Shown: piece after piece, positions 1 through 42,639 of the stretch | Position numbering within the stretch: position 1 is the stretch's first letter | Layout of the letters: every line of letters begins with the position of its first letter | Assembly: GCA_015233895.1 (NCBI GenBank) | Contig: JADFXG010000028.1 | Location: 1-42,639, forward strand | Length of the DNA stretch: 42,639 bases | Reading direction: 5' to 3' | DNA from: Nitrospirota bacterium | GTDB lineage: Bacteria > Nitrospirota > Thermodesulfovibrionia > Thermodesulfovibrionales > Magnetobacteriaceae | The notes under the pieces: model-generated | Seen by the model: only the letters and a program-made list of their open reading frames with translations | Database searches by the model: none | Told to the model about the DNA's origin: nothing | Position numbers and translations under genes: made by a program

Positions 1-2
1 CT

Positions 3-131
3 GTATTAGAAAAGCTGCGTAGTTTAAATGAAGGAGAGATTGGTGACTGGGATGTATGGCTGCGCAGTCCTGAGGATAATGAATTAGTGAAAGGCCGGTT
101 AAGTACAATAAGAAAAAGTAATGCTGCATAG
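3..131 (+). pseudogene. IS4-type transposase, internal fragment
   Basis: This is an open frame entering from the left edge of the window and stopping at TAG 129-131. It encodes 42 residues, including the motif DWDVWLRSPEDNELVKGRL followed by IRKS. That resembles the middle part of IS4-group DDE transposases, just before the usual IRKSEEA-like segment, so only an internal slice is left. It ends at the point where a reverse-oriented piece of the same transposase type begins, which suggests a rearrangement junction near 131. The family call is from pattern memory, not a search. Confidence 0.5.
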
Positions 132-335
132 ATTGACTTCCTCCGCATAGGCTGTTGTTGTACGCAGAGATTTGCCGTCTGCAAAATGAATTAACAATAG
201 TCTAAGCAAAGTGCTTGCATTTGTTATTTTTCGCTTACGTGTTAATGCACCTAAACCAGTAGCCTTTGCTTCCCAGTCTTTAGGTAAGAACCTCTTAAGT
301 ATTTCCCATTCATCTTGTATTATTTTTGCCTCCAT
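132..335 (-). pseudogene. IS4-type transposase, N-terminal fragment
   Basis: The minus-strand frame starts at ATG 335 and encodes about 68 recognisable residues. It has the IS4-group N-terminal pattern: DWEAKATGLGALTRKRKI, then a LLRLLLIHFADGKSLR segment. After about residue 68 the frame runs on as nonsense antisense to the neighbouring plus-strand transposase fragment and stops at 99. The catalytic domain is missing. The fragment is head-to-head with the internal fragment at 3-131 and abuts the truncated 5' end of the rve-type transposase to the right. It is an IS remnant and not functional. Confidence 0.55.
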
Positions 336-356
336 ACTGTATATTGTATCATGATA

Positions 357-1340
357 TGCCTCTATTTATCTAATATCTTATTTGAGCGCTTATGGGGGCT
401 AAGGGAGAGGGACAAAGAGATAGTGATAGGGGATACTACAAGGGAAAAACTCTACCGGATAAGCCCAGCAACAATAGACAGGCTATTATCCAATGAGAGA
501 AAGAAGTACAATTTGAAGGGCAAATCCCATACTAAACCGGGGACGTTGTTAAAAAGTCAAATACCAGTAAAGACCTTTTCGCAGTGGGATAAAAAGAGAC
601 CCGGCTTTACAGAGATAGACCTAGTAGGGCACGAGGGCGGAAACTCGCAAGGAGAGTTTATTCAAACCCTCGATGTAACAGATGTATGCACAGGTTGGAC
701 AGATACGCAAGCTGTAAGAAACAAGGCAGAGAAATGGGTATTTGCAGCGTTAAAAGAGATAAGAGGTCGTTTGCCCTTTAATCTTGTTGTAATAGACTCA
801 GATAATGGGAGTGAGTTTATAAACAGCCATCTTCTGAGGTATTGCGAAGAACAGAGAATAACATTTACAAGAGCACGAAGTGGCCGTAAAAACGATAACT
901 GTTTTGTTGAGCAGAAAAATTACTCAGTGGTAAGACGCGCAGTGGGGTATCTTAGATATGACACCGCTAAGGAGCTTGATGTGTTAAATGAGCTTTACGG
1001 GTATTTAAGACTCTACACAAACTTCTTTCAACCAGTAATGAAATTGACTGAAAAAACAAGAACAGGATCTAAAATAACTAAAAAGTACGATAAGCCTATA
1101 ACTCCTTATCAAAGAGTCTTAATGTCACCTCATGTGCCACAAGAGAATAAGGACAGACTCCAAAATCAATATGCCTTACTAAATCCGGCTAAGCTGAAAA
1201 GAAATATTATACGCCTACAGGAAAAGCTTCAGGAACTCACTTTCTTGAAGGAAGAAGTCCATAAAAATAAAAATCTGACCAAAAGCAAAAGCTTGACTAA
1301 TACCAAAGACTCGGGTTCTAATACTAATGCTTACAGATAG
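357..1340 (+). pseudogene. rve/ISNCY-like transposase, N-terminally truncated
   Basis: This integrase-fold (DDE, rve) transposase resembles the IS481/ISNCY-type proteins of about 400-450 residues. The catalytic acids are visible: Asp in TEIDLVGHEGGN, Asp in VVIDSDNGSEF, and Glu in DNCFVEQKN. A short segment, REKLYRISPATIDRLL, marks the linker that normally follows the DNA-binding region. The N-terminal HTH region (about 100 residues) is absent; coding similarity begins near 380, next to the IS4 fragment, so an IS4-type insertion probably removed the 5' part. An ATG at 315 opens the frame, but its first residues look like flanking DNA. The C-terminal tail is Lys/Thr rich. The gene is probably inactive, although the catalytic core is uninterrupted. 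Confidence 0.65.
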
Positions 1341-1514
1341 ATTATACTATGAGGCAATGATTATACTTTCGTATAGATTTTCTATTGAGGCAACACGCAC
1401 GGTATGAAGGTTTGTCATTCCAATATCAAAAAATAAAAACTTAAATACCGCTCCAGCCAGTCTTCTAAAATACTTTTGATATACAAGCGCTTTACTTTGT
1501 TTTTAATAGTACGC
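1341..1514. other. IS right flank with repeated TGAGGCAA boxes
   Basis: The interval after the truncated transposase holds two TGAGGCAA motifs, at about 1350-1357 and 1385-1392. These are plausible subterminal or terminal repeats of the element. No gene is visible before the 3' end of the MlaA gene at 1515. Confidence 0.35.
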
Positions 1515-2378
1515 TTACTTTTTATCCTGAAAAGCTCTGTACTGGATGTAAGCATCTCTTAGGGACAGGTATGGGTCAACTGCGGATTCTTTCAATGTCT
1601 GATAGTCGTCTCTGTTAAGTGACAGGTTGTTAGTATATCTGTAGGCAGTCAATTCTAACGATTTATTAAGGCTGCCTACGTAATTTATTGGCTTTAGATA
1701 CATATCACCGGCATAGCCAATGGAATCTCTTAAAGACATAGGCCCTAAAAACGGCCAGACTATGTAAAACCCGTGGCCAAAGCCGTAGTAGGCCAGGGTT
1801 TGCCCAGTATCTTTATTGTTTCTCTTCAAATTAAAGTCGCTTGAGGCAAAGTCTGCTAAACCTCCTATTCCCATTGTGCTGTTTATACCAAAACGTAATA
1901 GTTCCTTGCCAGCATCCTCAAGCTTCAGCTGCAGGAGTGCATTTACAAACCGTACCGGCATAAAGAGATTGTAAAAAAAATTATCCAGCGCATCACGCAC
2001 GTCCTCGGCAACAACAACGTTATAGATGCCTGTAAAAGGTCTTAAAACAACGGTATAGAGGATGTCATTAAATCCAAACACCACACGGTTTAATGGCTCA
2101 AGCGGATCGGCTATTTCTAAATCGGCGGTTTTCTCATCGCCGGCCAGTGGTTTTTCATCAGAATGTACATCGTTTTGCGAAAGCGTATCCGGCTGTTTTG
2201 TAGAATTATCACTTACAGTTGCATTATCACTGGCATCTACTGACAAAACAGACGGCTGAGCCTCTGTGTTTGCAGTTATTATTGCGGAATCATTATCTTC
2301 AGCTGCGGTTAGTGGAATCGCACAAAAAAACAGCATCACAAATATTAAAACACAGACTCTGCGGCCAAATATGTGCAT
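1515..2378 (-). CDS. mlaA: MlaA (VacJ) family outer-membrane lipid-asymmetry protein
   Basis: The 287-aa protein has an N-terminal signal-like segment (FGRRVCVLIFVMLFFCAIPL), an acidic/Ser-Thr-rich linker of about 60 residues, and then the MlaA core. The core begins at DPLEPLNRVVFGFND (about residue 91) and continues with VRFVNALLQLK, STMGIGGLADFA, TGQTLAYYGFGHGFYIVWP and GPMSLRDSIGY, all typical of the family. MlaA sits in the outer membrane with porins and removes mislocalised phospholipids from the outer leaflet, passing them to the Mla ABC system; no other mla genes are in this window. MlaA is normally a lipoprotein, but here the only cysteine near the signal region (FFC) is not in a canonical lipobox, so lipidation is uncertain. 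The gene lies 30 bp downstream of the co-directional TPR gene. Confidence 0.9.
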   Translation of the reverse strand: MHIFGRRVCVLIFVMLFFCAIPLTAAEDNDSAIITANTEAQPSVLSVDASDNATVSDNSTKQPDTLSQNDVHSDEKPLAGDEKTADLEIADPLEPLNRVVFGFNDILYTVVLRPFTGIYNVVVAEDVRDALDNFFYNLFMPVRFVNALLQLKLEDAGKELLRFGINSTMGIGGLADFASSDFNLKRNNKDTGQTLAYYGFGHGFYIVWPFLGPMSLRDSIGYAGDMYLKPINYVGSLNKSLELTAYRYTNNLSLNRDDYQTLKESAVDPYLSLRDAYIQYRAFQDKK

Positions 2379-2408
2379 GCTTTAACCCCTTATCAGTGAC
2401 ATGGAAGT

Positions 2409-3257
2409 TTACTTACCAGCAATCAAATCGTTATAACATTTAAGATCCCTGATATTTATCAAATCAGTGTCACTTTTAATGTTATTATATTCTTTATAGC
2501 CTTTGTCAATACTGCTTTTGAGAAATTCACAGGCCTTCTCTGTCCTCTTAGTTACAGCATATGCACACGCAAGGTTATATAAGACTGAGGGATCGTTGGG
2601 GGTTATTTCCAGAGTTTTTTCAAAAACTGGTATTGATTCCTCATAATTTTTATTTTTCAGATATGCAACACCTAAAAGCGGATATGTCATTTTATCATTA
2701 GGATTGATTTCTATAGCTTTTTTGAAATCTGCAATTGCATCGGTAAAATTGCCTAAAATGTAGTAGGAAAGCCCTCTGGCAGAATAGGCGTAAGCCATTT
2801 TGGGATTTAATTCTATTGCCCTGTTAAAGTCATTTATGGCGACCTCGTTGTTACCAGTCTTTGCTGCTGCTATACCACGGTTGATGTATGCTTCAACGTT
2901 TTTAGGGGATAACTCAATAGCCTTATTCATATCCTTTAAGGTCTCCTCAGGTTTACCAAGCTCTCCGTAGGCAGTTCCGCGGCCTAAGTAGGCATCTGCA
3001 GTTTTGGGTCTTTTTTCAATCGCAAGACTATAGGCGTTGATTGCCTCCTGATACTGTTTTTGAGCGGTAAAAGTTGCTGCCTTGTTCATCAACTCATTGT
3101 AGTCGTTACCTTTTGGAGAAAGGTAAAAGTAAGCAATTACGGCTATTATCACTGCAGATAATATAATTCCTACAGCAGGAATCCCTTTTCCTTCAGTTTG
3201 TTCCCCCTTATTCTCTTCCGGGTTCTGAGCTGATAATTCGTCATTTGAATCACTCAT
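2409..3257 (-). CDS. Membrane-anchored tetratricopeptide-repeat protein
   Basis: This 282-aa protein has an acidic N-terminus, one transmembrane helix (about residues 28-47, IPAVGIILSAVIIAVIAYFY) and about six TPR units. Consensus pieces are visible: A(Y)xxRGxAYxxLG, DxxKAIELxPKN, AYxNRGIA and NDFNRAIELNPK. The last C-terminal part is Cys-containing and may be a degenerate repeat. The topology suggests the TPR scaffold faces the periplasm. ATG 3257 is preceded by AAGGAGAG, a good ribosome binding site. It is followed by mlaA on the same strand, so a two-gene transcription unit is likely. The sequence does not reveal a specific partner. Confidence 0.85.
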   Translation of the reverse strand: MSDSNDELSAQNPEENKGEQTEGKGIPAVGIILSAVIIAVIAYFYLSPKGNDYNELMNKAATFTAQKQYQEAINAYSLAIEKRPKTADAYLGRGTAYGELGKPEETLKDMNKAIELSPKNVEAYINRGIAAAKTGNNEVAINDFNRAIELNPKMAYAYSARGLSYYILGNFTDAIADFKKAIEINPNDKMTYPLLGVAYLKNKNYEESIPVFEKTLEITPNDPSVLYNLACAYAVTKRTEKACEFLKSSIDKGYKEYNNIKSDTDLINIRDLKCYNDLIAGK

Positions 3258-3374
3258 TTGGTCTCTCCTTTATATATTGCAATTTCATTTATGTACCGCC
3301 ACTGCCACGCCACCGCCACACAGTTAAGATACGCTTTGTGCAGCAGAATTGTCAATGGTTTAGTGTGGGTTTAT

Positions 3375-4313
3375 CTACTTCTGATGTTCATGTTTTGCAA
3401 TAATCATACGGTTTTCCTCAAAACGGTCAAGAAAGTGCATAAAACCGGGAAACTTGCGTATGCGCTTCTCATACAGTTGCAGGAATTTTTGTGCATGAGC
3501 GGTGGGTGTGTTCTCGCCATTTTGATTTATAGCAGGCCCTATGGTGATTTTATATGCTTTTTTGGCGCCGGGCTCTATGAAAAGAGGATTAAGGGATGCT
3601 CCGGTTTTAAGTGCCAGTGTGGCCGGCCCCAGGGGAATAGAAACCTGTTGCCCCAGGAAATCGAAAACCTCGTGCTTGCCGACATGTTTAGTTGTGCCGC
3701 TGCCGTCTCCGGTAATCATGATTATGCCATTTTCTTTGAGCCATTTGAAAGCCGGCCTGAGAAAGGATTCAGCATTAATTATTTCAGCCGGTATCAGACG
3801 TTCGTACTTCATCCTCAGCCGGAAAGCTACGTTTTTGCCTGTCCAACTGAGCCCCTCATCAGAGGGAAGCCCGATTTGCTTTAAATGATAACCCATGCGT
3901 GAGAGTGCCACAAGCGGCAGATGCACTGGTCCAAAATGCCCGTGAATCAACACAACGCCACGCCCTTTTGCAAGCGCTTCATCAAGATTGTTAAGCCCCT
4001 CAAATTCTATAAGTTTATCTATTTCCTTTTTGCCAAACCTTGGAAAAATAAATATCAACAACCTGTCCACGTAGTGGTTTTCATAGTATTGTTTTATAAT
4101 TTCGTACTTTTCCTCCGTTGAGCACTCTTTAACTTTCGATATATTTTTCATAAGTGCGCAATGGCCGCCACGTGCAAGTGTAAAATGAAGCTGCCCCATT
4201 TTTTTCAACGCCTGTATGCCGGCTTCAACTGTGGATTTTTCTATAAACCACCTGAAAGGGTACCAAACAAGAAGCCTTAAAATATCCCTGTATATGCTTT
4301 CCTGTGTTACCAT
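3375..4313 (-). CDS. LpxL/HtrB-like lysophospholipid acyltransferase family protein
   Basis: The 312-aa protein matches the LPLAT/lauroyl-acyltransferase fold used in lipid A and related acylations. It has the block VVLIHGHFGPVHLP (about residues 120-133), IGLPSDEGLSW, a GIIMITGDGSG block, VSIPLGPATLALKTGA, and a C-terminal PTAHAQKFLQLYEK segment. These proteins transfer acyl chains at the inner face of the cytoplasmic membrane. The catalytic H-x4-D/E motif reads His126-x4-His131 here, so the usual acidic residue is replaced; the exact chemistry is uncertain. It is the last gene of the four-gene minus-strand operon (8106 to 3375), 7 bp after the glycosyltransferase, and probably modifies the same lipid or glycan product. 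Confidence 0.8.
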   Translation of the reverse strand: MVTQESIYRDILRLLVWYPFRWFIEKSTVEAGIQALKKMGQLHFTLARGGHCALMKNISKVKECSTEEKYEIIKQYYENHYVDRLLIFIFPRFGKKEIDKLIEFEGLNNLDEALAKGRGVVLIHGHFGPVHLPLVALSRMGYHLKQIGLPSDEGLSWTGKNVAFRLRMKYERLIPAEIINAESFLRPAFKWLKENGIIMITGDGSGTTKHVGKHEVFDFLGQQVSIPLGPATLALKTGASLNPLFIEPGAKKAYKITIGPAINQNGENTPTAHAQKFLQLYEKRIRKFPGFMHFLDRFEENRMIIAKHEHQK

Positions 4314-4320
4314 AGCCTTG

Positions 4321-5334
4321 TCACTTACCGGTAAATCTCTTTAACATTCCATCTAATAAACCTTTATACAGCAGATACAATTTTTTTGGGCTTCTGTCAA
4401 TAAACACTATCCCAATAGTTGAGCGCAAAACCCCTGTAAGCACCGAAACATAAGCCACAAAAAAAGAGAATGTGCCGAGTTTTTTTAAGTACTCAAATAT
4501 CAGAAACCGGTTTCTAGTGCCGTAGTATATTTCCATCTCCTTAAGACGCACACTTTCTTTTCCCATCACTGTTTTCGGGTCTGCTCTTTTGAGTTTTTTA
4601 AGAAAAATCGGCTCCTTAAGCATCAGCACATTGGTATAAAGTGAAGCCATAGCGCCATAGACAAAATCATCACCGATATAGAAAAACCGTGTGTCAGGGA
4701 AACCCACCCTTTCAACCACCTCACGGCTTATCAGCATTCCCTCAAAGGTGCCATAGTTTTTACAGGAAAATGCCTCAGCCTGTGAAAACTCCTTGCCTAA
4801 GACCGGAGTCATCCTCCCTGTGGTAAGACAAAAGTGGCTGTCATCAGGGAATACTGTGCCATCTGGAAATTTTTTCCCGGGCATTATGCACTTACCGGCA
4901 TAAGAAAAAGAAAGCTGTGTGCTGAGCGCTACAGGAAGCGGCTCAACATCATCATCCATAAGCCAAAACCACGAATGCGGATTGTCATAGGCTCTCTTTA
5001 ACCCCTCATGAAAACCTCCGGCGCCTCCCGTGTTGGTGTTCATCCTGATATAGTATAACGTTATGCCGCCAAGGTTTTCCGGCTTATACGTGTAAATTGC
5101 AGAATCATTCAGACCCTGTTGCGGGAGCTCCGCTATCAGCCCTGCCTCAAGCAACGCCTCAGGTGTGCCGTCACTTGATGCGTTATCAACAAGATAGATT
5201 GCCTCAACCGACACTGTTTGGTTTTTTATCCCGTCAAGGCACTCTAAAAGCAGCGCTTTTCTGTTATAAGTAACCACCACAGCGCACACCGATTGGTACT
5301 GCTGATGTGATGCCATGTTATTGACTCTTTCCAT
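4321..5334 (-). CDS. Family 2 glycosyltransferase (GlfT2-like, galactofuranosyl/rhamnosyl type)
   Basis: The 337-aa GT-A enzyme begins with CAVVVTYNRKALLLECLDGI and LVDNASSDGT, the nucleotide-sugar binding part. It has a metal-binding WFWLMDDDVEP motif (Asp127-129), then an NYGTFEGMLISREVVERVG block and FFYIGDDFVYGAMAS, which is typical of GlfT2-like transferases. A C-terminal hydrophobic stretch (about residues 293-312) may associate with the membrane. It starts just after the TGA of the upstream radical SAM gene (ATG 5334, AAGGA upstream); a second ATG at 5316 is also possible. Within its operon it probably adds a sugar to a lipid-linked or envelope glycan. Confidence 0.87.
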   Translation of the reverse strand: MERVNNMASHQQYQSVCAVVVTYNRKALLLECLDGIKNQTVSVEAIYLVDNASSDGTPEALLEAGLIAELPQQGLNDSAIYTYKPENLGGITLYYIRMNTNTGGAGGFHEGLKRAYDNPHSWFWLMDDDVEPLPVALSTQLSFSYAGKCIMPGKKFPDGTVFPDDSHFCLTTGRMTPVLGKEFSQAEAFSCKNYGTFEGMLISREVVERVGFPDTRFFYIGDDFVYGAMASLYTNVLMLKEPIFLKKLKRADPKTVMGKESVRLKEMEIYYGTRNRFLIFEYLKKLGTFSFFVAYVSVLTGVLRSTIGIVFIDRSPKKLYLLYKGLLDGMLKRFTGK

Positions 5335-5335
5335 A

Positions 5336-6610
5336 TCACATTCCTTTTAATCGCAACAGACCGTTGAAAACACTTTCTATGTATCTGGTCTTTGGGTTTG
5401 TATAGTACTTTGGGTAGAGTAGATTATCACCCTCTTTGACAAGACCCTCCCTGCGCGCTATGTCAAATAGTTGTGTGTGCGGCTCTATGCGCATCGAGTT
5501 AAATTCAAAATGTACGCGGCTGCCCATCTGTGCTTTTGCTGTAAGGTAAAAACGCATCAATGCTAGAAAACCAGAAAAATCCTGTCCGGGAGGATTTTTA
5601 AAAAAGTTGTAACTTACCTCAAAACCATCCATGTGTCTTAGAAGATCAAAAGAGTCAAGGATGTCCCGTTTGGTTATGTTTTTACCAAGGTTTTTTAAAA
5701 CACTGTCAGAAAAGCCGTCCGGTGACAAAATTATATTTTTACAGCCTGCGTCAAGAGCTAAGTTTACAAAGTCCCGTGTAAGGTTTTTTTCACTAAACCA
5801 TGCCGACCACTGCACACCGAGCGCTCTTTTGGCTAATTCTCTGCAGATGTCCTCAGCGTGTTTTTGGGGTACATTAAACACCGAGTCAACAAACGTAAAA
5901 TTTTTTACTCCGTGGACATTAACAAGGTTCTCTATTTCATCAACAACCCTGACCGGATCTTTAAGGCGAAGCTTTTTGCCGTTTAGAAACCCATATATAC
6001 AGTATATACAGTTAAGGCCACACCCACGCTTTGTTTCCACTCCGATGCTGTCGCGCGTAGTCTTGTATTTATCAACAGACATATCAGCTCTGTCAGGAAT
6101 GCCTGTATAACTTACATCAACCTGGCCGCCCGGGCCGCTAAATACGACTTCACCGTTTTTTCTATAAAACACCGAGGGCACTTTCTCAGGAGTTGACAGA
6201 TTTTCCAAAAGCAGTGGAAATGTCCTCTCTCCTTCAAGAAACACACCCAAATCAATATCCCTTTGATCCTCCATTATTTCCCGCGCAAACATGGAAAACC
6301 CGGAGCCGCCAATGATTATTTTCCCCTGAGAGTGGGCTTTAATGGTTTTCACTGTCTCGGCAAGGTGTTCATAGTAAAAAACAACATTGCGCTTGTTTGT
6401 TGAATCAATATTTCTCAGAGAAATGCCGATAATGTCCGGCCTTACTGCTTTGATGTGTTCTCTAAGCGCTTTAAAAGGCTCTTTGTGGAGGTTAAGGTCA
6501 ATGACACTGGCCTCATGTCCGGTAATGGCTGATTTCAGGCAGCTTAGCCCCAAAGGAAAGACGATTTGCTCGGTACCTCCCAGATAAGACTGCACAAGGA
6601 GAATTTTTAT
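5336..6610 (-). CDS. B12-binding radical SAM protein (start codon probably ATA)
   Basis: This enzyme has an N-terminal cobalamin-binding-like Rossmann half and a radical SAM core. CGLNCIYC supplies the CxxxCxxC cluster motif (Cys197/201/204 in the long form). The first canonical start, GTG 6595, would begin at MQSYLGG and cut off the first beta-strand. Reading upstream in the same frame gives IKILLVQSYLGG, the normal family start, from ATA 6610-6608. That ATA has GAGGG placed 6 nt upstream and overlaps the upstream TAA as ATAA. The frame is closed by TGA 12 nt further up, so no ATG/GTG/TTG alternative exists. The long form is 424 aa. It lies between another B12 radical SAM gene and a glycosyltransferase. 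The reaction is unknown; methylation or a lipid/glycan modification is likely. Confidence 0.85.
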   Translation of the reverse strand: MKILLVQSYLGGTEQIVFPLGLSCLKSAITGHEASVIDLNLHKEPFKALREHIKAVRPDIIGISLRNIDSTNKRNVVFYYEHLAETVKTIKAHSQGKIIIGGSGFSMFAREIMEDQRDIDLGVFLEGERTFPLLLENLSTPEKVPSVFYRKNGEVVFSGPGGQVDVSYTGIPDRADMSVDKYKTTRDSIGVETKRGCGLNCIYCIYGFLNGKKLRLKDPVRVVDEIENLVNVHGVKNFTFVDSVFNVPQKHAEDICRELAKRALGVQWSAWFSEKNLTRDFVNLALDAGCKNIILSPDGFSDSVLKNLGKNITKRDILDSFDLLRHMDGFEVSYNFFKNPPGQDFSGFLALMRFYLTAKAQMGSRVHFEFNSMRIEPHTQLFDIARREGLVKEGDNLLYPKYYTNPKTRYIESVFNGLLRLKGM

Positions 6611-8106
6611 GGCTTTCCCTCAGCAATCTGTCTGACCAACTGTTTAGTCCTCTGTAGTATATGATAGACGTTTTTTACAATGGGCTTTGACCTGTCGCTC
6701 ATCATCATTTTAACGATTTTGGGTTTTATTAGTAATCTAAGCAACGAACCGGGCAGTTTTCCGTCTTTTGACAGTGATATTAGTAAGTTAAAGTAGTTAG
6801 GGTCCCTCATGGTATATGTTTTAGAGTAAATGTCACGTTTTTCGTCTGTTATATAGCCATCCTCTTTAGCTTTCTGGTAGAGTTTTGTTTCCGGGTAAAG
6901 GACCAGCGAGAATGGCTGCAAATGAAACGGTTTTGGAATTTTGGATACAAACTCAAGGCTTTCTATTTTATCCTCATCGGTTTCGTATGGGACGTCAAGG
7001 ATGAAATCGTAAGAGGGTGGACTCATTCTGTCTTTGTACTTATTGATGATTTTAATGGCTGCCATCATTCTTTCGTTAGACATCGCTTTTCTGTTAAAAA
7101 TCTCCTGGATTTTAGCGCTTCCGCTCTCTATTCCCATCTGTACGTACATAAGGCCTGCGTCAACGAGGAGTTCCATTTTCTCTTCTGTTATCGTAAGCGG
7201 ACTTGCCAGACAGGTAAATGGCAGCCCTATCTGTTCTTTATAGCTTTTACAAAACTCAGCGATATTCTTTAGCCCCCTGCCAAAGAACGAGTCATCAGAT
7301 ATCCATACATAGCCGATGTAGGGCATATTTTCTTTGACCCACAGGAGCTCGTTAATCACGTGTTCAGTTGAACGCCATCTCAAATAACCTTTACCGCTAT
7401 AGAGGTCTTTAATCGTGTCATTGATACAGTATGTGCACTTATGAGGACAGCCGCGCCCTGTCATAGTTTGATAGCCGATTTTTTTAAGATAGGTTGAAAC
7501 AGTACCCTTTTCAAGAAACTCTTTCATCAGCTCATTGGTCAGCGGTTGGATGTGGCCATCAAATAAAACATAATGGTCTGTAAAACTGTAGTCGGGGCGT
7601 GGATATTTATCAAGATTTTTATCAAGTATACCAACAGGATTTTTTATAACGGCTCCGTTTCTGAGGCACCAGAGGCCCGGAGTATCAGCCTGGTCAATTC
7701 CTGCATTTAGTTTATCGGCAAAGGTAACGGCAACGTCCTCGCCCTCACCAACACACACATAATCGGCAAACTCCAGCGATTCCTCAGGCCTTATTGTGGG
7801 GTGAACGCCTCCCCAGATAACAGGCACTTTAAGAGATTTTTTAAGATTACGGGTTATCTGTACCGCTCCGTCAAAAAAGTTTGTCATAAGAGTGACGCCT
7901 ATGAAATCAGAATCCTTACAGAGTTCCACAAGCTCATCCATCACAAACTGCCCGTACCTGTCCTTGCCATGGATGATGTTATCGCCGTAGGGGTCAGGCA
8001 GAAATACTATATGAGATTCATAACCTTTCTCTTTCAGACAAGCTGAAATTGTCCGCAAACCAAAAACGGTTATGTCCGGATACGGGGAAATAAGCGTTAT
8101 TTTCAT
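6607..8106 (-). CDS. B12-binding domain radical SAM protein
   Basis: The 499-aa protein has an N-terminal B12-binding-like domain (residues about 1-140, with KITLISPYPDITVFGLRTIS and a WGGVHPTIRPEE segment) followed by a radical SAM core. The core carries GRGCPHKCTYC (Cys220/224/227) and later YVQMGIESGSAKIQE and LDVPYETDED, typical of the Elp3/MiaB-NifB barrel. It starts at ATG 8106 and is the promoter-proximal gene of the minus operon. Its TAA overlaps the probable ATA start of the next gene. The substrate cannot be named; relatives methylate or rearrange lipids (for example hopanoids), bacteriochlorophylls or natural products. Neighbours favour an envelope lipid or glycan. Confidence 0.88.
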   Translation of the reverse strand: MKITLISPYPDITVFGLRTISACLKEKGYESHIVFLPDPYGDNIIHGKDRYGQFVMDELVELCKDSDFIGVTLMTNFFDGAVQITRNLKKSLKVPVIWGGVHPTIRPEESLEFADYVCVGEGEDVAVTFADKLNAGIDQADTPGLWCLRNGAVIKNPVGILDKNLDKYPRPDYSFTDHYVLFDGHIQPLTNELMKEFLEKGTVSTYLKKIGYQTMTGRGCPHKCTYCINDTIKDLYSGKGYLRWRSTEHVINELLWVKENMPYIGYVWISDDSFFGRGLKNIAEFCKSYKEQIGLPFTCLASPLTITEEKMELLVDAGLMYVQMGIESGSAKIQEIFNRKAMSNERMMAAIKIINKYKDRMSPPSYDFILDVPYETDEDKIESLEFVSKIPKPFHLQPFSLVLYPETKLYQKAKEDGYITDEKRDIYSKTYTMRDPNYFNLLISLSKDGKLPGSLLRLLIKPKIVKMMMSDRSKPIVKNVYHILQRTKQLVRQIAEGKP

Positions 8107-8242
8107 TTTATCTAAGCAACTCCTAGTTTTTTGCTTTTAACTCCAAACATTATGATAACATAATTAGTATAAAAGAAAGAAATTTATCCCAAATCCGTGC
8201 AAGTAATGGTGAGGCATTACGTTTTGATTACAGCACCAGCAC

Positions 8243-8290
8243 TGTGCAAAATTCTGCATATATGAAAATTATTGCACATTTATTGTGCAA
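8243..8290. promoter_or_regulatory. Cluster of TGTGCAA boxes, putative activator sites
   Basis: TGTGCAA occurs at 8243-8249 and 8284-8290, with the inverted form TTGCACA at 8272-8278. The last two make a perfect dyad, TTGCACA-N5-TGTGCAA. They lie 166-213 bp upstream of the inferred sigma-54 transcription start near 8456, the usual distance of enhancer-binding-protein sites. The dyad is followed by ATTTTTT, so a weak intrinsic terminator is an alternative reading. Confidence 0.45.
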
Positions 8291-8429
8291 ATTTTTTCAT
8301 ACTTGTCACAAAAAACAAATAGTCAGTCCTTAGTTTTCATAAAATACAGTTCCATAAAAACTATTGATATTGAAAACTTATGTTAAATCCCGGTAATTAC
8401 AGTTTCCCCAAAAAGTTTAACTTCTAAAT

Positions 8430-8445
8430 TGGTACACTAATTGCA
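8430..8445 (+). promoter_or_regulatory. Sigma-54 (-24/-12) promoter
   Basis: The sequence TGGTACACTAATTGCA matches the consensus TGGCACG-N4-TTGCA, with GG at 8431-8432, GC at 8443-8444 and exactly 10 bases between. The predicted transcription start is near 8455-8456, two or three bases before the 5' strand of the closing helix of the RNA candidate. No plus-strand protein gene follows. Confidence 0.65.
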
Positions 8446-8454
8446 ATATGCAAA

Positions 8455-8640
8455 GATTGAACACTATCCGTTTTGGAGACGGAGCGGTGTGGCATGTTAG
8501 GCACTTAAAATGGAGATGAAGTGTTGGGCGTTTAGCTTTTAGAAGAGGATTTGAGGCGATATAGAGAGACAGCGGTGTGGGCGCATCCTGGGGAGGAGGC
8601 GTCCACTACCCACTGTCTCTTATGTTTTATATAGTGTTCA
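8455..8640 (+). ncRNA. Candidate structured small RNA, about 185 nt
   Basis: A closing helix is visible: TGAACACTAT (8458-8467) is perfectly complementary to ATAGTGTTCA (8631-8640). Inside are a hairpin CCGTTT/AGACGG (8468-8482), a hairpin CACTT/AAGTG near 8502-8523, and a long hairpin AGAGACAG/CTGTCTCT (8565-8620). The long hairpin contains TGGGCGC pairing with GCGTCCA and TCCT-GGGG-AGGA at its tip. A direct repeat AGCGGTGTGG occurs at 8483-8492 and 8571-8580. I do not recognise it as 6S, SRP, RNase P, tmRNA or a common riboswitch. There is no classic U-tract after the closing helix, so the 3' end is uncertain; the U-rich stretch after 8620 could instead end the transcript. Confidence 0.5.
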
Positions 8641-8666
8641 CCATAAATTCACGTAAGTCCTTAATG

Positions 8667-9950
8667 CTAAAACTTAACCGTAACACCTAATTCTACTGAA
8701 TCCTCTGATAATGAGGACTCAAAAGATACGGCAGTACCCATCATATTAGTGCCGTTTTCTGTTATAGTATTTTTAAATGCGTGCATGTAACCGGCATTTA
8801 TTCCAACGTTGTCGTTTATTGTGTATTGAATGCCTCCGGTCAGATGATGTTCGACAATGCCTGGAAAACCGGTAATCCTGAATGACTCATAGTAATACGT
8901 AGGCATGGTTTTTCCCTGAATGGTTGTCATGCTGGTACTTGAACCGTTAAAATTACTGTGGTTATTAACAGGATTCTTACCATAGTTGTATCCTGCTCTC
9001 AGAGCTAATTGCTTAATTGGTTTATACTGTAAGCCAACACCCAGTACCAACTGGTTGCTCCAGTCAAAGTCCTTGAAACCATCTGCGTTTGCCCAGTTTA
9101 CCCATTTAAGATCGGCCTCAAGCAGCAGTTTGTCCTTAACCGGTGATACCGCTATACCAAAGCCAATCTCTTGCGGCTGCGAAAGCTTAAGATCATCTTT
9201 TACACCATCACCGTCAAGATCTGTTACACTTTTGTAAGTTATCGGTATCGGTGTAGCATAAGTTAACCCTAAAGATACACTATCCACAGGCTTATAAAGC
9301 AAGCCTATTCTTCCGCCTAAACCAAATTCATCTACTTTACCGCTGCCTAAGTCCAGTATCGAATAATTCACTCTGGCAGCTATGCCTAAAGAGAACTGAT
9401 CGTCAAACTTGTACCTTACGAAAGGTGCTATCTGCATAGTGCTAATGTTGGTATATGTACCCGACTGTAGTGGATACACTATGCTTCCGGCAGGACGATG
9501 ATACATGGCTGAGAAATCGTAATATCTTGAATTATCCACATTAGTGCCACCATAGTCCACGCCCAGTCCACTGACTCCATAAGCCGCAAGCCCAAACTTC
9601 AACTGCGTAGAAACAGGAATCGTAACCGCAAAAGAAGGTATAGGATAGACCTTACTTGCACTGTCTGCGTTATAAGAAGCGCTGCCAACCGTAACCTTAT
9701 TGGTTACAGTGGGTATAAATAGCGTTCCCATCAAATCAAGTGTAACCTTTCCGCAGTCCCCTACTGCCGCAGGGTTGCCAGAGATAGCGCCAACAGCATC
9801 CTGAGGAGCCGCAATGCCTGTTCCACCCATCTCTCTCGAACCGCTGCCTACGCCTATCAGATTATCACCGTTTGTGGCATAGGACAGTGTTGAAACACTA
9901 AAAACCATAAGTGCCAACATAATTAACATCCTAAAAATTTTTTTTCTCAT
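8667..9950 (-). CDS. OmpP1/FadL/TodX family outer-membrane transport porin
   Basis: The 427-aa protein has a signal peptide (MRKKIFRMLIMLALMVFSVS...SYA) and a FadL-type N-terminus. That N-terminus includes SREMGGTGIAAPQDAVGAIS and NPAAV, the conserved hatch region. It is followed by beta-rich sequence such as LSLGIAARVNYSI, GLTYATPIPITYKS, QLALRAGYNYGKNPV and VELGVTVKF with a C-terminal aromatic. FadL porins carry hydrophobic molecules across the outer membrane. The frame is open further up to 10004, but ATG 9950 is chosen because GGGAGG lies directly upstream and the signal peptide starts there. It lies 85 bp downstream of the double cNMP-binding gene on the same strand, possibly co-transcribed. 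Confidence 0.9.
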   Translation of the reverse strand: MRKKIFRMLIMLALMVFSVSTLSYATNGDNLIGVGSGSREMGGTGIAAPQDAVGAISGNPAAVGDCGKVTLDLMGTLFIPTVTNKVTVGSASYNADSASKVYPIPSFAVTIPVSTQLKFGLAAYGVSGLGVDYGGTNVDNSRYYDFSAMYHRPAGSIVYPLQSGTYTNISTMQIAPFVRYKFDDQFSLGIAARVNYSILDLGSGKVDEFGLGGRIGLLYKPVDSVSLGLTYATPIPITYKSVTDLDGDGVKDDLKLSQPQEIGFGIAVSPVKDKLLLEADLKWVNWANADGFKDFDWSNQLVLGVGLQYKPIKQLALRAGYNYGKNPVNNHSNFNGSSTSMTTIQGKTMPTYYYESFRITGFPGIVEHHLTGGIQYTINDNVGINAGYMHAFKNTITENGTNMMGTAVSFESSLSEDSVELGVTVKF

Positions 9951-10035
9951 AGGAACCTCCCATTTTCTTCTCCTTTCCATAAAGGAGTGCTGAAAAAAAC
10001 CCATAGCTTAGCCCTTATACTTCTTAAGTTCTTAA

Positions 10036-11499
10036 TTAAGAAGCCAGATCATTTTGGTAATATGCCTTAATGGCATCTGCCTCTTTAATCAGGTTATTGA
10101 TTCCGGACTGGTACGTTTTCTTAAAGAATTCCAGAACTTCAGGGTATTCTTTCACAATTTCCGTAACAAGTGGCCTCTTTAACTCATAAATGGATGTATC
10201 CTCGGCGGCAATTACAGTAGCAGTGCGGGTTTTTTTAGTGAAAAAAGCAAATTCACCAAATATTTCTCCCTTACCTATTTCAATGACCTTACTCTCATCC
10301 TCTCCACCTTCAGGCATCACTCCGAGAGGATAAACCTTAACTGAGCCACTTCTGACCACGTATATAGAGTCTGACTTATCCCCATACTTTACAATTATCT
10401 GGTCTTGCTTAAAGTTTAACTGCTTAGCCTTATCGAGTTTCCTCTTAAGCAAATCATTAAATAAGGCAAGGAAATTTCCGTGGTAATCCTGTTCATCAAC
10501 AACCTCAAGCTCAGTGTGTATTGCAGCAGGTATTATTATGGTTTGCACTTTATCCAAAACATCAGAAAGCAACTTTATGTTTTTAACCTTAGGATTATTC
10601 AACACTTTATTGGTAAACGCTTCTGTGGCAACTGCAGTAAAATCTTTAAAAAACAGACTGTACAATCTCAGATACAAAAGTGCGGCATCTCCCTTTCGAT
10701 TTGCTGCGTAGAGGGCTTTCACTTTATCAAGGCCAACTTCTACCCCGGACCTGGATTTAAGAGAGAAACTTGCCTCCACCACCTGTCTGGACTCGCCTGT
10801 CCCCGAATCAGCACTCATAATCATAGAACTATCCGAATAGTTGCTCTCATCAGGCATAACTGTTCCCAAAAGTGTCCCAAAAGCACAGGCCTGAACCATA
10901 CTCTGTTCTTTTTGCAGAGACTCCAGCATGGAATCAAGCCGTGAAACATAATACTCTCTAAGCAGAGAGCGCAGATTAGGCTTAACACTCATCGCTTTTT
11001 GGAGCGATTTACCGGTTATCACCATAACCTCCACATCGGTTTCGGCAATGGCGCTTACTGCCATGGGCTTTGCTGAAAACAACGCCGACTCGCCAAAAAA
11101 ATCTCCGACTGAAAGAGAAGAAAGTGTCTTAGAGCTTCCGGAAATCATAGAGGTTATCAGATGATTCAGCAATACGGGCGGCATAGGAATCAGAGGGCCC
11201 TTTGCTTTAACCTTCTTTTTGGATATACGCACCGTGCCACTTACTATTATAAACATAGAATCGTCACGGTCGCCCTCTTTGCTTATTACATCCTTAGCGT
11301 TGAATTTGACAAGCGATATGTCATCAAACATCCTGAGAGCGTTTTTATCCAGCAATTCCTGAAAAAACCGTGGAACGTTTTTATCTATAAATACCAAATC
11401 CATGATAAGCATAAACGTCTCATATGCCTCATCCACATCCGCAGCTTTTATCTCCTCGTACAAACGTCTCATTAAATAACTAAAATTACTTTTGTCCAT
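10036..11499 (-). CDS. Protein with two cyclic-nucleotide-binding (Crp-like) domains
   Basis: This 487-aa protein carries two cNMP-binding beta-rolls, at about residues 50-175 and 345-465. In the first: VISKEGDRDDSMFIIVSGTVRISKKK, GDFFGESALFSAKPMAVSAIAET. In the second: KYGDKSDSIYVVRSGSVKVYP, KGEIFGEFAFFTKKTRTATVIAAE. The linker (about 205-340) is mostly helical and includes a short low-complexity Ser/Gly part. There is no DNA-binding HTH after either domain, so it is not a Crp/Fnr transcription factor; it probably senses a ligand and acts by protein contacts. GGGAGG precedes ATG 11499. It is divergent from the STAS/RsbW-like pair, 85 bp away, so a link to that switch is plausible. The PRAAR-type phosphate cassette is not well kept in domain 1. 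Confidence 0.85.
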   Translation of the reverse strand: MDKSNFSYLMRRLYEEIKAADVDEAYETFMLIMDLVFIDKNVPRFFQELLDKNALRMFDDISLVKFNAKDVISKEGDRDDSMFIIVSGTVRISKKKVKAKGPLIPMPPVLLNHLITSMISGSSKTLSSLSVGDFFGESALFSAKPMAVSAIAETDVEVMVITGKSLQKAMSVKPNLRSLLREYYVSRLDSMLESLQKEQSMVQACAFGTLLGTVMPDESNYSDSSMIMSADSGTGESRQVVEASFSLKSRSGVEVGLDKVKALYAANRKGDAALLYLRLYSLFFKDFTAVATEAFTNKVLNNPKVKNIKLLSDVLDKVQTIIIPAAIHTELEVVDEQDYHGNFLALFNDLLKRKLDKAKQLNFKQDQIIVKYGDKSDSIYVVRSGSVKVYPLGVMPEGGEDESKVIEIGKGEIFGEFAFFTKKTRTATVIAAEDTSIYELKRPLVTEIVKEYPEVLEFFKKTYQSGINNLIKEADAIKAYYQNDLAS

Positions 11500-11584
11500 C
11501 AGAAAACCTCCCGTACTGTGGTATTTAATTCAAATGACTTGTTATAATAACATTTTAAGTAAATATAAAAAAACAGGGGGTATA
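11500..11584 (+). promoter_or_regulatory. Divergent intergenic region with a TATAAT box
   Basis: A plus-strand TATAAT lies at 11543-11548, placing a start near 11555 and about 30 nt of leader before the STAS gene. No good -35 box is seen at the right spacing, so the promoter is weakly supported. AGGGGG lies just before ATG 11585. Confidence 0.35.
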
Positions 11585-11923
11585 ATGGCCGTGGAGGTAA
11601 AAGCTGATAAAAATAACGGGTTGGATGTGGTTTCTATAATTGGCCGTATGGACGCATCGAATACATCCGTTTTCGACGAGAAGATGAAAGAGGTATTAAG
11701 CCAAAATCCCGGCAAAGTAGTGGTTTCTCTTAAAGAGCTTGAGTACGTAAGCAGTGCAGGGTTAAGGAGTTTTATTGCCGTTGCAAAAGAGATTAAAAAG
11801 TGTGAAGGCAAACTTGCCTTTATTGAGCCCACTGAGCAGGTTTTAAAGGTGCTGAAAATGTCCGGCATGACTACTGTGCTGAAAATTTGCAGCTCTATGG
11901 ATGAAGCAGTGAGAGAGTTGTAA
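11585..11923 (+). CDS. STAS-domain anti-sigma-factor antagonist
   Basis: The 112-aa single STAS domain is of the SpoIIAA/RsbV type. It has the first strand (LDVVSIIGRMDASNTSVFDEK), VVVSLKELEYVSSAGLRSF with the expected phosphorylatable serine (Ser57 in SSAGL), and the C-terminal FIEPTEQVLKVLKMSGMT helix. Such proteins bind a kinase/anti-sigma partner when unphosphorylated and are switched off by Ser phosphorylation. The frame is open upstream to 11492, but ATG 11585 has AGGGGG upstream and starts the domain. The kinase-like partner begins 14 bp after its stop. No sigma factor or PP2C phosphatase gene lies nearby, so the target of the switch is unknown. Confidence 0.92.
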   Translation: MAVEVKADKNNGLDVVSIIGRMDASNTSVFDEKMKEVLSQNPGKVVVSLKELEYVSSAGLRSFIAVAKEIKKCEGKLAFIEPTEQVLKVLKMSGMTTVLKICSSMDEAVREL

Positions 11924-11937
11924 CACTGGTGGCAATA

Positions 11938-12348
11938 ATGACTGAAATAAAGCTGCCGGCTAAGATGGAAAACCTCCATGAGATTATGGAACAGATAGCC
12001 GGGGCAGCAAGGGAGTTTGGCATAGTTGATGATAAGATTGGAGACATTGAGCTTGCCTGTGAAGAGATTGTGGTTAACGTCATAAACTATGCGTATGAGG
12101 AGCAGGATGGTGATATTTCAGTAATTTGTACGTCTGAGGAGGGTAGCAAATTTGTCATTGAAATAATTGATTCCGGCATTCCTTTCAATGCCCTTGAGGC
12201 AGAGGACCCTGACATTGATGTGCCACTTATGGAAAGAAAAATAGGCGGCCTCGGCATTTTCTTTGTAAAACAACTTGTTGATGAGGTTAACTATCAAAGA
12301 GTTGACGGCAGCAAAAATGTTCTCACTCTGATAGTTTATAAAACGTAA
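11938..12348 (+). CDS. RsbW-like anti-sigma regulatory factor (Ser/Thr kinase, HATPase fold)
   Basis: The 136-aa single GHKL ATPase domain has an N-box helix ELACEEIVVNVINYAY, a G1 motif EIIDSGIPFNA, and a G2-like IGGLGIFFVKQLVD. This is the RsbW/SpoIIAB type, which phosphorylates its STAS partner and binds a sigma factor or other target. ATG 11938 is chosen because GGTGG lies 5 nt upstream; an in-frame GTG at 11929 is the alternative. It is co-transcribed with the STAS gene just upstream. The pair, together with the divergent cNMP-binding gene, suggests a signalling module; the output is not visible here. Confidence 0.92.
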   Translation: MTEIKLPAKMENLHEIMEQIAGAAREFGIVDDKIGDIELACEEIVVNVINYAYEEQDGDISVICTSEEGSKFVIEIIDSGIPFNALEAEDPDIDVPLMERKIGGLGIFFVKQLVDEVNYQRVDGSKNVLTLIVYKT

Positions 12349-12761
12349 ATCTGTTCATTTTTTTTTGCGAACGGAGCTTCTGATGAACTCATTGGAGTGT
12401 TTTGTTTTGAATCATATTTTCACGGCGGGAGTTATTGTTTATCCCTTTAGCATTGTAAACTAATATTGCTGTACAGTGCACATTTTTACTGACAGAGTAT
12501 TCATTCTAAAAAAATATTAATACTGAGTTGCGGTCAAAGAAAAAATTAAGTTACAGAAAAATGAGGAGATTGCTACGCTGCGCTCGCAATGACGGCGTGG
12601 GTAGTGCCTTTCTATCCGTCATTACGAGGAGCGGTAGCGACGTCGTAATCTCCTCCTTTATTATTCTTACAATGGAACTATGTATAAGCCCTCAATCGGT
12701 CAGCAGATAAAGTTTGTTGTCATGAATAACAGTAATTTTATCACAATATAAACCCGATACC
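12349..12761. other. Intergenic region with a REP-like palindrome
   Basis: This 413-bp gap has no gene. It contains ATTAATACTGAGTTGCGGTC (12516-12535), which resembles the ATTAATACCGAGTAGCAG segment inside the 271-bp elements at 25129 and 31047. The REP-like palindrome listed separately follows. The short frame at 12528-12710 is non-coding repeat sequence. Confidence 0.6.
12563..12655. repeat. REP-like inverted repeat, degenerate relative of the 271-bp element
   Basis: GAGGAGATT...CGCAATGACGGCGTGGG on the left pairs imperfectly with CCGTCATTACGAGGAGCGG...GTAATCTCCTC on the right. The same core occurs in reverse orientation inside the two 271-bp elements, so this is a dispersed palindromic repeat family. 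Confidence 0.7.
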
Positions 12762-13850
12762 CTAATCAGTTTTTTGATATTTGTCAAGCTCCGTTCTCAC
12801 TTCATATGGTAAAGTTCTCTGCCCCATAGTCACATTTATACCAAAATAATTCGATGGAAATATTGTCTGTTCACCATTAGAGTCATACCATTTATATTCA
12901 TAACGATGTACCTGGACATACGAAATTTCAGCCGTTTTATGATTATAGAAACAATCACCTATTGTTAATAAAGTAGCGTTTGAAATGCTAAGTGTTTCGT
13001 CAACCGGAGTTACTTTATAAGTGAAATTAAAAGAAATGAATAATATTTCACTGTTTTCAGTGACAAATGTTTCAAATACATGGTTCTCTAGTGTAGATAA
13101 GATAAACTCTATATCTTTATTTGCTTTAACTATATTCAGATCACCTCTAATCTTAGAATCTATTTCTTTATTTATTTTATCTCTCATTATTGGATAATCT
13201 ATAGGAGGTAATAATTTTTTTAATTCTGGAAGGCATGAGTCTATATTTTCATGAATAATGACGTTTTTACCTTCTTTCAAATTATCTTTCAGGGATTTAT
13301 GTAAACCCTCTTTATATGAACGGCTTTTATAAAATGCTTTATCGCTTGTTATAAAATGAACGTCGTTTTCCTCTGATATACATAGTATTGCCTCCCATAT
13401 TGCTGAATCCTTATATTGTTGGTTCTCTTTACCGTTGGGAGGCGTTTCATCTACAACTCGCCTGAGAGCGTTTTTTGCGTGAGAGATCGTAAATGGAATT
13501 CTATATAACAGTTGCTTTTGTTCTAGAACGCTAAATTGTTTATCTACTGATTTCTTAAAATCATCCTCAGTTGGTAATGATAGTTCAGGGATACTACCTG
13601 TAATCATTTGAATATACCTCATATTTTCCCTTATCTCTTCTATCTTTTCTGCTCCGTATTTAACTATATTCTTTTCGATTTCATATTCAATAACCTCAGG
13701 CAGTCCTATTTTAGCTCCAATAATTCTCGATAAATGATATTTTAGAGTGCATCCGCTGTTACTCATTAACATTTTATCACTAAACCAAATATTAGTATCA
13801 ATTACTACACAAATATTTTTATTGATTTTATCTTGAACTTGGTTATCCAT
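12762..13850 (-). CDS. PIN-domain protein (DUF4935-like putative RNase)
   Basis: The 362-aa protein starts with a PIN-type first strand ICVVIDTNIWF and has the other acidic positions: LPEVIEYEIEKN, NQQYKDSAIWEAI and DVHFITSDKAFY. That order fits PIN nucleases of the DUF4935 kind. The C-terminal ~180 residues (a beta-rich part near TFVTENSEILFISFNF) are unassigned. ATG 13850 lies 10 bp after the rnhB stop; an in-frame ATG at 13907 would overlap rnhB and add an unlikely extension. The ribosome binding site is weak. The gene is clearly more AT-rich than the ribosomal cluster in front of it and is followed by repeats, suggesting acquisition. A stand-alone nuclease, antiphage or stress role is possible; no antitoxin is adjacent. 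Confidence 0.7.
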   Translation of the reverse strand: MDNQVQDKINKNICVVIDTNIWFSDKMLMSNSGCTLKYHLSRIIGAKIGLPEVIEYEIEKNIVKYGAEKIEEIRENMRYIQMITGSIPELSLPTEDDFKKSVDKQFSVLEQKQLLYRIPFTISHAKNALRRVVDETPPNGKENQQYKDSAIWEAILCISEENDVHFITSDKAFYKSRSYKEGLHKSLKDNLKEGKNVIIHENIDSCLPELKKLLPPIDYPIMRDKINKEIDSKIRGDLNIVKANKDIEFILSTLENHVFETFVTENSEILFISFNFTYKVTPVDETLSISNATLLTIGDCFYNHKTAEISYVQVHRYEYKWYDSNGEQTIFPSNYFGINVTMGQRTLPYEVRTELDKYQKTD

Positions 13851-13860
13851 TGGATTTGTT

Positions 13861-14490
13861 TTACTGCGCAAACAGTATCTTTTCTTTAAGTGCTGCAACA
13901 GGGGCAAAAGTCATGCGGTGGATTTCGCACGGGCCGTGCTCCTTGATATTAGCCATGTGCTCTTTTGTTCCATAGCCCTTATGCCGTATAAAGCCATACT
14001 GTGGATATGTCTTATGATAGCCTCTCATAATTGAATCTCTCACGACCTTTGCAACTACCGAGGCTGAGGCAATTGAAGCGCTCTTTTCATCACCTTTTAT
14101 GATTGATACCTGTTTAATGTCAATGTCTTTAAGCTTTACTGCATCTATTAAAAGCAACTGCGGCCTTACCGGGACATCCGCAACCGCTCTTTTCATAGCC
14201 GCACGCGTGGCATTTAATATGTTTACGCTGTCAATCTCCTCGTTTGTTGCCATGCCTACTCCAATACCAACCGCCTTGTTGTAAAGCAATTCCTTAAATA
14301 TCCGATTTCTGGCAGCTTCGGTCAGCTTTTTGGAGTCGTTTAAGCCATCAATATAAAAATCAGAGGGCAATATCACACAGGCTGCAACAACAGGGCCCGC
14401 AAGCGGCCCCCGCCCCGCTTCATCTATCCCGCCTATCAGGGTATGTCCCTTTATAATATATTCCCTGTCGAAGTTAAACAGGCTTAACAT
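13861..14490 (-). CDS. rnhB: Ribonuclease HII
   Basis: The 209-aa enzyme removes RNA from RNA-DNA hybrids and misincorporated ribonucleotides. The family motif GGIDEAGRGPLAGPVVAA holds the first catalytic Asp-Glu; LNDSKKLTEAAR, LLIDAVKL and ASIASASVVAKVVRD follow in the usual order. It ends with a short C-terminal segment after HRMTFAPV. ATG 14490 overlaps the rplS stop as TGATG; a TTG one codon further up is a weaker choice. Its place after rplS is a conserved bacterial arrangement. Confidence 0.97.
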   Translation of the reverse strand: MLSLFNFDREYIIKGHTLIGGIDEAGRGPLAGPVVAACVILPSDFYIDGLNDSKKLTEAARNRIFKELLYNKAVGIGVGMATNEEIDSVNILNATRAAMKRAVADVPVRPQLLLIDAVKLKDIDIKQVSIIKGDEKSASIASASVVAKVVRDSIMRGYHKTYPQYGFIRHKGYGTKEHMANIKEHGPCEIHRMTFAPVAALKEKILFAQ

Positions 14491-14855
14491 CAACTCGCTT
14501 TATGCTGCTGATCCCGTCCCTTTTCCTTGATTTTTGCGTCTTTGCCTTTCTTTGATCTTAGATAGTAGAGCTTTGCTTGTCTTACGTCTCCTCGTCTCAT
14601 GACCTCGATTAGTTTTACTATAGGTGAATGCAGTGGAAATATCCTCTCCACGCCGACTCCAAACGATACCTTGCGCACCGTGAAGGTCTCCCTCACGCCG
14701 CCACCATGCCGCGCTATCACAACCCCCTCATATGGCTGCACCCGCTCCTTGTCACCCTCCACCACTCGCACATGCACTCTGACCGTGTCCCCTATATTGA
14801 AAACAGGTATGTCACCTTTTTTGTGCGTCTCCTCAAGTGCCGATAAAAAATTCAT
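14490..14855 (-). CDS. rplS: 50S ribosomal protein L19
   Basis: The 121-aa L19 contains the diagnostic blocks [48 protein letters not shown] and [19 protein letters not shown], then [17 protein letters not shown]. It sits at the 30S-50S interface. The basic tail after residue 105 is a little longer than in E. coli L19. ATG 14855 overlaps the trmD stop by four bases (ATGA), which implies translational coupling. Confidence 0.98.
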
Positions 14856-15604
14856 CTGTGTATCTCCTCCTTAAGTTGTTCTATAATCTCTCTGTCTGCT
14901 TCTGTTAATTCAGCATAATTTACCATATCTGGTTTATGTAAAAGGGTCTTTCTTAACGATTCCCTCTGCCGCCAATTCTGGATAAGCCTGTGATTACCGC
15001 CAATTAACACCTCAGGCACTTTCATTCCCATAAACTCTGCAGGCCGTGTATAGTGTGGGTAGTCAAGGAGCCCGCTTGTAAAGGATTCCTCCTCCTTTGA
15101 GCGCTCATCACCCAACACCCCCGGTAACAGCCTGCACACAGCGTCTATTATAACCAATGCGGCTAACTCCCCGCCAGTCAGTACATAGTCGCCAATGGAC
15201 ATTTCCTCATCAACAAACTCCACCACACGCTCATCCACGCCCTCATACCGCCCGCAAATCAAAGTCAGAGTTTTTCCTGAAGCGGATAACTCCTCTGCCA
15301 CACTTTGTGTAAAAACTCTCCCTCCCGGTGACAAAAGCACTACATGGCCTTGCGTTGCCTCACCATGTGCAGCCTCTGCCCTGAGACTCATCAGAGCGTC
15401 ATATATGGGCTGCACTTTTAGTACCATTCCAGGACCTCCGCCAAACGGATAATCATCCACACACAGATGCTTATCCGTTGTAAAATCCCGTATGTTAACC
15501 GCTTTCACCTCTGCCCTGTCAGCAGCTATTGCCCGTTTTATTATACTTTCCCCTGCATAATACTCTATGAGGCCGGGAAAAATTGTCAGCACATTAAACC
15601 TCAT
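14852..15604 (-). CDS. trmD: tRNA (guanine37-N1)-methyltransferase
   Basis: The 250-aa SPOUT methyltransferase makes m1G37 in tRNAs and prevents +1 frameshifts. It has [62 protein letters not shown], and the trefoil-knot loop [17 protein letters not shown] with [16 protein letters not shown]. It ends with [18 protein letters not shown] and RQRESLRKT. The start overlaps the rimM stop by four bases and the stop overlaps rplS by four. Confidence 0.98.
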
Positions 15605-16101
15605 CTCTGAAGCAATCCCTCCATTACCTCTATCGTAATGGTTCCTTTTGTCAGATTTATTTCCTTTATCACGTCCGCTATTGCAGGAATTAAATGTTCC
15701 TTACCATTACCCTCTACCACATACACATCATTGGATTTAACATCTAAAATATCTGCCACTGTGCCCACATGCTCTCCGGTTGTTGAGATAACCTCAAGGC
15801 CGATTATTTCGTGGTGATAGTAGTGTCCCTCAGAAAGTACCGGCAATTTATTTTCATCAATTTTAATCAGAGCTCCGGCAAATTCACGCGCACGCTCCGG
15901 CGTCTCTATACCTGCTAGCTGTACTATAACGCCGTTGGTTCCATCCCTTATGGACTCCACACGGATTGGCTCAACGGAACCGGCTCTTTCAATAAAAAAT
16001 GTCTCCATATCAGAAAATGCCAGATCCAATACTGCCTTCATCTCTCCTTTAAGTCCATGAGGCTTTAACAGCCTCCCAACCTCTACATATGCCACACACA
16101 T
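15601..16101 (-). CDS. rimM: Ribosome maturation factor RimM
   Basis: This 166-aa 16S rRNA processing factor binds ribosomal protein S19 during 30S assembly. It has the N-terminal beta-barrel (VEVGRLLKPHGLKGEMKAVLD), then the PRC-barrel (YYHHEIIGLEVISTTGEHVGTVADIL, NDVYVVEGNGKEHLIPAI, IKEINLTKGTITIEVMEGLL). The frame is open to 16137, but ATG 16101 follows AAGGGG and gives the normal start just before VAYVEVGRL. Confidence 0.96.
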   Translation of the reverse strand: MCVAYVEVGRLLKPHGLKGEMKAVLDLAFSDMETFFIERAGSVEPIRVESIRDGTNGVIVQLAGIETPERAREFAGALIKIDENKLPVLSEGHYYHHEIIGLEVISTTGEHVGTVADILDVKSNDVYVVEGNGKEHLIPAIADVIKEINLTKGTITIEVMEGLLQR

Positions 16102-16181
16102 TACCCCTTTTAAAACCAACGGGCAGCGCTCAAACACTATTCAGGGCTGCCCGTCAGAAACACGTTTATTGAGACGCTTTA

Positions 16182-16415
16182 TTATTCGAGAATTTCCAGT
16201 ACGGAACGTTTACCTATTTTAGTTCCGGAGGCTGAGAGTATTGTCCTCATTGCACGGGCTGTTTTCCCCTGCTTGCCAATTACCTTACCCAGATCGCTTG
16301 CAGCCACTCTTAATTCAAAAACTGTTGTCTTTTCGCCGTCAACCTCTTTAACAGAGACCTCCTCAGGCTTATCCACAAGTGCTCTTGCCATAACCTCAAC
16401 TAGTTCTTTCATCAT
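16182..16415 (-). CDS. khpA: KH-domain RNA-binding protein KhpA
   Basis: This 77-aa single KH domain has [19 protein letters not shown] carrying the GxxG loop that grips RNA. The N-terminus, [19 protein letters not shown], is typical of the small KhpA (YlqC-like) proteins that sit between rpsP and rimM in many bacteria. GGAGGTGG lies upstream of ATG 16415; a second ATG follows directly. Confidence 0.95.
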
Positions 16416-16438
16416 ACTATGTCCACCTCCAAAATGTA

Positions 16439-16690
16439 TCAGGCTGTTTGCAGTTGTACACCAGCCTTCTGTAATAGCTTTTTAACGATATCGGTAGGCT
16501 GAGCGCCATTCCCAAGCCATTTCTTAATGCTCTCCACATCCAGGGTCACTGCAGAGGGCTCCTTAAGAGGGTCATAATTTCCCACTATCTCTAAAAACCG
16601 CCCATCACGCCGTGTTTTGCTGTCTGTCACCACAATCCTGTAAAATGGCCTCTTATGTGCTCCCATTCTCGTCAAACGTATCTTTACCAA
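16439..16690 (-). CDS. rpsP: 30S ribosomal protein S16
   Basis: The 83-aa S16 contains [39 protein letters not shown] and [19 protein letters not shown], all hallmarks. It is the second gene of the ffh-rpsP-khpA-rimM-trmD-rplS-rnhB series, 75 bp after ffh. Confidence 0.98.
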
Positions 16691-16765
16691 TGCTGTACCT
16701 CCATTTTCTGATTACATATTTTAGTATAATTTCTCACGTAAGTAAAGGGTTTTTTTTATATGTAT

Positions 16766-18085
16766 CTAAAAGGGCATAAAATCAGGCATCTTAAAACCTT
16801 TTTTCCCCTTAAACATTTTCATCATTTTCTTCATATCCTTGTACTGCTTCAACAGGCGGTTAACATCTGCCACTGTGGTGCCGCTGCCTTTTGATATCCG
16901 GATTTTTCTGCTGCCGTTTAATATATCAGGGTTTCTTTTTTCCTTTTTTGTCATTGAGTTTATCATAGCCTCAATTCGTACAAACTGTTTTTCATCAACC
17001 TCGACGCCTTTCATCCTGTTAAAACCGGGAATCATGTTAAGAAGATTCTGAATGGGGCCCATAGAGCGTATTTTACTCAACTGGTCTCTTAAATCATCAA
17101 GTGTAAAACTATCGGTCAGAAGCTTATCTTTGAATTTTTCGGCATCTTTTTCATCAAAGGTCTGTTGGGCTTTTTCTATAAAACTGAGCACATCCCCCAT
17201 GCCAAGAATTCTTGAGGCAATACGCTCCGGGTAAAACGGCTCAATCATATCTATTTTTTCACCAGTACCGATAAACTTAATTGGCTTTCCTGTGACTTCA
17301 CGAATGGAAATGGCAGCGCCTCCGCGGGCGTCTCCATCCATCTTGGTAAGCACTATGCCGTCCACTCCGATTCTTTCGTTAAATGTATGAGCTATATTTA
17401 CAGCATCCTGCCCTGTCATTGAATCGGCCACAAAGAGGGTCTCTGTGGGCTGTACTGCGTCTTTTATGTCTTTAAGTTGCCCCATCAGCTCGTCATCAAT
17501 GTGAAGGCGTCCGGCAGTGTCAACAAATACAATGTCTCGCGCCTCTTTTTTAGCCTCTGTTATTGCATCTCTGCAAACTTTAACAGGATTTTTTTCCTCT
17601 TTTGAAAAAAACACAGGCACACCGATTTGTTTACCAAGGGTTATAAGCTGATCAATTGCAGCAGGGCGTTGAAGGTCAGCGGCAACCATCATAGGACGCC
17701 TGCCCTGGGTTTTAAAATGAAGTGCAATTTTTGCTGTTGTGGTAGTTTTGCCTGAGCCCTGAAGCCCCGCCATCAATACCACTGTGGGAGGATTGGGTGA
17801 GAGCCGGATTTTTTCGTTTTCTGCCCCCAGAAGGAGACAGAGCTCATCATTTACTATCTTTACTACCTGCTGGCCAGGCGTCAGGCTTTCCAAAACCTGC
17901 GCGCCAAGCGACTTTACCTTTACCCTCTCGACAAAGCCCTTAACGACTTTAAAGTTTACGTCAGCCTCCAAAAGGGCCAGACGTATTTCTTTCATGGCTA
18001 TATCTATATCACCGGAGGTTAAAAATCCCTTCCCTTTTAACCTCTTAAAAACAGCCTCTAATTTCTCATTTAAAGAAGCAAACAA
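16766..18085 (-). CDS. ffh: Signal recognition particle protein Ffh
   Basis: This 439-aa GTPase of the signal recognition particle targets nascent membrane proteins with 4.5S RNA and FtsY. Domains in order: N domain (FASLNEKLEAVFKRLKGKG), G domain with GLQGSGKTTTTAKIA, DTAGRLHIDDELM and TKMDGDARGG, then the Met-rich M domain from about residue 325 (GPIQNLLNMIPGFNRMKG, RKIRISKGSGTTVADVN, KKMMKMFKGKKGFKMPDFMPF). The apparent start is TTG 18085, behind GGCGGGG; this gives the standard N-terminus. Confidence 0.98.
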   Translation of the reverse strand: MFASLNEKLEAVFKRLKGKGFLTSGDIDIAMKEIRLALLEADVNFKVVKGFVERVKVKSLGAQVLESLTPGQQVVKIVNDELCLLLGAENEKIRLSPNPPTVVLMAGLQGSGKTTTTAKIALHFKTQGRRPMMVAADLQRPAAIDQLITLGKQIGVPVFFSKEEKNPVKVCRDAITEAKKEARDIVFVDTAGRLHIDDELMGQLKDIKDAVQPTETLFVADSMTGQDAVNIAHTFNERIGVDGIVLTKMDGDARGGAAISIREVTGKPIKFIGTGEKIDMIEPFYPERIASRILGMGDVLSFIEKAQQTFDEKDAEKFKDKLLTDSFTLDDLRDQLSKIRSMGPIQNLLNMIPGFNRMKGVEVDEKQFVRIEAMINSMTKKEKRNPDILNGSRKIRISKGSGTTVADVNRLLKQYKDMKKMMKMFKGKKGFKMPDFMPF

Positions 18086-18226
18086 GCAACCCCGCCTTTA
18101 CCGTTACTATCCGGTACTTGTATCGATCTCTTACGATAGTCCACAGTTGTTCAACCTTAACCTGTAACTCAGATGCCCCACAACCCGTTGCTCACAAAGA
18201 GAGCTTGCCTGCTCACACACACAAAG
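18086..18226. other. ffh-trxA intergenic region
   Basis: This 141-bp gap separates trxA from ffh on the minus strand. I see no clear terminator or promoter here. Confidence 0.5.
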
Positions 18227-18556
18227 CTAACCAAGAAGTGTTTGAATCTTTTCCTTAAGTTGTGCTTTTGGTACAGCCCCTACAAGCTGGTCTATCTTAT
18301 CACCGTTACGGAAAAACATCAGGGTTGGTATCCCCATTATTTTGTACTTACTGGCTACATCGGGATTTTCATCAGTGTTGAGCTTTACGACCTTCATTTT
18401 CCCTGTAAATTCCTTTGCTAACTCCTCCACAATAGGAGCTACCATCCTGCATGGACCGCACCACACTGCCCAGAAGTCAACAAGCACCAGTCCTTGCGCC
18501 TTTAGCACCTCAGATTCCCACGTAGCCGTTGTTGCGGCAATCACTCCTTCTGCCAT
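18227..18556 (-). CDS. trxA: Thioredoxin
   Basis: The 109-aa thioredoxin has the redox site [11 protein letters not shown] (Cys33/Cys36), the buried Asp27, and the cis-proline loop MGIPTLMFF. It reduces protein disulfides in the cytoplasm. ATG 18556 is chosen because AAGGAGGAG lies 5 nt upstream; an in-frame GTG at 18562 would overlap that site. A strong promoter lies upstream at 18627-18656. Confidence 0.97.
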
Positions 18557-18626
18557 ATACACTCCTCCTTATATAATTTCACTGTAAAACCAAATATCTC
18601 ATCATCAAAGATCAATTCCAACTTTG

Positions 18627-18656
18627 ATTATATTTATTAACGCAGGCATTTGTCAA
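18627..18656 (-). promoter_or_regulatory. Sigma-70 promoter of trxA
   Basis: Read on the minus strand, TTGACA (18656-18651) and TATAAT (18632-18627) are separated by 18 bases. Transcription would start near 18620, leaving about a 64-nt leader before trxA. Confidence 0.7.
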
Positions 18657-18749
18657 ACAATTTTTTAATATCAAAATAACTTTATTTAAATCACCTTGCA
18701 AGGAGTGCTAACCATTGACAGTATCTTCAATTTTCTGTTATTTTTACCC

Positions 18750-19553
18750 ATGATTTGGCATAAAAGAGCGCTTTTTGTTTTTGTCGCCATAGTGTCGGCT
18801 ACTCTTATTGCCGGCAACAAAAGCGCAAATGCCTTTGACTTTAAAGGGCTTCAGCCGGTTCAGCCAAACGGAATATTTTCCACTTTCTCAGCGTCAATAA
18901 ATGAGCAAGGCTCAGCCGCATTAGGGGTTGAACTGGAGCAGTCCGTAGATCCCACGTTTTATAGAATTACCAGTTCTTTGTCATATTCACTGGCAAACAC
19001 AGTGGAGTTTGACGCCACAGTGCCTTTTAGTATGAAAACTAATGAATACGGTTTTGAAGACGCATCTATTGGCTTAAAAACGCTTCTGTTTGAGGAGAAG
19101 GAACTGCGGCCTGCTATTGCTATACTTGGGATTATCTCAGCGCCCTCAGGCCAAAATGAGATAACCACAAATGGCAGATATGGCGGAGGGCTTATTTTAT
19201 CTAAGAAAGTGGGGCCATTCAGAACACACCTGAATGCCCTCTACTACGTGCCATTTAAGGAGGACCTCAGAAATGAGATAGATATCCTGCTTGGCTCTGA
19301 TTATCCAATTGCCCACAATCTGAACCTGCTTACGGAGCTATATCTTAAGAAAAGCTATTATGTTAACAGTTTTGATTATTTTGAGGGCCGTATCGGCTAC
19401 AGGTTCAGACCTCTGGATTTTTTGTACACAACATTAGGGGTAGGGTATGATTTTATGAGAAGCAGGCCGGATGTCAGGATCTTTTTGAATTTCACTGTTG
19501 TGTATCCGCACAAAGAGCCGGTCTATAACAGAATATACGAAGAGGAGCAATAA
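18750..19553 (+). CDS. Exported beta-rich protein, probable outer-membrane protein of unknown role
   Basis: The 267-aa protein has a signal peptide (IWHKRALFVFVAIVSATLIAG...SANA) and beta-rich sequence. Alternating patterns occur in FYRITSSLSYSLANTVEFDA, GRYGGGLILSKKVGPFRTHL, DILLGSDYPIAHNLNLLTEL and LGVGYDFMRSRPDVRIFLNF, like small outer-membrane barrels. ATG 18750 gives a classic signal peptide but has no ribosome binding site. AAGGAG at 18700-18705 stands 8 nt before an in-frame ATT 18714, which would add 12 residues, so the start is open. Its TAA overlaps the tatB ATG (TAATG), so it is translated with the Tat genes. The function is not recognised. Confidence 0.75.
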   Translation: MIWHKRALFVFVAIVSATLIAGNKSANAFDFKGLQPVQPNGIFSTFSASINEQGSAALGVELEQSVDPTFYRITSSLSYSLANTVEFDATVPFSMKTNEYGFEDASIGLKTLLFEEKELRPAIAILGIISAPSGQNEITTNGRYGGGLILSKKVGPFRTHLNALYYVPFKEDLRNEIDILLGSDYPIAHNLNLLTELYLKKSYYVNSFDYFEGRIGYRFRPLDFLYTTLGVGYDFMRSRPDVRIFLNFTVVYPHKEPVYNRIYEEEQ

Positions 19554-19957
19554 TGTTCGATCTTGGTATACAGGAAATACTTGTCATTTTTGTGGTGTCA
19601 CTGCTTTTGTTTGGTCCTAAAAATATGCCGGAGGTAGCAAAAAACATCGGCAAATTTATTAGATATTTCAGAAAAATGTTCGATCAGATAAAGGAACAGA
19701 TAAATGATGAGATACAAGAAGACACGACGCCTTTAAAAGAGGAATTTGATAAGATAAATAAAGACTTTCTAAAATCCGTGCAAGAGTTTCACTCTGAGCA
19801 CAAACCCTTTGAGTATCCATCTGTTGATAGCATCATTAAAAAACCTGAAGCTACACCACCAACCTCTCACCTTGACACAACAAACCCGGAATCTTCAGAC
19901 ACTACAGCTAAACCACATCAGGATACACATTCTGAAACAAAAACTGAAAACAAATGA
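19553..19957 (+). CDS. tatB: Sec-independent translocase TatA/TatB family protein
   Basis: The 134-aa protein has a short N-terminal transmembrane helix (QEILVIFVVSLLLF), the FGPKNMPEVAKNIGKF hinge typical of TatA/B, an amphipathic helix, and a long charged Pro/Thr/Glu-rich tail. Length and the conserved Glu-rich helix favour TatB. With TatC it forms the receptor for twin-arginine signal peptides in the cytoplasmic membrane. tatC starts 7 bp after its stop; no second tatA is present here. Confidence 0.9.
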   Translation: MFDLGIQEILVIFVVSLLLFGPKNMPEVAKNIGKFIRYFRKMFDQIKEQINDEIQEDTTPLKEEFDKINKDFLKSVQEFHSEHKPFEYPSVDSIIKKPEATPPTSHLDTTNPESSDTTAKPHQDTHSETKTENK

Positions 19958-19964
19958 GGAACTC

Positions 19965-20828
19965 GTGACAGATCAACCGCAACAGCCTGAACCGCTGCCG
20001 GAACAACAACACAAAAAGATGTCTTTCGTTGACCACCTTGGTGAATTACGAATGAGGTTAATAATTTCATCTGTAACAGTACTGGTAATTTTCATTGTAG
20101 TCTTTAACTACTCTGAGTTTCTGTTTAAAATGCTTGTGCTGCCCATGGAACAGAGTTTGGTTTTTAAAATGCATATGCCATTTATATTTTTTGAACCTAA
20201 GACTACACAGGCTGTAAAGCTGGTTTTTTTGGAGCCAGCGGAGGCTTTCTGGATGCACATAAAGCTTTCCATGCTGGCCTCGATAGTGTTAGCTTTGCCG
20301 GTTTTATTCTCTCAGTTGTGGCTTTTTATCTCTCCCGGGCTTTTGCCTAAGGAGAAAAAATATGTGCTGCCGTTTATTTTTTCTGCAACAGTTCTCTTTT
20401 TATGTGGGGCATTTTTTTGTTTTATTATAGTGCTTCCGTTTGCACTGGGGTTTTTGCTTACCTATAAGACCGAGCATATGACGCCGATGATTTCAGTTGG
20501 CAACTATGTGGATTTTACGATGAAGTTTATTCTTGCCTTTGGCATAATATTTGAGATGCCCATAATTATAATAATTTTAACAAAAATGGGTGTGGTTACA
20601 CCAGGATTTCTTAAAAAGTACAGAAGACATGCCATAGTGTTGGCTTTTATAATAGCCGGTGTTGTTACTCCCACCCCTGATGCCTTTAACCAGACTCTTA
20701 TGGCAGTGCCTATGATAGTGCTTTATGAGGTAGGGATTTTTGTGTCGCAGTTTTTTATAAAAAAGCCGGATGAAAATGTTACACAAGATGTAGTTAAAAG
20801 TGAAACGAAAACAGAGGGCGAAAAGTGA
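19965..20828 (+). CDS. tatC: Sec-independent protein translocase TatC
   Basis: The 287-aa integral membrane protein has the diagnostic N-terminal MSFVDHLGELRMRL, FFEPAEAFWxxIKLS-like residues (VFLEPAEAFWMHIKLS), and six hydrophobic segments. The FEMPIIIIILTKMGVV and AGVVTPTPDAFNQTLMAVPM blocks are typical. GTG 19965 behind GAGGA is chosen; the frame is open upstream inside tatB, but that part is out-of-frame tail sequence. The first about 22 residues are a Gln/Pro-rich cytoplasmic tail. Confidence 0.96.
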   Translation: MTDQPQQPEPLPEQQHKKMSFVDHLGELRMRLIISSVTVLVIFIVVFNYSEFLFKMLVLPMEQSLVFKMHMPFIFFEPKTTQAVKLVFLEPAEAFWMHIKLSMLASIVLALPVLFSQLWLFISPGLLPKEKKYVLPFIFSATVLFLCGAFFCFIIVLPFALGFLLTYKTEHMTPMISVGNYVDFTMKFILAFGIIFEMPIIIIILTKMGVVTPGFLKKYRRHAIVLAFIIAGVVTPTPDAFNQTLMAVPMIVLYEVGIFVSQFFIKKPDENVTQDVVKSETKTEGEK

Positions 20829-20857
20829 AACGATTATTTGTGGGGTACCCCTCTGTA

Positions 20858-23800
20858 TTATACTTTTCTCTGAAGCTGTCCATCCATAATATCAATAAGG
20901 GTGCTCACGCAACTGCCATAGCTTTCATAATCAGCCATACAAGTGCCTGTCATCTCTGCCGGTATCAAACACTTTTCTATTAATCCGGTGTGTCCCTCCG
21001 TGGGTTTTGCCCCAAGGACTTTCCAGTGCTCCTCTGTTTGAAAGCTTTTTTGCTTTAACTCATCAGCTATGTGAGCAAGCAGCGCCTTAAAAAATGGATG
21101 CGAGCTGTCATGCAGCCCCAGTGATTCGGCATAGTCGCTGCAACGTTTTGTAGATTCCCCAACGTACTTGTATATGATTCTGGATATTAATTCAACAATC
21201 AGGTACTCTGAGTTATTGAGGTCGCGCAGCAGGGCTTCTGAGTCTTCAGACTTAGAAAACCGCTCTTTGATTTCACCCCTGACCTGCCCAAGGGAGGCAT
21301 TTACTATCAGGCCGGCTAACTTAAAATATGACACTGTACGGAGATTATCCCGTATTAGCCGCACTCGGTGCTTTTCTTGCTTAAGGTGTTCACGCCGTTC
21401 GGTCAGTCTTATTCCAAAGATGTACAGTATATGTTCTTTGGTGCGTTCGTTTTGAGGCAAATCAAGGGACTGAAGCAATGTGTTAAAACTGGCATCATTT
21501 TTACACCTTTCCAAAGCCTTCATGACACTTTCGTAATTAGCCATAAAGTCGCCCTCTTCTATCTGTCTCTTTAGTTTATCACTGCGCTGACGCACGGTAA
21601 TCATTTTTTTTACAGCATTATTGCGTGCATCCCGTATAACCTTTATTAACTTGTACGCCTTATCAGTTTCCATCTTAGCGTGTTGGGAGCTTTTAGAAAG
21701 CCCCTCAAGGATGATACTTTCGATATTTTCCGTCTCTTCAACGTTGTATATTGCCGGGTTGCAGTGGTGGAGGATTTCGGCCACGGTCTTCCATGCAAAA
21801 GCTGTATTGGAAGCGTACTCGGTGTTTAAAAAATCCCGCATGTAAAACTGAAAATACAGCGCCCCTATATCACCAAGATTTTCCGGAGTGAGCACGTACT
21901 TCTTTATGGTTTCACTTATGGCCTCAACTATAGGCTCCTCATACATTCTCGGATGGCTTCTCAGGTGCTCCCTTTTGTCTCTGTGAAATATAGGGCGCCC
22001 CTTAGTCCGGCATTCGCCGCCGGTTTTCTGAATTACAAACCTTTCATCTCCCTCCCCGATTATTTCAAACCGTGCATTAGCCTCACGCAAAAGGCCAATT
22101 GGCCCAAATATTCGTTCAAACCGTTTTAAATCCGTTACGGCAGTATATACTCCTATTGGTGAGATGTAAACGGCTTGTTTTAACGCTCCTTCATGTTCCT
22201 TTATCTCAATTATGGTGGCACGCGGACAGAGCCCGGGCAGGAGTAAAATCTTCTTTTTCCGTGCAAATCCAAAACACCTTACAAAGTACCTGAGGTAATT
22301 GCGCGTAGTGCCAACTATGTCCTTGCTGCCGTCTGTCCCATAAGAGTAGAGTATGCTGTCAGGAGTTGGTTCAAAAGTAATCCCTTGCCGTGACATTTCA
22401 GTAAGCATATCGGAAATGCCGATTAAATCATCCAGTTTCTGTAGTATTTCGCTCTCTGTGCTGGCATCCCCTGATATTTGCACACATGCCTCTGTCAGGT
22501 AGTAGATTTTTTCCCACTGGCTGTTCAGGCTTTCCTCGGCTATTTTCATAATCGGTTTGCCGTACATTGACCACACCTGCGGGTCGGCTATAAAGCTAAA
22601 CGCTGGAACTACACTTTCTGTTCCGCTAAAGTTAAAGTAATCTATTACTTCAAAGTGTATGGAAAGCTCATTCGGAACTCCGTTAACTATGGCCTCACGG
22701 ATTTTTTCTACGATGCCTCTGTCTATTAATTTTTTCATAATAGCGCAGGCAAATATCTCTGAGGCAGGGGATATTGCAACCTTATTTGCGTGCCTGTGCC
22801 AGTACCTCAGGCGCACTCTGATATCTTTCATAAAATGGCAAAATTCCATAGCCCGTTGTCTTTCAGAGAGTGACTTTTTTGGCCCCTTATCACTAAGAAG
22901 CACACTGTATTTTTCAAAAAGAAACAACACACGGCGCTTTTGCATATCCTCAAGGAAATCATCAAAGCTATACTCATCAGCCCCAAGTATCTTTTCCGAA
23001 ACTACGGCCAGGGATTTCAAAAATCTCTTAAACTCCTCCTCATCTATGTAACCTGGGTCGTTTAGCCTTTCAACGGCAAGAGATTCAATCCCTGACTGAA
23101 GGGAGTCCGAAAGAGCAAGAAAATTTTCCAAAGCAAGTTCCTGTAGAGTTTCCACGATGTAGTTGCCATCAAGTGTTTTTTGTCCAAGCCGCTCGAAGTG
23201 CTTTTTGGTAACGATAGTACTATCCATGCGGTTTTCATGCGGGAGGGTGTCCATAGCTGAGTCCCTCCTCTGGCTCATTGCATGAGCATGGAACGAGGGT
23301 GTTGTAGCTCCGCCGAGTTCTGATGAGTTAATAAAAACATGAAATCCGTCAAGAAGTTTCCCCAGTCTGTTTCTATACACGTTTAAAACGGATACGAGTA
23401 CGGAGTTGCACTCAATCCATGATTTATCAGACATATCGGATATCGCCTTTGTAACGCTTTCAGCCAGCATAAACATGAGGTCTGCGACATATCTGTCAGT
23501 TTTATCGACGGCTATGACGGCAGGGGTAGTGCCGTGGGCGTTAGAGAGCTGAGCTCTTACCCTTTGAAGATTATTGAAAAGCTCCTCTCTTTGGTCAATA
23601 GTTAAAGGCTCACTGACAAGAGAGTACTTAACAAGATAATTAACCATAATGTGAAATGTGCCGACAAGGTCAGCATCAACCGTCTTTCCCTCAGCCTGAA
23701 GTTTGAATGCGCCCTTTAAGTCAGCAATCCGCTGTTCCAGGATTGTGGTGGTTTCAGGATAAATCCGGAAGACATCGGCGGTTTTTTTCATATAACTTTC

Positions 23801-23962
23801 CAGAAACGCCCACATTACGGAGATGCGGGGAATCAAGGGATGGGGAATCAGTTCGGTGAAATTCCGCTGCTTTTCAGCAAACATCGGAGCCGTCCGTACC
23901 ACTTTGACAGGATACGCTGCCCCCCCGTATTTTTTAATCGTTTCGCTGCTTTCTATTGCCAT
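20858..23962 (-). CDS. Large 1034-aa protein of unknown function
   Basis: I do not recognise this protein. It is soluble-looking (no signal peptide, no transmembrane segment), mainly helical and charged. A central block (about 555-670: YLRYFVRCFGFARKKKILLL, ALKQAVYISPIGVYTAVTDL, FEIIGEGDERFVIQKTGGE) looks like a beta-rich globular domain. The C-terminal third (about 740-900) has long heptad-like stretches such as DKAYKLIKVIRDARNNAVKK and RREHLKQEKHRVRLIRDNL. It starts 3 bp after the stop of the DJ-1 family gene, so they are co-transcribed, and it ends 29 bp from the convergent tatC stop. Base composition matches its neighbours. A large scaffold or regulatory protein is possible; nothing visible decides it. 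Confidence 0.75.
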   Translation of the reverse strand: MAIESSETIKKYGGAAYPVKVVRTAPMFAEKQRNFTELIPHPLIPRISVMWAFLESYMKKTADVFRIYPETTTILEQRIADLKGAFKLQAEGKTVDADLVGTFHIMVNYLVKYSLVSEPLTIDQREELFNNLQRVRAQLSNAHGTTPAVIAVDKTDRYVADLMFMLAESVTKAISDMSDKSWIECNSVLVSVLNVYRNRLGKLLDGFHVFINSSELGGATTPSFHAHAMSQRRDSAMDTLPHENRMDSTIVTKKHFERLGQKTLDGNYIVETLQELALENFLALSDSLQSGIESLAVERLNDPGYIDEEEFKRFLKSLAVVSEKILGADEYSFDDFLEDMQKRRVLFLFEKYSVLLSDKGPKKSLSERQRAMEFCHFMKDIRVRLRYWHRHANKVAISPASEIFACAIMKKLIDRGIVEKIREAIVNGVPNELSIHFEVIDYFNFSGTESVVPAFSFIADPQVWSMYGKPIMKIAEESLNSQWEKIYYLTEACVQISGDASTESEILQKLDDLIGISDMLTEMSRQGITFEPTPDSILYSYGTDGSKDIVGTTRNYLRYFVRCFGFARKKKILLLPGLCPRATIIEIKEHEGALKQAVYISPIGVYTAVTDLKRFERIFGPIGLLREANARFEIIGEGDERFVIQKTGGECRTKGRPIFHRDKREHLRSHPRMYEEPIVEAISETIKKYVLTPENLGDIGALYFQFYMRDFLNTEYASNTAFAWKTVAEILHHCNPAIYNVEETENIESIILEGLSKSSQHAKMETDKAYKLIKVIRDARNNAVKKMITVRQRSDKLKRQIEEGDFMANYESVMKALERCKNDASFNTLLQSLDLPQNERTKEHILYIFGIRLTERREHLKQEKHRVRLIRDNLRTVSYFKLAGLIVNASLGQVRGEIKERFSKSEDSEALLRDLNNSEYLIVELISRIIYKYVGESTKRCSDYAESLGLHDSSHPFFKALLAHIADELKQKSFQTEEHWKVLGAKPTEGHTGLIEKCLIPAEMTGTCMADYESYGSCVSTLIDIMDGQLQRKV

Positions 23963-23965
23963 GAC

Positions 23966-24514
23966 TTATGAACACACCATGGCAGCATGAATGGACTCTG
24001 CGCGCTCTGCGCCACAAAACAACTCTACAATTTTTAAAGCAAACTCTATCGCCGTGCCGGCCCCCTGGCTTGTTACCACTTTGCCGTCAATCACAACACG
24101 GTCTGTTTTAGAAACCGTGGCGGCTTTGATTTTATCCTGAAATGAGGGATGGCTTGTCGCTGTTTTTCCGTTAAGCACTCCTGCCTCAGAAAGTACAAAT
24201 GGCGCCGCACATATAGCGGCTGTATATTTGCCGTCATTGTACATACTGGAAACTATTGCTTTGACGCGGGTATCTGCGGCAAGATTCATTGTCCCTGGCA
24301 TTCCTCCGGGTAAAACCACCATATCAAAACTCCCGGCACTAACGCTGTCCAGCGTACAGTCCGGTATTATTTTAACCCCCCTTGCGCTTGTAATAAACCC
24401 CTCCTTTAACCCAGCAACTACGGTGTTTATCTCAGCACGCCTTAATATATCTATTACCGCTACCGCCTCTATTTCCTCAAACCCCTCTGCTAATATCACT
24501 AACACTGATGCCAT
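23966..24514 (-). CDS. DJ-1/PfpI (ThiJ/YajL-like) family protein
   Basis: The 182-aa protein starts ASVLVILAEGFEEIEAVAV, holding the Glu16 that pairs with the nucleophile. It has VLPGGMPGTMNL and the elbow YTAAICAAPFVLSEAG with Cys102, then TSHPSFQDK and VTSQGAGTAIEFAL. This is the close YajL/DJ-1 group, which acts as a cysteine-based repair, deglycase or chaperone protein in the cytoplasm. It is the first gene of a two-gene unit with the 1034-aa protein. Confidence 0.95.
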   Translation of the reverse strand: MASVLVILAEGFEEIEAVAVIDILRRAEINTVVAGLKEGFITSARGVKIIPDCTLDSVSAGSFDMVVLPGGMPGTMNLAADTRVKAIVSSMYNDGKYTAAICAAPFVLSEAGVLNGKTATSHPSFQDKIKAATVSKTDRVVIDGKVVTSQGAGTAIEFALKIVELFCGAERAESIHAAMVCS

Positions 24515-24686
24515 TTCAGATGCTCCCCCTTTACAAGAGTATTTAATAATAACCGTTATTTTAATATAAATTCGTGCGATATTAAAACCCCATTACCGTA
24601 GTGTTTCTATAATGAACAGCTCTACTTGACTTTAATTTACTAATCATATTACGCTTCATAAATAAAGGCAGCTGGGGTGTGGAATC

Positions 24687-25115
24687 ATTAAACTAAATAT
24701 CATAAGTGCGGCAATTTTCCTTTTAACACTGTTTGGCTGTAATAACACACAGAAATTCTTACCGGTTACATTGTCCAACGGCGTTTTTGAAGTTAGCGTT
24801 GATAATATAAAAGAGAAAACTCCGGTTTTTTACGCTTATAATAATAATGGAAAGACTATAAAATTTTTTGTAGTCAGAGTGAATGGCAAGGTCAGGTCAT
24901 ACTTTGACGTTTGCAACTCCTGCAAGGCCAAAAATCTCGGATACAGAAATTATGAGGCAGGAGTTGAGTGCCGTGCCTGTCTTATCAGAATACCATACGA
25001 TGAACTTGAAACAGGAATTGGCAGTTGCTACCCCTATCACCTCAAAGGAGAGGAAAAGGGTGGCAAATACGTTATCGCAAAAGAAGAAATACAAAAGGCG
25101 AATGAATATCTGTAA
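24687..25115 (+). CDS. DUF2318-like Cys-rich lipoprotein (start codon probably ATT)
   Basis: The first canonical start is TTG 24771, but the frame extends up to a stop at 24663 and encodes a clean lipoprotein signal: KLNIISAAIFLLTLFGCNN, with lipobox LFGC (Cys18). The start fitting this is ATT 24687, 7 nt after GGGGTG; no ATG/GTG/TTG lies upstream in frame (only CTG 24672). The mature part has DVCNSCKAKNLGYRNYEAG, ECRACLI and GIGSCYPYHL, the CxxC...CxxC...C pattern of DUF2318 proteins, which probably bind Fe-S or metal at the membrane. The full length is 142 aa. It is divergent from the DJ-1 gene and followed by a 271-bp mobile repeat. DUF2318 proteins are often linked to metal uptake; no such partner is adjacent. 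Confidence 0.8.
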   Translation: MKLNIISAAIFLLTLFGCNNTQKFLPVTLSNGVFEVSVDNIKEKTPVFYAYNNNGKTIKFFVVRVNGKVRSYFDVCNSCKAKNLGYRNYEAGVECRACLIRIPYDELETGIGSCYPYHLKGEEKGGKYVIAKEEIQKANEYL

Positions 25116-25128
25116 TGGAATTTAAGTA

Positions 25129-25399
25129 ATACCGAGTTGAGACCGTTGCAAAATTCCCAAAATGTGGGAAAAGTATTTCCCAATTAATACCGAGTAGCAG
25201 CCTAAAATATAATAATGATGAGATTACCACGTCGCTATCGCTCCTCGTAATGACGGATAGGTACGCCCACGCACAGCCCACGCCGTCATTGCGAACCCCC
25301 GCAGGGGGTGTGGCAATCTCATCCTTTTTCTATAACATTTTGTTATATTTTTGAACTCAACTTTGGTGTTATAATATTTTTGCAACGGTCTCGAGTTGC
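25129..25399. mobile_element. MITE-like repeat element, copy 1 (271 bp)
   Basis: The stretch is identical, base for base as far as I can read, to 31047-31317. The ends carry an inverted repeat: GAGACCGTTGCAAAA at the left and TTTTGCAACGGTCTC at the right. A nested palindromic REP-like core lies in the middle (GAGATTACCACGTCGC... to ...GGTGTGGCAATCTC). It has no coding capacity for a transposase; short frames inside are repeat sequence. Confidence 0.85.
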
Positions 25400-25415
25400 A
25401 CTCAGAAAAAATTTT

Positions 25416-25482
25416 AACCACAGATGAACACAGATTATGATTATTTAATTTATCTGTTTGTATCTGTGTCCATCTGTGGTTT
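25416..25482. repeat. Inverted repeat of the ACCACAGATGAACACAGAT type
   Basis: AACCACAGATGAACACAGAT is matched in reverse by ATCTGTGTCCATCTGTGGTT, 19 of 20 positions. This is a widely dispersed type of intergenic palindrome in bacterial genomes. Confidence 0.7.
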
Positions 25483-25661
25483 ATCCGTTTTTTGTTAATC
25501 TACTTTTTTGACGGCTAATTGGTATAAGGGCTAATTGGCAGATGGCGCAGATGAAAAAAAGTATCTGCGAAAATTTTGAACACTCTCAATATATCCTTTT
25601 TAAGGCGTCATCGGCTTTTTCTTTTTATACTCACACAAAACCCAGCAGAACAAGAGAAATA

Positions 25662-25701
25662 AAGTAAAAGGCTGAGGTTTTCACACAACAGCCTTTTACT
25701 T
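25662..25701 (-). terminator. Intrinsic terminator after the TetR-linked operon
   Basis: A 13-bp perfect stem AAGTAAAAGGCTG / CAGCCTTTTACTT with a 14-nt loop lies 51 bp after the AhpD-like stop. On the minus strand it is followed by TATTTCTCTT, a weak U-tract. Confidence 0.6.
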
Positions 25702-25752
25702 AGTTGTCAAGCCAGAACCTGACATATCCGATATTGTCCAGTTAAATTAACT

Positions 25753-26280
25753 TTATTCTTTCTCAACCTTAAATGTGTCTATGATAATATCGGCTGCGGA
25801 ATTATTAGCTCCGTGAATTACAGCATCTAATATATCCCGGTCGCTCCAGCCCAAATTACGAAGCTCATCTACATCGCTGGCACAAACGGAACGAGGATTC
25901 TTTACAGCCTTTAACACAAGCAGAAGTAATGTCTTTTCCTTTTCGGGTAGCGGAGCCTTCTTTGGGTCTTTTATCGTCTCATTAAGAACATCTGCGCCTA
26001 TACCACTCTGTATCAACAAATTCTTATTAAAATCAATGCAATACTCACAGTTTGTACCTACTGATACGAGCATTCTGACAAAAGCCAAAAACCCCATGCT
26101 CAAATTTGGATGATTCATGTAGTAGCCCATTGAGTTAAACTGAATTTCTAAAAGAGTGGGGGTTGTTGCATAGAGCTGATAAACGTTCGGAACTCTCCCC
26201 AACCTTTCTTTTGCCACTGCGAAAATCTCTGCTGTTTTCCCGGTAGCCTCCTCCGGTGATACTGTTTTAATTAATGGCAT
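25753..26280 (-). CDS. AhpD-like carboxymuconolactone-decarboxylase family protein
   Basis: The 175-aa all-helical AhpD-like protein has the redox motif VGTNCEYCIDFN (Cys78/Cys81) in the place of the AhpD catalytic CxxC. The first 50 residues (PEEATGKTAEIFAVAKERLG, VPNVYQLYATTPTLL) match the peroxidase-related CMD group. The usual His three residues after the second Cys is absent (Asn85 nearby), so peroxidase activity is uncertain. ATG 26280 is behind GGGGG and overlaps the tusA stop region by 14 bp. With tusA and a TetR repressor it suggests a thiol/electrophile stress operon. Confidence 0.85.
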   Translation of the reverse strand: MPLIKTVSPEEATGKTAEIFAVAKERLGRVPNVYQLYATTPTLLEIQFNSMGYYMNHPNLSMGFLAFVRMLVSVGTNCEYCIDFNKNLLIQSGIGADVLNETIKDPKKAPLPEKEKTLLLLVLKAVKNPRSVCASDVDELRNLGWSDRDILDAVIHGANNSAADIIIDTFKVEKE

Positions 26281-26527
26281 CACTAATACCCCCTGTCTTT
26301 TCGATATAAAACGATAGCGTACGCCCGTCTTCTTTTATTTCTTTAAGTTTGTGCCCAAGTCTGCTTATAAGAGCAGGAATATCATTCTTTGCTCCCATAT
26401 CTGTTGAAATAACCTTCAGCACCTGTCCTACCGTAATACCTTCAATGCCCTTTTTTGTCTTGATTACCGGCATCGGACAACTCATCCCCGTACAGTCAAC
26501 TGTTTTTGATACCTGTTGTTCCGTCAT
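26267..26527 (-). CDS. TusA-like sulfur carrier protein
   Basis: The 86-aa protein has the TusA signature GMSCPMPVIKTKKGIE with the sulfur-carrying Cys17 in CPxP, and DMGAKNDIPALISRLGHKL. TusA-like proteins accept persulfide sulfur and pass it on in tRNA thiolation, molybdenum cofactor or sulfur oxidation routes; which one applies here is unknown. GAGGAGG lies before the start. A promoter and operator lie immediately upstream. It overlaps the AhpD-like gene. Confidence 0.93.
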   Translation of the reverse strand: MTEQQVSKTVDCTGMSCPMPVIKTKKGIEGITVGQVLKVISTDMGAKNDIPALISRLGHKLKEIKEDGRTLSFYIEKTGGISDAIN

Positions 26528-26558
26528 AGGCTAAACCTCCTCTGAATATTTCAGTCCC

Positions 26559-26576
26559 ATACCAACTGGTAGGTAT
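26559..26576. promoter_or_regulatory. Operator palindrome upstream of tusA
   Basis: ATACCaactggtaGGTAT is a dyad with an inner CC-AACTGG-style core. It covers the expected transcription start (near 26574) of the promoter at 26581-26609, fitting repression by the adjacent TetR-type regulator. A further AGGTAT half-site lies at 26611. Confidence 0.6.
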
Positions 26577-26580
26577 TTTC

Positions 26581-26609
26581 ATAGTATCACATAACCATTG
26601 CTATGTCAA
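26581..26609 (-). promoter_or_regulatory. Sigma-70 promoter of tusA-ahpD-like operon
   Basis: On the minus strand, TTGACA (26609-26604) and TACTAT (26586-26581) are spaced by 17 bases. The start would lie in the operator palindrome. Confidence 0.75.
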
Positions 26610-26628
26610 GAGGTATTTTTTTTTAATT

Positions 26629-27246
26629 TTATGCCTTAAGTGAGTTGATGTAATGCTCTATCTGAGCTGTGCAGCGAATAAAAATATCCATAGAGTTACT
26701 CTTTTTGGCAGTGGTGATGCACCCTTCAAGGCAGGACAATAAGAACATGGCCGCATCTGCCGGATTGACGTCTTTTTCTACTTGCCCTTTTGTTTTAGCC
26801 TGCTCTATGATTTTGGTTAAAATATCCTGCCACTCATTGAAATGCTTCTCTAAAATCCTCGCAAAATCCTCATCTATTGGAGACATTTCCTGAATGAGGT
26901 TATTTAGAGGGCAGCCGTGCTTGATTTCAAAGACCTTACAGTGTTCAAACACAATAGTTGGAAGGTTTTTGAGGTGATTAATGAGCGCACACAGTGGATC
27001 TGGTTGGTTAAGCAGCGGTAGTTCCCAGTATTGTTTAAGAAAAACAGACATAGTTTCAGAAATAGCAGCAAGGGCCAGCTCCTTTTTGGACTTAAAATAG
27101 TGATACAGTGCTCCCTTGGTGAAACCTGATTTTTCGATTATTCTGTTTAGCGATGCTCCCTGGTAGCCGTTTAAGTAGATCTCTTCAAAGGCAGTATCTA
27201 ATATTTTTTTTCTTGTATCCGGCTCGTGTTTGGTGTCTTCACTCAT
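26629..27246 (-). CDS. TetR/AcrR family transcriptional regulator
   Basis: The 205-aa regulator has the N-terminal HTH: KILDTAFEEIYLNGYQGASL, NRIIEKSGFTKGALYHYFKSK, with the GALYHYF recognition helix. The C-terminal half includes CKVFEIKHGCPLNNLIQEMS, as in the YxaF/NemR-like group whose cysteines can sense electrophiles. Sensing by Cys is an inference. It lies just upstream of tusA on the same strand, and the promoter/operator for tusA sits between them, so it probably represses the tusA-AhpD-like unit. Confidence 0.92.
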   Translation of the reverse strand: MSEDTKHEPDTRKKILDTAFEEIYLNGYQGASLNRIIEKSGFTKGALYHYFKSKKELALAAISETMSVFLKQYWELPLLNQPDPLCALINHLKNLPTIVFEHCKVFEIKHGCPLNNLIQEMSPIDEDFARILEKHFNEWQDILTKIIEQAKTKGQVEKDVNPADAAMFLLSCLEGCITTAKKSNSMDIFIRCTAQIEHYINSLKA

Positions 27247-27266
27247 TAGAACTCTCTATTATACTC

Positions 27267-29186
27267 TCACCTGACAGGTGAAAGAAAGTGTTTGCCGTCG
27301 GTTTTCTCATAATTGACCTTAAAAAGAATATCACTCCATTGTTTTGTGGAATTATCAAAAGCCTCACCATACGTGTGCCAAAAGATGTCGTAAGGGGTGG
27401 CAATGTAAACATATGTATATCTGCCGCTTGACAACTGCTCAAACCACTCCCTGGTTGTTATATTACAAGTCCAGATGTCTCCGTCAAAGAACGGTTTCCC
27501 CAGTGACCAGCATCCCATGTTAAAACGCCGTGGAAGCAGTTCGTAGGAGACAACCCTGTGTTCAAATCCGGTTGTTGCTAAAAACACAATAAAAACGCTG
27601 CTATTAGCCGGAGTTTTTGATTTAACAAAATTTATCTGCGGACTAATCTTGTTTCTGAACCATTTTGTGTCGTAATCGGGATGGGCAAATGCGGTATTTA
27701 TATTAAGATTCTTAAGAATCGGGTAATGGTAAAAAAACACTGCCATAAAAAACACATAGAAAATTAATAATTTATATTGCCTTAAAGCGGAAAGAACTCC
27801 GCCAGTGTCCTGTCTGCATTTAAAAATGCTCTCAGGTTGTACAAAACCATAGAAGAGCAGTGAAAACGATAACAGATATGTAGCAGAGTATCTTTCAAAC
27901 GAGGCAAGGAGTTTTCCCTCATAAGGGCCCAGATTAAACAGATATACCTTGAGAATTCCAGCAATATAAATTATAAAAAAAAGTGTCATAGTGGAAAACA
28001 CCCACAAAATGGAGGCTCTTCTGCCAGACCTTAATATGAACAATATGCCAAATAAGGCAAAAAACACTGCAAACCAATGTTTTACGTTAAATGTGCCGAT
28101 TTCACGTCCCTTGTCTTTTATGGCGCTAAAAAAATTACTTACTATGGTGCGCTGGTCGTCGTTTTTTGGAGACCTGACGGCATCCATTAGAGACTGCCCT
28201 GATGACTGAATTAGATTTGGAATTTGGCCTCCGTTTTCGTGTTTTATATGTGCTTTCCAACTTTCAGAGGTTATTAACGGTGATAAAACAAAAATTAAAA
28301 GAGTAATAACAACAGGCAAAGTCCTGTTTAATTTAAGAGATGATTTATCAAAAAAATTCTTTAAAATAAACGAGGCTGAAATTATGACAGTTACAGCGAT
28401 AGCAAAGAAAAGTCCCGATGCTTTAAAAAGGGTTAGAGCACACAAAACAGGTACATACAAAAGCAAAGACGTATCTTTTTTGTTGCCGCCTCTGAAATAA
28501 GCCGTCAGCGCCATGCCAAAATAAACACCAAGCACCTGATCAACCATAATGGAAACAGTGGTTTGAAAAAAGACAATAATCAGGGTATAAAAAAAGGCTG
28601 TAGTTAGTATTATAAAAGGCGTATGTCTCTTAAATGAAAACTCTCGGAAAAAAACCACAACAGGGGTAAACAACAGGACAAACTGGGCAAAATATAGGGT
28701 GTGTTCGTTAAAGCCGGAAATAACAGTAAAGTAGTATTGAAACAGATTTGCGCCAGGACTGTAGTACCAGAAAGTGACGGCCCCTTTTGGTACACTGAGT
28801 GCTCCGCTTTGATACATTTCCTTTGTCATCAGTCCCCAGTGGGAAAACTCATCCCAGAAGGCGAGTGTATAGCCGCGGGTTTTAAATAAAAATAACCCCG
28901 ATATGACCCAAAATGTGGCAATTCCAGGCGTTAGAAAATATTCTAAAAGCAAATCTGATCTTAATCGTATTGTAATTACAATCAGAGCCAACACAAGGAA
29001 AAGCATCCCAGTGCCAAATACAATGAAACTGCCGGACTTTAACGCTCCAAAAAGCGAAAACGCATATAGGAGACACACCACAAGCGATATGGCTGAAAAC
29101 AGGGAAAGCTCCATATCCTCCCTCATGAGATACTTAACAGCCGCAGCATAACCCAGTATAGATAACACAACAATTATTTCATTCAT
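27267..29186 (-). CDS. Polytopic membrane protein, possibly GT-C glycosyltransferase
   Basis: The 639-aa protein has at least 11 hydrophobic spans. Between the early helices is a loop, TRGYTLAFWDEFSHWGLMTK, with an acidic WDE motif like the catalytic Asp-containing first loop of GT-C transferases. A SPGANLFQYYF segment follows, and a soluble C-terminal part of about 120 residues begins after the last helix (HPDYDTKWFRNKI). The GT-C idea is inference; it could also be an O-antigen ligase-like or unrelated membrane protein. It ends 20 bp from the TetR start on the same strand and is divergent from the response-regulator genes. Confidence 0.75.
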   Translation of the reverse strand: MNEIIVVLSILGYAAAVKYLMREDMELSLFSAISLVVCLLYAFSLFGALKSGSFIVFGTGMLFLVLALIVITIRLRSDLLLEYFLTPGIATFWVISGLFLFKTRGYTLAFWDEFSHWGLMTKEMYQSGALSVPKGAVTFWYYSPGANLFQYYFTVISGFNEHTLYFAQFVLLFTPVVVFFREFSFKRHTPFIILTTAFFYTLIIVFFQTTVSIMVDQVLGVYFGMALTAYFRGGNKKDTSLLLYVPVLCALTLFKASGLFFAIAVTVIISASFILKNFFDKSSLKLNRTLPVVITLLIFVLSPLITSESWKAHIKHENGGQIPNLIQSSGQSLMDAVRSPKNDDQRTIVSNFFSAIKDKGREIGTFNVKHWFAVFFALFGILFILRSGRRASILWVFSTMTLFFIIYIAGILKVYLFNLGPYEGKLLASFERYSATYLLSFSLLFYGFVQPESIFKCRQDTGGVLSALRQYKLLIFYVFFMAVFFYHYPILKNLNINTAFAHPDYDTKWFRNKISPQINFVKSKTPANSSVFIVFLATTGFEHRVVSYELLPRRFNMGCWSLGKPFFDGDIWTCNITTREWFEQLSSGRYTYVYIATPYDIFWHTYGEAFDNSTKQWSDILFKVNYEKTDGKHFLSPVR

Positions 29187-29314
29187 GCTAACTGATAGGA
29201 TAAAAATAGTTGGAATGCTTTGTAAATACTATAGTTTGCAAAGATTTACAATTTATGATAGACTCAGGTGCAAATGGCAAAAATAAACGCAAAAAGTGCC
29301 CTTACATTGCTCAG

Positions 29315-29689
29315 ATGAAAGTGCTGATAGTGGATGATGAGAGTGATTTCGCAACAGCGCTGTCGGAACGGCTACAGTTGAGGGGGTATGAGGCAACGGC
29401 TGTGTTTTCAGCACAAGATGGTTTTGCGGCTTTTACAAGTAACCCGCCCGATATAGTTTTTCTTGACGTCAGAATGCCGGGTGTTGACGGGATTGCCGCT
29501 TTTAATGAGTTTAAAAAGATAAATCCTGATGTGGAAATAGTCCTCATTTCGGGACAGTTACAAACAAACGAAAATCTCGGCAGAGTAAAAGAATTTACCT
29601 TTGATTTTCTTGTTAAACCGGTTGATATAAACGACATAATCAAGAAAATAAAAGAGGTTTCTGCCAGAAAAAACGCAGCAGAAATTTAG
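29315..29689 (+). CDS. Single-domain response regulator (receiver)
   Basis: The 124-aa receiver domain has KVLIVDDESDF (acidic pair), VFLDVRMPGVDG with the phospho-Asp, IVLISGQL (Ser in the Thr/Ser place) and FLVKPVD with the conserved Lys. There is no output domain, so it acts like CheY/Spo0F by protein contacts. ATG 29315 begins the domain, but no good ribosome binding site precedes it; the frame is open to ATG 29210. The LCIB-receiver fusion gene follows 63 bp later on the same strand. No histidine kinase is nearby. Confidence 0.88.
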   Translation: MKVLIVDDESDFATALSERLQLRGYEATAVFSAQDGFAAFTSNPPDIVFLDVRMPGVDGIAAFNEFKKINPDVEIVLISGQLQTNENLGRVKEFTFDFLVKPVDINDIIKKIKEVSARKNAAEI

Positions 29690-29752
29690 GGATTTAGGTT
29701 TGAACCTGACTATTAATATTTTATATTTTTCGCCGGAGACGAGGAAATAGCC

Positions 29753-30931
29753 ATGGATCATAAAAGTTTTCTTAAAAAATCAGTTACTATTCCTCAACTA
29801 TGTGAACACATAAAAGAATTAATGGAAAAATATGACATTTTCCTGGGTAAAAACGCTATTCTTGTAATCATAACCTGCCTTGATGACCAGTGCTCAACTG
29901 TAATAGAGTTTATAAAGCGGGAAATGAGAAAATTTCATCCTGCAAAGTATGGTGATACAGATGATTCTGACGACTTAATTCATCTTGAAAAGTTTTATGG
30001 TATGAGACTATTTGGCGGGATTTTCATCCCGAAGGTAAAAACATATGAGAGCCTTTTGCCTGCGTCACACCATATTCCTGAAAGAAATGACGGTAAGTTA
30101 TTAATATTAAACTTCTCCCATATCGGCTATGACAGCAACACAGGCAGCTTTGGAGTCATGGTGCGCTACGGACATGAGAAATCATCGCCAGCTTGTGGTG
30201 CTATAAAGTTCTGTTACGATAAGATATTGGCAGAAGATGACCCTCCAGCCGATGCCGACTTAAAATCCCTTTCAAAACATATCAAGAAAGTTGTGAAAAA
30301 GTATAAAATTAAAAAAGAGGAAAATGGATACGATATTTTAGAAGTTACCCTGAGGGCTTTTGACGACCAGATTCCCTGGGTAACGGAGCAGCTGTCGCAT
30401 CTGGCGGTAACTGACCAAATAAGTATATTATATATGGGCGGCGTAGAGGTTGATTACAGTAAAAACTGCGATGAGCTTAGCAGTGACAGGATGGTAATAT
30501 TAAAAAGATTGTACATAGACAAAAGCGGGAAGGTAGAGACAATGGATAAAATGCTGACTGTACTGATAGTGGATGATGAGCCGATAGTGGGAAAGAGGCT
30601 TAAACCGGCACTTGAGAAAATGGGCTGCGAGGTGGAGATTTTTGAAAATCCCAGGCTTGCGCTTAGCCGCATTATGGAAAAGGAATTTGATGTGGTTGTA
30701 ACCGACATCAGAATGGATGAGGTGGACGGCCTTGAGGTTTTAGAGACAGTCAGAACCAAGTCAGAGCGGACAAAGGTTGTGTTGATAACCGGCTACGCAA
30801 TGATGGAACTGGCTCGTCAGGCTATGGAAAAAGGAGCATTTGATTTCATAGCAAAACCATTCAAACCGGATGACCTGCGTAACGTAATCATGAAGGCAGC
30901 CGAGTCGCTGGGATTTACGGATTTAAAATAA
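29753..30931 (+). CDS. LCIB-like carbonic-anhydrase domain fused to a response-regulator receiver
   Basis: This 392-aa protein has two parts. Residues about 1-255 resemble the LCIB/theta-type carbonic anhydrase family: ILVIITCLDDQ (Cys42, Asp44), LLILNFSHIGYDSNTG (His123), VMVRYGHEKSSPACGAI (Arg138, Cys148). The Cys/His/Cys set and the GxxxRxGxExSxxCGA-type ending are the zinc and substrate positions known for that family. Residues 264-392 are a full receiver: VLIVDDEP (Asp274/275), VVTDIRMDEVDG (phospho-Asp318), LITGYA (Thr346), FIAKPF (Lys368). Met264 is preceded by GGGAAGG, so a separate receiver could also be made. It lies next to a single receiver gene. A role in CO2/bicarbonate sensing or a repurposed domain is inference. 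Confidence 0.7.
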   Translation: MDHKSFLKKSVTIPQLCEHIKELMEKYDIFLGKNAILVIITCLDDQCSTVIEFIKREMRKFHPAKYGDTDDSDDLIHLEKFYGMRLFGGIFIPKVKTYESLLPASHHIPERNDGKLLILNFSHIGYDSNTGSFGVMVRYGHEKSSPACGAIKFCYDKILAEDDPPADADLKSLSKHIKKVVKKYKIKKEENGYDILEVTLRAFDDQIPWVTEQLSHLAVTDQISILYMGGVEVDYSKNCDELSSDRMVILKRLYIDKSGKVETMDKMLTVLIVDDEPIVGKRLKPALEKMGCEVEIFENPRLALSRIMEKEFDVVVTDIRMDEVDGLEVLETVRTKSERTKVVLITGYAMMELARQAMEKGAFDFIAKPFKPDDLRNVIMKAAESLGFTDLK

Positions 30932-31046
30932 GCGCTGTAAACGCAGGCGGCAGGGAGTAAGCAGCGCCTCCCTTACAGGAGAATACCCTTTAGGGGAGAG
31001 TGCGTTTGCGGCTTTGTCTATACTGAATAGAACCAGGCACTTCGTT
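30932..31046. other. Short intergenic region with dispersed repeat
   Basis: This gap between the fusion gene and the second mobile repeat holds a dispersed palindromic repeat (30967-30998) and no gene. Confidence 0.5.
30967..30998. repeat. Dispersed CTCCCCT...AAGGGAGG repeat, copy A
   Basis: Its reverse complement reads CTCCCCTAAAGGG, then ATTC, then TCCTGTAAGGGAGG. It is close to 39120-39153 in the opposite orientation, and similarity continues outward into a CTCC-N-TGCCGCCT segment. This is a third type of intergenic repeat in the window. Confidence 0.6.
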
Positions 31047-31317
31047 ATACCGAGTTGAGACCGTTGCAAAATTCCCAAAATGTGGGAAAAGTATTTCCCA
31101 ATTAATACCGAGTAGCAGCCTAAAATATAATAATGATGAGATTACCACGTCGCTATCGCTCCTCGTAATGACGGATAGGTACGCCCACGCACAGCCCACG
31201 CCGTCATTGCGAACCCCCGCAGGGGGTGTGGCAATCTCATCCTTTTTCTATAACATTTTGTTATATTTTTGAACTCAACTTTGGTGTTATAATATTTTTG
31301 CAACGGTCTCGAGTTGC
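31047..31317. mobile_element. MITE-like repeat element, copy 2 (271 bp)
   Basis: This copy is identical to 25129-25399 over its full length as read by eye and in the same orientation. It has the same GAGACCGTTGCAAAA/TTTTGCAACGGTCTC end repeats and nested REP-like core. The sequence beyond both ends differs between copies, which defines the element borders. Confidence 0.85.
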
Positions 31318-31338
31318 GTTCAAAGATATAAATAAAAT

Positions 31339-31419
31339 ACTGGATTCCTGCCTTCGCAGGAATGACAGAAAAAAAGAAGTCACTACTCTGTCATTCCCGC
31401 CTCCGAGCGGGAATCCAGT
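31339..31419. repeat. Inverted repeat, GGATTCCTGC/GCGGGAATCC type
   Basis: ACTGGATTCCTGCCTTCGCA and GGAATGACAG on the left are matched by CTGTCATTCCCGC and GAGCGGGAATCCAGT on the right. It is a common dispersed bacterial palindrome. It lies 60 bp after the last gene of the ABC exporter operon (minus), so it may also end that transcript. Confidence 0.75.
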
Positions 31420-31478
31420 CCTTTTTCTCCACCATTACATTATATTACCTATTTGGCAGCTACTTGGTATTAATAAAA

Positions 31479-32648
31479 TTAAGCATTCCTTAGTGAGTCC
31501 ACGATATTCATCCGGGCTGCTTTTATGGCAGGAAGAACGCCTCCGGCAAAACCCATTATCAGGGAAAATGCAAACCCTGACAGGATTATCTCAATGTTTA
31601 TAGAAAACGTAAAAGCCAGTTCGGAAAATGTCTGCCAATTCATAGTGGATACCGTAAAGAACTGCAAAAAAGACGCAAAAAATAATCCTGCAATTCCTCC
31701 GGCACCTCCTAAAAGCAGCGACTCAAAAACAAATGCCATCAGTATGCTGAAGCGTTTAAACCCCAACGCCCTGAGGGTGCCAATTTCAGCAATCCTGGTT
31801 GCCGTTGCCGTGTACATGGTTATCATGGCCCCGATTATTGCCCCAATGGAAAATATCAAGGTCAGGGATATACCCAATATATTAAGAAACTTTGACATCA
31901 TCTCTGACTGCTCCTCGTAGTAAAGGTTTTCACGTTTGACGTCAACTTTAAGGCGGGGATCATGGATTATTCTCTCCTTTACAGCCTCAAACATCTTGCC
32001 GCTCTTAAGTTGAAAAATAACTGAAGAATACACGTTTCTTCTGAAAAACTGCGAAATCACATTTAAATCGCCCCATATTTCAGAGTTAAACCCTCTGTTA
32101 CCGGCATCAAATATGCCCACTACCACCCAGTCCTGCATGGCAAAACGAAGACGCTGTCCAATTTCTGTTCCCTGAAATCCCTTTGCAATGCTTTTCCCTA
32201 TGACAATCTCTGTTGAACCGGCACGAGGAAACCTGCCCTCACTGAGTTTAACCACTGGCCTTAACCTGTAAGACTTGTCTGTTACCCCGCGAATTACTAC
32301 ATTAGCCGGTTTACCGGTTATTTTCTTAGAGAGGCTTATCAGTATCACTATTTCACGTGCCGAGAGTCTTCTCCCGTCAACGTCTGTTTGTGCATCGGAG
32401 TGGCTTTCTATAATGTCTGCATCCTCATGGGTTATCTGGCTTTGAATCTCCACCCCGGCCGATTTCCTCAACACTATGGCGTTATAGTATGAACCGGTTG
32501 TAACAAGCGTCCGGACAAATCCATTGGAAAGCATCAGCACCGCTGCAAACACAAACACCACAAGGGCCATCCCCAAGGCCGTCAGAGTTGTGGTCAGCCG
32601 CCGTCTGAAAAGGTTTCTCAGAGAATACTGCATCAAAAGCCCTGTCAT
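31479..32648 (-). CDS. ABC transporter permease (FtsX/MacB-like), second subunit
   Basis: The 389-aa protein has an N-terminal transmembrane helix (LTTTLTALGMALVVFVFAAV), a MacB-like periplasmic domain (VVIRGVTDKSYRLRPVVKL, EIVIGKSIAKGFQGTEIG, DWVVVGIFDAG), and three C-terminal helices. These include ISLTLIFSIGAIIGAMITMY, EIGTLRALGFKRFSILMAF and AGGVLPAIKAARMNIVDSLR, the FtsX-type ending. ATG 32648 overlaps the upstream permease stop by 4 bp; the frame is open to 32711. It is the last gene of the exporter operon. Confidence 0.92.
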   Translation of the reverse strand: MTGLLMQYSLRNLFRRRLTTTLTALGMALVVFVFAAVLMLSNGFVRTLVTTGSYYNAIVLRKSAGVEIQSQITHEDADIIESHSDAQTDVDGRRLSAREIVILISLSKKITGKPANVVIRGVTDKSYRLRPVVKLSEGRFPRAGSTEIVIGKSIAKGFQGTEIGQRLRFAMQDWVVVGIFDAGNRGFNSEIWGDLNVISQFFRRNVYSSVIFQLKSGKMFEAVKERIIHDPRLKVDVKRENLYYEEQSEMMSKFLNILGISLTLIFSIGAIIGAMITMYTATATRIAEIGTLRALGFKRFSILMAFVFESLLLGGAGGIAGLFFASFLQFFTVSTMNWQTFSELAFTFSINIEIILSGFAFSLIMGFAGGVLPAIKAARMNIVDSLRNA

Positions 32649-33805
32649 GCGACAGCCCTTAAACCATCCGCTATTTTTATCCTTAGTGTGTACCAAAGTG
32701 GTATGATACAAGCTATAAATCCCACAGCAAGCGAAATAAGAGCATCAAATACGACAGTCTCAGGCGATACACTGAAAACCGGCAAATACGCTGACATATA
32801 ATCACCAAATGCTTTGACCACAGGAAATGTACACACTATAGCGAGAGCACCACCGGTTATGGTTATAAACACTGACTCTCCGGCTATCATTATAAATATA
32901 AATAATGGCTCAAATCCAAGGCTTCGAAACACCATGTACTCACGTATTCGCTCTCTCGCCGTCATTGCCATAGTGTTGGTAACAACAGCCAGTATTATAA
33001 ATATCACAAGGAATGAGACCAATTGAACCGCCACCAGAATTGCCTCCGTCATGGAAACAAAACTCAACTGAAATGCTTTTTCAGTTTCAGTAAGAGTCTC
33101 GGCCATTGAGTTTTTAAACAGTTTGTCAATCCGTTGAGATATCTCTGCAGCAAGTTCTGGTTTAGTGACGGCAATAACGTACCAACCTATTGAATTAGCG
33201 CCTTTGAGCCAGTTCATAGTTTTCAACTTTTCGTTTAAGTAGTCCCAGTGAAAGAAAAACTGTGTTTCATCAGTGTTTTTATCCCGTCCCCTATAAATAG
33301 CCCGGATTGTGAAATCCCAGTTGCCTGGAAAAATCGTACCGCGTAAAGTAACGGTGTCGCCAATTTTCCAGCCAAATCTTTTCGCAAGTTTTGTGCCTGC
33401 CACTGCTCCTTTACGATCGGAAAAAAGCACTTTTTTCTCTGTCTCCGAAACCAAAAACTCCGGATAAATTTCCAGAAAAGATCTTAAATCCATAGCAAAA
33501 TTTGCAAAAAAATTCTTCTCTTCTATATATATGCCTCCAAACCAGTCCCCGTATGACACGGCAGAAACCCCTTCAACCTGCCGGATTTTTTCCTTATATG
33601 AAAACGGTAAAAAGAAATTCAATGAAATTGCACTACGTGTAACGAGGCGGTTTGCAGAAGCGGCATCAACTCCCGCATACCACGCATCCACCATGGTACG
33701 CAACAGTCCAAACGCTAAAATCGCTATCGTTACGCCAAACATTGTCAGCACAGTGCGCAGCTTATGCCTGAATGAGTTTCTGAGTATCAGTTTTAAAAGC
33801 AGCAA
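32645..33805 (-). CDS. ABC transporter permease (FtsX/MacB-like), first subunit
   Basis: The 386-aa permease has an N-terminal helix (RTVLTMFGVTIAILAFGLLR), a large periplasmic domain (about residues 35-255) and C-terminal FtsX helices. Those include VSFLVIFIILAVVTNTMAMT, EYMVFRSLGFEPLFIFIM and a final PLWYTLRIKIADGLRAV. The start is TTG 33805 directly after the ATPase stop (TAATTG). It pairs with the second permease, so the transporter is probably a heterodimer, as in LolCE-type systems. Confidence 0.9.
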   Translation of the reverse strand: MLLLKLILRNSFRHKLRTVLTMFGVTIAILAFGLLRTMVDAWYAGVDAASANRLVTRSAISLNFFLPFSYKEKIRQVEGVSAVSYGDWFGGIYIEEKNFFANFAMDLRSFLEIYPEFLVSETEKKVLFSDRKGAVAGTKLAKRFGWKIGDTVTLRGTIFPGNWDFTIRAIYRGRDKNTDETQFFFHWDYLNEKLKTMNWLKGANSIGWYVIAVTKPELAAEISQRIDKLFKNSMAETLTETEKAFQLSFVSMTEAILVAVQLVSFLVIFIILAVVTNTMAMTARERIREYMVFRSLGFEPLFIFIMIAGESVFITITGGALAIVCTFPVVKAFGDYMSAYLPVFSVSPETVVFDALISLAVGFIACIIPLWYTLRIKIADGLRAVA

Positions 33806-34513
33806 TTATTTTTTCCTTGCAGCATGATGGTTTTCAATACATTCGGTAAGGACGCCCTTGTCAAAGTTTCTGATAAGATGTGCTTTGTCTGCCGCTCTGG
33901 GGTCATGAGTTACCATGATGATGGTCTTTCCGTGCTGCACATTTAGTGTTGTCATAAGCTCTAAAATATCTTTGGCGGAGTGGCGGTCGAGATCTCCGGT
34001 AGGCTCATCTGCAACTATTATTGTGGGATCTGTGACTATGGCACGGGCTATGGCAACCCGTTGTTGCTGCCCCCCGGAAAGCTGAGACGGGTAGTGTTTG
34101 GATCTGTCAAGAAGATTAACCACTCTCAGTGCTGCCGTGGCGTGTGCAACTCGGTCTTTTTTACTAAGGTTTGTAAGAATAAGCGGAAGTTCAACATTTT
34201 CCTGAGCGCTAAGAACCGGAATAAGATTATAAAACTGGAAAATAAAACCCACATTTGTTGCCCGCCATCGGGATAATTCACTGTCATTCAATGAGGTAAT
34301 GTCCACACCGCCTACGCGTATATTGCCGCTATCAGCGTGGTCTATCGCCGCTATCAGATTTAAAAGTGTACTCTTGCCTGAGCCCGATGGCCCCATCAAA
34401 GCTAAAAACTCTCCCTCCTCCACCGACAGGGTCAACCCCTCAAGCACAGGAATCTTCTCGGCTCCACGCACATACGATTTCCAGACGTTTTCTATTTCAA
34501 CTATATGAGTGAT
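33806..34513 (-). CDS. ABC transporter ATPase (MacB/LolD-like), start codon probably ATC or ATA
   Basis: The nucleotide-binding domain has [19 protein letters not shown] (Walker A), the Q-loop [13 protein letters not shown], signature [15 protein letters not shown], Walker [13 protein letters not shown] and the switch His in IIMVTHDP. The first canonical start, GTG 34471, would begin at [11 protein letters not shown] and lose the conserved first strand and the A-loop Tyr. Upstream in the same frame the DNA reads [14 protein letters not shown], the normal family start, but no ATG/GTG/TTG/CTG exists before the stop TAA at 34548-34550. ATC 34513 (GAGAAG 4 nt upstream, giving [13 protein letters not shown]) or ATA 34504 are the remaining choices. 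The form from ATC is 235 aa. It serves the two permeases and the adaptor. Confidence 0.9.
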
Positions 34514-34514
34514 G

Positions 34515-35720
34515 TTACTTCTCTTTGATTTTAATCTTTTGGCCGTCTCTTAGTTTTGAGATGCCGGATGAGGCAACTTTATCGCCAACCTTAAGGCCCT
34601 CTGTAATTTCTGTCATATCACCAAAGGTGTCACCGGTTTTTATAGCGGTTTCCTTAACTCTGCCGTCTGTTGAAATAACAAACACCGAGTACCTGTTTTT
34701 AGAAATTGCAGCGGAGTTGATGACAGTACGGGGGAGTTTTTCCGAATCAGTTACGGCTCTGGACAGGAATGCAACCTTTGCGCTCATTTCAGGAAGAATT
34801 TCCGGATCTTTTTTATTAAAATTCACCTTAACTGTGATAGCCCCCTTTGTTCTGTCAGCTGTGGGAACTATCATATGCACGTTTCCGCTAAAGCGTTTAT
34901 CAGGTATGGCATCCAGTGTTATCTCACATGGCTGACCGTGTTTGACCTTTGCTATGTTAGACTCGGAGACGTCCACCTCCACCATAATTGAACCTAAATC
35001 TGCGATGCTGACCACTGCCGCCTTAACGTTTGCGGTTGCGCCAAGAGGAGTGATGATATCCCCAACATCGGCGTTTTTAGTAAGCACTACGGCGTCAAAG
35101 GGAGCGCGTATAACGGTGTATCCGATGTTTACGGCAGCAGAGCGGAGGGCTGCCTCGCTGGCTCTGATTTTAGATTGGGCTGCATCTTTTTGAGCAGCTG
35201 CCGTCTTGTACTTCATCTGTGCAGTGTCGTATTCCGAGCGGGAAATAAAATCCGCTTCGGAGAGTTGTTTTAATCGTCCAAAATTGATCTGCGCATCTTT
35301 GAATTGTGCTATGGCTATACCGAGTTCGTTTTTTGATTCCTGAAGATTAGCTGACGCCTGATCTCTGAGAGCAATAACATCGTCGTTTTCAAGCCGTGCA
35401 AGGATATCGCCTTTTTTTATCCGGCTTCCCTCCTCAACGTTAATAGAGATTAGCCGTCCGGTGATTTTAGAAGACACGGCGGCTTTACGCTCAGCAACCA
35501 CATATCCGCTTGCATTTAAAACTGTCACAGACTCAGACGGATACATAAGCGAGGCTACCGACACATCAACCGTTAAAACCCTTGCCACCCTGATGTAATA
35601 AAGTATGGCTACGGCTATTACCAATGCTATGATAATCAGATAGACAAGCTTCTTATGCTGCTTTCGTTTAACAAAAGATGTTTTGTCTATTTTTAGTTCA
35701 CTAAGCCCGACATCCGGCAT
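34515..35720 (-). CDS. HlyD/MacA-like periplasmic adaptor of the ABC exporter
   Basis: This 401-aa membrane-fusion protein has a single N-terminal transmembrane helix (KLVYLIIIALVIAVAILYYI). The lipoyl half follows (VLNASGYVVAERKAAVSSKI, GRLISINVEEGSRIKKGDIL), then a coiled-coil hairpin (about 100-170) and VIRAPFDAVVLTKNADVGD. The barrel and membrane-proximal parts end with GDKVASSGISKLRDGQKIKI. It bridges the inner-membrane permeases to an outer-membrane exit. ATG 35720 is used; an in-frame GTG lies at 35738. It is the first gene of the four-gene minus operon and its stop is 1 bp from the ATC start of the ATPase. Confidence 0.93.
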   Translation of the reverse strand: MPDVGLSELKIDKTSFVKRKQHKKLVYLIIIALVIAVAILYYIRVARVLTVDVSVASLMYPSESVTVLNASGYVVAERKAAVSSKITGRLISINVEEGSRIKKGDILARLENDDVIALRDQASANLQESKNELGIAIAQFKDAQINFGRLKQLSEADFISRSEYDTAQMKYKTAAAQKDAAQSKIRASEAALRSAAVNIGYTVIRAPFDAVVLTKNADVGDIITPLGATANVKAAVVSIADLGSIMVEVDVSESNIAKVKHGQPCEITLDAIPDKRFSGNVHMIVPTADRTKGAITVKVNFNKKDPEILPEMSAKVAFLSRAVTDSEKLPRTVINSAAISKNRYSVFVISTDGRVKETAIKTGDTFGDMTEITEGLKVGDKVASSGISKLRDGQKIKIKEK

Positions 35721-35819
35721 AAACGTTAATCTCCACACACCTTACATTCAATAAGATACGGCATCCTGAAGCCAATTATATAATATATCATATTTTCGCT
35801 ACAGCCGTATAAAAAGTGA

Positions 35820-35849
35820 TTGACATAAAAGGAAAAATCCTTTTACAAT
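35820..35849 (+). promoter_or_regulatory. Sigma-70 promoter of the tRNA-Arg gene
   Basis: TTGACA (35820-35825) and TACAAT (35844-35849) are separated by 18 bases and end 9 bp before the tRNA. Confidence 0.7.
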
Positions 35850-35857
35850 CAACACAA

Positions 35858-35930
35858 GCGCCTGTAGCTCAGGGGATAGAGCGGAGGTCTCCGGAACCTC
35901 AGGCCGGAGGTTCGAATCCTCTCAGGCGCA
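35858..35930 (+). tRNA. tRNA-Arg (anticodon CCG)
   Basis: The 73-nt cloverleaf has acceptor GCGCCTG/CAGGCGC, a D stem GCTC/GAGC, and an anticodon stem GAGGT/ACCTC with loop CTCCGGA (anticodon CCG, reading CGG). The T stem is GGAGG/CCTCT with loop TTCGAAT, and the discriminator is A. CCA is not encoded. A promoter stands just upstream. Confidence 0.97.
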
Positions 35931-35975
35931 TTTTTACAGGGGTTTAAAATTGCTAATTATAATCAGGAGGTCAGC

Positions 35976-37385
35976 ATGAAAGCACTATTGTTAGCCGGCG
36001 GTTCAGGGACACGGCTTTGGCCGCTTAGCAGAAAAAGTTTTCCCAAGCAGTTTTTAAAGCTAAACGGGAAAACATCTCTTTTACAAGATACAGTGCTGCG
36101 ATTGACCTCTGCTGCAATGTCTCCTGAGGATATAGTGATTCTTACGAATAAAGAGTATAAATTCCACGTTATGTCTGATATGGAGGCTCTGTTTTCCGGC
36201 CCAAAACCACATATGATATTTGAACCGGTCGGCAGAAACACAGCTCCCGCTATAGCTCTGGGATTAAAATATTGTCAGGAGGCATTAGGGGCAGCAGATT
36301 CCGAAACCATTTTTGTCTGTCCCTCAGACCACATAATTAAGCCCTCTGAAAAATTCACATGGTATCTTAAACAAGCTGATGAGGCTGCTGTAAACGGTCA
36401 CATAGTCACCTTTGGAATAAAGCCAACCAGACCGGAAATGGGCTATGGCTACATCAAACGTGGTGCTGAGTTTAGCAAAACCAAAGACGGTGCACAGCTT
36501 TGCAAAGTTGCAGAATTTACCGAAAAGCCTAACCTGCAAACAGCTGAGGGTTATCTGAGAGACGGAGAGCACTACTGGAACTCCGGCATGTTTGCCTTTG
36601 CAATAGCTACAATGAAGGCGGAATTTGATCGCTTTGAGCCTCAAATCTCAGCTGCCATAAACTCCCCGTATTACGATATGCTTGAAAATTTCATAAAGCT
36701 GCCGGATATTTCCATAGATTATTCGATTATGGAAAAATCAGATAAAATTCTCACACTTCCTCTTGAAATTTACTGGAACGACATAGGCTCCTGGGACTCT
36801 ATGTTTGAAATCATGGACTCAGACGCACAAGGTAATGTAATTAACGGCCTCGTTAAATCTTACGACACCAAAAACACCATGGTACTGGGTGATACCCGCC
36901 TGATTGTTACCGTAGGACTTGAGGACTGCCTGATTGTTGAAACCCCTGATGTTGTGTTTATATCAAAACGGGGACACACCCATAAGGTTAAGGAAATCGT
37001 AAACAGCCTTAGAAAAGAGGGCAGAGAGGAGACAAACGATCACGTAACAACGTACAGACCATGGGGAAGCTACACACTTCTTGAAAAAGGGCAGCGCTAT
37101 CAAATCAAGCGGCTCTTTGTGAAACCCCAGCACTCGCTAAGCCTTCAACTCCACCACCATCGCTCTGAACACTGGGTGGTGGTAAACGGCACTGCAAAGG
37201 TAACTATCGGTGATAACGTGACGTTTGTACACCCCAACGAATCGGCTTATGTGCCAAAGTCCACGTTGCACAGGCTTGAAAACCCGGGTAAAATCTCCCT
37301 TGAGGTCATAGAAGTCCAAAACGGCGAATACCTCGCAGAGGATGATATTATACGCTTTGAAGATAAATATGAAAGGGAAAATTAA
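35976..37385 (+). CDS. manC: Mannose-1-phosphate guanylyltransferase / mannose-6-phosphate isomerase
   Basis: This 469-aa bifunctional enzyme has an N-terminal nucleotidyltransferase, with LLAGGSGTRLWPLSRKSFPK, FEPVGRNTAPAIALG, VCPSDHII, EFTEKPN, HYWNSGMFAF and WNDIGSWDSM. This is followed by a type II phosphomannose isomerase cupin, with RPWGSYTLLEKG, QIKRLFVKPQHSLSLQLHHH and EHWVVVNGTAKVT. It makes GDP-mannose from mannose-1-phosphate (and fructose-6-phosphate to mannose-6-phosphate), feeding polysaccharide or LPS synthesis. AGGAGG lies upstream of ATG 35976. It is followed 41 bp later by the cNMP-HDOD gene. Confidence 0.96.
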   Translation: MKALLLAGGSGTRLWPLSRKSFPKQFLKLNGKTSLLQDTVLRLTSAAMSPEDIVILTNKEYKFHVMSDMEALFSGPKPHMIFEPVGRNTAPAIALGLKYCQEALGAADSETIFVCPSDHIIKPSEKFTWYLKQADEAAVNGHIVTFGIKPTRPEMGYGYIKRGAEFSKTKDGAQLCKVAEFTEKPNLQTAEGYLRDGEHYWNSGMFAFAIATMKAEFDRFEPQISAAINSPYYDMLENFIKLPDISIDYSIMEKSDKILTLPLEIYWNDIGSWDSMFEIMDSDAQGNVINGLVKSYDTKNTMVLGDTRLIVTVGLEDCLIVETPDVVFISKRGHTHKVKEIVNSLRKEGREETNDHVTTYRPWGSYTLLEKGQRYQIKRLFVKPQHSLSLQLHHHRSEHWVVVNGTAKVTIGDNVTFVHPNESAYVPKSTLHRLENPGKISLEVIEVQNGEYLAEDDIIRFEDKYEREN

Positions 37386-37426
37386 GAGGCTGGCAAGCAG
37401 CGCAGCAGTTTTAAGGAGGACACAAC

Positions 37427-38752
37427 ATGGAGGCACGGGGTTCCAAAGTTAAATATCCTTTACTTTTTGAGGGTCTTTCCGAAAAAGATGTTATTTCTTT
37501 ATATAACACTGGTAAACTGATAAAAATAAGAAAAGGTGATGTATTAATAAAAGAGGGTGACGAGGATAAAACGCTTTATTTCATAATTAACGGCGTGGTG
37601 AAAGTTTTAAAAAATATCGATGGTAAACAGCAGGAAATAGCGACAATAAAAAGAGACTCATGGGTTGGAGAGATAGCTTTCCTTAAAGAGTCTAAAAGAA
37701 CGGCTACAATTGTTGCAGATGAGGATACAAACTTACTCTCTCTTGATGAAAGAGCAATACGTTCCGTAAAACCCGAAATACTTCTTATAATTTTCAAGCA
37801 ATTAAGCACCATAGCCACCTTAAGAATCAACGAAATAATACGGCTTGAGATAATGTCTCAAAAAAGAACTAAATCCCTGATGTTAAAGCTTAAAAGTGCT
37901 GTCACTTCATATGACAAATTGTATGAACACAATGAACATATTTTAAACGTTCTAAACAAGATACCGATGCTTCCTGCCTATACAAACACTCTGATTACTA
38001 TGCTGGCCAGTGAAAAGACCGCCGTCACTGACGTAGTGGAGCTTGTTAAATCCGACCCCTCATTAGCTGCAATAGTGCTGAAAACCGTTAACTCAGCATA
38101 CTACAACTTAAAAAACAAGATAAGCGATATTCATCATGCAATCTTATTTCTTGGTTTTAATCAACTTTATCAAATAATAGTGGATTCCGGCATAAAAAAA
38201 TGTATGCCAAACAGAGCAGAATTTACAGAAATCCTCAACGAGGCCAACGCTCTGTCAATACTTGGACTTGAAATATCCATATCAACTAAAAGAGGGCACT
38301 CTGCTCTGATAGGCACAGTCGGCCTGCTTAGTAAAATCGGCAAAAGCATACAGCTTCTGTTAGAAATTCAAAACCCAAAATTTAAGCTCTTTTTGTCATA
38401 TCTTAATCACTATCAATTAGGTGCTATGCTTTTAAAGAAGTGGGGACTGCCGGAAATTATCCATGAAAGTGTTTATTATCTGTGTTATCCTGATTTTGCA
38501 ACGCCAGATGAAATTCCGGCGACATTCAGAGACAATATTGCAGTATTATATATTGCCGAAACTTATTACAGATATTTAAAGAATAACTCCGATGAACATC
38601 CACAAAGTGCTTTCACGGACATGTATATGAATTGTCTCTCTATCACCGAAAATTCCCCGGTAGAGTTTGTAAATAAAAAAATTCTCCCCTTGTTAAACAA
38701 AAAATTACATATTTATCCCGAAGCTTTCCGGCAGCTTTTTGTAACCAGTTGA
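37427..38752 (+). CDS. Cyclic-nucleotide-binding and HDOD domain signalling protein
   Basis: The 441-aa protein has an N-terminal cNMP-binding fold (residues about 10-125: IKIRKGDVLIKEGDEDKTLY, IKRDSWVGEIAFLKESKRTA). A helical link follows, then an HDOD domain (about 170-370: LNVLNKIPMLPAYTNTLITM, VELVKSDPSLAAIVLKTVNS, ISDIHHAILFLGFNQLYQII). HDOD domains lack HD-GYP catalytic metals and work through protein contacts; the ligand of the cNMP part is unknown. AAGGAGG precedes ATG 37427. A bidirectional terminator follows at 38780. Confidence 0.88.
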   Translation: MEARGSKVKYPLLFEGLSEKDVISLYNTGKLIKIRKGDVLIKEGDEDKTLYFIINGVVKVLKNIDGKQQEIATIKRDSWVGEIAFLKESKRTATIVADEDTNLLSLDERAIRSVKPEILLIIFKQLSTIATLRINEIIRLEIMSQKRTKSLMLKLKSAVTSYDKLYEHNEHILNVLNKIPMLPAYTNTLITMLASEKTAVTDVVELVKSDPSLAAIVLKTVNSAYYNLKNKISDIHHAILFLGFNQLYQIIVDSGIKKCMPNRAEFTEILNEANALSILGLEISISTKRGHSALIGTVGLLSKIGKSIQLLLEIQNPKFKLFLSYLNHYQLGAMLLKKWGLPEIIHESVYYLCYPDFATPDEIPATFRDNIAVLYIAETYYRYLKNNSDEHPQSAFTDMYMNCLSITENSPVEFVNKKILPLLNKKLHIYPEAFRQLFVTS

Positions 38753-38779
38753 TTTATCCCATAATTGAAGTTTAGAAAG

Positions 38780-38807
38780 AAAATGGCGGCTTACACCGCC
38801 ATTTTTT
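38780..38807. terminator. Bidirectional intrinsic terminator
   Basis: The 10-bp stem AAAATGGCGG / CCGCCATTTT with loop CTTACA is followed by TTTT on the plus side and flanked by A-rich sequence on the other. It lies between the convergent cNMP-HDOD gene and the small Lys/His-rich gene. Confidence 0.85.
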
Positions 38808-38818
38808 GTATTGTCTGC

Positions 38819-39022
38819 CTAACTCGGGGTACTGTGTTTGTGTTTGTGTTTGTGCTTGTGGGTCCTATGATGCTTCTTATGTTTCTTGTGTTTCTTAGCC
38901 TTTTTCATAGGCTTTTCCATTGCCGGTGCCCCTGCATCTGATACAGGCTCTTCTGCTACTGCAAACGCAGCAAATGAAAGGGTAAGAACCAAACTGGCTA
39001 AAATAGCTAATAATCTCTTCAT
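38819..39022 (-). CDS. Small exported Lys/His-rich protein
   Basis: The 67-aa protein has a standard signal peptide, MKRLLAILASLVLTLSFAAF then AVA. A short Pro/Ala segment follows, and a C-terminal tail is built from repeated KH, KKH and HK units (KKAKKHKKHKKHHRTHKHKH). AGGAGGTGAG upstream of ATG 39022 supports real translation, and a terminator follows. The tail is expected to bind metal (Ni, Cu, Zn) or polyanions in the periplasm or on the surface; this is inference from composition. It is not in an operon. Confidence 0.8.
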   Translation of the reverse strand: MKRLLAILASLVLTLSFAAFAVAEEPVSDAGAPAMEKPMKKAKKHKKHKKHHRTHKHKHKHKHSTPS

Positions 39023-39308
39023 TTACTCACCTCCTTATTACACTATTTACAGTCATCACTATCCCAAGCCACATTCACTTGCCTAACTTTGTTGGCACAC
39101 GTCGAAAGCTCCTCAACGTCTCCCCTAAAAGGGGAATCCCCTGTAAGGGGAGGTCACTTTCTCCTTGCCGCCTCGTTATGCTTCTGACTGCGACTTGGTA
39201 TATAACACATATTTTGCAGTCTCTGCTGTTTAAACGTCAAGAGCCCGCATAATAATTTACAAGAAAACTGGCCAACAAAATACTATGTCAATTATTATGC
39301 CAGATGCT
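39023..39308. other. Intergenic region upstream of the Lys/His-rich gene
   Basis: This 286-bp gap holds copy B of the CTCCCCT repeat; I see no gene and no clear promoter. Confidence 0.5.
39120..39153. repeat. Dispersed CTCCCCT...AAGGGGAGG repeat, copy B
   Basis: It reads CTCCCCTAAAAGGGG, then AATCCCCTGTAAGGGGAGG, an interrupted palindrome related to 30967-30998 in the other orientation. Confidence 0.6.
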
Positions 39309-40112
39309 TTAAACAATCCCCTTTTTATCAGAGTTAACAAAACAGGTGGCAAGTGTTTTTGTCTTATACATAAAATCCCTTGTTTTGAGTCCTCGTTCTA
39401 TTCGATATTTAATGTGAAGGTTAAGAAAGGAATCGAGCTCAAAGATGAGCTTGTCGTTTGGCATGATTCTGTTAAGTTTATCCCAACTCCATGTGCGAAT
39501 GGTTTCATATAGGTTGACAGCCCCAATGCTGATTAACCGTGCGCCCGATGTTCGGGTGTCATCTGCAATTGTATCTTTACACTTACCGCAAATAACAGAG
39601 CCTTCACTAAAATAAAACGTGCCAACAGAAACCCCACATCGGGCACAGCCCTGAAGCCTTGGGGAAAGCCCCGCTTTTTCAAGCACCCTGACCTTATAAA
39701 ACAAAAACCTCCGCAGTGAATCAGATCCCTTTTCAGCTTCAATATAGTTTAACGTATCCACCAGAAGCTGAAACAGCCCTTCGTGATGCTCCTTTTCCCC
39801 AAAAAGTGACATAGTGATTTCAAGCAGCTCGCTAATTCTCAGAAAACAGTCAAACTGCTCCCTGAGCTTCTGGTACGAGTGGATTATGTCGGCCTGGGTA
39901 AGACGCGGCAGGTCGGCATGTTCTTTACCCATAAGAGAAATCCGAATATGAGAAAGCGGTTCAAGGGCACTGCCAAAGCGGCTTTTGGTAGTTCTTGGGC
40001 TTTTTGCAAAGGCTCTCAAAAACCCCCCGTCATGAGACAACACTGTAAGGATTAAATCGGCCTCTCCCAGCGGGAAGCTTTTAAAGACAATGCCCTCAGT
40101 TCTGAGAAGCAT
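39309..40112 (-). CDS. recO: DNA repair protein RecO
   Basis: The 267-aa recombination mediator has the OB-fold start (LRTEGIVFKSFPLGEADLIL, RAFAKSPRTTKSRFGSALEP). The helical C-terminal part has the zinc-binding Cys pattern GCARCGVSVGTFYFSEGSVI then CGKC. RecO works with RecR to load RecA at gaps. ATG 40112 overlaps the upstream DUF151 gene stop by one base, and the gene order era-DUF151-recO implies one transcript. Confidence 0.96.
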   Translation of the reverse strand: MLLRTEGIVFKSFPLGEADLILTVLSHDGGFLRAFAKSPRTTKSRFGSALEPLSHIRISLMGKEHADLPRLTQADIIHSYQKLREQFDCFLRISELLEITMSLFGEKEHHEGLFQLLVDTLNYIEAEKGSDSLRRFLFYKVRVLEKAGLSPRLQGCARCGVSVGTFYFSEGSVICGKCKDTIADDTRTSGARLISIGAVNLYETIRTWSWDKLNRIMPNDKLIFELDSFLNLHIKYRIERGLKTRDFMYKTKTLATCFVNSDKKGIV

Positions 40113-40564
40113 TACATGATATTTCCAAAGTCCTCAGGCTTAAGGTTTCGGAGCCACTCCTCAAGCTCATCAGCGTTTCGTTTTTCTATGACCGTCTCAT
40201 CCACAAAAATAGGGGAATTTGTCCTAAGCGCAACAGCCACCGCATCGGATGGCCTGGAGTCTATAGGTTTTTCGCTTTTACCGTCCGTTACGTAAAGTGT
40301 TGCATAGTAGGTGTTGTCTATGATTTCACGCACCACCACTCTTGCCACTGAAAGTTTCAACTCTTCAATGACATTTTTTAACAGATCGTGGGTCAGTGGT
40401 CTTGGTGTTGCTACTCTGCCAAGGGCCAGGGCAATAGAGTCAGCCTCAGGTTTACCTATCCATATGGGAAGAGTTTCCTCCCCCTCAAGAGCTTTCAGAA
40501 GCATTATGTACATTCCGCTTCTGGGGTCAAACAGCAGCCCGTCAACTTTCATTCTTATTACCAC
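40112..40564 (-). CDS. DUF151 bifunctional nuclease family protein
   Basis: The 150-aa DUF151 protein has KVDGLLFDPRSGMYIMLLKA, TLPIWIGKPEADSIALALG, PRPLTHDLLKNVIEELKL and PIDSRPSDAVAVALRTNSPI, the family hallmarks. Some homologues act as nucleases; the physiological role is unsettled. The start could be GTG 40564 (used here) or ATG 40552, both with weak ribosome binding sites. It begins 1 bp after the era stop. Confidence 0.93.
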   Translation of the reverse strand: MVIRMKVDGLLFDPRSGMYIMLLKALEGEETLPIWIGKPEADSIALALGRVATPRPLTHDLLKNVIEELKLSVARVVVREIIDNTYYATLYVTDGKSEKPIDSRPSDAVAVALRTNSPIFVDETVIEKRNADELEEWLRNLKPEDFGNIM

Positions 40565-40565
40565 T

Positions 40566-41477
40566 TTAGCTATAACCCAGCTCCCTTAACGTATTTGTAT
40601 CCTTTCGCCACTTATCCCTCACCTTTACAAACAGCTCCAGATACACCTTAGTGCCAAGCAGCTGCTCAATTTCAACCCGTGCCCTGATCCCGGTCTCCTT
40701 TAGCAGCGCCCCGCGCTTACCTATTATTATACCTTTTTGGGAGTCTTTTTCAACATATATGTTTGCCGATATTGAGACAAGTTTGTTTGATTTTTCTTTC
40801 CACGTTATGATTTCAACGGCAAGCGCATGAGGCAGCTCATTGTATGTCAGCTCCATTGCCTTTTCCCGTATTATCTCAGCCGCCATGAAGCGTTCAAACT
40901 TGTCAGTCAGTACATCTGTGGAAAAACCCGCTGGTCCCTCAGGCAATGAGCTGAGCGTTTTCTCTAACAGAATATCAATCCCGTCGCCGGTTTTAGCCGA
41001 TATGGGGATTATTTCGTTAAAGTCATACAATCCCTGGTAGGCGTCAATAACCTGTAAAAGCCGGGCCTTATCGGATACGGTATCGGTCTTATTGATTAAG
41101 AGGAATGCGGGCTTATTCTGCTGCCTGAGAGTTTCTATAATACTCATGTCCAACTCATCTGCCGATACCGGGTTAGTTACAAAGTACGTCAGCTCGGTTT
41201 CTTTAACTGAGGAGACGGCAGTTTTAACCAGAAACTCACCGAGCTTATGTTTGGCATCATGTATTCCCGGCGTATCATAAAATACAATCTGTCCGCCCTC
41301 AAGGTTTTTGACTCCCATTATTCTGTTTCTTGTCGTTTGAGGCCTTGAGGTAACAATAGCCAGTTTATGCCCAACGATTGTGTTAAGAAGAGTTGACTTA
41401 CCGACATTAGGCTTACCAATTATGGAGACAAACCCAAAACGAAACCCTGCGGCTGCGTCCTCTGCTTTTGATGACAT
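40566..41477 (-). CDS. era: GTPase Era
   Basis: The 303-aa GTPase binds 16S rRNA and aids 30S maturation. It has SIIGKPNVGKSTLLNTIVG (G1), RPQTTRNRI (G2 region), VFYDTPGIHD (G3) and LLINKTDTVS (G4). The C-terminal KH domain has IIIGKRGALLKETGIRARVE and ends with DKWRKDTNTLRELGY. It is the first gene of the era-DUF151-recO unit. Confidence 0.97.
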   Translation of the reverse strand: MSSKAEDAAAGFRFGFVSIIGKPNVGKSTLLNTIVGHKLAIVTSRPQTTRNRIMGVKNLEGGQIVFYDTPGIHDAKHKLGEFLVKTAVSSVKETELTYFVTNPVSADELDMSIIETLRQQNKPAFLLINKTDTVSDKARLLQVIDAYQGLYDFNEIIPISAKTGDGIDILLEKTLSSLPEGPAGFSTDVLTDKFERFMAAEIIREKAMELTYNELPHALAVEIITWKEKSNKLVSISANIYVEKDSQKGIIIGKRGALLKETGIRARVEIEQLLGTKVYLELFVKVRDKWRKDTNTLRELGYS

Positions 41478-41668
41478 CTTTAACCTTCCCTGTGATTTTA
41501 TATTTTTTGATTTACATTAACAGACTCTGAGATTTTAACATATTTTGGTAATAATATTTTGGGTTTTTGGAGAAAGTTAGCTTTAGGTAAGGGGAAGGAC
41601 TCTGCCCTTACCCTTAAACCATCTTCTGACCTACTTATTGGAATACTTTGAGCGGTACTTAGATGTAA
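41478..41668. other. Gene-free upstream region of era
   Basis: This 191-bp stretch has an imperfect hairpin TAAGGGGAAGG...CCCTTACCCTTA near 41589-41618 and no gene. I see no clear promoter for era. Confidence 0.5.
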
Positions 41669-42031
41669 ACGGGTTGTTCTCTCAAAGAAGAGTGTAATCT
41701 CACTATCTCCACCTCACGCTATACCTACAATGCGCCATTAAGTTTAGCAATTGCGACAGTATTTATCCCGTGGATTTCTAAAAAAAAGCAAGCAATACTC
41801 TTTGCTATGGCAATACTTCTGTGTGTTCATCTTTTTTATCTGTATAGTCTTGAAACACTTGCCTTGACACGTGTCATTTACGATAAAAACCTTTGTGATG
41901 TCGGTTTCATAGAAATGAATATCCATGTGGTTCTGTATCACTTCACAGATTATCTGCTGATTCGGTTTGAACCGTCTTTGATGGGGTTTATTCTGTATTT
42001 TAAGTTTGTAAGAAAAACTAAATCAACCTGA
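41669..42031 (+). pseudogene. Fragment resembling an exosortase-associated membrane protein (C-terminus)
   Basis: This plus-strand frame opens after TAA 41666-41668 and encodes about 120 residues without a proper start. It contains SRYTYNAPLSLAIATVFIPW, a hydrophobic helix AILFAMAILLCVHLFYLYSL, and RFEPSLMGFILYFKFV at the end. In my recollection the YTYNAP and RFEP blocks resemble the C-terminal half of exosortase-H-associated membrane proteins. The 5' half is missing. It overlaps the convergent pyruvate-kinase-like frame by 14 bp. The family call is tentative. Confidence 0.4.
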
Positions 42032-42527
42032 GCGCAGCTTTCCTGTCCTGCACTTCTTTAGCAATAGAGGTTATATAATTAATGGCAGTAACCGGATTAA
42101 TCCCGATAGCGGTCTCATCAGAGAGGATAAAGCCGTCAATCCCGCTTTCAATTGCAACGACAACATCGGTCAGCTCTGCCCGAAACGGCACCGCCCTGGT
42201 TACAAGAGAATACATAACCTCTCCGGCCAGTAAAACCGGCTTTCCGGCCCTCTTTGCTGCTGCCGTTATATCTCTGACAACAAAAGGAAGCGCCGCATGA
42301 GGCACCTCCACTCCAAGATCGCCCCTTGCTATACAAATTGCATCTGAATGGAGACAGATTTCTGAGATGTTTTTAACCGCATATACTGTTTCCACCTTTG
42401 ACACAACAGGAACTTCTAAACCCACTGCTTTTGCAGCTTCTCTGAGAGCCATTATATCCTCTTTTGTTTCAACGTAAGAAAAATACAGCATATCAATGCT
42501 GGAGGCGGAAATTTCGGATATATTCAA
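42018..42527 (-). pseudogene. Pyruvate kinase-like barrel fragment
   Basis: The 169-residue frame resembles part of the pyruvate kinase TIM barrel: LYFSYVETKEDIMALREAAK, VPVVSKVETVYAVKNISEI, CIARGDLGVEVPHAALP, FRAELTDVVVAIESGIDGFI and LSDETAIGINPV. The first ~200 residues (nucleotide and B-domain part) and the C-terminal domain are missing. Only TTG 42527 opens it, with TGA 12 bp upstream, directly next to an IS-like end. It is probably a 5'-truncated gene. Barrel-only forms exist, so the 3' end may be natural. The motif GVEV and SDET are slightly off consensus. Confidence 0.65.
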
Positions 42528-42639
42528 TAAACTGTGTCAAGTGTGAAATCACCTTAAACGGTAATATCCAATTTTAGCCTACCCTCAAAAAATAAAGCAA
42601 GTTGAGAGACAGTCTGGCTCCAGTTTCTCAATGGCTGTC
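42528..42639. mobile_element. Probable insertion-sequence end at the window edge
   Basis: The minus-strand sequence next to the truncated kinase reads CACTTGACACAGTTTATTG, a form common at the ends of IS256-like elements. Nothing else recognisable is in the last 110 bp. The element continues beyond the window, so only the position and the sudden loss of the kinase 5' half support this. Confidence 0.35.

Follow-up and report, generated by a model that had tools for sequence, protein, structure and literature searches.

A sigma-54-type promoter and a predicted structured non-coding RNA outside described families in a Nitrospirota genome

The window analysed here, a 42,639-nt stretch of DNA from a Nitrospirota bacterium, contains an intergenic region (8107-8666) flanked by the genes of a radical SAM/B12 protein (6607-8106, minus strand) and of an OMPP1/FadL porin (8667-10004, minus strand). 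Because both flanking genes lie on the minus strand, the promoter-like element found at 8429-8445 on the + strand drives no + strand gene, in agreement with the initial annotation, which had noted the opposite orientation of the downstream genes and assigned the promoter to an RNA only. The region was compared with copies in two further species of one genus, G001 (locus L005) and G002 (locus L118). Gene order around the RNA in G001 is that of the window, and the G002 copy sits in an unrelated neighbourhood of arsR-type regulator and comF-type genes. No + strand gene was found downstream of the RNA in the window, G001 or G002, the next genes in each being on the minus strand. The same intergenic region of G001 also carries palindromic repeats (TTCCCGCTCGTAGGCGGGAATGACA ... 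GTCATTCCTGCGAAGGCAGGAATCC, L005:4618-4740), absent from the window, which have the look of a REP-like dispersed element.

The promoter-like element (TTGGTACACTAATTGCA; TTGGTAC-N5-TTGCA, with GG at 8431-8432 and GC at 8443-8444) is a near-consensus -24/-12 sequence of the sigma-54 type. The initial annotation had described it as near-perfect, and counterparts in both relatives can now be added: that of G001 (TTGGCACGTTACTTGCA) is closer to consensus than the window's, with 82% identity over 8410-8448, and that of G002 reads TGGCACAGTAATTGC. In all three species the GG-N10-GC element lies directly 5' of the RNA, as in the class of sigma-54 dependent sRNAs. Exact matches to TTGGYACN5TTGCA number only five in the 3.7-Mb genome, the present element among them, and allowing up to one mismatch raises the count to 61, the reversed control giving 30. 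A further exact element of the sigma-54 type, TTGGCACGTAATTTGCA, is found elsewhere in this genome (C57:3876-3892, L115, minus strand); behind it come a long, GC-rich pair of inverted repeats (GGGGGCAGACCC...GGGTCGGCCCCC) and no obvious gene, and it possibly marks the start of a second sigma-54-driven RNA.

Sigma-54 promoters require an enhancer-binding activator. Upstream of the promoter, and absent from the account given in the initial annotation, are three tandem 18-bp dyads with the consensus TGTGCA-N6-TGCACA, which together span 8243-8301. The first putative upstream activating site (TGTGCAAAATTCTGCATA, 8243-8260, + strand) agrees with the dyad at 11 of 12 positions and has counterparts at the same offset in G001 (L005:4804) and G002 (L118:1483). 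The second (TATGAAAATTATTGCACA, 8261-8278) scores 10/12, with 12/12 in G001 (L005:4822) and 11/12 in G002 (L118:1501), while the third (TGTGCAAATTTTTTCATA, 8284-8301) scores 10/12 in the window as in G001 (L005:4845) and is degenerate in G002 (L118:1524; 7/12 by eye). Their offsets of 0, +18 and +41 are identical in the three species, which align without gaps over 59 bp, and the distance from the end of the array to the -24 GG is 126-135 bp. Allowing up to one mismatch, the pattern TGTGCAAAANNNTGCAYA has three matches in the whole of the G001 genome, all of them at the RNA locus, and the sole match in G002 is likewise located. Counted over a whole genome, dyad matches do not exceed those of the reversed pattern used as control; what is unusual is how they cluster and how they are spaced, and the argument is built on that. 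The array is enhancer-like, its layout being that expected for the sites of an enhancer-binding activator, and upstream activator sites are also a property of the sigma-54 dependent sRNA class. The NtrC box is GCAC-N7-GTGC, and a resembling sequence is present at 8272-8290 (TTGCACATTTATTGTGCAA); NtrC was dropped as the main reading, given that conservation follows the TGTGCA-N6-TGCACA unit instead. This dyad (TGTGCAAAAATCTGCACA / TGTGCAAAAATATGCACA) recurs at C35:13122-13139 of the window's own genome (L033/L114) and at C151:1703-1720 of G003 (L117), in both species in the gap that separates the gene of a RumA-type methyltransferase from that of a large hybrid histidine kinase. No sigma-54 promoter is evident at these two places, a point against the sRNA reading of the present locus; the same regulator may have a second site there.

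Towards the 3' end of the region lies a terminator-type hairpin (8565-8620, + strand), whose lower stem is found only in the window and G001 and whose upper stem (8577-8584 paired with 8599-8606) is common to the three species. It encloses a tip (AUCCUGGGGAGGAG, 8585-8598, + strand) that may be written AUCC(U)GGGGAGGAG, 13 nt that are constant across the three species bar one U lost in G002. A T-rich tail follows (TATGTTTTATAT, 8621-8632, + strand; TTTTCTTTTTTATTTT in G002), and a conserved, probably single-stranded GAAGRGGA stretch precedes (8542-8549, + strand). The initial annotation had pointed to a long GC-rich hairpin with a GGGG tip, and this is recovered at 8565-8620; that the hairpin is probably a terminator had not been remarked upon. 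A simple terminator scan does not flag the window site, the tail of which is interrupted by A and G, and a terminator-type site is also present in G002. A terminator of its own and the lack of a conserved ORF are likewise traits of the sigma-54 dependent sRNA class, although the window terminator is weak by the simple scan.

The 8-bp upper stem is rebuilt in G002 through compensatory changes; four of 11 hairpin pairs, the inner three included, are changed on both sides, and 100% of cells are paired, as against 43-67% and at most one both-side-changed pair in slid controls. Covariation analysis of homologous regions, proposed in the initial annotation, thus finds conservation in two relatives together with compensatory stem changes, but a score as high as the observed one turns up in 17 of 500 shuffles and, with only three sequences from one genus, the statistics are weak and to be read as suggestive. 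The + strand hairpin is more stable than its complement by 3.3-9.4 kcal/mol across the window, G001 and G002, and by 3.8-9.4 kcal/mol in the comparison with G001. Each change seen in G001 preserves + strand pairing (two via G-U), re-establishes a pair or lies in a loop. Both the retained pairing and the greater stability of the + strand suggest that the hairpin is transcribed as + strand RNA.

Conservation outside these elements is limited. Identity to G001 reaches 91% in the upper hairpin, 83% over 8535-8575, 82% in the promoter and 76% in the dyads, and falls to 36% in the 5' half of the RNA and 50% in the spacer between dyads and promoter. What the relatives retain is the dyad array, the promoter, GAAGRGGA, the 8-bp stem with its AUCC(U)GGGGAGGAG tip and the T-rich tail; in G002 the order after the dyads is TGGCACAGTAATTGC, GAAGAGGA, CAGGGTGT-AUCCGGGGAGGAG-ACACCCTG and TTTTCTTTTTTATTTT. 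The promoter and dyads thus travel together with the hairpin between loci. The G002 copy was first located via its upstream site and then confirmed by a covariance model, R1, which scored it at 35.8 bits against 8.7 for the next best match of that locus. As R1 was built from the window and G001 only, the relation of the G002 copy is independent of any model that had seen it. In a search over the order with R1 the copy was missed under strict filters and found with filters off.

Beyond these three species, searches of the fourth congener (G003) and of the family's other genera yielded no RNA copy, and where G002 and other genera have orthologues of the porin and radical-SAM genes, none was found beside them. 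Class-wide matches outside the genus were weak and without a sigma-54 promoter, as were R2 matches in other families, which were discarded. A DNA similarity search of 100 relatives returned G001 and G071 only, the latter a chance match inside a metalloprotease gene. Among the R2 matches, three loci of family f10 in the same order (L126, L130 and L131) bear a GC-rich hairpin with a similar tip (UUCCGGGGGAGGAA) and AGCTTTAAA-like flanking repeats, apparently just after ftsZ, and are taken as unrelated since no sigma-54 promoter was seen. Pattern scans of a genome contig collection gave nothing or two GC-rich chance matches, and a match in a viral contig collection lay within unrelated sequence. 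At the gathering threshold, Rfam 15 yielded no match in the window, L005 or L118, a test that spans GlmY/GlmZ, Qrr, NrsZ, CrcZ, CsrB, RsmY, 6S and others where modelled; with a lax threshold, only chance-level snoRNA matches appeared. The earlier impression that the RNA resembles no familiar housekeeping RNA is thereby upheld.

Conservation in two further species, compensatory hairpin changes and an unrelated context in one of them support a structured non-coding RNA behind a sigma-54-type promoter and outside described families. With a probability of roughly 0.8, we read the locus as encoding a sigma-54- and activator-dependent, intrinsically terminated, trans-acting sRNA; the gene is probably real and functional, and would represent a new family of a known kind. 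The predicted sRNA of about 175 nt (8456-8630, + strand) would begin some 12 nt past the -12 GC and terminate within the T-rich tail, and predicted lengths range from 140 to 175 nt. In the mechanism we propose, an enhancer-binding activator would occupy the three tandem dyads of TGT-N12-ACA type at 8243-8301, loop over roughly 130 bp and open the -24/-12 promoter at 8429-8445 with the sigma-54 (RpoN) holoenzyme, whereupon RNA polymerase would produce an RNA of 140-175 nt ending at the intrinsic terminator hairpin and T-rich tail. This RNA may work in trans, as its neighbourhood differs between species, with unrelated genes, and no gene lies downstream of it. The unpaired, purine-rich GAAGRGGA just 5' of the terminator would most likely be the antisense seed, and the invariant AUCC(U)GGGGAGGAG tip could offer a second pairing site or a protein-binding site. 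On this last element a more specific suggestion, possible though on balance doubtful, is that the terminator loop is itself functional in a genus-level sRNA family, serving an RNA-binding protein (e.g. CsrA), or C-rich mRNA loops, as a G-rich decoy or a mimic of the Shine-Dalgarno sequence, and is released by the enhancer-binding activator.

An RNA with these exposed motifs may instead act without pairing to mRNA, by titrating a GGA-binding regulator such as CsrA in the manner of CsrB or RsmY, or by mimicking a Shine-Dalgarno sequence through GAAGRGGA and GGGGAGGAG. We consider this unlikely. All four genomes tested encode CsrA, and the three RNAs keep three GGA triplets, two of them in the tip and one in GAAGRGGA, despite the changes in the stem. 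Known sponges of the CsrA/RsmA kind, however, carry many GGA or ANGGA motifs above expectation, and the present RNAs fall far below them: the 4-6 GGA copies are not enriched relative to shuffles (6, 4 and 5 copies; p 0.23, 0.44 and 0.11) and copies of the stronger ANGGA motif number 2, 0 and 1. A CsrB-like sponge was dropped as first choice.

That function resides in a whole multi-hairpin fold of about 185 nt closed by a 10-bp stem, as the initial annotation proposed, is improbable. The stretch 8458-8467 (TGAACACTAT) is indeed exactly complementary to 8631-8640 over 10 bp, and a complement of at least 10 bp arises in 0.035% of shuffles of the two ends, which were picked after the match was seen. 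This stem is nonetheless missing from both relatives, where the longest such complement is 4 bp (G001) and 6 bp (G002), and its 3' strand lies at or past the probable termination point in the T-rich tail at 8621-8632. The fold of 8455-8660 is stable (-72.6 kcal/mol, z -3.87, with none of 200 shuffles as good), but it owes this to the 3' hairpin (z -5.4); folded by itself, the 5' half does not stand out, with z -1.3 to -1.5 for the window and +0.4 and +1.6 for the relatives, and its hairpins, too, are absent from G001 and G002. Similarly, the 10-base direct repeat noted earlier does occur twice in the window (AGCGGTGTGG, 8483-8492 and 8571-8580) but in neither relative. The closing stem, the folded 5' half and the repeat are not supported as biological features by these comparisons. 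A retron-like a1/a2 stem was rejected, there being no reverse transcriptase nearby and no conservation of the closing stem, as was 6S RNA (a long rod with a central open bubble and an end-to-end stem), for which there is no Rfam match and the end stem is not conserved.

Only 47 nt separate the stop codon of the porin gene (8667, minus strand) from the start of the hairpin, which might be no more than the terminator of that convergent gene, or of both strands, with a promoter-like element arising by chance. We regard this as quite improbable: the G-U pairs and stability favour the + strand in three species, the T-rich tail belongs to that strand too, and promoter and dyads accompany the hairpin. 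Moreover, the G002 element lies away from the porin gene, the downstream region of which bears a different hairpin in that species. It is very improbable that the transcript is the mRNA of a small protein; short frames do cross the hairpin (e.g. 27 aa in the window, 28 aa in G001), but their starts, frames and residues differ among the three species, stem changes track pairing rather than codons, and no small ORF common to the three RNAs is conserved. A riboswitch or attenuator leader of a downstream + strand gene, which a structured RNA behind a regulated promoter might suggest, is hardly credible given that in the window, G001 and G002 alike the genes that follow have minus-strand orientation.

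Sigma-54-activated regulatory RNAs are known in gamma-proteobacteria, and the proposed trans-acting sRNA may be compared with several of them. The sRNA GlmY of Enterobacteriaceae is activated through QseF/GlrR sites with sigma-54, and three putative QseF sites, of consensus TGTCN10GACA, are reported to lie upstream of P. mirabilis glmY (PMC8745638). The present locus is alike in its sigma-54 promoter and three sites of TGT-N12-ACA layout, and differs in the bases of the sites (TGTGCA-N6-TGCACA), in the absence of a GlmY/GlmZ Rfam match and in its neighbours, radical SAM and porin genes with no qseEGF adjacent. NrsZ of Pseudomonas is likewise intergenic, at about 226 nt, and depends on an NtrC-type activator with RpoN (PMC8395346). 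The window dyad at 8272-8290 recalls an NtrC box, but this form is absent in G001 and G002, the locus is not beside ntrC, and no Rfam match was obtained. CrcZ of Pseudomonas, a CbrB- and sigma-54-dependent Hfq decoy (PMC8395346), is an orphan regulatory RNA under sigma-54 and a response regulator, which resembles the arrangement proposed here; it is 407 nt long with A-rich Hfq motifs, whereas the RNA here is short and G-rich in its conserved parts. The Qrr sRNAs of Vibrio, controlled by LuxO and sigma-54, have upstream sites about 100 bp from their promoters (PMC11407668). They share with the predicted RNA their short length, intrinsic termination and promoter arrangement, and differ from it in sequence and Rfam assignment, in its single copy and in the upstream site.

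The locus would thus form a complete unit of activator array, promoter, RNA and terminator with invariant tip, in which the dyads offer a handle on the activator and the tip a handle on the partner. A text search of the literature on sRNAs in magnetotactic-type Nitrospirota, a lineage we infer for this genome, returned nothing relevant, and no sigma-54-switched RNA described there before. Elsewhere in the window, two large minus-strand ORFs of 1034 and 639 aa (20858-23962 and 27267-29186) have no Pfam match, and a + strand gene at 29753-30931 encodes a protein in which a response-regulator receiver domain is fused to a carbonic anhydrase domain of LCIB type, an unusual pairing.

Follow-up and report, generated by a model that had tools for sequence, protein, structure and literature searches.

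Can a carbonic anhydrase serve as the output of a two-component response regulator? This question is raised by one open reading frame of a Nitrospirota bacterium of the family Magnetobacteriaceae (GCA_015233895.1), whose genome (G000) comprises 3.7 Mb in 65 contigs. The whole stretch of DNA analysed, hereafter the window, is its contig JADFXG010000028.1 (G000:C28; 42,639 nt). The frame (29753-30931, +) codes for 392 aa from an ATG, with GAGGAAA shortly 5' of the start, and a first-pass annotation had described it as an LCIB-type carbonic anhydrase domain fused to a response-regulator receiver; the frame and all the residue numbers then given (C42, D44, H123, R138, C148, D318 and K368) proved correct. 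Response regulators with enzymatic outputs include CheB methylesterase, GGDEF/EAL and PP2C proteins, and the gene resembles these in joining an intact receiver to a domain of an enzyme family, but differs from them in that the output belongs to a carbonic anhydrase family and is placed before the receiver. We know of no described response regulator with a carbonic anhydrase output, and text searches of the open-access literature, which are weak evidence, found neither an LCIB-receiver protein nor a carbonic anhydrase as a response-regulator output; the parts are known, and the combination appears to be new. Our preferred reading, drawn from sequence comparison, is that the gene encodes a response regulator with an LCIB-type carbonic anhydrase output, joined to a SulP anion-transport module, and we give it a probability of roughly 0.55.

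Family assignment of the N-terminal domain

The N-terminal domain (residues 1-262; 29753-30538, +) matches the LCIB_C_CA profile PF18599 over residues 104-241, well above the cut-off (E 7.7e-16; 58.5 bits against 25) and across 71-212 of the 223 profile positions. The reference family, LCIB/LCIC (PF18599; PDB 5k5w, 5b5x, 5b5y and 6kfs), is of the beta type and is also classed with the theta carbonic anhydrases. When the single sequence was searched against the PDB, LCIB, LCIC and PtLCIB4 came out on top with weak E-values, and profiles were therefore built from 13 proteins of this bacterial family (A1) and from 12 canonical Nitrospirota LCIBs (A3). Compared by hhalign, A1 and A3 matched with a probability of 96.8% and an E-value of 2.3e-10 over 189 columns (template 31-224 of 249), showing that the homology to LCIB extends over the whole domain, beyond the motif block. 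The solved LCIB structures also align over the whole domain with a joint-alignment profile, which itself includes canonical LCIBs, and the C-x-D-E, H-x-P, H, R-x-G and C-G blocks are in register with them. A chance motif match is rejected by the profile E-values and by the invariance of the residues described below, and the LCIB-type assignment, borne out by the Pfam score, the hhalign match and the conserved residue set, is all but certain. AlphaFold models, whether from the single sequence (pLDDT 43.1) or from the window protein with one near-identical relative only (pLDDT 34.8), were too poor to use.

The protein shares with LCIB/LCIC the C-x-D / H-x-P / H / R-x-G / C-G-A residue set in addition to the profile match, but it differs from canonical LCIBs in several respects: the identity is ~15-20% in the joint alignment, an insertion of ~20 residues precedes YGMRLFGG, the CxD motif holds Leu rather than Arg or Ser, and a receiver is fused. 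A second, divergent LCIB-like subfamily of ~380 aa was seen at L040 7731-8882, L041 7200-8345 and L039 6750-7880; it has a long C-terminal extension and keeps the C-S-D-E, H and C-G motifs, and in G231 a gene of this subfamily has DabA and proton-antiporter-like genes a few kb away. A weak PF18599 match in G243:C4 lay inside a longer frame unlike LCIB and was set aside.

Predicted zinc site and catalysis

Six residues, C42, D44, H107, H123, R138 and C148, are invariant in the 13 family members and in 13 canonical LCIBs, and a joint alignment of 19 sequences has 13 invariant columns (C42, D44, G89, H107, P109, H123, G134, R138, G140, C148, G149, A150 and G230). In the LCIB family two Cys and a His bind zinc, and an Asp-Arg pair forms the dyad of the beta-carbonic anhydrases. 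Transferred by homology, the zinc ligands of the window protein would be Cys42 of the CxD motif (Cys42, Leu43, Asp44; 29876-29884, +), with which CLDD begins, His123 (30119-30121, +) in FSHIG, and Cys148 (30194-30196, +) in the CGA motif of ACGA, while Asp44 would have as its partner Arg138 (30164-30166, +), the first residue of RYGHEK. A further invariant histidine, His107 (30071-30073, +), an addition to the residues named in the first-pass annotation, corresponds by alignment to His88 of PtLCIB4, and the middle position of C-x-D aligns with Ser47 of the same protein; both His88 and Ser47 are mutated in deposited structures (5b5z, which carries the His88 change, and 5b60). The middle position is Leu in 12 of the 13 family members and Pro in the other; Chlamydomonas LCIB and LCIC have Arg there, as do nearly all canonical Nitrospirota LCIBs, while PtLCIB4 and 6kfs have Ser.

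By homology, catalysis by the LCIB domain is probable. However, Chlamydomonas LCIB and LCIC keep the fold and the zinc site without carbonic anhydrase activity in vitro (PMC8825250), and the domain could instead be a non-catalytic CO2/bicarbonate sensor or scaffold, which would bind inorganic carbon or zinc and either affect the receiver, through its phosphorylation or lifetime for instance, or recruit it to SulP. The low identity to canonical LCIBs and the Leu in CxD are compatible with such a role, as is the placement of the receiver at the C-terminus, unlike that in most response regulators. At the same time, the predicted metal and catalytic residues are all invariant across deep divergence, the gene is under the strong purifying selection expected for a retained active site, and receiver-less, stand-alone copies occur across the family, which argues that the LCIB domain has a use of its own. 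We consider the non-catalytic role unlikely.

The receiver and the origin of the fusion

The receiver domain (residues 270-379; 30560-30889, +) matches PF00072 with an E-value of 1.1e-29 and is complete, as the first-pass annotation had it. D274 and D275 of the acidic pocket, the predicted phosphoacceptor Asp318 (30704-30706, +), T346 at the Thr/Ser position and Lys368, the conserved receiver lysine (30854-30856, +), are all in place, Asp318 and Lys368 in conserved columns of the receiver alignment, and it is nearly certain that this receiver is competent. The claim that the two domains form one protein also holds: a survey of homologues found the same fusion, intact and with low dN/dS, in four genomes of one genus, and it is therefore neither chance nor an assembly join, all the more so as one of the four genomes (G079) is a single contig. 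A scan for promoters and terminators gave nothing above expectation.

PF18599 is present in 44 of 296 genomes of the phylum, whereas the LCIB subfamily of the window is restricted, two marginal matches apart, to one family (f1) in the 230 genomes of the class that were searched. In a tree of LCIB domains the four fusions group together (100/98) within a clade of nine copies (100/100), which points to a single event in the genus g1, and the remaining f1 copies (G096, G132, G148 and G301) are stand-alone. The fusion thus arose once, and the LCIB from which it derives is a stand-alone form confined to family f1. It is under purifying selection in the four genomes, with dN/dS of ~0.06-0.13 in the LCIB part and ~0.02, where measurable, in the receiver, for which the comparison between the window and G079 gave pN 0.010 and pS 0.397. 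Since the fusion is confined to one genus and homologues elsewhere work without a receiver, it could be argued that a receiver gene merely landed in frame behind LCIB, without regulatory effect. Such an accident is very improbable, given that the fusion persisted in four genomes under this strong constraint on the receiver, that all receiver residues are intact, and that receivers are also fused to SulP and to CytK2 in the same module. A scan of genome contigs gave a single match, Nitrospirae bacterium nDJH6bin1, the nearest named relative, whose LCIB domain is 97% identical; no relatives were found in the viral contigs or plasmids searched. PMC8353452 lists nDJH6bin1 with the magnetotactic Nitrospirae that have Wood-Ljungdahl CO2 fixation and a sulfur metabolism.

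Genes adjoining LCIB in relatives

In the window the fusion gene is flanked by genes for a membrane protein, TetR, a MacB-type exporter and ManC; no histidine kinase or SulP adjoins it there, both being on other contigs. The module is scattered in this genome, with SulP-CytK2 at C21 (L076), CytK2-receiver and a dCache kinase at C1 (L077) and the LCIB-receiver in the window; a second run, SulP-CytK2-receiver, is found at C3. The arrangement differs in relatives, where SulP and CytK2 adjoin the LCIB gene in six genomes (G096, G172, G132, G300, G301 and G302; the LCIB gene is fused in one), and in two of the six a dCache histidine kinase and a receiver adjoin as well. G096 has the same-strand run SulP-STAS (742 aa), CytK2, CytK2-receiver, dCache histidine kinase, receiver, receiver, LCIB-receiver, and G172 has SulP, CytK2, CytK2-receiver, dCache kinase, receiver and an unfused LCIB; the order is SulP-CytK2-LCIB in G132, G300, G301 and G302, and G304 has CytK2-LCIB at a contig end. 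In another genus (G152), three adjoining genes code for a PAS kinase, a 376-aa member of a different LCIB subfamily and a fusion of SulP-STAS with a receiver. The neighbourhoods are not independent events, since the genomes are related. For the same reason no statistical test attaches to a co-occurrence seen among the 12 genomes searched, in which the large SulP is found in the high-quality genomes carrying the LCIB clade and is absent from the clade-less G148, G236 and G242. Taken with these limits, it is likely that LCIB and SulP/CytK2 share a pathway, and the CO2/bicarbonate link proposed from the window alone gains support from the SulP, kinase and receiver genes adjoining in relatives.

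C-terminal receiver fusion is a repeated device of the module, as LCIB-receiver, CytK2-receiver and SulP-receiver proteins all exist, which suggests direct recruitment or switching of the effectors instead of transcriptional control. The receiver fused to SulP groups with the receivers fused to CytK2 (97/97 in the tree). A SulP-STAS protein with a C-terminal receiver (836 aa) is encoded at L039 3908-6418, with an LCIB-like gene and one for a PAS histidine kinase as its neighbours. The fusion of a cytidylate-kinase-like domain (PF13189, CytK2) to a receiver was read at L034 3811-5037, at L077 7316-8566 and in relatives, and it adjoins a dCache histidine kinase in most genomes, while stand-alone PF13189 proteins repeatedly follow SulP genes. 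At G305:C244:5546-8377, in a metagenome-assembled genome, CytK2-receiver and dCache kinase share one 967-aa frame, which is either a real fusion or an assembly error.

The anion carried may be sulfate, because SulP is far nearer to the plant sulfate transporter SULTR4;1, its nearest PDB structure (314 bits), than to 6ki1 (86 bits), which we take to be BicA, and because sulfur compounds serve these bacteria in respiration. Sulfate reduction is likewise encoded by magnetotactic Nitrospirota (PMC8353452), and a gene of the TauE family (sulfite exporter type) lies 3' of the G096 cluster. In a sulfate or sulfur-anion module of this kind SulP would import sulfate and LCIB would supply the bicarbonate counter-ion or buffer pH, with no carbon uptake; phospho-control of the LCIB enzyme would be compatible with it. 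We know of no role of LCIB-type carbonic anhydrases in sulfate uptake, which speaks against it. As for the transporter, SulP proteins vary in their substrates, few of which have been characterised (PMC10880623), so likeness to a solved structure does not settle which anion is carried. We rate the sulfate module as somewhat unlikely.

Two receivers and their probable kinases

A single-domain receiver (29315-29689, +; PF00072 E 3.3e-21), 124 aa from its ATG in a frame open from TTG 29210 and with its Asp codon at 29465-29467 (+), ends 63 bp before the fusion gene on the same strand, and the first-pass annotation had suggested that the two might act in one phosphorelay. This is not clearly so. 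The kinase specificity of receivers is usually set by alpha1 and the beta5-alpha5 loop, and there the upstream and the fused receiver are identical at only 2 of 14 and 4 of 16 positions. The upstream receiver groups with those that follow the dCache histidine kinase, with a support of 88/99 that falls just under the starred level, and the fused receiver is not of that type. A dCache kinase followed by a single-domain receiver is found in G096, G172, G079 and G132; at C1 of the window genome, where the kinase occupies ~22.6-24.3 kb, the receiver after it is missing, and a relative of that receiver sits 63 bp 5' of the LCIB-receiver in the window and in G305 (nDJH6bin1). In G079 the single-domain receiver accompanies the kinase and does not precede the fusion gene, whose flanking genes are those of the window (the 639-aa membrane protein and ManC). 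An obligatory partnership of the upstream receiver with the fusion is rejected by this absence and by the differing contact residues.

Among 150 candidates scored in the window genome, only two other receivers pass E 1e-28, one at C2 and one at C3. The C3 receiver, which ends the run SulP-CytK2-receiver, is ~65% identical to the fused one and shares 8 of 14 alpha1 and 10 of 16 beta5-alpha5 positions with it. The C2 receiver, identical at 13 of 14 and 14 of 16, is one half of a conserved receiver-kinase pair whose kinase, at ~313.6-315.2 kb of C2, has HisKA and HATPase domains; the pair was read directly in G000, G079, G132, G172 and G242, with the kinase domains confirmed by Pfam in all but G132. 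Because the contact segments are nearly equal, the C2 kinase would be the likelier phosphodonor for the fused receiver, and we infer that the two receivers of the window may serve two inputs.

A possible phosphorylation switch

For the preferred reading, an LCIB-type response regulator tied to SulP transport, we hypothesise the following mechanism. The LCIB domain would bind zinc through C42, H123 and C148 and interconvert CO2 and bicarbonate in service of the SulP transporter; the membrane kinase of the receiver-kinase pair at G000:C2 would phosphorylate D318, and phosphorylation would alter how the LCIB part assembles, where it is placed or how active it is. In this way CO2 hydration could be kept in step with anion transport and with what an autotrophic metabolism requires of CO2/bicarbonate, and a second input to the module might come from the dCache kinase and the receivers that belong to it, namely CytK2-receiver and the single-domain receiver 5' of the fusion gene. 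The main doubts come from the inactivity of some LCIBs in vitro and from the closer likeness of SulP to SULTR4;1 than to 6ki1. A phosphorylation-switched carbonic anhydrase, that is, two-component, post-translational control of CO2/bicarbonate interconversion together with SulP transport, is a tentative proposal, to which we give slightly less than even odds.

The fusion, together with the anion transporter and the sensor kinase adjoining LCIB in relatives, suggests that these cells may control CO2/bicarbonate handling by protein phosphorylation. To our knowledge, the control of carbonic anhydrases and bicarbonate uptake in autotrophic bacteria is mostly described as transcriptional or as exerted by small-molecule binding. 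If true, response regulators would gain a new kind of output, carbonic anhydrase, in a module that in one genus carries a receiver on the transporter too. A receiver on an LCIB-type enzyme would give direct phosphorylation control and a simple genetic handle, a single Asp; a bacterial LCIB with a built-in switch could also make the conditional activation of LCIBs directly testable, and the fusion offers a route to inorganic-carbon handling in uncultured magnetotactic-type Nitrospirota. The module resembles the SulP/BicA plus carbonic anhydrase toolkits of autotrophs (PMC10880623) in that SulP-STAS adjoins the LCIB gene in relatives, but differs from them in having an LCIB-type rather than a classical beta-carbonic anhydrase, additional kinase, receiver and CytK2 genes, a SulP nearer to SULTR than to BicA, and SulP and LCIB apart in the window genome.

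Other features of the window

The 639-aa membrane protein (27267-29186, -) is without a Pfam match and adjoins the LCIB-receiver also in G079 and G305. Two identical 254-bp elements, at 31057-31310 and 25139-25392, have perfect 15-bp terminal inverted repeats (GAGACCGTTGCAAAA) and enclose between them the genes for TetR, the membrane protein, the single-domain receiver and LCIB-receiver. Their terminal sequence has 81 copies in the genome (43 forward, 38 reverse) against 1 in a backward-read control, often as facing pairs ~240 bp apart, as in a MITE-like family.
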